The notes beneath the pieces are model-generated. The model was not told the DNA's origin, searched no databases, and saw only the letters and a program-made list of their open reading frames with translations. Below, piece by piece: positions 1 to 64,000 of a stretch of 64,000 nt of DNA (position 1 is the stretch's first letter; every line of letters starts with the position of its first letter). The stretch spans positions 67,351,028 through 67,415,027 of the forward strand of contig NC_046358.1 of assembly GCF_004027225.2 (NCBI RefSeq), read 5' to 3'. Source of the stretch: Strigops habroptila (lineage: Eukaryota; Chordata; Aves; Psittaciformes; Psittacidae). Position numbers and translations under genes: made by a program.

Positions 1-92
1 CCATTTACCACTTCTTTGGGCAACCTGTTCCAGTGCCTCACCACCCTCACAGAAAAGAACTTCTTCCTAATATATAACCTGACTTCCCCTCA
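1..92 (-). repeat. CR1 LINE 3' fragment, cut by window edge
   Basis: Reverse-strand CR1 3' region. The text 'gggcaacctgttccagtgcc' followed by 'accctcaca' and 'gaacttcttcctaata' is the antisense of the conserved C-terminal part of CR1 ORF2. Similarity fades after about base 92. The element continues beyond the start of the window. Confidence 0.85.
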
Positions 93-684
93 GTATGAAG
101 CAGACAGACTGTGGTCCCTTATGCTGCCTGAATGCTGATGCCAAAACAAAGTTTCTTTTGAAATCAGAGCCATGGCCCAGACTGTCACGCAACTGCCAAC
201 AGGATCTATCTGCTCTGTGAGAAATTGGAGTGCTATGGTACAGAGGCACAGCTAAGGGAGATACCTGACAAAGAAAACACTTCTAACATTGCATTTTAAA
301 GCTTACAAACATGCTCTAATAAACCAGCTACAAGAATTCAGCGTTGCAAGTGTTTTTTCTCCACTTGCTAAGTCTACTTCCTCTAGTAGGGACGATGCAG
401 AATCTAAACAAGCTCATTCTTGGGATTCTGCAGTAGCTGCATTTTCAATGACATTTGCATAGTTGTCTCACTAAGTGAACCTGTTACAGGTCTCATTGTC
501 ACCACTGCAACTAACTATACAGTGAGGAAAGCACAACCTGTTCCTTATCTAGCCACATTTTTCAATTAAGACACACAGTTAGTTGTGTCATCTAGAATAT
601 GCCTTCAGAACATGAATCCAAACTTTCAGGAAAAATTCTCCTCCTGTACCAAACCATTAATAAGTTTTTAAAATTCTAAACATT
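93..684. other. Unassigned DNA
   Basis: AT-rich sequence between two CR1 copies. I see no coding region, RNA gene or recognisable repeat in it. Confidence 0.5.
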
Positions 685-1349
685 TCTAAATGTGGCAGTC
701 TGGTAAAGATCCTGCTGATTGGAAAGGGAGAAATACAACCCCCATTTTTAAAAAGGGAAAAGAGGAAGTCCTAGAGAACTACAGGTCAGTTAGCCTCGCT
801 TCGATTTCGCACAAAATCATGGAGCAGATCCTCCTGGAAACCATGCTAAGGCACATGGGCAATAAGGGGGTGACTGGTGACAGCCAATGTGGCTTCACTA
901 AGGGCAAATCATGCCTGACAAATTTGGTGGCCCTTTTACAATGGGGCCACAGCACTGGTGGATAAGGGGAGAGCAACTGATATCATCTACCTGGATTTGG
1001 GCAAGGCATTTGACACTGTCCTGAACGACTTGTTCAGCCTGGAGCAGAGAAGGCTCCAGACAGACCTTATAAACAATCTTCCAATATCTAAAGGGGGCAG
1101 CAAGAAATCTGGAGAGGGACTTTTTACAAGGGCATGTAGTGATAGGACAAGGGGGAATGTTTTTAAAATGAAAGAGGGGAGATTTAAATTAGATCTTAGG
1201 AAGTTCTTCCCTGTGAAGGTGGTGAGGCCCCAGCACAGGTTGCCCAGAGAAGTTGTGGCTGCCCCATCCCTGGCAGCGTTCAAGGCCAGGTTGGACAGGG
1301 CTTGGAGCAACTTGGTCTAGTGGAACCATTCCATGATTCTATGATTCTA
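685..1349 (+). repeat. CR1 LINE with partial reverse transcriptase, internally deleted
   Basis: Sense-strand CR1. Bases 690-965 translate to a typical CR1 RT segment ([55 protein letters not shown]). The next frame (958-1030) continues with [20 protein letters not shown], so there is a small frameshift near 958. At about 1030 the sequence jumps straight to the far C-terminal part of ORF2 (LFSLEQRRLQTDLI...SGEGLFTRACSDRTRGN...[19 protein letters not shown]). The RT catalytic palm and several hundred bases are therefore missing. A second small deletion removes the usual 'ggtgtccctgcc' stretch just before the 3' octamers 'ccatgattctatgattct'. This is a dead copy with no intact ORF. Confidence 0.9.
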
Positions 1350-3228
1350 AATCAACTTTGAAAGATGGCAGAGCAAGACAGGTCTGTCTCAGGAAATGTA
1401 GACTATTTTTGTTGAACATCTGGTATTCAAAGCAGTAATGACCCAGTGCCTCATAAACCAGAATACTTCTGGACACATTGTGTAGGACCCATCTCAGTAA
1501 ACATTAGATAACTAAAAGCTGTCATCTAAATTAGTCATCTAGTCTTCCTTTATAGTCAATGGGGAGAAATAAACACCTTCAGGGGGTGATTCATCTCATA
1601 GAAGATAAACATCTAAAACAGCTTAGACAAATTGTCTGCCTACAATGTCTAGTTCTCTTAATAAAAAGAGGTTATACAACTAGCTTAAATTGAGGCAATC
1701 TTTCAGACATTTGAAATTAGACAAGACAAATCCTGTTTCACTCCTGTTTGTTTGGAAAATCAAAGAACACAGAATAAGAGAAAAATAACAGTAGTCTACA
1801 ATATTAAGTTTTTCCAAGAATAAGTTAACCAAATAATTGGAAAATATTTTCAAACTCTCTCTTTCAGATTATTATTTTTAAGAACTTGTCTAGTGGACAC
1901 ATATGGTGTTCAGAAATACACTATTCAGCTGTTCTTTACCAACATTTGTTGAAAGATCTTATGATGTCTAAAATTTGAACCATGAATTGACTTTTGCTTA
2001 CAGGAATTCAAATTATGTCTTTACATTTTTAAAGGACATAAGTATAGGTTATAGTGTGCATTTTGACAAGAAGAACATGGAAAAGGACTATGGGTATTCT
2101 AGTAGGGTGGTTGAAACACAAATCACCAAATCATAAAACAAGAGAGGGAAAAAAAATAAAAAAAACCATATTCTTTTACTACTGCAAAAGATAATCACAG
2201 TGGTATAAAATTTGCAAGCATAGATCTTAGAAAGGACACTAAGGAAGTAAAATCCCATTACAATCCAGATTACCATGTCAGAAGGGATGAACTAATTAGA
2301 AAAGAAATTTGGACATGCTAAAGCTTACGTAGATAAATAGTGGAAATTGATTTGTAAAACATTATAATCAGTGGTTAATCCAATGACATTTTATGCTATT
2401 TAATATATATTTTCATTGAAGTGTTCTCCCAGTACTTTCACATACATATGACAGACTGAAAGCAGTTAGCTATTTTACTCAGCTGAAATTCTTTGCATTC
2501 CTATCATGTGATATTCAGGGTCCCTTTTATCTAATATATAGATGACAATGACCTCTTCTGCAATGGTATCTAAATATTACTTGAACATTGAAGGCATAAC
2601 TGAGTTTTTTATTTCAAGTGACTTTGACTTTGCTAATTGAATCTCAGAACTAATCCAAAAAGTTAGTAGTACCTAAAAGTCAGTGAGACAGTCCATGCAA
2701 ATTTTAAATGACATTTGAAAAAAATCTATAGCAAAACGGCATGTCATATGATCAGTAGGTAAATTGTTTGCTTATGGAATGGGGAACAAAACTACAGCTT
2801 AAGTTACAGAAGTATTCAGCACTTAGTAAACACTGTCCACATGTGCCACAGGATATTCATGTAATCGCTATCATCCAGAGATTACCAGGAATCTGTACAC
2901 TTCAGCATCCCTTCCATAACCTTCACTGTATCATTCAGTACCTGAATAGCAGTAAATACTTCACAGCAGATATATCTAGAGTATTACTGCTATAGAATAT
3001 GTAGGAAAGCATAGCAAACCTACCAGAAATGTGAGCTGGGATGCTCACATCTGGAAAAGATGTGAGGTTTAACGTAAAGGGAAAGAATATGCAGAGGCTC
3101 CATCATCACTTACCACCACTGTTGAATGGAAGAAGATCGAGACTGTTCTTGCGATGTCCTCATCTGCAATACATGACTATTGAGCACACCAGAAGTTGAT
3201 GATAAGAACTATCCTGCAATTTAGCAAG
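1350..3228. other. Unassigned AT-rich DNA
   Basis: No gene, RNA or known repeat recognised. There is an A-rich run near 2148-2166. Open frames here are short and look like chance. Confidence 0.5.
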
Positions 3229-3610
3229 CTGAGAAAATTGGGGCTGTTCAGCCTGGAGAAAAGAAGCTGCATGGAGACCTCAAAGCAGCCTTCCGGTGTC
3301 TGAAGGATTCCAGAGAGGGACTCTTCAACAGAGACTGTAATGATAGGACAAGGGGTGATGGGTTTAAACTGAAACAGGGAAGTTCAGGTTAGATATAAGG
3401 AAGAAATTCTTCCCTGTGAGGGTGCTGAGGCACTGGCACAGGTTGCCCAGGGAAGCTGTGGCTGCCTCATCCCTGGCAGTGTTCAAGGCCAGATTGGACA
3501 GGGCTTGGAGCAATTTGGTCTAGTGGAAGGTGTCCCTGCCCATGGCAGGGGGGTTGGAACTGGATGAGCTTTAAGGTCCCTTCAAACTCAAACCATTCTG
3601 TGATTCTATG
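3229..3610 (+). repeat. CR1 LINE 3' fragment
   Basis: Sense CR1 starting at 'gagaaaattggggctgttca' and running through 'ggttgcccagggaagctgtg' and 'ttcaaggccagattggacag' to the 3' end 'accattctgtgattctatga'. The whole ORF2 C-terminus and 3' tail are present but disrupted by small indels. No long open frame remains. Confidence 0.92.
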
Positions 3611-5415
3611 AGCTATACTATTTTAAAAAGTGGGAATGATAAGGAAAGAAAATACTTTTGGGGTTTGGGTTTTTTTTTTTTGTTTGGTTTGAGGTTTTTT
3701 TGTTATTTGTGCTATTTGTGTTATTTGCATGTTTGATAGAGCACTTTTTTTTTTTTTTTTTAATCCAATATGTTGGTTAAATCTCTGGGTGAATTAATTA
3801 CAAAACTTGCTTATTTACATTCCTCTGTAGATTCAAAGCAAGCTGTTGTTTTCATTTAATGTACCAAATTGCATAACAAATAATAGTGGGGAAGGCTGCA
3901 TTTTAGAAATCGTTAAAATAATGTCTTTAAGACTGATTTATTCTGCCAAAGAATAACCAGCTATTCACGATCCATTCAGCTTGGTATCTTGTTTTTGAAA
4001 ATAGCCAATTGTGAATACATAGGAAAAAGAGTATCAGAACAGAGAAATTTATACTGCAAGACTTCCCTGGGAACCTTCCAGCAGTTTGGAATTTTATATC
4101 CAACTGATTAATTTAATTTTGTCTTCAGCTTTTTTCTTAATAGTTCTTGATAGACATTTTTTCATTGGTTAGTCCATTTTTTCTTTAATGGCAAAACCCC
4201 CGATAATTATAAAACAATGTTAAATCTTTATTTTGATTTTTGATGGTGTATCTTTTGATTTCCTTACTATTTTGGACATTACTGAAGTGTCCATTATCTA
4301 CATTCAACGAATATTGCAGAACACGTTTTGTCAGCTCAGTAATGCCTACAGTTAGGCTTTATAGATCACCTTAGTGATCTATAGATCATCAATTATTCTG
4401 GCCTTAAACCAGAAAAGATCATTATCACAACAGAATAAGTACTAAAATAGAGCAGAAAAATGTGTTTGGGCTTAGGAAATATGATCTATAATGCTATTTG
4501 GATTTCAGATATGACAAAGCATTCACAGACAAAATTTGGGTTTAGTTTTGGCTCTAGGTCTGTAAGATGTAGCCATGCAAAGTAGGTTCATTGACGATAT
4601 GAAAGGTTTTAAAATCCTAACATTGAAAGTCACTGTGTAAGGAAATAACGAACCACCTATTACATTAATGTAAAACCAGATCAAAAGTACTAGAAAAAAG
4701 TCTGGAGGACTGTAACTTCTGAATGTGGATTCTGTAGAGAGCTGGCCTCTGGCAGCAGTTTGTATGCTTTACTGGCAGACTGTGCTACAACAGCTGCAGG
4801 GAATGAGGTGCTAAAGAATGATGATCTAATGATTAGGTTATTAGGTCTTCCAGACAAATGGTTAGCTTATTAATTGGTAGTTATAATTAAGATCTTTATT
4901 TTGGCTTCTGCAGAAGTGAGGGATAACAATCTTCGTATCACCAGTAGAGAAGATTCTCTTTTGATTTAGATACATGCACACACAGTTTTGGAAGGTAATC
5001 TACAAAGCACATAAAATCCATAATTTCTTGTAGTGATTTTTAACAGACTCTACTATTGCCTTTCAGAGAATCAATGGAACCTCACTGGCTGAAATGTGAG
5101 GCTCACCTGGAAATGATTTTGGAACATAACTATCTAGACTGGTTTCTATCTTATAGTCTTATGATAAATAGCTCTGTTGAAAGAAAGCAGAGATTAAGAT
5201 TTCAGTTCTGCTCTGTCAGTACAGAGGAGCTCTGTGTGCAAGTCGACATCTATATAGGGTTAAATGCACAACAGGGTGCTTTCCGCAGAAGTTAAAGAAA
5301 ACCAAAATGGCAAAAACATGATCAGCATAAATGATGCTGTTCCTTCAAAAATTAGTATCAGCAGAAACGATAGTAAACATCACAGGATAAAACACAGTAT
5401 GGAATCCAGTCCCAC
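3611..5415. other. Unassigned AT-rich DNA with poly-T runs
   Basis: It contains T-rich runs at about 3670-3681 and a 17-T run at 3745-3761. A small imperfect hairpin (gatcac...gtgatc) lies near 4364-4380. No gene recognised. Confidence 0.5.
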
Positions 5416-5562
5416 TGAATAGAATCAAATAGAATATTTCAGTTGGAAGGGACCTACAATGATCATGTAGTTCTACTGTCTGACCACTTCTGGGCTGACC
5501 AAAAGTTAAAGCACATTACTAAGGGAACTGTCCAAATGCCTCTTAAACACTGCTAGGTGACT
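5416..5562 (-). repeat. Old CR1 LINE 3' fragment
   Basis: Antisense CR1 of an older subfamily type: 'agaatatttcagttggaagg' at the 3' end, then 'ctgaccacttctgggctgac', then 'gtccaaatgcctcttaaaca'. It is clearly more diverged than the other CR1 copies in the window and fades out after about 5560. Confidence 0.8.
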
Positions 5563-8522
5563 CCTTTTCATTTACAGACAGCACTTGTGAAAATATTGCA
5601 GCTGGCAATTTATCCCTCATTTTCTCATTTCATCTTGCTGTTTCTTTAATTATATATTATTAACTTCTCTAGGAATCAATGTCTTCCTTAAATGACTTCT
5701 AGTTGTATGAGATATTCCAAAATGCCAATAAGAACTAAAAATTCCTGGCAAGTTGCAGAAAATATGCTCCAAGTATAGATGGTGACTTGGTTTGCCTAGC
5801 TTCCCAGACAAACCAGCCAACTCATAGCTTTATAGTAGGGTATTTCACCTCTTTTATCACAGTGCAGTCCTCTTATACTGGTGGAATGAAATTACCTGGT
5901 CTATGTGCTCTAATATACTGTTAATGTCCTCTATTGTCATGTACTAGATACAGATTTACAGTAAACTTTAAGCAATAAAAACCTAGAATTGAGACACTGA
6001 CTTTTAAGGATCTCAGTCTGGCTCTTCTAGACATCCTTAGGATGTTTTACTAAACTTTCCTCACAAACTCTAAGGGCTAAGCCCCAGGAGACTAATCCTC
6101 TTCCATTTTCTGTCATAAGAATAACAAGTTTAAAAAACCTGGACATCTCAGTCTTCAAGAGTGGCTGAGTGGAAGAGATGTAGACCACTTCCAGTTTCAG
6201 CCTAATGAGCTCTAAGCTGCACACAATAGAATAGCCACAGCCAGTTCACTTCCTAGAAAATGGCAGAATATTTTACTAAGCAGTCAACAGTTCTCATTTT
6301 TGTTGTTGCTTTTATTGTTATGATTATTTCAAGCTAATATCTCTTAATTATGATGATTAAATTACTTGATACTGAGATTTATGCAAGAAAAACAATTTAG
6401 AAAAAAACTTCTTGGCATACTATCCATTTAAAACTGTTAGCTGAAAGAAATTTTAAATAAAATAATTTTCAAATTAGAACACTGGGATTTTTAAACATTA
6501 ATATCTTGAAAAACCTACCTTCTGTTATCAGCAAACACATTGCCAGCTCTGAATCTATTTATAGGACAAATTATGACCTTGGCACCTCTATTCATGTGCA
6601 TGAGAATTCTGGGAGGCTCCACAGCAGCAGAAATGTTGTAACAGCTTTATGCAAAAATGTGTGTCAGAACATGACAAACCCAAACCTGAAACTCTTCTAT
6701 TAAAGTCCTTGTGCTTTAGAGTTAAAACACAACAGGTTTATAAGCCCCATGCTGCCTTATGCTGCACTTAAGGTTGTCCCTGTGGCCCAGAGGTTTGTGA
6801 TTGCTCTGAAGACTAGCAGACTAGCAGGAGTGTGACAAGCCAGGCGGGCTTATGCTTGGTCTTCCTTCCTTTCAGCAATCAATAGTAAGAGATATCTTTG
6901 TTAGTTCCATTCTGTCTTTCAGAGACTTGTTTAAATGCCAGAAAAGAGTTAGTCAAATATGCTGGCATTAAATGGATGTGCCTTCAGTGCAGGTTTAACA
7001 TTTAGTTCAGACTGGAAGAAATAGTCTTTATTTGGGCTTTGAATATTTTCTCATGGTACTAAGCCCTAAGGTCTAGCATGCAAGAGAAACAGAACTGTAG
7101 ATATACATAATGATAAATAGTCCGTTACAAGTTCTCAGCTAAGTACTTAGTTAATTTCTCAAGTTCTTTGGCTTATCTACAAAACTTTTCTATATTTCTG
7201 ATTTTAAATTAAATACTTGTAATTTCTGTGTATGAACATTCTGAATATTTAATGAAGTAGTGAACAAATAGCTTTTGAAAGCACCAGAGGAGATTTCTGT
7301 TTCTTTAAGGAATTAATTGCATAATTAAATGTAAAATAATCACAATATTTTTTGAAGAATGCTTATAGAAATCTTTCCTTCCTGTTTTCCCTTGTGTCTG
7401 TCTTCTTTTTAGCAAGTAGTGTCTTGGCAGAGCAATTCTAAGATTGACATATGCATGAACTCAAGCTGACTAAGTCAGTGCTGATTTCAATTACATGTTG
7501 TTTTTGCAAATATGTATCTTTGTAACACCTGGTGTTATTTTAATGCTGTGTAAAAAGAGAGCTTTTTCAAAATAAATGCATGCAAACAAGAGATGGTATT
7601 ATTAAGGAAAATATTATGTTGCAGATTCTAAGGCTGATTACACATTTCATAACCCTTAATAATAGATAGCATTATTGTTTTATTTATTTTAAATATTTGA
7701 GATTTTTTTTCCTTCTTCTGTAAAACATCTTTCTCGGAGCCATTTTTACCAAGTGAGAGTAACTTGGTAATCCTCTTCCTCTTGTTCACTCTAGGGGTTG
7801 TGATGATGATTCTGGGAAGGTTGTTCTGAATTACCCTTATATTTCTATTGCTTTCTCACTGTTGTTTGTTGTTTGGTTTTGGTTTTTTTTTTCCTAAACT
7901 TACCATTAAAAATATAGAAATTCAATTTAATTTGAAGTTCTGGTGCCTCATAGTTTACTCCATATCTGACATAAGGTGAAAGAAGAATGTGTGGTCCTAC
8001 ATTTGACTCTAGATTAGGAGAATAAAATAGGTATCTATCCAAGTGTAACAGGATTCATATTTTCTTTAAAATGTTTGTTTCCATATATTATCCTTTACAT
8101 CATTGCACAATATGAATACAAAAGTTATGTAGAACAAAAGCTGAATGATAACCTTTTATATGCCTGTTGCACCATTATAAATGCTGACAGCAGGTAAATG
8201 CTGCAGCATTAGTCTTAACATTTGATTCTGTGCATTAGATTTTGTCTCAAAATAAGCTATGAAAAATATATCCAGGCGAGTTCTGAGCTCTGTCATAAAT
8301 TATTCTATTTTACATTCAAAAAATGTACCCCATACATATACACACATATGCAAGTATGAAATTAATGTCAAACATTATTTTTGCCTTCTTTTCCAGATAA
8401 GTGAGAAAAAAATCAGCTAACAATCCTTCCCCAACCAAAGCATAAGCCACTTCTTCAAACAAGTACTTGAGAGAATAGGTGAGTCTTTTGTTGTGTTGTA
8501 AAGGTCAAAAGACAGCCTCTGC
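5563..8522. other. Unassigned AT-rich DNA
   Basis: Nothing I can name. A (TTG)-rich/poly-T patch lies at 7858-7892. The open frames are short and lack recognisable domains. Confidence 0.5.
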
Positions 8523-8527
8523 CAGAT

Positions 8528-9091
8528 TGTCCTGGGTTCAGCTATAGCAGCCATTTTTCTCCTTCTTAGTAGCTGGTGCAGTGCTGTGTTTTTTAACTTT
8601 CAGCCTGGGAACAACGCTGATAACACTGATGTTTTTAGTTGTTGCTAAGTAATGTTTACTCCAACCAAGGACTTTCTCAGTCTCATGCTTTGCCAGGGAG
8701 GAGGGGAAGCCGGGAGGAAGCAGAGACAGGACACCTGACCCAAACTAGCCAAAGGGGTATTCCATACCACAGCACGTCATGCCCAGTATATAAACTGGGG
8801 GGAGTTACCCAAAAGGCCCAGATCACTGCTCGGGTCAGGCTCGGTATCGGTCGGCGGGTGGTGAGCCATTGTATCCTCTCCCCTTGTTATTTCACTAATC
8901 ATTATTATAACTGGTGGTAGCAGTAGTGGTTTTGTGTTATACCTTAGTTGTGGGACTGCTCTTATCTCAACCCGTGGAAGTTACATTCTTCCGATTCTCC
9001 TCCCCATCCCTCCGGGAGCGGGGGGAGGAAGGGGGGGAGTGAGCGAGCGGCTGTGTGGTTCTGAGTTACCGGCTGGGCTCAAACCATGACA
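8528..9091 (+). mobile_element. Solo LTR, family A (same family as the provirus)
   Basis: This 564-bp block starts TGTCCTGGGTTCAG and ends AAACCATGACA. It matches both proviral LTRs at 34447-35012 and 41099-41664 along its length, including a TATA element (tatataaa) in the middle and a G-rich stretch near the 3' end. It is flanked by a perfect 5-bp direct repeat CAGAT at 8523-8527 and 9092-9096, which shows it was an independent integration. No internal viral sequence remains, so the provirus was lost by LTR-LTR recombination. Confidence 0.93.
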
Positions 9092-9096
9092 CAGAT

Positions 9097-12000
9097 CATA
9101 CAGGAAATATTAATTTCATTATTTCTGGTTATGGAAGTCTAGCTATACTTGCAGAGTTTCTCTGTATTCGATTTCCATTATTTGTGTTACTGTATTGTTG
9201 TATGATCTGGATAAAGGTCATGTTTAATAAAAGCCTGTTCAGTCATGCTTTTCATTATTTCTGATTCATATTTCTTCTTGTTACACTTTCAAAATTTTGT
9301 TTTCAGATGAGCAACTTTCTTCTGTAGAAGGCCAGACAAATAACAAAGCCTCACACAAGCTGTCTTCCTTCTGTGATCTGTTGATTCTGCTTTTTCTCAA
9401 ACAAACTATAAAGAACAATTTTTCTTAATGCAGCAACCTTCTTATTTCAGAATGTTTCCGTATTGTACAAGAACTTAGTCTCAAAAAGTGCTTTCTTCCT
9501 TCCAAATTTTAATTTTTTAGGGACTAAAAATTCAGTTGGGCAAAATCTATTCATCTGTGTCAATATTCCCACTACCTCTTGCTTGCTTTGTCAGAAAGGT
9601 TTGACATTAGCTTAGACCAAGACTTTCATAGACTTTCACAGACTTTCACATGAAGACACTTACCCTGAATCATTTACATGAATCATGTATCATTAAAAGA
9701 TGGAAAACATACAAAATACAGATAAGTTGTGAGCCCCAGAAATCACAAAATTTAGAATTTGCAAGCTTAGATAAATTTTGCTGGAAATTCTTCCCATGAG
9801 AAGGGCAAGGAAGCAGCTCTGATAATAGCAAAATGCTGTATTTTCATACTTTTAAAAATAAAGTTTAAATATTTGTTGTAAATTGAAGTTATTTTAAATT
9901 TAATGTCTAAATTATCTTTTTTATTTTTTAATCTTGTACTACAAATCAGAATAAAAGATCTACTTTCTGAGTTTGCATTTTACTTTATGGAGCATTCAAA
10001 AATGTTTTCAGTTTTTGTTCCCTCCAACTAATAGTTTAACTTCAAAGTCTTGAAGTACTACTTAAAAATACAAATACTAACCACAAATAGAGATGTCACC
10101 TATATACAGATATAAATAGTATAAAAAAACTGGTGAAATTTCTAAGGCTTTCAAAATAAATCAATCTAATAAAACAAATACTTGTCTGAAGTAGGTAATG
10201 AACTTTCTTCATTGCAGTTTACAGGATTCATGTTTCCTATTTATCACTGACAAATGCATGATAGTAATTTAGTGAAGACGACCTAGTATTCACAAATTGG
10301 AAAAACTGGTTTTAGAAAGTCAAAAACATTAGTGTTGAGGAAATCTAAAGAGATTCCTCCCCTCCCTCACTCTGCTTTTGGATCTTTTTCATTAAATGAT
10401 CTGCCTGAATCCGATACATAAGGTAAAAATAATATTGTTTAATTTCCTGTTTAACTTATTGATTTCCTGTGTGCACCGACTTAAATCCTGTGGTGGTTTT
10501 CTGTTCATTCTAGTGGTACTGATCATCTTATAAGTTGTATAACTCTGATACATGCCAGGTATTTTAATTGTATTGATATGTTTGAATGATTTGTTGTATC
10601 TATGGTTTTTAAAAATAGTAAATATTTAACAATATTTCAAAAGAAATGTGGCTTGTAAGTGCAACAGATTATTTTCTGAGATATTTTAACTTAGATATAC
10701 CTTGGTAGTTTTGTAATGATCTTTTTGATATTGAGGTTTTACGTGGTGGGGGCAGAAGTAGTGGTTCAGGTATATTAATTGGCCTGAGATTAAAGGGTTG
10801 TTGGTTTTTCTTAATTAAGCTCCCAAAACAATACCACTGCTGCATATTATTAAGCATCAGTAAGACTATGAAGTTTCTACACCTAAGATAATAGTTTGAA
10901 CTTGATAAATACTTTCTGAGAAATTATTGGGACATAACAAATTTAGTAGCAGACTATCACATCTGTAGTTCTAGGTTGATTCTTTAAATGAGAAATTGTT
11001 GTAAAATTTTAATGCATCTTCCTTTTAAGATAGAGTCAGAAAGAAACAGAAAAAACCTCTGCAACAAGCAAATTAATAAATAAAAGTAGAATTCAAAACA
11101 GGAACAATACAGATAGTTTTAGGAGGAGACATCTTTTTATCTCCAGAAAACTTTTGTCAAGAACTTTCCAAATGGAACTTTTGCAGAGCAAAGCAAGAGG
11201 AATTTAAGCTTCTGACAAGCTCCTCTTCACTGAGCTTTGACAACAATAATGGTGATATTTTTGTGGTGTACATAATTAGGCGTGCACTTCAGGATACTTT
11301 CCTTTGTTCACAGATACATTACTCTTTGGCACTTCTTTTGACATGGCATCAACAAAGATGATTTTTGAGTTACTATTTTTTTTTGCCAGGTTACATGAAC
11401 CCAGTTTAAAGATAATTAAACACAAAACACTGAACAGTTTTCATATAATACTGATTCTGTCATTAAAGGCTTTGGACAGTTTTAAAATGGAGGTTTAGCT
11501 CATTACTTGTCTTCAGAGCTAAATAGTCTTCCAAAACCAAGGCTGACCATGGCCTCCTTCAGCCTTTTAAAACAAATAATCTATGATGGCATTTCCATAA
11601 AATGCTAGAAGTGCACTGAGTAGATTGTCTGACCATCAAGTGGTGCCATCTAGTAAAGGTTACTTTAAGAAGTAGCCAATCCAAGTACTCGTGCCAGCTC
11701 CAGGAGTGGTGACTCATAGCATCTAGCTATTCTACTTTAAATCAGCAAGCCTATGTGAATAAAGACTAGAAGAAACGCAATCCTATAGTTTGTAGTGTTA
11801 GGGGAATCATGAAGACTGAGGCTGTTCTAAGTGCCTGTTCAAATAAAACGTACATTCAAAGTATTACTTTTCTCACAACGACCTTGAAACAGCGTCCCTC
11901 TCATTTCAGTAGTCTTCCATCAGAGTGCAAAAACAGAAATAAGATAAAAAACAACTTCACAGTCAGCCTTTCAGAAGCAGCCTCTGGTCACAATAAATCC

Positions 12001-12249
12001 CATTTGACTTATTTGTGCCACTGGATTTAGACAATATCACTGAATGTGATAAAAAAAATTGCCTTTGTATGATCACTATATAAGTAAAAAGAGTAACAAT
12101 CACCCATTTATAATACATCATCTATGAATGGTGATACATACTAGTATTTATATTATGAACACAAAGCATTTCCATTCCAGAACTGCATACAGCTTCTGTG
12201 GGCAAAACAAATAAATAAACTCCAAGCCTCCTAATGATACTCAAATCCT
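9097..12249. other. Unassigned AT-rich DNA
   Basis: No gene or known repeat recognised. The only local structure is a triple short repeat 'agactttca(t/c)' at about 9624-9651. Confidence 0.5.
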
Positions 12250-12369
12250 AAGGCCAGAGGTCATGCAGTCAAGCCCAGACATAGATGTATCACGACTAAT
12301 CCATAAGGACTTTATCTGCCAAATGGAATCCTTATGTACCTAGCATCACTACAGCCATTCATAGGCCAC

Positions 12370-13090
12370 CATTTCTGGCCTCAGCTATTAGGGAGGGCAT
12401 GCTGCTGAAAGAAACAGTTGTGCAGAAATGCCTTTCTGCAGCAGTGTGCTGAGGCCAAAGGCAGGCAGATACCCTGTGGTTTGATTCAGCCCTCAGATGA
12501 TGATGATCATCACAGGGTCAGAGGAGGGTGCTGGGTTGGCACAAGCAGATGTTTCCACAGGAAAAGCAGGCTGGTGACAAGCAGGGTGGGCAAAACTACA
12601 GCCTTGCCAGCAAGGACACCAACCTGCAGTATGTGAGCAAGCAAAGTGTGGAAGGTCCAGAGACAGTAACCAGGGCCAGATAGTGGTTGTCAAACCAACC
12701 TGCAGTGACGAGTTAGGTCCGAGGTCTATCTGGGGAGCTAGGTCTAGTCAGGAGCAGCAAGAAACAGCGTGGCACACCAAACCTGCCACGTGGCTCAGGC
12801 AAGAACTAAATGTTGTTCTGGAGGGGAGGGAATGGGAGGCTGTCCCCATAAAAGGCTCCTCATATCTCTGCCTCCATCAGCTCATCACAGAAGTCTGTTG
12901 CTGTTTGTCCAGCTGTGATGGGTTAGAGGTAGGGTGCACTGGCAGCTCCATCCCTTGGAAGGGCAGGGGGAAAAGTTGCATGGACTGCTGGTATCATCTG
13001 GTTCCTGGTAAATGTATTCAGCCATCCGGGAAACCCACCTTGGTCCTCATCCAGCTCTGCAGCTTAAGCTTCCTGCAAGCAGTGGGATAG
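12370..13090. other. GC-richer unassigned block
   Basis: It stands out from its AT-rich surroundings by composition. It contains an open frame of 135 codons at 12683-13090 on the plus strand whose product shows no domain I recognise (cysteine-rich end, no signal peptide or membrane segment). A TATA-like 'ccataaaagg' lies near 12846. It could be an old LTR or other repeat, a CpG-poor regulatory region or a pseudogene fragment; I cannot decide between these. Confidence 0.25.
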
Positions 13091-15457
13091 CACTGTCTTT
13101 CTGTTCCTTTCTCTTTAACTAATGCTTGAAGGGGAGAAAATACAAAAGGAATTGTTAAGGACTTACTTAAAATTAATGAAGATGACTTTCATGTATTAAA
13201 AACTGGTCACATATCTCTGATGTTACAAATAATAGGCAGAAACAGCTGCAGTGAGTAGAATAAATTCGATAACACTTGAAGTAGATTAGCCCAAGAAGAA
13301 CATATTGTGTGCTTGCAAGAAGAAGAATAAGAAGGTGGCAGAGAGAGAGGAGAGTCTCCAGATGCAGTTTTATGCTCAGAGTGCCAGAAGCTGAACACTA
13401 GCACTTGGAAAATCCACATTTGTTTGTTCTCTTTAACAGGTTTATCTAAAGTTTTCAATGACATAATACATAGTGAAATTTAAGCTGGAGTTTTTAATAT
13501 CCAGTTAATGCCTGATGCTATAAGAAAAGAAAGAGGTAAGTGCAAAGTATTGTGAAAAAAAATGCATTGCCCCAGTGTCCCTGGGCAAGCAAGCGGCAGC
13601 ATCCTGTCTCTGATGTCTGATAATGTATGAGAACTACTGGTAAAGGCAGAGTAAGTGCTATCTTTGTCTTCTTTGTCTATATACTTACTGCAGTGCCAGC
13701 AGATGAAAAACTCTTTTATTCATGTATTAAATGCCTTTTTTTTTTTTTTTTTGATAGCTGGAATAAAAAAGGCTCTATAGGAAATGATAATTCTGTTCTT
13801 TTCTGCAAATTTCTGGCATATGGATAAATAATTAAGAAAGTGTTTTCTTTTATCAATGTCAAAAAGTTAGGAATGTCTCAGGACCACAGTTTGTAAGAGA
13901 TTTTTATATAAGAGAGTTTGTGGAAGAGGCAGACTGAAAAGTTTCTCTCCACAGGGAAGGAGTAGAAAATGACAAGTCAGTTTCTATCATTTCTGTGCAA
14001 ACTTCTTTAAGTCCACCTTGAAAATCAACGCAACAAATGAATCATTAATCATCTAGGTTTTAACCCCTTTACGGAGGCTGCCAGCCAGGTTGCTAGTCAC
14101 TTAATACTGTGTTTTCCACTATTAGCTGAATTTAGAATATCAACTAATTTTATCCCGCGTCTGTGACAGGGAAGCAACATTTAGTTCTAGAATTTAGTCA
14201 TTATATGAGTCATCAACCCTGTGCTCTTCCATTCTATAAATCAGAAATAATGGCCGTTTACAGTGAGGGTATATGTCAACTTTTATAACAAAAGTACCAT
14301 ATAGATTCTTCTTCTCTGTAAATATCATCACTAGTAGTCGAACTAGTTATCTATTTCTGCTGGATGTGTTGTGACCTCTACCCCTTAACGCTGTGTGCTG
14401 AAAACGTCATCTTAGCCAGGCTCCTGGAATTGTTAATATTGATGCAGACGTACTGCTGACACCAACAGTACTTTTAAATTGAAAAGTTGCTGCAGATAAG
14501 ATAATTCTAGCGTCTTCCAGAAATTTTGCTGTTGAAAGCTGTTTTGCAATATGTAGTTAAACCTCTTCAGTATGCCTAAAAGAAAATAATAATCCATTCA
14601 GGCTAACAGTTCAGTCTCACCCTTTTGCCCAGTGTAGGCAAAACCTTTCTATCTGTCAGACAGAGCCTTTAACTAACTCTACAGTGGGTAATGTTAACGC
14701 AACATGCTCCCTCCAGTATAGCTGAGCCAGTGACAGTACGAGTGAAAAATGCTGGTTATCTTACAGAGGCCAGAACACTGGACTTTTCCCTTAGTGTCTG
14801 AGAAGGGGAAATGAAGGATAATCCTTGTGTTGGATAAAGCAGCAGACCCTTTCACACTCACCCGGCTATCAAAAATTTTAACAGTTGAAATTTGTCAAGA
14901 TAACCTGTGTTTCTATCTTCTTTCTGTCAGAAAACTGCAGATGAATTTGAATGCTTGAAACTATCCACATTAGAAAAGACAACAAATAAAACCCCCCAAC
15001 ACTTAAACACATTAACTTCTGTTTTTCTAAAACACTCAGCTGCTGCTTGGTCTTTCTGCCCAGCACTAAGTGCATTCCCAGCTAGTTCAGCAAGATAGGT
15101 CATCCTTCTTATCTTTTTTAAGCTGACATAGCACCTAAAATTAATCAAACTAAATGAAATGGAGAAGGTACTTCTGTTTTGCCAGTGTGTTTTTCACTCC
15201 AAAAGGTGTTTTAGCCCTGAAACACTAGCAGACATTTCTACAGCACCGGTAGCTTGTTCGTGTGGTGGTGTTTATGCTCATCAATCCCCACAGGTCCATT
15301 GGCCTTCAGGTCAAGTGGAGAGCATTATGATTTTTACTGGTTTTAATCTCCAAAAGGTACTTTTTGGTGCCTTGTTTTTAGTTAGATTGCTTGATGAAAA
15401 TCTGATTTAACAAACACGGTAAATATCAGAATGTATTGGAGAACTAATTTGCCACAG

Positions 15458-15490
15458 ATATATATGTGTGTGTGTGTGTATATATATATG
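15458..15490. repeat. TA/TG dinucleotide microsatellite
   Basis: Alternating (AT)n, then (GT)n, then (AT)n over about 33 bp. This is a compound purine-pyrimidine alternating repeat. Confidence 0.9.
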
Positions 15491-15759
15491 TTGCTCAGCA
15501 ATACCCTGGAAAACAGTTGCTTGCCCAAAAGGTTGCAAAGTTGGAGAAATATTTCCTTTTCATTAATGCTTAAGGCCAGTTTTGAGAACCAAATTGAGGT
15601 GATAATCCTGCAGCAATTTATGAAAGAGTGGCATACATTTGGAAATGAGCCACCATCTAGCAAAGACTTTTGGTAAAATAAACTGTAGGATCCACCAATT
15701 CCCAGGAGGCCCCTTTGCTAGAAGAACAGGATTAACTTACAAAATAGTCAGATCCAGGC

Positions 15760-15782
15760 TTTTTTTTTTTTTTTTTTTTTTT
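15760..15782. repeat. Poly-T homopolymer (23 T)
   Basis: Uninterrupted T run. No retroposed element was recognised next to it, so it cannot be assigned as the tail of a known SINE or processed pseudogene. Confidence 0.85.
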
Positions 15783-18700
15783 AAGGCTGTTATATCTTGG
15801 AATTTAAATGTGCAAAACTGATTAAACAAAATACCGTTTGTCACAATATTACATGTCCATCAGTGTCACTCATTAAAAACTCCTTTCATGTGGAGGTTAG
15901 GATGAAATAGACATAAGAACACATGCCCCACCCTGCAAACAAATGTTGTGTGGCAATTGCTGATATTTTACAGCTTTTCCTAATGAATTTGAAGAACTTT
16001 TTCTTTTCCGAATGAGACATTTTCTGCTTGTTTATTCTGCACTAATAGTATCTGTTAGTAATACAAAGAAGAGGATTATTAATAATACCAAACCTAACTT
16101 TTCTCTTCTTAAGATTACAAAGATTTCTAGTGTGTTCCTCTCAAATCCAGAATTGACACAGGCTGTCTTCTTTTTAAATGTCAACACTTGACGGTTGCAT
16201 TTCCATAAATAATAAAATCACATGGATCGCACAGCTCATAGGAAAATACTAGAGGCAATTTTTCTGAGTATTATCTACCTATCTCCTTTCTGAAAAAATT
16301 CTTACTTATTTTGTTCTTTTCTTCATCCTTTCTTACTCTGCCAAGATATACTTTCTGTCTCCTGAAAACCTATTTTTCCCCTATATTTATTATTAACTTT
16401 GGCCTCTTACAGTATTGTATATATGCTGCCTCAGAAAGTCTCTGCTTTTCCTGGACTTTTTTAACCCTTGCTTCTGTCTTTCTCTCCCAGATCTGTGATT
16501 TCATCTGACCATACAGTTCTCTATATCTAGTATGAAAAAATGGAAAATGTGGTTGAAAAAAAACCAAACAAACAAATTTGAATTTGGTTTACTGCTGGCA
16601 ATAAATCAACAAGGGTTTGGTTTAGATTTTATTTAAGCTTCATGATGAAACAATGGTCATTTGAGACTTAGTAGGCTGTGCATTCCTTACTGAAGGTGAT
16701 TCATAGCTTGCTTTCCAACTTCCTCAGAAATGTAACCAAATATCAGAACTCCCCAGAAGGTTTGCAACAGTATGGACCTGAAAAAATGTAGTGTTCATAG
16801 GTATTCCAAATTTACATTTGCATACCAGGGTGTGTGGAAGTCCTTTAAGGTCTGGATTTCCTAATCCTAGGTCGCACCATATGAATAGTGACTTCAGATC
16901 CACGTGCTTAGGGACAGCCTGAAACATGCTCTTAGGGCTTTCTGGCTGTTTACCTCTCTGGGTTGCAGAACATGAGAGAGCTGGGGATTGTGTTGACCAG
17001 TTTTCTCAGGCTGACATAGTAAAGAAGCCAGGAGAATTTCCAAGAGAAACTCTCTAAACAACAAACAAGGGCTATAGGCTCGGTTCTGAAATCAAAAAAG
17101 ATTTTTTTTTCCAAACGTAATATAATAAGACATTTCTTTTTGAATATCACTAGCATTCTGTTTTGTTGAGCATTCAGTGTAATAATATATTCAACCTTGT
17201 GATGAAAAGACAGATTACAACACTCGGAAAACACATGGACCTAACAAACACTTGTGCTCCAGCAAGGCTTTATTCAAATGAATAGTCCCAATAACATCTA
17301 CAGCAGTACGCATATACAGATGTCTTTCACAGGTGTATGTGCATATAAGAAGATTTTAAAATCTCAAATAATATGAACTTGTCCATTTTCATTTAAGTTT
17401 TAAAAAGTTGATTTCATTTAGGAGTGGTAAAAAAAAAGAAAAATATTCATTAAAAACATGCAGGTATGATTTTTCTGTTTAGCAAAACTTTCCTTTCTTA
17501 TTATTTCCTTTTTCCTTTTTATCTTATTTTTCATCAAATAAAAAAAGTGAAAGGAGGATAAAAATAAAATTTAATCAATTAAAAACTATAGGTTTTTTCC
17601 ACACTTTTTTATTTTCTCTAAAAATGAGATGGTTGACAAGAGTTCGTGCAGTCTGAACAGTCTGTGAGGTAATACTTACATTTTTCTATCTTGTTCAGTG
17701 ATTAGTCCAAAAAATATTTACTTAATATAATAATATTTAACTTAATAAATGATATTTATGTAATTCACTGAGTGTACTGGAAGGATCAGCATTGTACAGT
17801 ATGACACAAAGGTTCCCACCTGGCTCTTGTCCAAGCTTCTTACATGTTCTCCATGTTTCTTTACAACCTCAAACTGTATTTCTACAACTGTAAATGAAAT
17901 AAAACTTTTATTGAAACAGAAGCGAAACTAAATTAATGATGAAATGAAGTGTGTTGAAAATTTGGGTTGATGACACATATTGATAAACGTTAGAGGTCTG
18001 GTAGCTCATCTGAAATTTTTCTAGACTACGTAAACAACCACGTCTAAACCAGCAGAAATGATGTTTTGAAACTGTCATTAATATTCAAACCATCAGAGGA
18101 GCTGAGTTTTATATGCTTACTATTTCAGGGGGTGCCGTTCAGGTAATAGGTGCTTCTCTACTTAATAAAAAAATCCAAATATGCAAACAAACAAGCTAAA
18201 ACTGAGCATGACTTTTCCAAATCCCACCAAAATTTGTCTACATGATGACTGCTTCTTCTCTTTTTCCCACCCTCTGGCTATGTAATTTCCAATCAAACGG
18301 AAAAAAACCCCAAACATCTTTGTATAGTGTTATTTAAACACTGGTTATATTTCATGAAAAGTATTTCTGTGGAAATCAGTTTACTGTCATACATAAATTT
18401 AACTTGTAATTTTCTGGACTGTCTTTCCCTGCAGCACCCTAATGCTTCCTTGACAAATAAAATTGACATGATGAACTCTGACAGAGCTTCCTTACCAGAA
18501 GGGAAAGCCTTGCTGTGGTTCCAGGAGTTCTCATCTTTCCTTTCCAAGTTAGCATTAGGAGAAGTTAGTTGTCTGTAATGGTGTCTCTTCTGAAAGATGG
18601 AAAGAAATTAAAAAAAGAATAAAAGTGACCTTAAGGGAAATAAAAGAACATTTTAACTGAGGTTTGCAAGCCTAACGCTTGGTAACAGTGTCTGTGGTTA

Positions 18701-18842
18701 TTAGCTTTTTATAAAACCAAATTTGAAGACCATGGAATTCAGGTGCAGTTTTCACTTCAATTCTGGTGTCATCTTCTTGATGTGATGTTCCTTGCTATAT
18801 TGTGCACCTGCAATCGACAGCCATAGTTGCATAATTATTGCA

Positions 18843-19361
18843 TGTTCGTCCTGCGATGAAATGACCCTATTAAAGCAATAAGGAACTCTTGGGAACAACC
18901 AGATCTTGTGTTTGAAGAAACAAAGGAGGACAATTGGGACTGGTAGTACTAAAGAATGAGTTACTTGAGCTTGGCAAAGTGACCATTTGGTTACCTAACT
19001 TGGCAAAAGAGCTAACTTTGAAGGTGTCCTAAAGTGAACTGCCTTCATTATAATACTAAAAATCACGCTCACAGGTCAAAAGACTCTGGCCCAGGTGAAG
19101 ACTCCTCCACTGAGCATGCATAGTGATTAGAAGGAATAACACAGTAAATATAATTATATATGGATTACAACCAATCATTGTAACCGGGAGTGTACTACCT
19201 TGTAACTTTTATGTATAAATGTAATGGAGAAAGTTGGCATTGGTGTGCTTGATTTGTGGAACAGTCCACTGAGCACCCAGGCCTGAATAAACACAGTATC
19301 TCTCCTGAGCATGTGGAATTGGGTTTACTGCACACCAGGCATGAATCTGCTTTTCGGACAA
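18843..19361 (+). mobile_element. Probable solo LTR of a second family
   Basis: About 519 bp with LTR-like organisation: it begins TGTTCGTCC, ends TTTTCGGACA (imperfect inverted termini), and has a TATA-like 'tgtataaatgta' near 19213 and a polyadenylation signal 'gaataaacac' near 19285, 70 bp further on. It shares no sequence with the family-A LTRs. No clear target-site duplication was found, so the exact ends are uncertain. An alternative is a non-LTR promoter-like region. Confidence 0.45.
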
Positions 19362-20593
19362 CATTCTGATAAGAACCTAATTTTATCTTACCAAAACCTT
19401 GCTTCCAAAACAGGAGTGATATTGTTTATTTGGTTTGGGTTGGTTTGATTTGGTTTTCTTGACTATTTATACACTGAGCTTCTTGAGATAGAGAGTGGCA
19501 TTCTTTACAGGAAATTCTTTACATGCCTTTAATAGAGTTATGGTATTACATTTTAATCCTTGATGTAAGAAAAAAGACACCTTACAAGACACTACACAGT
19601 CCTTACAACATTTGAAATCAGACAGTTTCCCAAATCTTTATTAATCTTTTGTCCTGAAAGAAGAGTGTATTGGTGTCAGAAGCTGGCTTGAAATGTGCCG
19701 ACTCAAGAAAAATATTGTTTCTGTAAAAGTATGAAATTAAGGTAAAAAATCAAGTCTCAAAGGGTAAGCAGAAAAACATGTATGCAATCCCTTCAGTATT
19801 CTGTTGCCAAATTATTCATGGTGTCAAATACACCGTATGCACCTACAAACATAATTGAATTAAATTATGAAGAAGAAGAAAGCAGGCAATGAGCACAGAT
19901 GAAAGCTGTGAAAGAATTGTTTGAAGCAGTGGAAAGAACAAGAGATGGTTAAAGCAACCAAGCTTGAAAAAAGAACTGTAAAATGAGCACTCAGATTCCA
20001 TGAATGTGAACACATGTTCTTAGTTAGGGATGTCAATTTCTAATTAAAGGATAAATAAAAGTGCAATATAGTAAAAAGATTTAAATAGAATGTCAGCTAA
20101 AGCATTATGAAGCATGTGAAGTGGGCAAGCCTAAAAATGTAACAGCAACTCTCCATCCAAAAATGACCATGAAAATAATTTGGAAAATTATGCAGCCAGT
20201 TAAAGAACTATTTACTTTCCATACACATAAAACCAGACTCTGTTCATCCAGTGATAACTTCTAGAGGGACATGCTGCTGACTTTGAAATTTTAACTGTCA
20301 TATTTCTATTGTTAATATCTAACAAGCCTTCAGGGCCACAAATAAAAAAGTGTTGCTTGAAGTTTAAAGTCAGGTGATCTTCTCATAAATTTAAGCAAAC
20401 TGAGTGAAAAATACAGACCCACTTTTTTCTACTACAACGGATTTACTAAAAAACCTCAGCCCTTCCTTAATTATTTACCAAATGTTAATGCTTTAAATAC
20501 TTTGAGAAGAAACGGACAGAAAAGGGTTTTTTCCACTGCTTGATCTCTTTCAATGACATATTCAGCCCTGTCTCTGAAGAATAACCCATAACC
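19362..20593. other. Unassigned AT-rich DNA
   Basis: No gene or known element recognised. Confidence 0.5.
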
Positions 20594-20598
20594 CCTTG

Positions 20599-21158
20599 TG
20601 TCATGGTTTAAGCCCAGCCGGTAACTCAGAACCACACAGCCGCTTGCTCACTGCGCCCTGTCTTCCTCCCCCTGCTCCCGAAGGCGTGGGGAGGAGAATC
20701 AGAAGAATGTAACTCCCACGGGTTGAGATAAGAACAGTCCAGTAACTAAGATATAACACAAAACCGCTACTACTACCACCAGTAATAATGATAAAGGAAA
20801 CAACAAGGGGAGAGGATACAATTGCTCACCACCCGCCAACCGATACCCGGCCTGACCTGCGTGGCGATCTGGCCTTCTGGTTAACTCCCCCCGGTTTATA
20901 TACTGGGCATGATGTGCTGTGGTATGGAATACTCTTTTGGCTAGTTTGGGTCAGGTGTCCTGTTTCTGCTTCCTCCCGGCTTCCCCTCCTCCGTGGCAGA
21001 GCATGAGACTGAGAAAGCCCTTGGTCGGAGTAACCATTACTCAGCAAGAACTGAAAATATTGGTGTGTTATCAACACGGTTCCCAGAATAAAGTCGAAAA
21101 CACAGCACTGCATCAGCTAAGAAGGAGAAAAATGGCAGGTATTGATGAACCCCGGGCG
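20599..21158 (-). mobile_element. Solo LTR, family A, reverse strand
   Basis: Reverse complement of the family-A LTR: it begins TGTCATGGTTTAAGCCCAGC, the complement of the LTR 3' end, and ends '...gatgaaccccgggcg', a degraded complement of the LTR 5' end. The central TATA and G-rich parts are present. A perfect 5-bp direct repeat CCTTG flanks it at 20594-20598 and 21159-21163, so it is an independent insertion reduced to a solo LTR. It is more diverged at its 5' terminus than the copy at 8.5 kb. Confidence 0.92.
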
Positions 21159-21163
21159 CCTTG

Positions 21164-22875
21164 TTAGGCAATCTCCATATGATAAAAGCTTTCTCATAAT
21201 ACTAAATATAACTGAATATTTGCCAAACCTTGGATTTCTGAAGTGAGGAACTGCAGTGTTAAGTAGAAATGACTTCCTTTACTGATACTCTAGATCTTTG
21301 CTCTTTGCCTGTATTCAATGTAGCAAATAAAAATGTTTTCTTTTGGGTTAATTGAATTACCCACATTCTATAATTGTTTATTTTTTCTGGACAAAAAGAA
21401 ATTCTGTTAAACCTGAAGTTTTCCAAGAAAATGGAAAAGTTGTTTATTTGCAAAGTAACAGTGATCAACTTACTAAATCTTCATCCGGACATCCTGGTAT
21501 CATAGTGAAAAATACTGCTTCTTTTCTTCATTTCAGTGTAAAGTTGGACTTTACATCAATAGGAGTTGAAGCAACATTTTTATGGTAATTTTTATTACTA
21601 GAGTTAAAAATCTTATTCATTTGAAGTTCTTAGAATTGTGAAATTTCAGTAGTAGTTAAATTGAAGGCAGATTAGAGGACAGACAGTGATGTGATAAAAG
21701 CAAATGACAAATGCAGTTTGGCATTTGCCTCTGCAATTCCTTACATGCCTAATAGCACTTCAACAGCACTTCAACAGCATTGGTATTACTCCTAAAGACA
21801 GTCAGAAAATAATTTATACAAATTCCTACCAACACTAAAGTTTTATGAGCACAAAGACCAAATTAAGCAAGTAATAGTTTCAAGCTATGCTAGCTTTGAT
21901 GGAAAAGCCATTCTAAAGAAATTAACTTCTGTCAACCACTCGAATGTCAAGACATGCTGCAGATTACTGTCTGCAGTGGTACCCACATTACTTTCTATAC
22001 CATAATGTAAGCTGGATATGTAAAAAGGTCTAGGTAAAAATAACCTTCTGAAAAAATTAAAAGGAAGAGGACAATAATTTTATTGGTTGTTGATTTGTCG
22101 ATAGCTTGTTGTCATAAATCGCTGCATCACAACAACTGGAAGGACACAGAACTGAAATGTAAGTAGAAATGTACAGCCTGGAGTGGGAACTCCTGAACTG
22201 AGGTTTACCAATGAAGACTGTGTACTTTGAAACTTTATTCCAAAACATTTCAGTTTGATAGCATGGAGAAAAGTAGGAAAAAAAAAAAAAACCAAACAAA
22301 AACCACCACAAAACCTCTGCAGGCTGGATAACCTCGGTAACACAGTTTTTCCCAAGGCATTTTTATTCGCAGGCACTATTAGATTAGGCTGAAGTACTTT
22401 AAGAAAATCACATATATAAGACTTTCATTAATCTTCCAAAATAAAATTATTAGGGTAGTACATTTGCTGCCTCGTTCAATTTTAAAGATCAGGAGAACCT
22501 TTGAATTTTACTTTGTGGAAAAAATCTATATATCAAACCCTATTTTAATTCCTATTTAAGATAAAATTAATGATCTTACTATAAAAGTGTGGGTAAAAAG
22601 GAAACTCCACAAACATTTACTTCCAGGGCTTCATTTCACTAGTATGGGCTGCCTGCCCTATGAAGATTATACAGACTTGGAAAGTAAAATGGTAGTCCCA
22701 TATCTATATAGTGATCAAATTTATATTTAGTGGCTTTTATTTATAAAACTGTCGTTGGCAGAGCCATTTACAAATAGTTCTATTTCCCAGGCTTTTTAAT
22801 TCATAGGAGGATCACTTCCTTAGTGGTGCTCATACAAGTCTATCTGAGGTGGTGCTTTGAGCAAAGGACATTCAT
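21164..22875. other. Unassigned AT-rich DNA
   Basis: No gene recognised. A short tandem 'cacttcaacag' duplication lies near 21757-21780 and an A run at 22278-22291. Confidence 0.5.
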
Positions 22876-22926
22876 AAAGGATTCTTCATTATGAGGATGA
22901 TGAGACACTGACACAGGTTGCCCAGA
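22876..22926 (+). repeat. Short CR1 fragment
   Basis: About 50 bp ('ttcttcattatgaggatgat' then 'gagacactgacacaggttgc') match the sense CR1 segment found in the longer copies. Both sides are lost. Confidence 0.6.
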
Positions 22927-24023
22927 ATTTTCTGCTGAAGTTTTAGTGAAATATTTATTCATTTACTCTTGAAAAGCCTCCAATAAGACAGTTTCACACA
23001 GATGAACTCCCTCACAGTCACATTTTTCATTTTTTTATTCCTCACAACAAAGATACCTTGATATCACGATTTTTTTTTTTTAATACAGACATAATCTTTT
23101 TCCCTGATAACACAGTTGGCTAATGGATTCTTCAAGTAAAATGTGTAGAAAATGTCAACAACAGAGAAATACTGGAAATATCCAGAGACAGTCTCAGCAG
23201 AGTCCCGATCTGTTAATATCTCATTTTGCATAAAAAGTAGTAAATAAGAATTGCTTCTTCTCAGAACTATGACTCATGCCCAAGGGAGGATTTTTCTACG
23301 TACATTCACTGATCCATCTAGATTATATATTGCTGCTCATATGTGATAATTTTTATCTAAGTTGGTTACATGAACTAGAAGAGAAAGAGGGGGGAAAAGC
23401 ATTAGTTGAAATAAATAAATAAATAACCATTTCTGTCCATACTTTCTAATTACTTTCTGAGCTTCCCATATCTGTCTTTTCATTTATTTACCTGTACTAT
23501 TTACAACATTTTTCACTTTTATTTCTGAAAAGGCCAATTGTTTTTCACTGATCAGCATGAAAAGTAGAACTATGTTGGAGGTCAATATTAAGGGGCTTTG
23601 TTGCACTAGCATGAAGGCTGTCAAGACTGGCGTAGCCCAAGATTATAATCTTCATAAGGAAAAGACGAAAGAACAATTTTAAAGTTTTGGCTAAACAGAC
23701 ATCAACACCTCTATGACTAGTAGCTTTATAAATATTTTGTGAAGAGCTGTCAGTATGTGCCCAGCTTTTCTCAAGAAGAAAAAAGTTTGAGGTCATCTGC
23801 CTGGCTTGTTTCTTCGTTGTGTAGTGCTGTGAAGTTGCTGCTTCTGTCCACTTGCATATCACTAGTGAAGCATTTGTGCAGCCACCATCCACATCACCTA
23901 TACCACTTAGGAGGTTGTGACTGCATAGCCGTTTTAGTAATCAGAGTCTGACTGGGCTGCTCGGTGGTAGAGCCAAATTTGCTGTCACCCAAACAGATGA
24001 GACAAAGATGGAACCAGGAACCA
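22927..24023. other. Unassigned AT-rich DNA
   Basis: No gene or further repeat recognised. A T run lies at about 23071-23081. Confidence 0.5.
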
Positions 24024-24415
24024 GGCTGAGAGCTGGGCTTGTTCAGCCTGGAGAAGAGAAGGCTCCGGGGAGACCTTAGAGCAGCTTCCAGTGTCTGAAG
24101 GGGCTACAAGAAACCTGGAGAGGGACTTGGGACAAGGGCCTGCAGGGACAGGATGAGGGGGAATGGCTTTAACCTGACAGAGGGGAGATTGAGATGGGAT
24201 CTCAGGAAGAAGTTCTTCGCTGTGAGGGTGCTGAGGCACTGACACCGGTTGCCCAGAGAAGCTGTGGCTGCCCCATCTCTGGCAGTGTTCAGTGCCAGCT
24301 TGGACAGGGCTTGGAGCAATCTGGTCTAGTGGAAAGTGCCCCTGCCTGTGACAGGTGGATGGAACTGGATGAGCTTTAAGGTCCCTTCCAACCCAAACCA
24401 CTCTATGATTCTTTG
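24024..24415 (+). repeat. CR1 LINE 3' fragment
   Basis: Sense CR1 from 'gggcttgttcagcctggaga' through 'ggttgcccagagaagctgtg' to 'accactctatgattctttga'. It covers the ORF2 C-terminal coding part and the 3' end, with indels and stops. Confidence 0.93.
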
Positions 24416-25576
24416 AAATAAATGGACTGTTAAAAGCAAATGGTGCCTGAAGAAGGTGAGAAATGGGTTGGGAGGATTTTAAAGACTTGTAATTACTTTA
24501 GAGATCCAGCAAAGATTGCGATTTCAGAGAACTGAAGTAGGTTGTTTTCAGATTCTAAAGAAAGAAAATAAGAGACAGGAACCTTCTCCACTTGTCTGTC
24601 TCATACTACATACACCCGTACTTATTCACTGAACTGTCCCTAACACTGAAACTTCCAGAAAAACATCCAGGCTTGAGAAGACTTGAAAAGATGTTGAATC
24701 TAGTATTGCTCATTATAGATATTCCAAAATTTAACTGCCATCAACATTAAAAGTGCATGCGCTGCTTTGGGCTTGAATTTGTCTGTCTTAACCATCAGCA
24801 GCACTGGGTCCTGTAGTGCCTTTATTTTCTAAACAAACACTGATGCATGCCAGCTTAGAGACAGCATGAATGAATAAAGGAGCATATCCTAAGGGAAATA
24901 TGACTATTACTTATCAGTACTCAGAGATGTCGTTTAGTATTTCATGGTTGTCACTCAGACTACAGAAATGAAGAATCAGTGATGTTAACATGGCCCATAT
25001 CAGAAATATTAGTCAAAAAAACCCAGGAAATTCAAATCCCAGGAAATTTAAAAGCCCAGCTGTTTAAAACACATAATTTGTCTCATGCTATTCAGGACTT
25101 CTAAGAAAGCTACGTAACTTCGTTCTTTTTCTAGCTCAATCAGAGAAAAATATGGCTTTTGCATGTTTACAGGCAGAAAAGAGTGGAAAAAACAAACCCA
25201 GGAAGAAAAATAAGTTTAAAAAAGTAACAGAAAGACTTGAAAATAGTATACTGGATTCTCTTTTTAGAAGGCTAATTTCATGGTCAACTCCTCCTACAGA
25301 GCTCTGCTGCATCATGGTAGATGAAATCTGGAAAGGGGTCTTATTCCTTTAAACTGAATGGAAAGTCTCATTAAGAAGGGGTAAAAATAATCAAATTTGC
25401 TTGTAGAGATGTACAAAGAACACATTTTTTTCAGCCTCCAAAGAAAAAGTTTTGGATCTCAAGACACTTTTGAAGGTAGGGAGCTCTTCAATTTTCAGAA
25501 GAAAAATTATATTAAAAGTGATATTTCAGGTGTTCATAAACACACACTGTTCAGTTCAAAGCCAGCAGTTCTGGAT
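24416..25576. other. Unassigned AT-rich DNA
   Basis: No gene or known repeat recognised. Confidence 0.5.
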
Positions 25577-26178
25577 TTGGGTTTTTTGTTTTGTTTTGTT
25601 TTGTTTTTCAAAAGGACAGTAAAATTATTTCCAGTTTCTAATTAATTTTTGCTGGGATTCTCTAAGTAATTACAATGGCTTGAGTTGTAATTAAAAGCAA
25701 ACAGCTGAGACTCAAGAATGGTTTTGTTCTATGCTGTCTAAAATATGAACTAGTGCTTGCAGTAAGTGTATTTTTAATATTTTTAGAATGTATTTTTATG
25801 TATTTTAATATATATCAAACATTATAAACAAATCTCCAGAGGTACATTTGGACACAGTCATCTAGCTTTGCTGGAATAATAGCATCCCATAGCAGTTAAA
25901 TTTGAGGCCACGCCTTAGGCACCCATTTCCAAAAGAAGCTCTAATACAAAATTTATTTTACTTCTCCTCTGATTTATTATTTATTTTATTTGAATTGGGT
26001 AATAAAGCTTTGATTTCAGGAACGCATTCAAAACACAGAATACATGGAATACATTACAACTCAAGCCATTGTTTACTTAGAGAATCCCAGCAAAAATTAA
26101 TTAGAAACTGGAAATAATTCTACTGTCCTTTTGAAAAACAAAACAAAACAAAACAAAAAACCCAATACATGGAATACA
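25577..26178. repeat. Near-perfect inverted repeat, 115-bp arms, 361-bp spacer
   Basis: The left arm, 25577-25691, is repeated in inverse orientation at 26053-26165. The arms differ by one substitution and one 2-bp indel. The right copy ends in an A-rich (AAAAC)n stretch and is bounded by a 15-bp direct repeat AATACATGGAATACA at 26039-26053 and 26164-26178. The left copy has no matching flanking repeat, which suggests the right copy is the derived one. The spacer contains nothing I recognise. Confidence 0.93.
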
Positions 26179-29100
26179 ACTTGTTTTAAATACAAATCAT
26201 CTATCTATCTTTTGAGGTTTGCCTGTGAGAGATTTTGTTCTTGATTAATAGAAGAAATATACAAATAAATCTTTTAATCTAAGCCCCGAAACTGAGCAAT
26301 TATTCATAACCTGAAGAACACTGTACCTTAAATACAAATTAAAAAAAAAAGGCACAAATTCTGCCAAAAATGTGTAAAGATTTCCTCCTCCCTCCCAAAG
26401 ACACCCTGAGGAACGGGAGTCAGATTCTTAAGTTGGATGAACAGAAGGAACAGAACAGGCAAACACCCAGTTCTGCTCAATTTTTTATTACATGGACAAA
26501 ATTCAATCTTGAATAAAAGTTAACACTAAAAGATGGAAAGTTAAATAAACATCAAAATTAAGGGATATTACATGTGAAGGATTTCACTCTTACACTAAGT
26601 TGTTATGACAATAAAGGAAATTTGGAGAGAAGCTGTTTTACTAGAAAAACTAGTCATATTTTGTGGAACAGAAAGGTTGGCATCCAAAGAATATGCAAAA
26701 CATTAACATATTTTAGAGTAGCAGGTCATTGACAAAAGCCCTAAAAGTCTAGTAGAACCAAATGTCATCAGTAATTTAATTTGCTTTCAATTCTTTGCTT
26801 TTGCTTTTGTTTGAAATAAAAAATAGTATGTCCAATCCTTGCAGATCAATAATATAAACAGAAATTGTTTACAAATAAAATAATATTATCCACTAAGATA
26901 CGTAAAATGTTTTGGGATTTTATTTTTTTTTTTAGATACAAACATGCAAGTTATTAAATTAGGAATCAAGAATTCGCCACTAACCCAAGGGAAACTGTAG
27001 GAAGAACAACTATTCCAGACAACCAAAATCCAGTATCAAGACCTTTTCCTGGTTTATGCATGAAAGACAGAATAAGAGGAAAAGAAAGAAATTAGACATC
27101 TCTCTTGCCTATTCTGTTAAGAACATGAAAATACATTATAGTTTAAGTAAAGAGGAGCCTGAAAAAAGTTAGCATTAGGATAAGGTTTCACAGGTTGTTA
27201 GATATATTAGTGCATTCTAGAAAAAAAAAAAAATTAACATTCAGAACCTCATTCACAATGTCCCTTCTTCCCATAAATGAATTTCCTCCTCCATTCTCAT
27301 CTTCCCTAGTATTCTGCTAAATTTACAACTGAAATTCCAGGCAACGTGGAACTCTCCGAGACAACCGTAGTTGTTTTCATCTACCTACGGTCAGAAGTTG
27401 CTTTGATCTTCTTGATTCCAAGGAAGCACAATGTCACCTGAGCAGAGGGAAAAAGTGATGGCAACAGTATACAAAACTCCCAGGGGACTGTTCAGTTTCA
27501 AGTATCAGGTTTTTTAATGAACTACTTGTGGTATTTTCATACATGGACTTCAAACAGAATTTCTCTCCACCTGTCACACTTCCTTAGATGGCTCTCACTT
27601 ATGCACATCAGAAGGCAGATGACTTTTTATACCATTTCAAGCATTCAAATGAGCCTTTTTGAGAAATGTGATACTTGCCACATACTTGCCATACTTTCTG
27701 CAATGTTTAAGAGTTTTACTTATTCATTTAGGTGGACTTTTACATTGTTTGAATAATTTTCTCATATTCTTGTCTGCTTTCTTCCTGGTTCATATTTGCA
27801 AATGAAGAAATTAATTTCTTGGAAGTTGGTATAGTGGTATATAAGAAATTAATCTACCTATTGTCTTGCCCGGTGTTTCAGGTTGTGCATTTTTCATTAT
27901 TGGCAACCTGAAATATAATTCTGAAGATGCTCAATATACTTTGAACATATATTTGTATCCTTAAACACTACATATGTTCTACACAGAATTCCATCGAGAA
28001 TTCTGTGAATTCGCACTAGATTATGGCAGTGATCACTCTCCAGCCATAAACTCCCACTTTATCAAGGAAATTAATTCAGCTGTCTAGAAGCAAAGATATT
28101 TTATTTCTACAACAGCCAAAATCCTCCAAGTATTGGTGCAAAGTAACATTTAGTGCAATTTTGTTGGCATGTGCGAGAGCTGGATTGGAATTTGCTAAAT
28201 CAACACCTTATAGTTTGATGTGGCCTGTTACTGAGATGAGTTTTCTCCGAATGGGAGGGTAATCTCTATCATATCTATAGTAGAAAAGGTCATCTTCTTC
28301 ATATACTTTCTCATCCATTCAGATGCTGAAAGCAACATGGACTCAGGACAGGGTTAACCATCCCAGAACCCCTACCTCTAAACATGTTTACTTCAAGCCT
28401 GCAGATAGCCTGGAAGTCTGGTTCAGATGAATGCCAAACTCTTTCCCCATTCAGTGGAATGCCTTTTTTTACATATCCTGACACAGTCAATACTCTTTTC
28501 CAGATAGGCCTGTAGTAGGAAAACAGCTGATGTATCATCAGTTAACTAACATAATCTTCAATTTCTCTATTGTAAGCCTATGCAAAGCTCACTGACTCTT
28601 AACTGAGTTATTGATTTATTCATAATGAGAAAACAGTGTGCATAAAGCAGATGTTAAACATAATGAGCCGTAACTTTAAACCCAAACAGGATCAGTAGCA
28701 TGGCTAAGAGAAAATTATTGCTGTAATTTATTGTTTTTAAAGATTCCATAGTGGTAGGAATTGGTTCTTTCTTTAATAAACTCTACAGTGCATGAAGATA
28801 ACAAGGCCATCTTCTTTCCCCAAAGTGTTCTGTGGCAGCAGTAGGAAAAAGATTTTTAGTTTTGGGTTTGGGTTTTTTTGGTAAAAGAACGAGAGGGATG
28901 AAACCTATGCAGTATTTGCTATCTGTTCAAAGGGCACCACTAAGCCTCTTGATAATTCACTCTGTGGCATGTCAGAAATTCAGTGCAGCAGGACTGCCCT
29001 ATCGAGCATAGCCTGTTTCAGAATCTCTATTGGTTGCACTTACAGCACATGAAACTGGATTTCTTTAATAGCCACAGCAGCCTATTCTTTACCATGAGGA

Positions 29101-31120
29101 AAGAAAGCAAAAGTATCCTTCAATATGATATCGCTTCCCTATTCAAGGGGGTTATATTATTTTTCTTCTGTATTTTTATATATATATAAAGAATGTATAC
29201 ATATGTATGTGTGTATATACATATGCAAAGAGGCTGATGTTATTAGAGATGGTGATAACCTCCCAAGACTGAAGTTCAGAAGGACTCAAATGCAGAGATT
29301 TGTTTGCTCTTAATGAAGGGACTAGATAGAGAGCTGGACACAGTTGATTCCCACTCAAAAGGAACCAAAGCTTTGGGGTTTGTTTTGGCTCATCTTTAAT
29401 TCTACTGCTTTTTAATAAAAATAAATAAATATATTAAACCAGCTCCTTTTCAGCCACAGGCAGTGCACAGAAGAGAATAAAAGCAGGCTGCACTCCAGCA
29501 AAACTCAGCTGGAAAATACCACACAGAGAGAGAGACGTGGGCAACTCAGGGACTGCTAACAGATAAAAACATTGAACTGAGCTGGGGCTGGCAGCCTGGG
29601 CACCTGTGACACCTGAAGAGCTCCCACAGTGTTGAACCAAGGTTAGACAGGGCAAAATACAGAAAAATACAGAATACAGCTTCACTCTTGAATAAGCTGC
29701 TCAATTTTATTCTGTTTCTGGCCATTTTATTTTCTCTTTTGTTTTATTTATTTATTTTCCTTGAGCACAAGCAAGTAAAGTCCCTGCTCTATTCCCCACC
29801 AGGAAATTCTAGTAAATTACTGAGACAGAGACCCTGGTTCTTTCTCCTCACTCTAAGTATTCCTTGACTGCTGTAGAAATACAGCTGTGCCTTTGAAGCT
29901 CAGAGGTAGTGTCATTTTAAGAAGAAATTTCAACAGATGTTGATTTTGCTGGGTATGATGAATATCTTATACATTCAGAAAGATACAGATAGAGCAAAGA
30001 ACTTCTTTGCAATGTTCTGAATTGAAAGTATTTTCTTTTTTTATTTTAAGCTTATGATTTGAAATATCTGTAGCATTTGTCTTATACCAAGTTATACCAA
30101 GTCCTTGACTAGTATATAGACTTTCAGCAATATTTGACCCATTTGCTAAAGCAATATGTAGAGACAGTATTAACTGTAAGCATATTCTATCAAACAGCAA
30201 AGAAAGACAGAGAAAAAAAAGCAAAGAACAAAATGAAGAGAAAGTGAGAAAAAAAAGAAAACCTCTAAATAGAGTTACAGTGATTGTGCATTATACATGT
30301 AATGTAATTCCATGTAGACCTGTATGGAACAGAAGTATACTAAATTTTTAACTGTAGAGATTTTTGCACCAACAACAATTTTTGAGAAATATGAAAAAAA
30401 ATATTCATCTGTCTCTAAAAGATTTTCTTAGCCTACAAACTTTGGAATTGTAGAGGCAAGAGGCAAGTCTGATGACATTTAGCCATCAACCAGCTGTAGC
30501 TCCCATCTTCCTTTAAATGTTGCTTTAACAGAGACTAAAGAGAGATCCTGAGCGATTGTGCTGAAGCCTGTATATACCATTGTGGTTTTAAAGAAAAACC
30601 TGTTCAACTACTTTTAAAAGACAAAAGAAAAGTACTTTCAAACTTAACATTACATAGCACTTTCTTGTGGACTTTGAACTACGTGTATGATATATATTAA
30701 TAACAATAACAACAACATCTTCATCTGCCTCATGTTTTCAATGCCTAAATTCAGTGTAACTGCAGTAATGTTTGAATTTTAACAGTTGTATGCTACACAG
30801 AACAAAACCCATCATTCACTATGCATTTTGGAAGGCATGTTTGCAGTTAGATACACAGACTATTGAGTTGGAGAGAGAAAACAATGTTTAATTCTGAAGC
30901 TTAATTCCAGCTTAACATGCCTGGAAATTTTAAGAAGTACTGGATTACAAATGATGAGCAATACTGATTTCAGTTAAGGCGTCCTCTGTATGGCTCTTTA
31001 ATATTCTCTACAACATATAAATTCTAAATATTTCATAGTTACTTTTTAACGGATATGATGTCCTATGCCTTTAACCAGTGTTGTCTGAAAAGCATGAGTA
31101 CATGGAGGTTTGAATCCTCT
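26179..31120. other. Unassigned AT-rich DNA
   Basis: No gene or LINE recognised over nearly 5 kb. It includes a 10-bp hairpin (27982-27991 with 27998-28007), a TA/GT-rich patch at about 29176-29226, and a slightly GC-richer patch at 29440-29660 with an 'aataaaagc' motif that I cannot assign. Confidence 0.5.
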
Positions 31121-31313
31121 GAGAATGGATTTAAACTTAAACAGGGGAGGTTCAGGTCAGATATAAGGAAGAAGTTCTTCTCTGTGAGGGTAGTGAGGTG
31201 CTGGCACAGGTTGCCCAGAGAAGCTGTGGCTGCCCCAACCCTGACAGTGTTCAAGGCCAGCTTGGATGAGGCTTGGATCAATTTGGTCGAGTGGAAGGTC
31301 TCCCTGCCAATGG
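31121..31313 (+). repeat. CR1 LINE fragment, plus strand
   Basis: Sense CR1 from 'gagaatggatttaaacttaa' through 'ggttgcccagagaagctgtg' to 'gtggaaggtctccctgccaa'. Its 3' tail is missing; it breaks off where an opposite-strand CR1 begins. Confidence 0.9.
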
Positions 31314-31512
31314 CTCCCACATCCCTGGGGAGGCTGTTCCAGTGATTGATTGATCTCATGGTAAAAAATGTATTCCTAATATAAAGATGAAACCTCTCCC
31401 ACTGCAACCTGTACCCATTGCCCCTTGTTCTCTCTATATGGTTTCTTGTGAAGAGAGAGCTTCTGTCCTCCTTGTAGCTGCCCTTTAAGTACTGGAAAAC
31501 TGTGAGGAGCTC
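31314..31512 (-). repeat. CR1 LINE fragment of an older subfamily, minus strand
   Basis: Antisense CR1-like sequence ('ccctggggaggctgttccag', 'cattgccccttgttctctct', 'actgtgaggagctccccc'). It abuts the plus-strand CR1 directly, and both are truncated at the join. Confidence 0.75.
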
Positions 31513-31542
31513 CCCCCTGCTATATTCACCCATGGTCAGACA

Positions 31543-31593
31543 TATTCCACTCCATTCCACTCCACTCCACTCCATTCCATTCCATTCCATGCC
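31543..31593. repeat. Pentamer repeat (ATTCC/ACTCC)n
   Basis: About ten imperfect copies of ATTCC or ACTCC. This is the reverse-complement form of the GGAAT array at 33.5 kb. Confidence 0.9.
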
Positions 31594-31722
31594 ACCACCT
31601 GACAATGCAGCAGTCACAATGCTCTGAGAAAGGATAAAAGGAAGCAGCCTCCTGTGTGCCCTGGCAGAGATGGCCCAGGGCAGCCCAGGACTTCCCAGAG
31701 GAAGTCCTTGAGGAGCTGCTGG

Positions 31723-31773
31723 AGTTACTTGTTTGGAGGTTCTAGGAGGAGTTACTTGTTTGGAGGTTCTAGC
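31723..31773. repeat. 24-bp tandem duplication
   Basis: The unit gagttacttgtttggaggtt plus ctag occurs twice in succession, separated by 2-3 bases. Confidence 0.85.
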
Positions 31774-32439
31774 AGGGGAGCGCAGCTGCTGTATGCCTGT
31801 GACTGACGAATGGTACTGCCTGTATCGGGGAAGGTCGCCCTCTTTGACTGAGCATGCAGCTTTGGGAGGGATGCATGTGGAGCGGTGAGGGAGGAAGGAG
31901 ACATGCACCTAGCCAGCCAGATCAGCCGAATCAACCCTAGCAATCAATAGGGTGACAGACGTCGCAGCCATATCGTCCTCATGTGCAAGCACAGCTAGAA
32001 GTTGACTAGAGTAGAGGTTCAGAGTTCTCCACTGCAAGGCCAGCTCCTGGCAGGACCAGGTTCTTAGCTTGTCGAAGGGATAGCAATCCTTTTCAGCTGG
32101 ATAGTCATGGCCAAATTATAGGAATGGCCTTTTGAGGAGCACTGCGGAGCTCACCATTCTCATCCCCCACGGAGCCAGGGGCAGCAGTCATAAGCAGCAG
32201 GATACAGGGATGTTTCCAGGGATGTTTCCAGTGCTTTGGAGCAGCCACTGATGCCCTGCAGTGGTAGGAAGGATTCTTGCCCCCAGGGTCGATCAGGCCG
32301 GGGGCCTTTGGCCACTCTCGGCAGCCCCTGAGGTGGCTTCAGGTTGAGGGACAATAGGGCTTGGGCATCTCCGGGGAGGCGTGACCAGCCTGTGGACGAG
32401 GAGCAGGTCTTGCTCACATGCTCAGGGATAGCCGATTGC
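31774..32439. other. GC-rich unassigned repeat-like DNA
   Basis: A compositionally distinct GC-rich stretch between the CR1 pair and the tandem units. It has a 13-bp direct duplication 'cagggatgtttcc' near 32206-32232. Several long open frames on both strands are expected from the GC content and show no recognised domain. Confidence 0.4.
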
Positions 32440-33000
32440 CAACGCTGGGGTCAGGAAGGAATTTTTCCCCGGGGCAGATTGGCACTGGTCCCGGGGGGTT
32501 TTTGCCTTCCTCTGAGCATCGAGCAGGACCACTTGTCAGGGCTTCTCTGGTCCGTTCTGGCTGCGTTACTGCCTGCTGCTCATGCACCATGAAGGTGGCC
32601 CATCGTGTCCTGCAGCTGGGGGGGGAAGGCTTTTTTTCCCCCTTGGAGGACCTGTGAGTGTCCCCGAGGGTTTTTTGCCTTCCTCTGCAGCAGTGAGCCA
32701 GCCCCTTGACAGGGGTCCTTTGGGCTGTTGTGGCCCAAAGGCTGCTGTTCTTGCTCCACGCAGGTGGCCCCTCATGCCCCCATCCAGGGAGAGGAAGCTT
32801 TCACGACTCCCAGGGTAGCCCCTGGGGGTTGCTGCTTGTCCTCTGTAGCACTGACCACAGACTCTTGTCAGGGCTCCCCTTTGGGCTTGGTTCTTGCCCG
32901 CTGGTCTTGCACCTCCAGGCCACCACTCATGTCCTGGTGCGCTCGGGCTCCATTGCCCATCGCAAGCTCGAAGCAGGGGCGATTTCTGCTCTTCCCTTGG
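32440..33000. repeat. GC-rich diverged tandem units of about 160-175 bp
   Basis: A repeated landmark (T-rich tract then gccttcctctg followed by gca and gagc) begins at about 32499, 32672 and, more diverged, 32829. Each is preceded by a C/G-rich stem-like stretch (ccccgggg-type at 32468-32475 and 32491-32497, for example) and followed by 'cttg(t/a)cagggg' and 'gcaggtggcccctca'-type blocks. Spacing is roughly 173 then 158 bp. The landmark reminds me of an interspersed repeat seen in amniote genomes, but I cannot name it. Confidence 0.55.
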
Positions 33001-33092
33001 CTCCATATACCTGGGGATTCTGACTTGTGCACAGCAGCCTGTGTTTGCAAGGTGTTGATGCTTGTGAGCATCAGCTCTGAAACCAACCCAAA

Positions 33093-33205
33093 ACAAAACC
33101 CCATAACATAAAATCATGTAAAATAAGATAAAAAAATAAGATAACATAAAGTAAAATATAAAAAACCAAACCAAAATCAAATGGAATCATAAAATAAAAT
33201 CCTGT
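33093..33205. repeat. A/AT-rich low-complexity tract
   Basis: Runs of AAAAT/ATAA-type words (aaaataagataaaaaaataa and similar) directly 3' of the GC-rich units. It may be the tail of a retroposed element or simply a low-complexity tract. Confidence 0.7.
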
Positions 33206-33318
33206 TTCCACTTGTAAGCTTTGTGATTTGTGTCCTTGAAAGTGTTTTTGGAGCTGAAAAGCCCTGGCATTGGAGGTGAATAACATTGCCATTGTTATTC
33301 AGCTCAGGGTGACTGTAG

Positions 33319-33598
33319 GGAATGGGATGGGATGGGATGGGATGGGATGGGATGGGATGGGATGGGATGGGATGGGATGGGGTGGGATGGGAAGGGATGG
33401 GGTAGGAAGGGATGGGATGGGATGGAGTGGGATGGAAAGGGATGGGAAGGGACGGGAGGGGTTGGGGTGGGATGGGACGGGATGAGATGGAATGGATTGG
33501 CATGGAATCAAATGGAAGGGAATGGAGAATCATATAGAATGGAATGGAATGGAATGGAATGGAATGGAATGGAATGGAATGGAACGGAACAGAACATA
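33319..33598. repeat. Pentamer satellite array, (GGGAT)n grading into (GGAAT)n
   Basis: Perfect GGGAT units from about 33323 to 33380 are followed by mutated units (GGGGT, GGAAG, GGAGT) and then by nine perfect GGAAT units at about 33538-33582. This indicates two homogenised sub-arrays joined by a degenerate zone. Both strands are open for long stretches because the 5-bp period avoids stops; these frames are not genes. Confidence 0.95.
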
Positions 33599-34286
33599 CT
33601 ACATTAGGCTAGACTAGAATAGAGATGGAATGGGTTATGCTGTGTGATGCCTACAGTTCTGCATGACAAGTGGTGACCTAGGTCTCCTGGGTCCACCCAG
33701 GAGAGCAGCTCTCTGCAGTGCAGGTCCCAGACCCATCCAGGAGACAGGGCCAGGCGCAGTGACAGCATGGCTCAGGCAGGAACTGAAGGCCCCAGGCTGA
33801 GCTGAGACACCTCCCCTGGGCCCTTGACAGGAGGCGGTGGGGTGGGGCTCCCAGTGGAGATGGGTCCCAGACACTGAGGCCTTTGAGTATCCGCAGTACC
33901 CTGGCAGAGAAGACCTGCTCTGCTCATAGGCTCTCCTTTAGACACCAATGGTTGGCCTCTTTGGAGACCAAGTATTGGGCATACGGACTTTCTCTCTGAT
34001 GCAGTGCTGTTCTTGTTAGGCTTTTGTGTCTCAGTGTGTTTTCCCAAGAGAAACAACTCAGGCATTTCTAAAAATAAGTACAAGGAAATAAAAACAAATG
34101 CATGGGGAACTGAACAGGTATTGCTTGCCTCAGAAAGATTTGCAACCATTTGGTTGAGGAGCATGTCCTGCTTCAGACTAAGGCTTCCAGCCGCGCTAGT
34201 GCTAGAGATGTGGAAACTCATCTCAAATGGATGAACACAGAAGACTTCCATGACACCACACATGCCACCTTCTACTCTGAGGCCTC
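33599..34286. other. Unassigned DNA between satellite and CR1
   Basis: A moderately GC-rich first half (33650-33930) and an AT-rich second half. No gene recognised. Confidence 0.5.
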
Positions 34287-34446
34287 TGGGGAGATTTAGA
34301 TTAGACATTAGGAAGCAATTCTTCCCTGTGAGGGTGGTGAGACACTGGCACAAGTTGCCCAGAGAAGTTGTGGCTGCCCCATCCCTGACAGTGTTCAAGG
34401 CCAGGATGGACGGGACTTGGAGCAACCCGGTCTAGTGGAAGGTGTC
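34287..34446 (+). repeat. CR1 LINE fragment, 5' part, split by the provirus
   Basis: Sense CR1 ('ttagacattaggaagcaatt', 'agttgcccagagaagttgtg', 'ggtctagtggaaggtgtc') that stops exactly at the proviral 5' LTR and resumes at 41665 with 'gtgtccctgccaagggctgg'. Removing the provirus and one 5-bp duplication gives a continuous CR1. Confidence 0.95.
34442..34446. other. Target-site duplication, left copy (GTGTC)
   Basis: The five bases GTGTC directly before the 5' LTR are repeated directly after the 3' LTR at 41665-41669. Confidence 0.9.
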
Positions 34447-35012
34447 TGTCCTGGGTTCAGCTACAGCAGTCATTTTTCTCCTTCTTAGTAGCTGGTGCAG
34501 TGCTGTGTTTTTTAACTTTCAGCCTGGGAACAACGCTGATAACACTGATGTTTTCAGTTATTGCTAAGTAATGTTTACTCCAACCAACGACTTTCTCAGT
34601 CTCATGCTTTGCCACGGAGGAGGGGAAGCCGGGAGGAAACAGAGACAGGACACCTGACCCAAACTAGCCAAAGAGGTATTCCATACCACAGCATGTCATG
34701 CCCAGTATATAAACCGGGGGGAGTTACCCGGAAGGCCAGATCACTGCTCGGGTCGGGCTGGGTATTGGTCAGCGGGTGGTGAGCAATTGTATCCTCTCCC
34801 CTTGTTATTTCACTAATCATTATTATAACTGGTGGTAGCAGTAGTGGTTTTGTGTTATACATTAGTTGCAGGACTGCTCTTATCTCAATGCGTGGGAGTT
34901 ACATTCTTCCGATTCTCCTCCCCATCCCTCCTGGAGCTGGGGGAGGAAGAAGGGGGGGAGTGAGCGAGTCTCTGCGTGGTTCTGAGTTACCGGCTGGGCT
35001 CAAACCATGACA
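34447..35012 (+). repeat. Proviral 5' LTR
   Basis: 566 bp, starting TGTCCTGGGTTCAG and ending AACCATGACA, so the termini are TGTC...GACA. A TATA box (TATATAA) lies at 34706-34712, which would place U3 upstream and the transcription start about 25-30 bp downstream. I see no clean AATAAA signal. It is the same length as the 3' LTR. Confidence 0.95.
34706..34712 (+). promoter_or_regulatory. LTR TATA box
   Basis: TATATAA followed by a G-rich run, conserved in the family-A LTRs of the window (for example near 8787 and at 41358). This is the expected core promoter of the provirus. Confidence 0.75.
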
Positions 35013-35020
35013 GTTCTTTG

Positions 35021-35038
35021 TGGCACCAAACGTGGGGC
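35021..35038 (+). other. Primer-binding site, tRNA-Lys-like
   Basis: TGGCACCAAACGTGGGGC, 8 nt after the 5' LTR. It resembles the complement of the 3' end of the lysine tRNA (CUU type) used by many class II retroviruses, with two apparent mismatches. The match continues for a few bases (tcgaa). Confidence 0.8.
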
Positions 35039-35858
35039 TCGAAGGGTTGAAATAACAACAGATCTGACTGGAGTGTGTCTAATCATATTTTTGATAAGCA
35101 TTCATTGTTACTACTCGTCACAATGGTGATTATTTGCCTCTCAGACTTGCTGCGCTTGATCTCAGAGTTTCAGCTTGATCTCAGAGTTTCCTTACTTACA
35201 GCTACTATTTACTGTTTTAGTGTTTATCGACTGGGGGGCCTGGGCTAAGGTTCTTCTTTCACTGTACTTCATGGTAATGACTTGTAATACAGTAGACTCA
35301 TTGATCGTGAAACTGGTCTGGTTTGTGCTTCCAGCGTGGCCATCACCTCTGTACTTTGGGAGGTATATAATGAAATATTTTAGCAATTGCATATCTTTTT
35401 TTTTCTCCTCGGGGGGTTAACTTACGAAGGAGGCATTCTCTTCCATCTCCCGTTCCCCCACCAGCCTATTTGCAACAGCATTTGAGATTTCTGAAGGTTA
35501 GATGGCCTTTGAATACCCTTGAAACCTGCCTGCTGATTGTGCTGGGGATCAGCATGTTGGCAAACATACGGAGTGTGTTTTACCCATGGCCATCCTGCCC
35601 TGGGAACACCCTATTTCGTCTGATCTCGAAAGTTAAGCAGTATTGGGTTCGAATCTGGTCTAGGATTAGACGACGATATAGGAGGACCACCAAGAGATTT
35701 TCCCTGAGGCTGGACAGTCATGAGTGGCAGGGTGTGTGGGATAGTATGGGCAAGTATCTAGGCCAGTGGGCCTCTCCAGTGCTTTGGAACTTCGCCACTG
35801 AACAAGTGCAACATCCAAGGTGTGCTGTCGTCCTGCTTATAGCAGAGAGGGACAAATC
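35039..35858 (+). other. Proviral leader, about 820 nt
   Basis: The region between the primer site and the first gag-frame ATG is unusually long. It contains a 17-bp direct repeat (gcttgatctcagagttt at 35154-35170 and 35173-35189), a small ATG-initiated frame of 41 codons (35123-35248), the 5S-rRNA-like segment at 35588-35647, and an open frame from 35374 that runs into gag in another phase. A packaging signal and splice donor are expected here but I cannot place them. Confidence 0.7.
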
Positions 35859-36012
35859 ATGGCAACGTGCTGGGGCTTGGCCTATGCCTACAGAGCCCTG
35901 CTCAACACCATCCAGCACCTTCAAAGGGAAAAAAATGTCTCTGGATCTGATGGCAAAGCAACAGACAATGCAGCTATACCAACTACAAGCACAGCAGCTA
36001 CTCAAACCCTGA
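35374..36012 (+). CDS. Leader open frame: hydrophobic segment plus arginine-rich patch, overlaps gag
   Basis: A frame open from 35374 to the TGA at 36010-36012 (about 212 codons); the first ATG is at 35554, giving 152 residues. Before that ATG the frame reads a hydrophobic stretch (CLLIVLGISMLANI) typical of a membrane segment or signal anchor. After it comes a strongly basic run (SRIRRRYRRTTKRF) resembling arginine-rich RNA-binding or nuclear-localisation motifs, then a tryptophan-rich part and a glutamine-rich end (KQQTMQLYQLQAQQ). The last 154 nt overlap gag in the +1 phase relative to gag. Possibilities: a separate accessory ORF, an N-terminal Gag part cut off by a frameshift, or chance. 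I recognise no family. The 5S-like segment lies inside it and contributes residues just upstream of the basic run. Confidence 0.35.
   Translation, partial: NILAIAYLFFSPRGVNLRRRHSLPSPVPPPAYLQQHLRFLKVRWPLNTLETCLLIVLGISMLANIRSVFYPWPSCPGNTLFRLISKVKQYWVRIWSRIRRRYRRTTKRFSLRLDSHEWQGVWDSMGKYLGQWASPVLWNFATEQVQHPRCAVVLLIAERDKSWQRAGAWPMPTEPCSTPSSTFKGKKMSLDLMAKQQTMQLYQLQAQQLLKP
35588..35647 (+). other. 5S rRNA-like segment inside the proviral leader
   Basis: About 60 nt align with nucleotides 7-66 of vertebrate 5S rRNA: GGCCAT, CCCTG, AAC and CCC blocks in order, then 35609-35647 matches 5S at 32 of 39 positions, including an uninterrupted TCGTCTGATCTCG, followed by AAG(T/C)TAAGCAG, which is the 5S box A. 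Several of the mismatches are C-to-T or G-to-A. The bases just after (GGTTCGAATC, 35646-35655) also look like a tRNA B box, which may be chance. It is not a functional 5S gene: the 3' half (intermediate element, box C) is not convincingly present. Confidence 0.75.
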
Positions 36013-37484
36013 CCACAACAGACAACGCAGCTACTCCAAGTACAGCAGCTACATCAACCCCAGTGACAAGCACAACAGCTACTCAAACCCTGACCACAAC
36101 AGACAACGCAACTACTCCAACTTCAAATACAGCAGCTACACCAACCCCAGAGACAAGCACAGCAGCTACTCAAACCCCAACAGCAACAGTCAATGCAGCT
36201 GGCGGTGTTACTCAACCCCCAATCACAACAGCTGCACCAACCCCAGCAACAGACACTGCAGCCACTCCAATCCTAGTGGCAGACACTGCAGTCACTCCAA
36301 CCACAGTGACAAACACTGCAGCTAAACCAAATGGCCAGTTTGTGACAATGTCTGTTGCCCCTGTAAGCAAAAGCAAACGAGAGGCACAAAGAGCAACCAG
36401 TGAAGCGAAGAAAGATGAAGACCCAATGTCATTACTACACGGAACAGCATTTGAACAAGAGTTACTACTACGTGGGTCAGAGGAAGAGGAAGAAGAAGAA
36501 GAGGTGACCTCTCGACCCTGGAAATCCACCGAGCTGCGGAATATGCGAAAAGATTTCACCCATCTTCCAGGGGAGCACAATGTCACCTGGTTGCTCCGAT
36601 GCTGGGACAATGGGGCCGACGGTCACAAACTAGAAGGCAAGGAAGCCAAGCAGCTGGGATCACTTGCTAGGGAAGGAGGAATTGACAAAGCGATTGCAAG
36701 AGAGAAGCGGGCCCTCAGCCTTTGGAGGTGGCTCTTGGCAGCTGTGAAAGAAAGGTTTCCCTACAAAGACGATATTATGAGTCGCTCAGCCAACTGGTCC
36801 ACGCTAGAGAAAGGCATCCAGTCCCTGAGGGAATCAGCCATTCTAGAGATGATCTATCGTAGGCCGGATGCCAGGAACACATCCGTAGATCCAGATGAAG
36901 TCGAATGCACAAGACCGATGCGGCAGAAACTTACACGGAGTGCACCATTATGATATGCCCACACATTGGCATCAAGGACCTGGAATGACGGAGTATCACC
37001 AACAATGGATTACCTGATTCATCAACTCCAAGAGTTCGAAGACAATCTTACCCCTTCCATCATTTCAGCTGTGGAAAAATTGTCCCAGGAGTTCAAACAA
37101 TTGAGAGACGGTTTATCCGATCTATCCAGCTCCCCACACATACCAACACATGTCTCAGCTATTAACAGAAGGCGCCCTACTGCTCAAGAAAGAAAATATA
37201 GGAGGTACACGCCACGGGCCACCCTATGGTTTTACTTGCGGGATCACGGAGAAGACATGAGAAAGTGGGATGGAAAACCAACCTCAGTTCTGGAGCAACA
37301 GGTGCGTGAACTGAAGAGGAGAGCAATGGTCATGGATGATCCTCCAATGAAAGCTGCTGCTCCAGTCTCTGGTGAGCAGTTTCCCAGATGGAGTGGAAGA
37401 GCTGATTTTACTCCTGCTCCTGTGATAAGGAATACTAATCCCTTTCTACAAGACAGAAGCGGAGAATCTTGTGATCACTATTAG
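35859..37484 (+). pseudogene. gag: Retroviral gag, one internal stop
   Basis: The gag-position frame starts at the ATG 35859 (MATCWGLAYAYRALLN; an upstream in-frame TGA lies at 35799) and ends at TAG 37482-37484, 541 codons, with one internal stop TGA at 36951. Residues about 30-155 are a low-complexity Thr/Ala/Pro repeat (units like TDNAATP, TSTAATQTP). An acidic run of eight Glu follows at about residue 210. The remainder (VTWLLRCWDNGADG, LSLWRWLLAAVKERFP, DPDEVECTRPM) is compact and probably the capsid region. After the stop, the frame continues without shift (FEDNLTPSIISAVEKLSQEF, a likely coiled coil; TLWFYLRDHGEDMRKWDGKP). I see no CCHC zinc knuckle, unlike most orthoretroviral Gags. 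Assignment rests on position and on the linked pol. Confidence 0.8.
36951..36953 (+). other. Internal stop (TGA) in gag
   Basis: The only break in the gag frame. Downstream codons continue in the same phase with Gag-like composition, so this is a point nonsense change and not a frameshift. Confidence 0.85.
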
Positions 37485-37512
37485 AGGGGCCCTGCCTCCA
37501 GCCAGGTGGAGG
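37482..37512 (+). promoter_or_regulatory. gag-pol junction: in-frame TAG followed by a GC-rich hairpin
   Basis: Gag ends in TAG at 37482-37484 and pol continues in the same frame. Ten nt after the stop, CCTCCA (37495-37500) can pair perfectly with TGGAGG (37507-37512) across a 6-nt loop, and the intervening bases are G/C-rich (ggggccc). This layout resembles the stop-codon readthrough signal of gammaretroviruses (UAG plus a nearby downstream structure) more than a -1 frameshift site. No slippery heptamer was needed or seen. Confidence 0.5.
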
Positions 37513-40500
37513 AGAGGGATAATCAGGTTTACTGGACTGTGTGGATCAGATGGCCTGGCGCATCAGTCCCACAGAAGTATAAGGTTCTAGTAGATACCAG
37601 TGCACAGTGTACCCTGATGCCGTCAAGGTATCAAGGGGTGAAACCCATTTATATTTCTGGAGTGACAGGAGGATCCCAACAGTTAACTGTACTGGAAGCT
37701 GAAATCAGCCTGACTGGGAGAAAGTGGCAAAAGCGCCCCATTGTGACTGGTCCAGGGGCTCCATGCATCCTTGGCACAGACTATCTCAGAAGAGGGTACT
37801 TCAAAGACCCAAAAGGGTATAGATGGGCTTTTGGTATCGCTGCCTTGGAAACAGAGGAAATTAAGCAGCTGTCCACCTTGTCCGGTCTCTCAGAGGATCC
37901 TTCTGTTGTGGGGTTGCTGAAGGTCAAAGAACAACAAGTGCCAATTGCGACCACAACAGCGCACCGGCGGCAATATCACACCAACCGAGACTCCTTGATT
38001 CCCATCCAGAAGCTGATCCGTAGACTGGAGAGCCAAGGAGTGATCAGCAGGACCCGCTCACCCTTTAATAGCCCCATATGGCCAGTGCAAAAGTCTAATG
38101 GAGAGTGGAGACTAACAGTAGACTATCGTGGCCTGAACGAAGTCACACCGCCATTGAGTGCTGCCGTACCGGACATGCTAGAACTTCACTAAGAACTGGA
38201 GTCAAAGGCAGCCAAGTGATATGCCACAATTGATATTGCCAATGTGTTTTTCTCAATCCCTTTGGCAGCAGAATGCAGGCCACAGTTTGGTTCCACTTGG
38301 AGAGGCATCCAGTACACTTGGAACCGAGTGCCCCAGGGGTGGAAACACAGCCCTACCATCTGCCATGGATTGATCCAGACTGTACTGGAACAGGGGCAAG
38401 CTCCAGAACACCTGCAATACATTGATGATATCATCGTGTGGGGTGATACAGGGGAAGAAGTTTTTGAGAAAGGGAGGAAGATAATCCAAATCCTGCTGAA
38501 GGCCGGTTTTGCCATAAAACGGAATAAGGTCAAGGAACCTGCACAGGATATTCAATTTTTGGGAATAAAATGGCAAGATGGACGCTGCCAGATCCCCACA
38601 AACGTGATCAACAGGATAACAGCAATGTCTCCACCAACTAACAAGAAAGAAACACAAGCTTTCTTAGGTGTTGTGGGGTTCTGGAGAATGCACATCCCAA
38701 ATTACAGTTGGATTGTAAGCCCTCTCTACCACGTGACCCGGAAGAAGAATGATTTCAAATGGGGCCCTGAGCAACAACAAGCCTTTGAACAAATTAAATG
38801 AGAAACAGTTCATGCAGTAGCCTTTGGACCAGCCTAGGCCAGGCCAGATGTGAATAATGTGCTCTATACTGCAGCCAGGGACAATGGTCCTACCTGGAGC
38901 CTCTGGCAGAAAGCTCCAGGGGAGACTCGAGGTCGGCCCCTTGGCTTTTGGAGTCGGGGATATAAAGGATCCAAGGCCAGCTATACTCCCACTGAAAAAG
39001 AGATACTGGCAGCCTACGAAGGGGTTCGAGCTGCCTCAGAAGTGATTGGCACTGAAGCACAGCTTTTCCTGGCACCGCGGTTGCCTGTGCTGTGCCGGAT
39101 GTTCAAAGGCAGGGTCTCTGCTATCCATCATGCAACTGATGCTACATGGAGTAAGTGGGCCGCACTAATTACACAACGAGCTTGAATAGGAAATCCCAGT
39201 CGTCCAGGAATTCTAGAAGTCATCATGGACTGGCCAGAGGGCAAAGATTTTGGGATGTCACCAAAAGAGGAGGTGACGCGTGCTGAAGAGGCCCCACCAT
39301 ATAATGAACTGCCAGAGAGTGAAAAGCAATATGCCTTGTTTACTGATGGGTCCTGCTGTATGGTGGGAAAGCATCGGAGATGGAAGGCAGCTGTGTGGAG
39401 TCCCCTGCAACAAGTTGCAGAAACTGCTGAAGGAGAGGGTGAATCGAGTCAGTTTGCAGAGGTGAAAGCCATCCAGCTGGCCTTGGACATTGCTGAACAA
39501 GAGAAATGGCCAGTACTTTATCTCTATACTGACTCATGGATGGTGGCAAATGCCCTGTGGGGGTGGTTGCAGCAATGGAAGCAGAGCAACTGGCAACGCA
39601 GAAATAAACCCATCTGGGCTGCTGCATTGTGGCAAGATATCGCTGCTCGGGTGCAGAACCTGGTGGTGAAGGTACGCCACGTAGATGCTCATGTACCCAA
39701 GGGTCGGGCCACTGAGGAACACCAAAACAACCAGCAAGTGGATAAAGCTGCTAAGATTGAAGTGGCTCAGATGGACTTAGATTGGCAACATAAGGGTGAA
39801 TTATTTTTAACCCGGTGGGCCCATGACACCTCAGGCCATCAAGGCAGAGATGCAACATATAGATGGGCTCGTGACCGAGGGGTGGACTTAACAATGGACA
39901 CTATTGCCCAGGTTATTCACGAATGTGAAACATGTGCTGCAATTAAGAAAGCCAAGTGGTTAAAGCCTCTCTGGTATGGAAGACAATGGCTGAAGTACAA
40001 GTATGGGGAGGCCTGGCAGATTGACTATATCACACTCCCACCAACCCGCCGAGGCAAGTGCTATGTGCTTACCATGGTGGAAGCAACCACCGGCTGGCTG
40101 GAAACATATGCTGTGCCCCACGCCACTGCCCGGAATACTGTCCTGGGCCTTGAGAAACAAGTTTTGTGGCAACACGGCACCCCAGAGAGAACTGAGTCAG
40201 ACAATGGGACTCATTTCCGGAACAACCTCATAGACACTTGGGCCAAAGAGCATGGCATTGAGTGGGTATATCACATCCCCTACCATGCACCAGCCTCTGG
40301 GAAAATCAAACGGTACAATGGGCTGTTAAAAACTACACTGAGAGCAATGGGTGGTGGGACTTTCAAACACTGGGATACACATTTACCAAAAGCCACCTCG
40401 TTGGTCAACACGAGGGGATCTGCCAACAGGGCTGGCCCAGCCCAATCAGAACTTCTACGTACTGTAGAGGGGGATAAAGATCCTGTGGTGCACATAAAGA

Positions 40501-40670
40501 GTTTGTTGGGGAAGATAGTCTGGGTTATTCCTGCTTCAGGTAAAGGCAAACCCACTCGTGGGGTTGCTTTTGCTCAGGGACCTGGATATACTTGGTGGGT
40601 AATGTGGGAAGATGGGGAAGTCCAATGTGTACCTCAAGGGGATTTGATTTTGGGGGAAAACAGCCAATGA
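37485..40670 (+). pseudogene. pol: Retroviral pro-pol, in one frame, five internal stops
   Basis: 1,062 codons in the same phase as gag. Protease: VDTSAQC with the catalytic Asp at 37593 (usual DTG is DTS here) and ILGTDYLRR near 37770. Reverse transcriptase: IWPVQKSNGEWRLTVDYRGL, first catalytic Asp in TIDIANVFF at 38232, and the YIDD box at 38418-38429. Connection and RNase H: FTDGSC (Asp at 39345), a Glu in SQFAEVKA, LYTDSW, and VRHVDAH. Integrase: zinc-binding His/His (AHDTSGH) and CETC, then catalytic Asp at 40023 (WQIDYI) and at 40200 (ESDNGTHF); the third acidic residue, 35 positions on, is lysine (AAA at 40308). A tryptophan-rich C-terminal domain ends at LILGENSQ. Stops: TAA 38190, TGA 38217, TGA 38799, TAG 38835, TGA 39183. 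There is no dUTPase domain. The copy cannot make an active enzyme. Confidence 0.95.
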
Positions 40671-41098
40671 ACTCAATTGTGTGCTGTTGCCTGCTCTATA
40701 GCACTCTTATAGCCCACCAGCAAGATATCTTTAGGTCACCAGCAACTGACCCTGACTTCCCTCTGATCATCACCTCAACAAAGAATGAATTTTGAGGAAA
40801 CCAGACGAGCTCAGCAGTGACCAGACGAGTTTGGCGGTGTCATCAGCAGGCAACAACCCAACACTACACACTGTCCCTCCTGCCCTGAAAGACTGTTACA
40901 AGAGATGGAGCCTGACGTCATGGAGTAGATGAATTCAGCAGTTTTACAGGGATTGGTCCATGGACTAGGGAATGATATATTTCTCTTTGTGTGTGGGTGT
41001 GGGTGTATATATGTGTATATATGGGACAGGGACGATGGTGTGTTGAGAGATGTGGGATCTGAGCATGACATGAATGGTATGGAATAAGGGGTGGATAC
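40671..41098 (+). other. Proviral 3' non-coding region with polypurine tract, no env
   Basis: 428 nt from the pol stop to the 3' LTR without an envelope-like frame. It contains a 9-bp direct repeat (accagacga near 40801 and 40820), a GT/TA-rich patch at 40988-41022, and a purine-rich candidate priming tract ending just before the LTR (ggaataaggggtggata, about 41081-41097). Confidence 0.75.
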
Positions 41099-41664
41099 TG
41101 TCCTGGGTTCAGCTATAGCAGTCATTTTTCTCCTTCTTAGTAGCTGGTGCAGTGCTGTGTTTTTTAACTTTCAGCCTGGGAATAACGCTGATAACACCAA
41201 TGTTTTCAGTTATTGCTAAGTAATGTTTACTCCAACCAAGGACTTTCTCAGTCTCATGCTTTGCCACGGAGGAGGGGAAGCCGGGAGGAAACAGAGACAG
41301 GACACCTGACCCAAACTAGCCAAAGGGATATTCCATACCACAGCACGTCATGCCCAATATATAAACCGGGGGGAGTTACCCGGAAGGCCAGATCACTGCT
41401 TGGGTTGGGCTGGGTGTCGGTCAGCGGCTGGTGAGCAATTGTATCCTCTCCCCTTGTCATTTCACTAATCATTATTATCATTGGTGGTAGCAGTAGTGGT
41501 TTTGTGTTATAGGTTAGTTGCGGGACTGCTCTTATCTCAACCCGCGGGAGTTACATTCTTCTGATTCTCCTTCCCATCCCTCCTGGAGTGGGGGGAGGAA
41601 GTAGGAGGGGAGTGAGTGAGCGGCTGCGTGGTTCCAAGTTACCGGCTGGGCTCAAACCACGACA
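41099..41664 (+). repeat. Proviral 3' LTR
   Basis: 566 bp, starting TGTCCTGGGTTCAG and ending AACCACGACA. It aligns without gaps to the 5' LTR, with about 36 substitutions by hand count. The TATA box lies at 41358-41364. Confidence 0.95.
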
Positions 41665-41749
41665 GTGTCCCTGCCAAGGGCTGGGGGGTTGGAACTGGAC
41701 AAGCTTTAAGGTCCTTTCCAACTCCAACCTTGATTTTATGATTCTATAG
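41665..41749 (+). repeat. CR1 LINE 3' end, split by the provirus
   Basis: Continuation of the CR1 interrupted at 34446: it begins with the duplicated GTGTC (41665-41669), then 'cctgccaagggctggggggt', 'aagctttaaggtcctttcca' and the octamer-like end 'ttatgattctatag'. Confidence 0.93.
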
Positions 41750-42583
41750 TAATCATTCTCTACCATATAAATGAAAAAAATATGGCATGATCTGAGGATG
41801 AGGCTAGAAAGAGTGCTTTGCAAAACTAGAAATTAACTCAATTTCCTAAATTTAAGACCAGCACCTTAATTGCAATAGCATCAGAAGTCTTGGAGTAGTA
41901 AGAGCAGTAAGACCTACAGAAACAGAAGCATTTCATTTTTAATTTACAGAAGAAGAATTTTACAGCACTGTAGGAAAAGTCTAAAGATGTTGTAGGATAG
42001 TCTGAGCACTCTGGTTTTATCTTTTCAAAGGAGGATGCCACTGACAGACCTAGAGAATATTGCTACGTTGGAAAAAACATAATTATAAGAACAGGAACAC
42101 TTCATATTTTCATGATATAAGGAGATAAACTGATTTTAGTTGCAATTAACTCAAGTCTTTATACTATCTCAGCTGACTGACATATTTGGGATCCTGCATT
42201 CTCTAGATGAAAATATGTTTTTTCACATCACTGTAGCTGCAAGAAGTGGGAGAGTAACATATAACACCTTTGGGTTCAAAGGAAGAAACAACAGTCTGGG
42301 ATTTGAGTTGGTACTTTTAAAGGCAGCTACTTCCTCCAACACTGCATTAATTTGTCCAGAAAACCAAGATGAACTGAGAGACCAGAAAATCCTTTTTCAC
42401 TGACACCATTCTACCAACTACTGTTAGAATAAAATAAATCCATGGAGAAGGCATTTTTCTTACAATTACTGCAACAGACATAAACACACATTTTTCCTGT
42501 AAAAATAAGGACCACTATTATAGCTGTAAGGGAATATGACTTTTAAATAGTTAAAATGATTAAAATGTAATAAAATGTCAATA
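41750..42583. other. Unassigned AT-rich DNA
   Basis: No gene or known repeat recognised. Confidence 0.5.
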
Positions 42584-42858
42584 ATCATAGAATCATAGAA
42601 TAGTTAGGGTTGGAAAGGACCTTAAAGTCATCTAGTTCCAACCCCCCTGCCATGGGCAAGAACACCTCACACTAAACCACGTCACCCAAGATTCCGCCCA
42701 ACTTGGCCTTGAACACTGCTGGGGATGGAGCATTCGCAACTTCCTTGGGCAACCCATCCCAGTGCCTCATCACCCTCACAGTAGAGAACTTCTTCCTTAT
42801 ATCTAACCTAAACTTCCCCTGTTTAAGTTTGAACTCATTACACCTTGTCCTATCACTT
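42584..42858 (-). repeat. CR1 LINE 3' fragment
   Basis: Antisense CR1 starting at its 3' octamers (aatcatagaatcatagaata), then 'ggttggaaaggaccttaaag', 'ttggccttgaacactgctgg' and 'acttcttccttatatctaac', truncated near 'ccttgtcctatcactt'. Confidence 0.95.
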
Positions 42859-43080
42859 ATTTTTTATTTCTTCTTTGTGTCATGAAAGACATAGAAATTT
42901 GGAGCTGAAAATCTACAGATCTGATAAGGACATAAGGCCAGATGTTGTACTCTGGTTAATAATTACTCAATTTGGTTTGGTTTTGAGAAAAGTAATTCAA
43001 GTTGTGTCATAAGCAGCATTCTCAAAGATGGGTAATTTTGCCTTGGCCAGTTTTGTTGCATGCCTTACTTTCAAGCTTGG

Positions 43081-43140
43081 TCATAGAACACAATAAATGG
43101 TTAAGGTTGGAAGGGACCTTAAAGATCATCTAGTTCCTAC
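43081..43140 (-). repeat. CR1 LINE 3' tail fragment
   Basis: 60 bp of the antisense CR1 3' end ('ggttggaagggaccttaaag' then 'atcatctagttcc') with a degraded octamer (tcatagaacacaataaatgg). Confidence 0.85.
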
Positions 43141-43397
43141 TTTGTCTAGTTTATGCTTGTAAAAGTATTGGTTTTTATCTGGCATTGCACTATACTAACT
43201 CTTAGGTATGCCCCTACTGACAGTACTGCAACAATGGCCCCATGAGCTACACCAGGAATTATCTCTTCACATCAAAGTTCAGATGTGGATCACAGTTCAA
43301 CAGTATGCAGGAGCTGCTGATCTGAACAATCTCACCTAGTGTGATTGACAATATAATGGGTACCTTGGATCAGATATTAATAGAAATAACAAATTAA

Positions 43398-43658
43398 GAC
43401 AAGAGGTAATGGGTTTAAACTTAAACATGGGAAGTTCAGGTTAGACATAAGGAAAAAATTCTTTACTGTGAGGATAGTGAGGCAGTGGAAGAGGTTGCCC
43501 ATAGAAGTGGTAAATGCTCCATCTCTGGCAATGTTCGAGGCCAGATTGGACGGGTCTTGGAGCAAACTGGTGTCCCTGCCCATGGCAGGGGGTTGGAACT
43601 GGGTGAGCTTTAAGGTCCCTTCCAACCCAAAGCAGTCTGTGACTCTGTGGTTCCATGA
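43398..43658 (+). repeat. CR1 LINE 3' fragment
   Basis: Sense CR1 from 'gacaagaggtaatgggttta' through 'gttgcccatagaagtggtaa' to a degraded 3' end (ctctgtggttccatga). A short segment is deleted between 'gagcaaactgg' and 'tgtccctgcc'. Confidence 0.93.
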
Positions 43659-46600
43659 TAAGAATAATGGTTAGGACTATGATGTCTTGAAGAACAACTG
43701 TGTCAGGCTAAAGAACTGAGATGGACATTAGGATAGAGGACAGTCATGATTTTGGAAATACCAGATATAAGTATAAAGACTCAGCAGTTTTTTATTCTTG
43801 AAACTTAGTCAGGAGGATTTACACTTGTGTAAGCCACATGTTTGAAAAATGGACTACTTGAAGAAGATTCAGGGAACACAAATTACAAACTGAACAACAT
43901 TAGTGTCTAATTTTATAGGGAAAAAATGAACCAACATATTGGAAGAAAATAACCTTTTTCTTTCTTTCAACCTTAAAATGTAGAAGCTTTCAACTTGTAT
44001 AAAGCTCTGTATTTATTTTGCTAACATTCATACAAAATAAACAAACCCTGACTAGACTGGAATTTGAATTTTGTGTTTTCACAACTAGCGATGAATATAC
44101 ACTATGTTATTGTGTGCATAACATGTTGGTTTTGTGAATCTCTTAATCAAGCTGTAAAATTATTTCTTTAAAAAGGTGGAATGAAAATAAAGAGCATAAA
44201 GTTTTTGCTTAATCAAACATCTTGTTATTTTAGCTACACCTTCTTTTTTTTCAGTGTGCTACCATAAATTATGTCATTGTATCTTGACAACTAATTCAGT
44301 ACCTGGAATTATTCTCCCATAATCCAAGGCTGATACCTAATGCTGAAAGAGGGAATACCCATCCCTCCATCTTCTGCTATCACCAATTATGTCAAAATAA
44401 AATGGAATACCAGGACCGTGTCTTCCAACATATCTATCATGAAAAGAGAAATATGTATCTTTTCAGCTCTTGCATTGGTCTGCCTGTACGCAGAAGCATG
44501 AAATTTTATTATCTTGATCTAATCATGCATAAAATGCATTTTGTATTAGACCTGGAATTATCCAATCCTATTAAAATTATTTTGCGAAAAAATATGTGTC
44601 AACTACTGAATCCTTCCAGAAAAGAATTCTACGTGTTCTGATTAGATGTTGCACATTTTTCTCTTCTTCCTGATTATTAGAAAAGTATGCTTTCTGTTAT
44701 TTATTGGTCTACTGCCATTGATGCAAAATTTCTTGCTTAGCTCAGAAAACACAACCACAAATACAAGGCAGCACATGGATTTTCGAAACTGCATGTTGAC
44801 TGACTGACTCTAGATAGCATATTTGGCACATATCACTGACACTTCTGAGCGTTACCAACGCTGAAGCCAATCATCAGGAGTTTTTTTTACCAAATGAAGT
44901 CCACTATCAATTCAGTACTGTTAAGAATAATTTTTTAAATTTGATTATACAACACACAGTAAGGTCTATACAACTGTATCTTTATAAATAAATTAATTCT
45001 ATGGTGCTTGCCGTAATTCTTTAGATGCACATACATATAATAAGTTCCTAAAAACTAATTATGAAAATTCTGTTAGTTCTTATGGCAAAGCAAACACAAC
45101 CATCTCAAAGTTAATCGCATACGAAAAAGGAAGATACTAAATTCTGCTTATCTTTATAAAGACACTTCTGGTTATTTTTTTAAATTAAGTTTCAGTTCTA
45201 ACTTCTATCAGAATATCTCATTTTATTGGAAGTACAACACCATCAAATGCAAGAAGAAATATGACAAATCGAACTCTCAAAATTTAAAATTCCACCTTGG
45301 AGACAACTGGGCTGTAGACAGCACAACATAAGTATTATTTTGAGATCTCCAATTAAATGGAAAATGGCAAGTTATACTATGCAGCAGACATGATTAATTG
45401 GCAAATTTACTTCCTATTAAGTATATACCTGACTTGAACATGACTCTCCAATCTGGTTCAGCCTTTCTAATGCTTTTTTGCAGTAGCCATACTTTTGAGG
45501 ATATTCTGTTTATACACATGGACCATGTGCCAGTTGTTATTTTTCCTGTCATAACAAAAAAAATCCTGAAGCTAAAGTTTGCATTAACAATTCTAGTCAT
45601 TGTAAGTCCATTTTAACCAAAGCCTAGAGCTCATAGCGAGCCATGCAGACCCTAGAATTCCCAAACTGACCTCTAATTTTCAGATAGGAGACTGCTAGTT
45701 GTCTCTTCAGTTAAGCAAGTTTACTGTTATAATAATTTATGTAGCAAATTCTACTAAAAGCTTACTTTTGAAAGGAACAATTATGTGAGAAAGTCAGGTT
45801 CATTCACTACATCAAGTGCACTTTAGTGCAGCAGAACCCACACGGCTATCAGAAACTCAAAAGAAATAAAACCCACTAGTGGTGCAGATAACTCACTTAT
45901 CTAGGATGCAAGACTTGGTTTGTTTGGAGATTGTTTGTTTTTTAAATAGCAATTCATTCTTCTTGGATCAAACTAAGCTTTGAAAGTATTGCTCATACTC
46001 AGGGTTTGTGTTTTTTTTCTTATAATTGAGTGAAAATGTCAGGTTTAATAGAATCTGAGGACAGAATTTAGCCAAGCATATCTGATTTTTCATGCAAATT
46101 TAGTCACAATTTAGCCAAAATTCATTCAAAGCACATGGTAGAATAAGACTCAGTTTAGTTCTCACTTGCCTAGAGAAACACCAAAATGGGCACAATCTAG
46201 GTATTAGGTCTCTTTACCAATGCAAGCCACAGTTTTCACAAATATGCCTGCCACCTTCTTCTACCTCTCCAACCTATGAAACAGAGAAATTGGGAATGAG
46301 AATACCACTGCTAACGAATTAAGTGAAGCATAACTATTAACATGTCTGTAGAATATTGTTTACCTGGCTTCAAATTCAGGAAGTATAAAGACAAATTTAT
46401 GCTGCTAAATGCAGATTTTTCTTTCAGACTGACTCATGAACTTTAACTTGATAAGGAAGAAAATCAGAACCTGGTCCTTCACTTCAGCTTTGTGTCAGAC
46501 TAGCCCTCCACAGGTCCCAATCTCTGCTTGTTTCCTTCTAGAGGATGACTTCTATTGTCCTGTCTTTTAGTGTGTGTCCAGCTTTTAGTCTGACATAGGT

Positions 46601-49600
46601 AAATTTGAGGAAAATTATCAGTGGAGGGGACCATGCCTAGAACATACAAGGTCATTTATAGAACTAACTTGATTCAAATGAAATTTTTTTTAAAGTAGGA
46701 CAACCATTCCGCAGTATGGGTTTGTTTTGTTGGGGTTTTTTTCCAAGATGGAGGTCAGAATATTGGTTTCTTGGGAAATTTGATGATGACCTCTTGTTTA
46801 CCAATGATGTGAACTTTTTTACATTTTTCAGCATATACAGTTACTAACTGCAGGTTTGAAACACAAAGTGTCAAGGAACTATCTAAGGGTAATCAAGGGA
46901 CAGTGCAGTCAGCGTGCACAAAACGACCCACTAAATCACTCTCAGATTAGCACAGAAGTAGTTTCTTCCTCCCCTAAAGGATAATTATGTTGACAGCATT
47001 GTCCACTTGGAAGATACAATAAAATGTATCAGTGAACAGGTGTCTCAGAAAGGGCATTTCAGTACAGTCCATAATTACTCCTTTGGACAACCATGCTTCT
47101 CTTAAAATACTACCTTATATATCTCAGAGGTTATGCTAACAGATGCTTAATACTATTACAGGCTTCCTACTTGATATGGTGGACATTATCATGAGCTTAA
47201 TAACTCTGGACAGGGGGCTGCATACTGTATCTGACATTCCATCTGTGATGTTTCCCAGGACTTTGGAGTATGGTAGACTGGCTTCTCTTGTTGCTTAAAA
47301 CAGTTGAAGCACCACTGTCATTAGACCCTATTACCTGAATCTTGGGAACATCAGATAAACTATGAAGAACAAATAAGTTTAGTTAAGTGGTAGTAATAAT
47401 TTTTTTTTTTTTTTTAAATTTACTTGAAACTGTTGCTTTTACATCTATTTATATTATTGCATAAATAAATACAGGTCTGGAGAATGAATAATGCTCAGAA
47501 TGTACATAACTTGAGTGTACTTGGAAACTAGCACTCCTCAACGTAGCAGAAAGTCATAGTACCAATGGGATCTTCACCATTCACAAGGAAATACCACTAA
47601 AAGGTGCTAGGAAATGCAACTAAGGATCCAAGAAATCATTCGCTGCAAAAATACAGCGGCAGATCACAAGACCCAGACAGTTTTGCTCAGTACTATAAAC
47701 AAATCATGTCTCAAAAAATTGCCAAGAGAAGTAGGTTATGAAGATCTGTCTTTCATGAGAGAGTTTGTCTGCTTCAGGCTTATCAAAGACCATTATAAGG
47801 TAATCTAGCTTCTTGGATCGTTCTATGCAATACATTATTTTGTAGGTATTTCAACTTTTAACAGCATTCTCCTTTGGGTTCAGCAATAATGTGTCTTGGA
47901 GTTTTTACTAGGATTATTTCAGAAATTACAGAAATCCATAGGCTGTTCTGTTCCCAAAAGGAATGTACGTTCTTCAAAGGTGAATGCTATTACTAGCTTT
48001 TTCATAACAGACGTAAATTGATTCCAGCTAAATAAATAAAACATTCCAGTCTCTGGTGACTGTAGACCATTTGAAATTAATATGGAAACCATCCCTGCAA
48101 TGGTTATTAACCCTACTAACTCTAGAAAGTATCAATTGACACCTGATCCTATAAAGAATCTGGACAGTAATCCGATTACTGGTTTACCAAAACCAGTCCT
48201 GAAGCTTACTCAGTGCAAAACTAAATAGGAAATGCATCCTTGGGCAAACCACAGTGTACAGATAGACAAGCTGTTATCCTGAACCAGCCAAAAAACCGCT
48301 GATGAAAAGTAGAATGGCTTGCAAGAGCACCTTACAGAAGATACGAAGAGAAGGAAATGTGTTTTTCAAAGGCACCTTACAATACATCTAGTTGATCTTC
48401 AGGAAGGAAAAATATCGCATTACTACAGCATGTTACATTCTTTTTAGTTCCTTGTGTAGATAACTATCATTTCATATAGAAGTTTAATGCTACAAATGGC
48501 ATTAAATATATTAATTACTGTATTGGAAATCATCAATGTGAAGAAAACAGTTTATCCTTACCGAACTAACACTTAGCAGAAGTTGCATCTCAACAGCATT
48601 CATAGATAGGATATCTTTAATATAAAAAATGAAGTCACTGAAATTTGCTGCCTCAGTGGCATCACTAGCTAGATATATGATTTCTGGATCATACATCTAT
48701 ACATGAGTATAAGAAATATAATCGATAATGATGATGTTTTTTCTTCAAAATGGAGATACTCCCTGAGTTGGAAATTAAGATGAAAAGCCAATACCAGTTC
48801 TGAGAAAGGTTACTAGGCACAAATACATCAAGACAGGAAATGCTTCATTTTGTCACACTTTATTTTAGAAGCTGCCCACCTAAAAATCACATGTGGAAAA
48901 GAGGTAAGGACTTTAACAGCTGAGATGATACTAACTTAGACAGGAATCTCATCTCTGTTAGTGACCTGTAACAGTTGTTCAGGAAAAGAGCCTAGGCAGC
49001 AATAACTACCATGTCAGCTCTTAGCATATCAGTGGTTTAGTAAACTCTTGGTTACTTTCTTTTTTCTTTGCAAATATTTGTCTAAACGCTTCTGAGAACA
49101 TTTGTAATGAGTTTTGCAACACATTGTGCCTGTGAGAACTAAAGTTTTTCTTTTTATTATTTTTAAAGTTGAACTTGCTAATGAGGTATCCTTAAAAAAC
49201 TACAACAATAGTAATAGTCTGACTTTGTTAATTCATCATTTTAAAGATTTTATAGTATCTCTTTTCATGTCTTCTTTTGTACAATTTCTCATTGTAAAAG
49301 AGCAACCTCATACCTCTGTTTGTGTTGTTTTCCATTTTTTCTTGTTCTAATATAACCTGGTTGGAGATGAGATAAACAAAATTTTAGAAAACCATCATAA
49401 TGTTTCCCTGTTTTATTTGTTTGGTCTCTACTGAATTGTCCCCAATATTTACCTTTTTCACTGCTCCTACAGGCAGCCCACTGTTTGAAAGAACTAGTCA
49501 CAGTAATACCAAGATCTTTCGCTTAAATGGGAATATCTAATTTAGCTCAAGAATTATTTAATATCTAATAAGACAGATTAGAAAAAAAGTAAATAATAAC

Positions 49601-52536
49601 TAATATCTAATTTTAGCTCACGAATTAGGAAAATATATCAAAAGATCTGTTGAGGAACCATTTTATTTGGGACTTGCATTTGTCTTGACTTCGCTCTCGC
49701 AGTCAAGAACATGCTTCTTTTCTTTTAAAAGGAAACAACAGCAGCAAGATGCCTGCCTGAATCCAGAGCAGCTTACACTGTTACAAGTCAGATGTATATC
49801 AGTGATCTTTAGGGACTGTGATATTCAAAATTAGATATAAAAAAGGAATAGGACATTACACAAGAAAATCAGAACAGAGAGGAAAAGAACCCAGAAGCTG
49901 GAATGGCAAAAAGGAAATACAGTGAGAGAAAAGTAAACAGAAAAACTTGGAAGAAAGAACAAAACAGAAGAAATGAGGAAAGTGAGAAGAAACCAAGCCT
50001 CCTTTTGCCTTTGGTTTTACACAGGCTTACAAGACCTGGTAAGTCAGCAACAGATTTCATGCACAGATTAAAGGTTATCTACAGGATATATTGTAAGCTG
50101 AGGAATAAGCCAAGTGAATATATAAGAGGGTCACAGCATTCCTGGTAAAAGTGGATTTTCGAATTGCTTAATAGATTACATATTTGGGAAATATTTTTCA
50201 TCCTACTTTATCTACTCCTCCTCCCCCCTCTCCCCCCCCCATTCTTGTTTTGGTTTTCTGTAAAGGTTTTTGAGGGAAATTTAAATAATTTATATCTGCC
50301 ATACCGCCTGTATCAAATGTTTCAGGAAAATGTGAAAGAACAGTAGTTTGCTCTTCCTTTACAGCTTTCCACATACTTCCTGAAATACCATTGACACCTA
50401 GATATCATAGACTTTTATTTTAAGATTATTGTATTTGAATGTTCTTGGTACCTGAACAAGAATAAATGGTTAAACAATATGTTGCCTTATATTTACAAAA
50501 ACCTGAAACATAGATATATTATTAAAAATTAAATCCACAACATCTATCCTAGTTGTTTGTTTACGTAGTGAGAACAAGAAGGAAAGTACTTAATAAAGAA
50601 TTAATTAATTCATTTATTTATTTATTTTAAAGACCAAAAATGAAAGCAAAATATATGACTTGCTCAGGGCTATTTTTCAAATAATAAAGCAAAACCAAAA
50701 TAAAAGAAGGTTTCCATATAGTTTGAAATTTTTCATGATATAAAAGTTATTTATTCTGTGCCTGGCATAACTCAGAACAGTCAGAAAAAACACCTTCGTG
50801 AGACACACCCCCACCACCCACTAGTAAAAAGATAGCACCATGGGGATTTACTCGATACTTGGCATAACTTTACTTGGTTTTTTTTAAATCTTGTTGTAAA
50901 ACAACATGTTATTGATCAAAGGATACCTTTGGTAAGCTGCTTTCACTGATTTTAAAGCAAGTTATTTCAGTTACAAATGATGTGACACATATTAGAGCTG
51001 TGATATCTAAATACAGCTGTTGAAAGTATGTGCTTTTTCTTTTGAACAGCATTAATGAGGATAAAGGGAGAATTCCTATTCACAGGTGAAAGTGGATTAA
51101 CCTTACATCCTTTGTCCATTGAGATTTCCATATCAGACAAAGACGGCTAAATTGAAGCAATCTTGTGAGTCACTTCACAGTTGAATAGTTAAAGTAGAAA
51201 CAAGCATAATGTTGCTGAGCAAATAATTTCCAGCTATGAAGCACATGAGAGTTTACTGGTATTACAGGATACTCAGTCAATCTGTGGCAAGAAAGGAAAA
51301 TTACGTAAGCTGCATTTATAAAATTATTTATCTACTGGACCAAAATTAATTTAATACTACTCAGCTTCATAAAACATAGCCAGGTTATTTCCAAAGATTG
51401 GAAAAAGTGCTGAGAAAGAATTTTATTTGGTTGTACTTTAGCAATATTGCCACAAACCATAGATTATTCATGAATAAATAAAAACTGTATCATAGAAATA
51501 CACAAACACCCATAAACAAAAATTACTCTTAGCTATTGAGAGTCTCCATTATGCTCATCACTCGAATAAATTTGCAAAAGTGAATTTAAGAATAATATTT
51601 TCCCTCAGTTTACTGCATAGTTTAACTGGATGGAGTTTTGCACACCATATTTTCCTATCAATAAATGTGCTTGCATTAAACTGTCAGAAAATCAATCCTT
51701 TTTCTTTTTTTTTAACTTTCAGCAGCCTCCTTCCCATTTCACTAAATCCAAATCCATACATTAGAAAGTTACATCTGAGCTGAGCTAACCATTTCCCTGA
51801 AAATGATTATTCTAACTGTTTTGTACTGGCTCGTGGAAGCCATTGTGGATTACTGAAGCAATATAAGGAAGCTGAGAGAATACTTCATTCTTACCGCATT
51901 CTTACCGCAAACGGTAACTGGACAATATATTTTCTAATACCAAAAGAATCTTGCAAAAACTATCTTTTTAGAACAACTGTTAAGTATAACATTAGTATAA
52001 TATGTCACATGGAACTATATAAACATTTTCTAACATGACAAATAACTTAAATGTATCTCCAAACACAATCCCACCTTGTGAAGTATTCCACCCTCCATGG
52101 ATCTTTTAATGGATCAGTTCCCACATTTTAAAGCCTGATAAGCTGCAGTATTTTATGTTCTTGTGAATAATTCATTGACGCAGTCCTCTTCACATCTGTG
52201 CACAAAATACCTCTACCTACATACTACATCCCTACATGTCTCTCCCTAATTTTGTGTCACGACATTTTCCTGGTCATTCTTCATGATTCAGCCCTACTGA
52301 CTTCTCTATGTATACTAGGGATTTTTATTTCCCCATCTTACTCCATAGCTTATCTGTCCATAAATGATTAAGCTGATACATAGACTTTCAGAAGGCCATC
52401 CTTCCTTTTCCAATGTCTGCCTGGATACTGTAGGCAATTATTCTCAGCCATTGTGTCATCAACTGCCTTCCCCAGCTTCTGATGTATCTGAATAATTCTT
52501 ATAACTCTCAAAAGTTTTTCAGCACTTATGGTACAG
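43659..52536. other. Unassigned AT-rich DNA, CR1-free
   Basis: Nearly 9 kb without a CR1 copy or recognisable gene. Minor items: a T run at about 47401-47415, a partial 70-bp-period duplication at 49530-49630 (aatatctaatttagctca and relatives), a C-rich tract at about 50223-50239, and a possible very old CR1 trace near 49440-49520 that is too weak to call. Confidence 0.5.
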
Positions 52537-52740
52537 AGTTAGGTTTGTTCAGCCTGCAGAAGAGAAGACTCCAGGGAGACCTTATAACAGTCTTCCAGCA
52601 CCTAAAGGGGGCCTACAAGAAATCTGGACAGAGACTTTCTGCAAGGATATGTAGTGTCAGGGTAAGAGGGAATGGCTTTAAGCTGACATAGGGGAGATTT
52701 AGATATTAGATATTAGGAAGAAATTCTTTTCCATGAAGAC
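52537..52740 (+). repeat. CR1 LINE fragment, first part of an interrupted copy
   Basis: Sense CR1 from 'aggtttgttcagcctgcaga' to 'aggaagaaattcttttccat'. CR1 sequence stops here and resumes at about 53011 at a later point of the element. The first part contains an 8-bp local duplication (agatatt). Confidence 0.88.
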
Positions 52741-53010
52741 TGGAGTCTTCTAAAAAAAAAAATCTTTGTGCAATAACAGACTGTCAGAATAATATCTCTG
52801 ATAAACATAGACAGCCAAATGCAATCAAACCCAGGACTCGATTACAAATATTAAGCTGCATTTCTTCTTCACTTTATTGCAGCATACAGCATATATTTTA
52901 CTATTTCGTTTAATTTAGTCAGTTGTTAGGTCTAGAAAGGATCAGACTTGCAGGATCAGTGTATTCATTTCTCTTTTACGAGGCAGAAAGATCTTAGCTT
53001 ACAGTCATGT
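52741..53010. other. 270-bp non-CR1 segment interrupting a CR1
   Basis: AT-rich sequence between two parts of what looks like one CR1. It starts close to an A run (52752-52762). About 70 bases of CR1 are missing across the gap, so this is an insertion with deletion, or two separate copies. I do not recognise it as a known element. Confidence 0.5.
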
Positions 53011-53135
53011 AAGGCCAGGTTGCACGGGGCTTTGAGTGACCTGGTCTATTGGAAGGTGTCCCTGCCTGTGGCAGGGGGTTGGAACTGGATGTGTTTAAGG
53101 TCCCTTCCAACCCAAACCACTCTATGACTCTATGA
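53011..53135 (+). repeat. CR1 LINE 3' end, second part of an interrupted copy
   Basis: Sense CR1 'aaggccaggttgcacggggc' through 'ggtgtccctgcctgtggcag' to 'accactctatgactctatga'. Confidence 0.9.
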
Positions 53136-53188
53136 TCAGCCACATAGTAAAACATTCTCACTCTTATGCTCTGAAAGTTACATGTTAG

Positions 53189-53228
53189 CTAACATACTAA
53201 CTATGTACTAACATAGTTAGTATGTTAG
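53189..53228. repeat. Perfect 17-bp hairpin
   Basis: CTAACATACTAACTATG (53189-53205) is followed by a 6-nt loop (TACTAA) and its exact reverse complement (53212-53228). Upstream bases (tgttagctaaca) form a second overlapping palindrome. Confidence 0.93.
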
Positions 53229-53287
53229 TACATACTTTGATACCGTCCTTCTGAGAATTTCTAGCTTCAAGTAATAAAAAAGATCTA

Positions 53288-53947
53288 GATGAGAAGCTTA
53301 ACACGAGCCGTCAGTGTGTGCTTGCAGCCCAGAAAGCCAACCATATCCTGGGCTGCATCAAAAGAAGCATGACCAGCAGGTGGAAGGCGGTGATCCTGCC
53401 CCTCTACTCTGCTCTCGTAAGACCTCATTTGGAGTACTGTGTACAGTTCTGGTGTCCTCAACATAAAAAGGACATGGAGCTGTTGGAGCAAGTCCAGAGG
53501 AGGGCTACGAGGACGATAAGAGGGCTGGAGCACCTCCCATATAAAGACAGGCTGAGAAAGTTGGGGCTGTTCAGCCTGGAGAAGAGAGGGCTGTGTGGAG
53601 ACGTCATAGCAACCTTCCAGTATCTGGAGGGGGCCTATAAGGATGCTGGGGAGGGACTCTCCCTTAGGGACTGTAGTGGTAGGACAAGGGGTAATGGCTT
53701 CAAGCTTAAACAGGGGAAGTTTAGATTAGATATGAGGAAGAAGTTCTTTACAGTGAGGGTGGTGAAGCAGTGGAATGGGTTGCCCAGGGAGGTTGTGGAT
53801 GCTCCATCCCTGGCAGTGTTCAAGGCCAGGTTCTACAAAGCCTTGGGTGACGTGCTTAGTGCGAGGTGTCCCTGCCCATGGCAGGAGGGTTGGAACTAGC
53901 TGATCTTAAGGTCCTTTCCAACCCTTACTATTCCATGATTCTATGAT
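53288..53947 (+). repeat. CR1 LINE 3' end with intact C-terminal ORF2 frame
   Basis: Sense CR1, 660 bp, the best preserved in the window. Bases 53318-53899 remain open for about 193 codons and encode the ORF2 C-terminus: AAQKANHILGCIKRSMTSRW, YSALVRPHLEYCVQFWCPQH, MELLEQVQRRATRTI, GLPREVVDAPSLAVFKARF. This lies downstream of the RT catalytic core, so it has no enzymatic activity by itself. The 3' end has the octamers (ccatgattctatga). The lack of stops suggests a relatively young insertion. Confidence 0.96.
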
Positions 53948-54462
53948 CTGCAAGTGAAATCAGAACCTTCAACATCTAAGACAGATAGGAGCACGTGCAG
54001 GTCTCTGCTATCATTCATAACTGCAGTACTAGTAGAAGAGCTCTTCAAACTTACGAATTTAAATGCTGAGGGATAAGACACATGTAAAATCGTTCACCTA
54101 TAAAAGGTACATGCAAATTCTCTCAAAAGGTGAGAGAGAACGCAAAATATCAGATACAGCTTTTTCTAGCTGCAACATGCAACGAATAGCCTAGTTGTCT
54201 ACAAAGAAATGTTGAAATATAAGCAAACCGTACAAGCAAAGTCCTCCCTCTCTGCTACTGGATACTCTCAGTACTGGAGAACTTACAGACAAGGACTGTG
54301 CTTCATAGAAAAAGATTTTTTAAATTCTTTCTTCAGAAAATTATCTGACTACTTCTTTTCCATTAAGAAAGGCTCATAGTTTTCTTCACTTTCAATATGG
54401 ATTTACTTTATATCCCATGGATATCTTGGAATCTCTACGAAGTGCTATCAGCATCTGCTATG
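53948..54462. other. Unassigned spacer between inverted CR1 copies
   Basis: 515 bp of AT-rich DNA with no recognised feature; it would form the loop if the flanking CR1 copies paired. Confidence 0.5.
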
Positions 54463-55076
54463 AGAATCATAGAATCATAGGATAGTTAGGGTTGGAAAGG
54501 ACCTTAAGATCATCTAATTCCAACCTCCCTGCCATGGGCCACACACACTAGGGCCCAGGGACACCACACTAGGTCTTAGGGACACCACACACTAAACCGT
54601 GTTACCCAAGACTCTGTCCAACCTGGCCTTGAACACTGCAGGGATGGAGCATTCACAGCTTCCTTGAGCAACCTGTTCCACTGCTTCACCACCCTTACTG
54701 TAAAGAACTTCTTCCTCATATCTAATCTAAACATCCCCTGTTTAAGCTTGAACCCATTACCCCTTGTCCTACCACTACAGTCCCTAAGGAAGAGTCCCTC
54801 CCCAGCAACCTTATAGGCCCCCTCCGGATACTGGAAGGTTGCTATGAGGTCTCCACACAGCTTCTCTTCTCCAGGCTGAACAGCCCCAACTTTCTCAGCC
54901 TGTCTTCATACGGGAGGTGCTCCAGCCCCTGATCATCCTCACGGACCTCCTCTGGACTTGCTCCAACAGCTCCGTGTCCTTTTTATGTTGAGGATGTCAG
55001 AACTGCACACAGTGCTCCAAGTGGGGTCTCACAAAAGCAGGCTAGAGGGGCAGGATCACCTCCTTCAACTTGCTGG
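54463..55076 (-). repeat. CR1 LINE 3' end, minus strand
   Basis: Antisense CR1, 614 bp, from the octamers (gaatcatagaatcatagg) through 'ccttgaacactgcagggatg', 'ttcttcctcatatctaatct', 'ctcttctccaggctgaacag' and 'gtgtcctttttatgttgagg'. A local duplication of a 25-30-bp unit (cagggacaccacactagg type) lies at 54541-54595. It pairs with the plus-strand copy at 53288-53947. Confidence 0.95.
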
Positions 55077-57011
55077 GATATCAATAAACTTCCTCTCTGA
55101 CATGATGGCTGTAAGGGGTCTTCTGAATATACTGTCTTTTCCAGGAATAAGAAACCTAGTGTGCTTTATCTTTATCTTCATTCCTTCCATTCTTTTTCAT
55201 ACATTTCCTGGTTCTACTTCACCTTCGTAGGAAAACACATAGGATTTTATTCTGTAAGTGTTTATATGCTGGGTGGGGGGTGTCTTGTCAAGCTGTTACA
55301 GGAAATCTTATCATTCCAAATCTCCTCCAGTCTCCATTCTTTAACAAGTGTAAAAAAGAAATCTCCATTCTTTTACCACTGTCTTTACAGTTCTCATTTA
55401 ATTTTTTGCACCAGCATAGAGGTCTGCAAAATTGCAACCAGAGATGCATTGACTCTGAAACTGCACAGTATATTACTTTTTTGCAAAATCATATTTTCAG
55501 AGTTATTTCTGTCTTCCAAGAAGTGTACAATCTCTTTTGTTCAGCAACTTCAGTCTGAAAGACTAGAAGAGGTCCTGCCCCTGTTTGACCCAATAAAATG
55601 AACATTATCAGGCAGCTAAAATGCCAACTGTCCATCTCTAAAAAATGAGTAGGATTTCAAGTTGTTTGTGTTTATGATAGAGCAAATGATTAAAGATGTA
55701 CTTTAGAAGTCATATTCTAAAGAATTGGTGTTTTCAATCCATGACAAACCTAGTTAGATTTTTTCCATTTTATATAATTTTCACTATTATTTTTAGAATT
55801 ATTATTATTCTAAGAATTTTATAAGAATATTATTTCTTTAAGAATATTATAATTTTATTATCATATAACGAATATCATATATAATAGATAATATAATAAA
55901 CAATAAATATTATTATTTTTAGAATTATTATTATTATTTTTAGAATTACTTATGAAAAACAAAATAGTTCTATTTTAAACTATATTTCTTAGGTTAGATA
56001 TAAAATCTCTCAAATTCTTAAAAAATGTAATTTTAAGTTAAATCTAATTCTGCTTTACATTTCATTTATTTCAGTAACTCCATTGTTACTGTCATTCCTT
56101 TGTAATACAATTTAAAGAAAAGAAAGAACAGAAGGGATTTACAGGATAGTTATCTGGGTGGCAGAATAGTTCTAATTCATTTTAACATGGAGCTCCATAG
56201 ATTTTTCAAGAAATGGACTAATAGTGTGGAAATGCAGTGAACATAGCAGGTAGCCAGGGCAGACAATAAATCACTAAGTTTATCTTAAAAAATTAGTTAG
56301 ATTGCCTCAGAAACCATTGTAAATATGGTTTCTCCATGCTTCTGGAAAGTTCATAATACATCAGTTTGGAATAGTTTAACTACTGCTCAGACAGCCAACA
56401 GGGCAGCAAGAAAATTATGCTATTCTATTATTTATGTTCAGGGGACTATGTAAATATGTAAAATAGCATATGGTTTTATTAGTATTATTGATTTTTCTTA
56501 CTGTAGCGCTATGAAGCACAAGAGATCTAAAGAAAGCTACATCCCTATCACCAGGAACTCATCATTACCTACACAGCACTGTCTCGCATTCCATTTCCCA
56601 AGCTAACTCAAAACACTCCATATACCATATTATAACAGTTTATTACTTCAAAGGCATGGGAAGGAGTTCCCATGCCTTTGCATGATGCAAAATCATAAAC
56701 CATGGAAACAGTGCTGCAATTATCCAAGCAGTTTGACCATACCATTTCCTTCTTTACTTACTCAGAGTTTCAGTATTTAATCCTCAGCAGAAGTATTCAA
56801 CCTTTGCCTACTTAAGAAAAGCAATAGCAACTCATCCTCTAGAGCCCACATATACTTTGATCTTCAGCTGGGGCCTTCTATAAGGAATGCAATGCAAAAG
56901 CAGCTCCCTCCCCTCAAAAACTTCAAAAATAAACTGAGGAATAGGAAGACAAATAGTAAATAAAATAAGAAAGATATTTTATGATTTTTTTCAGGGTTTT
57001 TTGGTGGTACA
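55077..57011. other. Unassigned very AT-rich DNA
   Basis: It includes AT-rich repeats at 55785-55950 with a threefold 'tatttttagaattattatta' motif, and a perfect 14-bp hairpin at 56649-56680. An open frame at 55161-55601 has no ATG at its start and no recognised domain. Confidence 0.5.
56649..56680. repeat. Perfect 14-bp hairpin with 4-nt loop
   Basis: CAAAGGCATGGGAA (56649-56662), loop GGAG, then TTCCCATGCCTTTG (56667-56680). Confidence 0.95.
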
Positions 57012-57256
57012 GATCATAGAATCCTAGAATGGTTTGGGTTGGAAAGGACCTTATGATCATCTAATTCCAATCCCCTGCTATGGGCAGGGTCACCTTCCAC
57101 TAGACCAGCTTGCTCTAAGCCCCGTCCAACCTGGCCTTGAACACTGTCAGGGATGGGGCAGCCACAGCTTCTCTGGGCAACATGTGCCAGTGCTTCACCA
57201 CCCTCATAGTAAAGGACAACTTCATTTATGTTCCTATTTGGCAGACTTAGAATCTT
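57012..57256 (-). repeat. CR1 LINE 3' fragment carrying an unusual 43-bp block
   Basis: Antisense CR1 from 'atcatagaatcctagaatgg' to 'accaccctcatagtaaa' (about 57213). It is followed at 57214-57256 by a block (ggacaacttcatttatgttc...cttagaatctt) that is not part of the other CR1 copies here but is shared with the copy at 60.9-61.2 kb. Confidence 0.9.
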
Positions 57257-58796
57257 TTGTCTAAATGTCCAGTGAAAGTTAAAAATCTATTTAAACTTTT
57301 TATTCTGAAGGAATTTAACATGCTTTACACTTTGTACATACCTTTTGATATACATGCATGTGACAATGAAGCAATTATTAAACTAATGTTGGATTCCTGA
57401 CTTACTCTGACCTCGAGATGGACAATGCAGTGTGCAGAGCAGAGGAAAACTTTCACTGAAGCTTAGATTTTGTTTGCCAGTAGAATAATATACACTTAAT
57501 CAGGTTCTATGCAATAAAAGAGACTAAATACCTACATCTTTGACTTACATCGCCACATCTGAAGATGTGTTTTACTGTGGTCTCACTGTGATTCTCAGAA
57601 AAACTGTGAACTGTAAAAGTGGCCAAGAGTTATAGAGAGCAAACTACTACCTCAGACAACAGTCCTTCATAGCGTGTGGATTTAGTGACTGCCATTCAGC
57701 TGAACATTGGACAAGAAATTACTCCTTTGTGTTTCATCATTTATTTAGAGAGTGATCTCATGATCTTCCAGGGATGAGGCATATGCTGCTCATGATGGGC
57801 TCTGTTTTGCACTACATCAATCGGAAGAGCGTCATTGCATACTTACAGCAGAACAGCTTTTCTACGAAGTAATTTTTCTGTGCATGTGTTTGCACATGCA
57901 TTTGTGGTTTATGCACATTTTTTATATATGTGCAAAGCATATAAGGTTGTTTTTCAAGACCTAACCTCTCCTGGACAAAGCAAAGCTCTTTAAAGTATTC
58001 AGTTCTTACCCTTTTACTTTGCTGGCCAGCTACGATTTGTAATTTGGAACATTATTCTCTGTGACTTCTGATGAGTCCATAGAACCCTCGGCTCTGAAGA
58101 AGAGGGAGAATAACGGGTTTCACAGAAAGGCTAGCGAGATGAATTTTGGGGGGGGGGGGGGAAACTCCAACTTAAATTAATGAAAAAATAAATAAGAATG
58201 AACTGCTTTTGTTCTAGGGTAAATTCTGGATCTTATATCTGTGTACTTGTATTGTATAATCGCCACAAAACCCTCATATGCATGCACTACTGTTCCCATT
58301 TTACAGCCTAGCATGTCACCTTCTTCAAAACAAGATCTCCTCCTAACTTTCCTTTCATGGCACACAGCATGCCTTACAGAATTACTGCTGTCATTTTTCA
58401 ATACCACTGCAGGCTTAAATAAATGTGTATTGGAGGCATATGTTTATTCTTATATGACCGTTCGGGATAATTGTTAGTGCTCATAAATGCTAGCTACATA
58501 TTTCTAGCTGCTTTTAAAAGTTCTGTTTTATTCGCTGTAAGTGAAAAAGTTACTGCTACAGTTAGAATTTCTGATTATTATGTGACACTAATAAAATTTA
58601 ATTGCTTGAGGGATTTTTGCATAAATCCAAGTTTTATGCAGTCATTGCGTAGGCCAAAAGAATTACCTAAATAATTTGTTGGGTAACGCTGCAGAATTTG
58701 AATAAGATTTCAAATTGTGAAGTGAGATCACTAGTACGTTAATCATTTTGGTGAGTGTGTTTCAGAATTCATGGTACACAATGTGTTTCAAGATTT
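57257..58796. other. Unassigned AT-rich DNA
   Basis: No gene recognised. A 14-G homopolymer lies at 58148-58161. Confidence 0.5.
58148..58161. repeat. Poly-G homopolymer (14 G)
   Basis: An uninterrupted G run, rare in bulk genomic DNA; it could stack as a G-quadruplex between molecules and is prone to length error in sequencing. Confidence 0.85.
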
Positions 58797-58999
58797 GGGT
58801 TTATTCCTCATCATCCTACTTGGAATTGATTGGTAATAAATTAAACTAATTTCCCCAAGTTAAGGCTGTTTTGTCCATGATCGTAAATGGTGAATGATCT
58901 CTCCCTGTCCTTATCTTGAGCCTTTTGTTGTATTTTCTTTCTCCTGTCCAGTTGAGAAGGGGAGTGACAGAGTGGCTTTGGTGGGCACCTGGCATCCAG
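58797..58999 (+). mobile_element. Probable LTR remnant of a third avian ERV type
   Basis: The stretch with 'ggtaataaattaaactaatt' (polyadenylation signal), 'gtgaatgatctctccctgtc', 'gagccttttgttgtattttc' and 'ggctttggtgggcacctggc' resembles the 3' half of LTRs I associate with avian endogenous retroviruses. It breaks off at 'catccagcca' before the usual LTR end. No 5' half and no target duplication were found. It is named from memory of the family and was not searched. Confidence 0.45.
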
Positions 59000-60043
59000 C
59001 CACATGGTTCTAGAGCCTCAGGCTCTGCTCAGTCCTAGATTACTGCCAACTATATTGTCCCACTGCAGATCAGTGGTTTTGAAGTACAGGAAGAGCAAAG
59101 AGTTCTTAGCCATTGTTGTGCTGTTGGGATATCTGCTTGCCAGAAACAACACTTAAACTCATAGGCAGCTGTCACAAATTAGAGTACTATATGGCCGGCT
59201 CTGATTTATATTGAGACAATTGGCTAGTTTGAAGCTCAGTGGAATACATATATAGTCAATACTACACTGACTACCTCTGGAGTCTTAAAATATTCAGATG
59301 CTGGCATTTCTGCAAGAAGCATTAATGTAGATAGACCGAGAAGAAAATAAATAGTGTGGATTAAATATTCTGCATATCAGCATTGAAATACATTCAGAGG
59401 CAGGAATAAAGGCCTATTAAAATAATTAAAAAAATTAAAATTAATTAGATTTTTTCTTTTATTGAACTATTTCTTTATATTGCGTCTTATTTTCTATAAT
59501 TTTAGCATAAACAATTATAAAACTATTCATTAAAGAAGAAAGTGTTTTCACTCTTCTTTCCTTCTCCTCCTTCATCTCTGCTTTCCCATTTTCTGAAGTT
59601 TTAGCAGCATAAACTTTCTTCCTGTATCATTTCCCAACTAAATACCCAGTAAGAGAGCAGAATGAATAATTCAGCTGGTTTAATTTTAGAGAACTGTGAT
59701 AAAAGCTTGTGCTTCTGCTAGTGATATAGTCTCTGTATATAAAGACATAAGTCAATTCCCAAGGCTGTCAACACTTTTCCTGAGTGTTAAATTCTTTTTT
59801 AGAGCACTGTTAGATTATGAAATACTCATTTAAAAAGGAAATATGCTTCCTGTGTTTTGGATAATTATTGTAACTGTCTACTTCACATTGACTAGTGTGA
59901 ATAAATGTGACTATAAGAAATTGATAGGGGCTGAAGTTTCAGGAGAGGGTTTTGTTGTTCATGAGTAAGTAAGTAGTTTATCTAGTATTGTCATCTGCAA
60001 TGTGAGGCTACAAAAGCAGTACCAATGTCAAATTACAAACCTA
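59000..60043. other. Unassigned AT-rich DNA
   Basis: No gene or known repeat recognised. Confidence 0.5.
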
Positions 60044-60147
60044 ACTTGGATGAGCCTTTGAGCAAGCTGGTCTAGTGGAAGGTACGGCAAGGGGGTTGGA
60101 ACTGGAGCTTTAAGATCACTTCCAAACCTAACCATTCTATAATTGTA
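60044..60147 (+). repeat. CR1 LINE 3' tail fragment
   Basis: Sense CR1 3' end: 'gagcaagctggtctagtgga', 'gggggttggaactggagctt' and a degraded tail 'ccattctataattgtaatta', with internal deletions. Confidence 0.85.
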
Positions 60148-60938
60148 ATTATAACTTTGTGACTGTTATTTCTTCTTCCATCATAGAAGGAACAATTGTT
60201 CAACTTGAGGGGAACAAGAAGGAGTGATAAAGGACTAGGGTTTTAAAACAAATGTAGTTCATAGATATGGAAGACCTGCTTATAAGGATCTAAGCTAGGC
60301 ATTACCCACTCAGAGTCAGTTCTGGACCTCTTCATACCTCACACTCAGCAAAAAAAATCAGGAGCTATTTTCAGACACTGAAGAGATTCAGCTAAATTCA
60401 GTCAAAGTTTACAGTGACAGCCAGAGCAACAAGCACATCCCCTGGAGGTCTGGCTGATGAGATGCAGATTAACCAGCTGAGGGTGCAGCTGGTGGTCCTG
60501 GGAAGGCAGCTCTGCAGGAACCTCCACCAGGGCTGACCCTCCTTCCCTGCGAGCTGCTTTATGCAGAGGTCCTCACCTTGCCCTTTCCCTTGCCCTCGCT
60601 GACACAGACCCTGACATAGATCTGCAGACAAGTGCTTATTATGTAAAGAAGGAAAAGAAGAATATTTTGTCATGAGAAAAGATTTTTCTGAAACAAAAGT
60701 TCAGTCTTTCAAAAAAGGTATTACAGAAAACAGAGCAAATGAAGAGCATATTCATCTAATCCAAGCCTAGAGACAGTTCAGAGAACAAGTTTAGGCACTG
60801 AACTCATAATTCTGAACCACAAGGCAGCACAACTATCTGTCTTATTACTTCCATGTCTCTCTCTCTGCTCTTGAGCTGATCACTCTAGTGAAAATTAATC
60901 ATCAACTTGGTACAAGGTAAATTAATATCTTTCAGGCA
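60148..60938. other. Unassigned DNA with a GC-rich island at 60405-60625
   Basis: Mostly AT-rich, but about 220 bp in the middle are clearly GC-rich. On the plus strand they contain a short stretch that could encode a helical peptide (DEMQINQLRVQLVVLGRQL) before a stop at about 60534. It could be a fragment of an exon, a pseudogene or an unrecognised repeat; I found no splice-site or homology support. Confidence 0.3.
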
Positions 60939-61158
60939 GGGATATCTTTCACTACATCAGGTTGTTCGAAACACCATCTAATCTGACTTTGAACACTTCC
61001 AATGATGGAATATCCACAACTTCTCTGAACAACCTGTTCCAGTGTCTCACCATCCTCATGGTAAAGGATAACTTCATTAATGTTCCTATTTGGTAGACTT
61101 AGCATCTTAAAATTCTTCCTTATCTCAAATCTAAATTTACCCTTTTTCAGTTTAATCT
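60939..61158 (-). repeat. Older CR1 LINE fragment with the same unusual insert
   Basis: Antisense CR1 ('gactttgaacacttccaatg', 'aacaacctgttccagtgtct', 'catggtaaa'). At 61065-61109 it has a roughly 45-bp block (ggataacttcattaatgttc...cttagcatctt) like that at 57214-57256, after which normal CR1 resumes (aattcttccttatctcaaat). Confidence 0.88.
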
Positions 61159-61834
61159 AAATTGATTTAAATTAATTTAACGTATCTGAAGAAGTTGCTG
61201 CAGCCATCCTAGAAAGGGCACTTTGGAACACAAGTGACAATGACACTGAAAGATACTGAAAATAATGCAATTAGCTTTTCTGTAGCACCAAGAAACAAGC
61301 AAACCTTACAGAATATTTATCAGATGAAAAGCTATCAGAAACAGCAGGACAGTCTCACTCCACAGCCTTCTCAGGCTGTTTTTCCAGTTCCTTAAGCTTT
61401 TTGATATAGATGTTTATTTATTTCTTTGGAATTTTTTCTGCCAGCCCAACTCTAGTTTCAAAATGAAGTTTGAAGGACTTTGGCATTTATTTTTTGTTCT
61501 CCTAAATACAAACATGCAAATCCTTTACCCTCGTTTTTCCATTAACGTATGAATGTTTATACAGTACTGAAAACAGAGGCAAGAAATTCATGCAAGCCTC
61601 CAGCAGTATTTAGAACTTACGTAGCTGTAGAACTTCTTCCTCTTCTATTTCTGAATATCATGGCATATATCTATAAGAATACAGGGACTCATGACCTCCT
61701 TAAATTGGAAATTTAAAAGTCACTATATTGAAATTTTCATAGAATCACTGAGGGATATATGAGAAATATGAGAAAATGAGAAAACACACCAGAAAAGGTG
61801 AAACAAACTCCTTTAACTAGTTGCCTAAAAAAAA
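61159..61834. other. Unassigned AT-rich DNA
   Basis: No gene or known repeat recognised. Confidence 0.5.
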
Positions 61835-62020
61835 TATCACAGAATAGTTTGGGTTGGAAGGAACCTTAAAGCTCATCCAGTTAAAACCCCCTGCCATGGG
61901 CAGAGACACCTTCCACTAGACCAGGTTGCTCCAAGCCCCATCCAACCTGGCCTTGAACACTGCCAGGAATGGGGCAGCCACAGCTTCTCTGGGCAACTTG
62001 TGCCAGTGCCTCACCACCTT
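61835..62020 (-). repeat. CR1 LINE 3' fragment
   Basis: Antisense CR1: 'tcacagaatagtttgggttg', 'ctagaccaggttgctccaag', 'ggcagccacagcttctctgg' and 'gccagtgcctcaccacct', then an abrupt end. Confidence 0.94.
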
Positions 62021-64000
62021 CTATTTAATCAAATAGAGGTTGCTGTATAGAGAAAAATTTACTTTTTTTTTTTTCTCCCCCAGAGTTTCCGCTATAGCAA
62101 TGAAATCTCACTGCTAATTGCTGACCTTTATCTATGTCTTTTCTGTGTGAAATAATTCATCAATATCACAGTTACATTTAGGGATTGAATTTGTACCACT
62201 AAATTCAATAATAATTTTTGCCATTGGCTTTACATGATAGGCTTTTTTACTGATCAGTTTTTTTCCCCATTGACTTTACATGATAGGCATTTTCTCAGAA
62301 GTGAAAGGAGAAACAACTCCTACAAGTACTGGGAGCAGTCACTGCTTACACACGGTCTGCTTATGTGGAAGACCATGGGGCGGATACTTAGAGAATGAGG
62401 TATAAATATAACACAAATTATATAAATAATAGTAATAATAGGGTTTTCTTAGAAAAGTAATGAGCTCTAATTGTATTATTGTTAAGATGTAGAAGTACCA
62501 GAGTATGACAGATAGATTTGCTGGCATAATTTGCCAAAAGCAATAGAAAGAACGTTCAGAAAATAGTTTGTCCTTTAAAAAAAAATTTGAATAATTGAGC
62601 AGTTTCACAGCCATAATGAAAGTGATTTCTAAAGCTTCTGAGCTATTGTTATATAACAACCGAGAAGGTTAAAACATCATAGAATGATTCATGTAATTGC
62701 TAATATTCAACTGAGCTATTTAAGAACAGAAATGCCACGTGAGAAAGGAAAAATAGCTATATATTATGCATTGTTCTCCCCCTTGCACATGTACACATTT
62801 CACTTGCCTCAGTTTCTACACAGCTACTATTTGTAAAAACTATACATGGGAGAGAACTCGCACTTATTAATGCAAAAAAGATCATTTTGTGTTTCATTTA
62901 ACTGCCCAATATTTCAGCCACACTGTAGCTATGATGGGTAATTTTAATGAAAGATGAGATAGGGATTTCTCACTGATTCAGGTTTCACCAGTGCAAAGGT
63001 CAGTTCCTCAGAGTAGCAGTACAGGGACATTAATCATCCTTCATACTGAATAGTGGCTTTATTCTCATACGAGAGCCTGCAGTTCTGTGGACTTTGCAAC
63101 TTGGGGGCTAGCAGAAAGTCAAAAGCCAAAGCAGCTGGCTCAATCCCAATGCTTCATGTATTAATAAATTTCCCAAAAGACAGCAAGATGAAAAACAAAG
63201 GGAAAAAAGTTCACACAATGGGAGTTCTTATCATCGAAATTCAAGTGCTACAAACACATCAGCTTTTCTCTATGAAAGAGAGAAATTAGAGCTGAACAAC
63301 TTCTCATTAACTAATAATAGTGTTGCTATTGTTATGGGTATCTAAGAATCATAAGAGAGAAAGATTTATTAAATGTTAAAAGTTTTATTAATTTTGCCTC
63401 TCTTAAATAGTCTTTCAAGTTGTTTTCCCAAATTCTCTTCTTCATAGTAGAATATTCTGCTTTCCTATTCCTTTCCTAAGCTGTTCTCAAGAACATTTAT
63501 ATGTGGGTGATAATGTATTTTCAAATTAAGTCTAATGTGAATAATCAGGAAGACAAAGTGCCTCTGTTAGAAGAAGGTGCATATCTGCTTTGCCATGCCA
63601 AAAAATGCATGATCATCGGAACAACTGGCAGTAGCAAAACCAGGTTCTGTGTTCTCTTAAACATAGTAATTACAATCAACAGCCAGAATCTGCTCAGAAG
63701 GAATGTAGAAAAATTTCTCTTTCTACTTTCCTTATCATTTCTGTAGCATTACAATGTACATTTTCGGCTTGTCTCCCATTGCAGAATTTCTCAGTGTGAT
63801 CAAAAGCCTGGACAACTGTACTCCTACTATTTCCTCCTAGTAGGAAATCCAGGAGAGGATTTTAGCTGGTAACTAATGCAGAAAGAACCTCTAATGTATA
63901 TTTACAGACTCTACTACTCCCCAGTCCCCAATTTCACAAATTCCCCCAAAAGGCTTTACAGCTCTAGAATACATTTTTCTTTGTAATTAATCTTTATAAA
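62021..64000. other. Unassigned AT-rich DNA
   Basis: No gene recognised. A 22-bp direct repeat with one mismatch (cattggctttacatgatagg type) lies at 62221-62242 and 62267-62288. Confidence 0.5.

What the first reader, a model, noticed from the sequence alone, without database searches (positions are those of the whole stretch)
35588..35647. 5S ribosomal RNA-like segment captured in a retroviral leader
About 60 nt between the LTR and gag align in order with nucleotides 7-66 of 5S rRNA. The core 35609-35647 matches at 32 of 39 positions by hand count, with a 13-nt exact run (TCGTCTGATCTCG) and the box A word TAAGCAG. Chance is very unlikely. Retroviruses are known to package host Pol III RNAs, so capture of 5S rRNA by template switching during reverse transcription is a plausible origin (inference). 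If present in all family members, it may have been kept for packaging, translation or trafficking. I know of no described ERV leader with a 5S-derived part.
Basis: partly seen in the sequence, partly recalled or inferred. Interest (0 to 1): 0.82.

Follow-up and report, generated by a model that had tools for sequence, protein, structure and literature searches.

The report
Ribosomal RNA piece inside retroviral gag
A bird retrovirus fixed in its host's genome carries the first 71 letters of the host's 5S ribosomal RNA inside its first protein-coding frame, where they would be read as amino acids, and the captured piece has been copied to many hundreds of places.

Summary
Other copies come closer, up to 63 of 71. 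It is not in a leader. In 12 of 30 young loci the frame is open from an ATG 151 codons upstream and through the segment. It is a net in-frame insertion of 78 nt (26 codons): 71 from 5S plus 7 that look like an imperfect target duplication. The same genome holds the empty site: 30 loci found with a 5S-less query show no 5S score, and in 22 the joined site is read directly. With the insert left out, 26 filled and 17 empty copies separate with none misplaced (support 0.776), so one capture is likely. 983 places hold the core word at up to 3 mismatches, real 5S genes included. Best reading: one template switch onto packaged 5S rRNA, which became part of the gag-position protein and then diverged. 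I found no sign that the RNA fold is protected. Translation and function of the peptide are unproven.

The parts
34442..34446 (.). target-site duplication GTGTC, left copy
   Evidence: GTGTC before the LTR and again at 41665-41669 after it
34447..35012 (+). 5' LTR (TG...CA)
   Evidence: 533 of 569 aligned positions identical to the 3' LTR, no gaps; ends placed by the 5-bp duplication
35021..35043 (+). primer-binding-site-like stretch just inside the LTR
   Evidence: read by eye; the tRNA was not identified
35123..35574 (+). 5' part of the gag-position frame; in this copy broken by frameshifts (the reading passes through three frames)
   Evidence: one search compared with P0008 and with loci whose frame is open from an ATG 151 codons before the insert
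35575..35581 (+). about 7 extra nt left of the 5S piece, probably an imperfect second copy of target sequence; exact extent uncertain
   Evidence: net insertion 78 nt against 71 nt of 5S; compare empty sites
35582..35652 (+). 5S rRNA-derived segment, 5S nt 1-71, in frame, part of a 26-codon net insertion
   Evidence: 53 of 71 identical to own 5S; 0 of 5000 shuffles; empty sites in the same genome
35653..36012 (+). continuation of the same open frame after the insert
   Evidence: frame 35374-36012 open; right junction
35802..37484 (+). remaining gag-position coding sequence, in pieces in this copy
   Evidence: open frames 35802-36953 and 36954-37484; no Pfam gag domain, so 'gag' is by position
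37485..40670 (+). protease/pol: reverse transcriptase, RNase H, integrase, in pieces in this copy
   Evidence: RVT_1 9.3e-18, RNase_H 3.6e-20, rve 1.8e-17; aspartyl protease only weak, E 0.069; integrase stretch nearest to foamy-virus integrase among solved structures
41099..41664 (+). 3' LTR
41665..41669 (.). target-site duplication GTGTC, right copy

Best explanation
In an ancestor of this class-III-like avian retrovirus, reverse transcriptase copying the genomic RNA left it inside the gag-position frame, jumped onto a co-packaged host 5S rRNA at about nt 71, copied it to its 5' end (nt 1), ran off, and rejoined the genomic RNA about 7 nt 3' of where it had left, so that about 7 nt were copied twice. 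The product, 71 + 7 = 78 nt, keeps the frame and opens no stop, so 26 new residues, mostly the arbitrary reading of 5S rRNA, were added just after a hydrophobic segment of the N-terminal region. That lineage then spread to many hundreds of copies while the inserted codons moved away from 5S. Shown: 5S origin, empty and filled sites, frame, one clade (moderate support). Inferred: the jump, its direction, translation, and any use of the peptide.
For: 5S origin: 53 of 71 in the window, 0 of 5000 shuffles; 44 to 63 of 71 over 87 ungapped copies of 90; four of five copies close to 5S score 31.4-36.8 bits for Rfam 5S, all under the cut-off of 38, the fifth not listed. Empty site: 30 of 30 loci found with the 5S-less P0128 score only 8-13 against 5S; joined site read in 22 of the 30. 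Length: 60 nt between two fixed words in 6 of 6 empty loci that hold both, 138 nt in every filled locus that holds both (26 young, 9 older; one also shows a second pair of words): net 78 nt. Frame: of 90 filled loci (87 distinct), 87 have 71 nt, one has 6 nt less, two identical ones have 73; 12 of 30 young loci are open from an ATG 151 codons upstream through the insert. Protein level: own 5S read from nt 3 is LRPYHPENARSRLISEAKQGRAR.. without a stop, and the Guaruba protein P0018 has PWPHHPENTRSCPISEAKQGQAQ. Of 138 collected proteins 15 carry the piece, 14 of them named and from parrots; 97 show the 5S-less site, by word filter and reading. One event: 26 filled against 17 empty, none misplaced, support 0.776. 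Mechanism: the piece starts at 5S nt 1 and ends inside the RNA, without a tail; retroviral particles carry 5S rRNA, and a 7SL recombinant is on record (passages of PMC4997597 and PMC5086612).
Against: The 7 extra nt could equally be a short target-site duplication of a retroposed insert. The left copy of the duplication is degenerate, so its length is uncertain, and the Guaruba-type copy L085 is 9 nt shorter there. Tree support is moderate and the root was set by midpoint. Filled loci were found with queries that bear the piece and empty loci with a query that lacks it, so their proportions mean nothing and open frames are favoured. No expression data: translation is inferred from the frame.
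Confidence: 0.68

Rival explanations
1. The 5S fragment was inserted into a resident provirus by a LINE's reverse transcriptase (as for 5S pseudogenes or SINEs), with a 7-8 bp target-site duplication, and that provirus later became the active master.
For: Net insert is 71 + 7 nt with a duplication-like left flank. Dispersed 5S copies exist in this genome: the 47 matches lie on several contigs; 12 were read, three of them from contig C8, which holds the array.
Against: Target-primed copying starts at the RNA's 3' end (recalled); here nt 72-119 are missing and the 5' end is kept, with no tail seen. The 5S matches listed all span model positions 1-120, unlike this piece.
Confidence: 0.25
2. The segment is kept as an RNA element (packaging, Pol III transcription, binding of 5S-binding proteins), not as protein.
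For: It contains the helix II-helix III arm and the box A word. Copies at about 53 of 71 identity keep on average 10.4 of 15 pairs where random change gives 9.2.
Against: At about 45 of 71 the copies keep 7.3 against 7.7 expected, and at about 61 of 71, 11.7 against 11.1; the random model did not favour transitions, which would raise its numbers. Box C is not captured. The length differs from 71 by multiples of 3 in 88 of 90 loci, as coding requires, though the loci were partly chosen by protein match.
Confidence: 0.05
3. Chance resemblance, or convergence of a coding stretch to 5S.
For: The window's Rfam score is below the family cut-off (23.9 of 38 bits), as are those of the closest copies tested.
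Against: 0 of 5000 shuffles; other copies reach 63 of 71; the segment is an insertion that begins at the 5' end of 5S.
Confidence: 0.005
4. The 5S-bearing form is ancestral and the 5S-less copies lost it by deletion.
For: The root of the tree was set by midpoint only.
Against: In that rooting the filled clade lies inside the empty copies; 97 of 138 proteins, among them the stork protein P0108, show the 5S-less site (most come from metagenome contigs of unknown host); the empty sites join without 5S remains.
Confidence: 0.015

Closest known systems
Cassandra (plants) and Ajax (nemerteans): small LTR retrotransposons with 5S rRNA sequence
   Same: An LTR retroelement family that carries 5S rRNA sequence and has multiplied with it (passages of PMC10886601; starts of abstracts in the listing).
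   Different: There the 5S piece lies in the LTRs of small non-autonomous elements and is read as a Pol III promoter (box A, IE and box C in Ajax). Here it lies in a coding frame of a pol-bearing element and covers nt 1-71 only.
Laboratory retroviral recombinants with 7SL RNA, and oncogene-transducing retroviruses
   Same: Host RNA patched into a retroviral genome by template switching (passages of PMC4997597; the 7SL paper itself is not held).
   Different: Those named in the passages are an experimental recombinant and transduced genes; this is a non-coding RNA piece spread through an endogenous family, in a coding frame.
SINE3 / 5S-headed SINEs
   Same: Retroelements with sequence from 5S rRNA.
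   Different: The piece stops at nt 71 and is flanked by gag-position sequence on both sides, no tail seen.
Avian ERVL-like (class III, foamy-virus-like) endogenous retroviruses
   Same: LTR pair, 5-bp duplication, pol with RT, RNase H and integrase nearest foamy-virus integrase.
   Different: Carries the 5S-derived insertion; the primer tRNA was not identified.

Membership tests
Class III (ERVL/spuma-like) endogenous retrovirus | paired LTRs with short target duplication and a pol gene | tested here: met
   LTRs 533 of 569 identical, GTGTC on both sides, RT/RNase H/integrase
Class III (ERVL/spuma-like) endogenous retrovirus | pol nearest to spuma/ERVL | tested here: inconclusive
   best solved-structure match of the integrase stretch is foamy-virus integrase, E 1.8e-14; no tree of pol was made
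Class III (ERVL/spuma-like) endogenous retrovirus | tRNA-Leu primer site (recalled) | not tested
   stretch at 35021 read by eye only
Cassandra/Ajax type (small LTR element with 5S promoter) | 5S sequence in the LTRs | tested here: not met
   segment is internal, 35582-35652; LTRs are 34447-35012 and 41099-41664
Cassandra/Ajax type (small LTR element with 5S promoter) | box A, IE and box C kept | tested here: not met
   match ends at nt 71; the part beyond is no better than shuffles
SINE3 | 5S head followed by a LINE-derived tail | tested here: not met
   gag-position sequence resumes directly after nt 71
5S rRNA gene or full pseudogene | full-length 5S above the Rfam cut-off | tested here: not met
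   23.9 bits against 38; nt 1-71 only
Host-RNA recombinant retrovirus | host RNA sequence joined into viral sequence in a lineage that multiplied | tested here: met
   empty and filled sites, one clade, 983 places with the core word
Host-RNA recombinant retrovirus | made by template switching during reverse transcription | not testable with these tools
   inferred from the junctions

The most novel reading that the evidence does not exclude
A stretch of ribosomal RNA became a working part of a retroviral gag-position protein: the 26 new residues after the hydrophobic segment changed membrane or host interaction, were reshaped by selection (22 replacement to 4 silent shared variants in the insert against 30 to 16 among singletons), and helped the 5S-bearing lineage expand in parrots. 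Against it: the right flank shows the same pattern (12 to 0 against 20 to 8), so the excess is not special to the insert.
Probability: 0.2. Interest if true: 0.87.

Novelty: new variant of a known kind. Interest (0 to 1): 0.72.

Why it matters
Retroviral particles are known to hold 5S rRNA and other Pol III RNAs, yet lasting genetic traces of that are rare to my knowledge, and those I found in print put 5S in LTRs as a promoter. Here the empty site, the filled site, the host template and a graded series of copies lie in one genome, so the capture can be dated, its junctions read, and the fate of a coding sequence born from ribosomal RNA followed.

Tried and rejected
Chance, leader element, SINE insertion, conserved RNA fold and a full-length 5S match were each tested and set aside. 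My first count of the insertion (27 codons, 81 nt, in the notes) was wrong; the distance between fixed words gives 78 nt. Purifying selection on the insert was looked for and not seen (83 of 90 loci used; codons with more than one change, 25 in the insert, and variants in 2-3 loci, 9 replacement and 3 silent, are outside the quoted ratios; copies are not independent). P0082 and P0099 were labelled 5S-bearing by my word filter; as printed they are not, and I moved them, with P0134, to the 5S-less group. L056 was labelled from a second hit in the same locus and left out of the tree; one search shows an empty site there. IMG/VR holds no exact match of a 25-base core word. PADLOC and ARAGORN gave nothing.

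Literature: nine searches of the held open-access library. No title or abstract start that was listed, and none of the passages read, describes 5S rRNA in a coding region of an endogenous retrovirus; most listed papers were not opened, and most subscription journals and all bioRxiv preprints are outside the library.

Full report
What is there. The window belongs to a genome of 1.15 Gb; the nearest named relatives of the gag-position frame are parrot proteins, so the host is probably a parrot (inference). The provirus runs from 34447 to 41664: LTRs of 566 nt flanked by GTGTC on both sides, 533 of 569 aligned LTR positions identical, a primer-site-like stretch at 35021, a gag-position region without a Pfam gag match, and pol with reverse transcriptase, RNase H and integrase; the integrase stretch is closest to foamy-virus integrase among solved structures. 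About 430 nt separate pol from the 3' LTR, too little for an env. This copy is broken: its gag-position reading passes through three frames and pol is in pieces. The LTR difference of 6.3% suggests an insertion of the order of 15 million years ago if birds mutate at about 2e-9 per site and year (rate recalled).

The 5S match. Own-genome 5S (L001-L008, identical over 119 nt) aligns without gaps to 35582-35652, 53 of 71. Shuffles never come near (0 of 5000). The part beyond nt 71 is not supported when taken alone.

It is coding by position. In 12 of the 30 loci fetched the frame is open from an ATG 151 codons upstream and through the segment; in a thirteenth (L026) it is open up to the segment and stops there. 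The same start is visible at 35123 in the window and in the protein P0008. Own 5S read from nt 3 has no stop before its last codons.

Empty and filled sites. A search of the same genome with the 5S-less protein P0128 gave 249 matches (142 candidates scored of 4059). All 30 loci fetched from it score 8 to 13 against 5S; the joined site was read directly in 22 of them. Many of the other matches begin at about residue 118 of P0128, where the insertion would split the alignment; these were not classed. A DNA search with the window segment gave 40 of 40 scored matches over its full length (2150 candidates), and a search with the Guaruba protein P0018 gave 154 matches (87 scored of 4703 candidates), from which 60 stretches were fetched. 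Thirty loci of the first and these 60 make 90, of which 87 are distinct; 5S scores are 19 or more. 87 have 71 nt, one has a 6-nt in-frame deletion, two identical ones have 73. Four of 90 have a stop in the segment. Both sets were chosen by similarity, so they overstate intactness and their sizes are not frequencies.

Junctions. Empty, L048: ttgttgaatatggttcaggtcttgtctaaggttaaacaactatttaag. Filled, L078: ttgctgaatatgctctttttgtttt, then 5S nt 1-71, then gtcttgtctaaggttaaacaactatttaag. The net insertion is 78 nt. L078 and L080 begin with G1 of 5S; most others shown have A there. The 7 extra nt look like an imperfect second copy of the target word gtcttgt; they differ among copies, and L085 is 9 nt shorter there, so this is not settled. 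At the right junction 5S and the empty site share a few letters (GG..TC.GG), by eye.

Graded series and single origin. Identity to 5S runs from 44 to 63 of 71, median 53. In a tree of about 200 nt with the insert left out (26 of the 90 filled loci, 17 of the 30 empty ones), filled and empty copies separate with none misplaced, support 0.776. Several of the copies closest to 5S (L083, L078-L080, L085) branch deepest among the filled ones and the young ones sit at the tip; L086, also 61 of 71, branches later. Six of six copies shown share G at 5S nt 23 where the array gene has A, which fits one template.

Spread. 138 proteins were collected (one search listed 120 of 188 hits). Fourteen named ones carry the segment, from five parrot genera (Lathamus 4, Pezoporus 3, Neopsephotus 2, Amazona 4, Guaruba 1; orders checked), plus the unnamed P0008. 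The Lathamus, Pezoporus, Neopsephotus and Amazona proteins have a further deletion of some 7 residues inside it. 97 show the 5S-less site, among them the stork protein P0108; most of these come from metagenome contigs of unknown host. Six begin after the site and 20 lack the anchor word. The core word occurs at 983 places at up to 3 mismatches, against 1 for the reversed control; real 5S genes differ from it at 2 letters, so most of the 47 should be among them. Of the first 100 places listed (all exact; the list stops in contig C26), 75 lie on the 37-Mb contig C25, which may be the W chromosome (inference; the W is called an ERV refuge in the title of PMC8310711, listing).

How it works. The fold is not visibly protected: own 5S forms 14 of 15 pairs of the helix II-III arm, 87 copies form 7 to 13, close to what random change gives. 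The inserted codons changed mostly by replacement: young copies typically differ from the 5S reading by 16 replacement and 2 silent changes where about 2 to 1 is expected; the copy closest to 5S, L083, has 4 and 4. Variants shared by four or more loci are 22 to 4 in the insert against 30 to 16 for singletons, but the right flank does the same (12 to 0 against 20 to 8; left flank 4 to 2 against 18 to 10). So there is no sign of purifying selection, and a weak one of fast change over the whole stretch. The insert sits just after a hydrophobic segment (residues 126-153 of P0008, 25-55 of P0018). I take the likeliest course to be: accidental capture that kept the frame; a tolerated linker; drift or reshaping of the peptide; spread with a successful lineage.

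Known kinds. Cassandra and Ajax carry 5S in LTRs as a promoter (listing, passages). Retroviral particles contain 5S rRNA and host-RNA recombinants are on record (passages). A captured 5S piece in a gag-position frame was not seen in the nine searches made.

Noticed in passing
window 31687-31986 (-): 7SK RNA match over the whole model, 166.9 bits, about 2.5 kb upstream of the provirus; gene or pseudogene not decided.
   Followed up: no
window 479-604 (-): SNORA1 snoRNA match, 86 bits.
   Followed up: no
window 33274-33555: Array of about 10-nt spaced repeats upstream of the provirus.
   Followed up: no
window 31144-31302, 34288-34446, 42694-42852, 43428-43586: A dispersed repeat of about 160 nt in both orientations; the provirus sits next to one copy.
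   Followed up: no
window 35952-36296: Coding repeat of 81-nt units in the gag-position region, four copies, threonine/alanine-rich in one frame.
   Followed up: no
L076, L088: Copies whose insert has drifted far from 5S (5S score 21, 45 of 71 for L076) and whose reading resembles P0008.
   Followed up: partly
G000 contig C25 (37.4 Mb): 75 of the first 100 exact core matches listed lie here.
   Followed up: no
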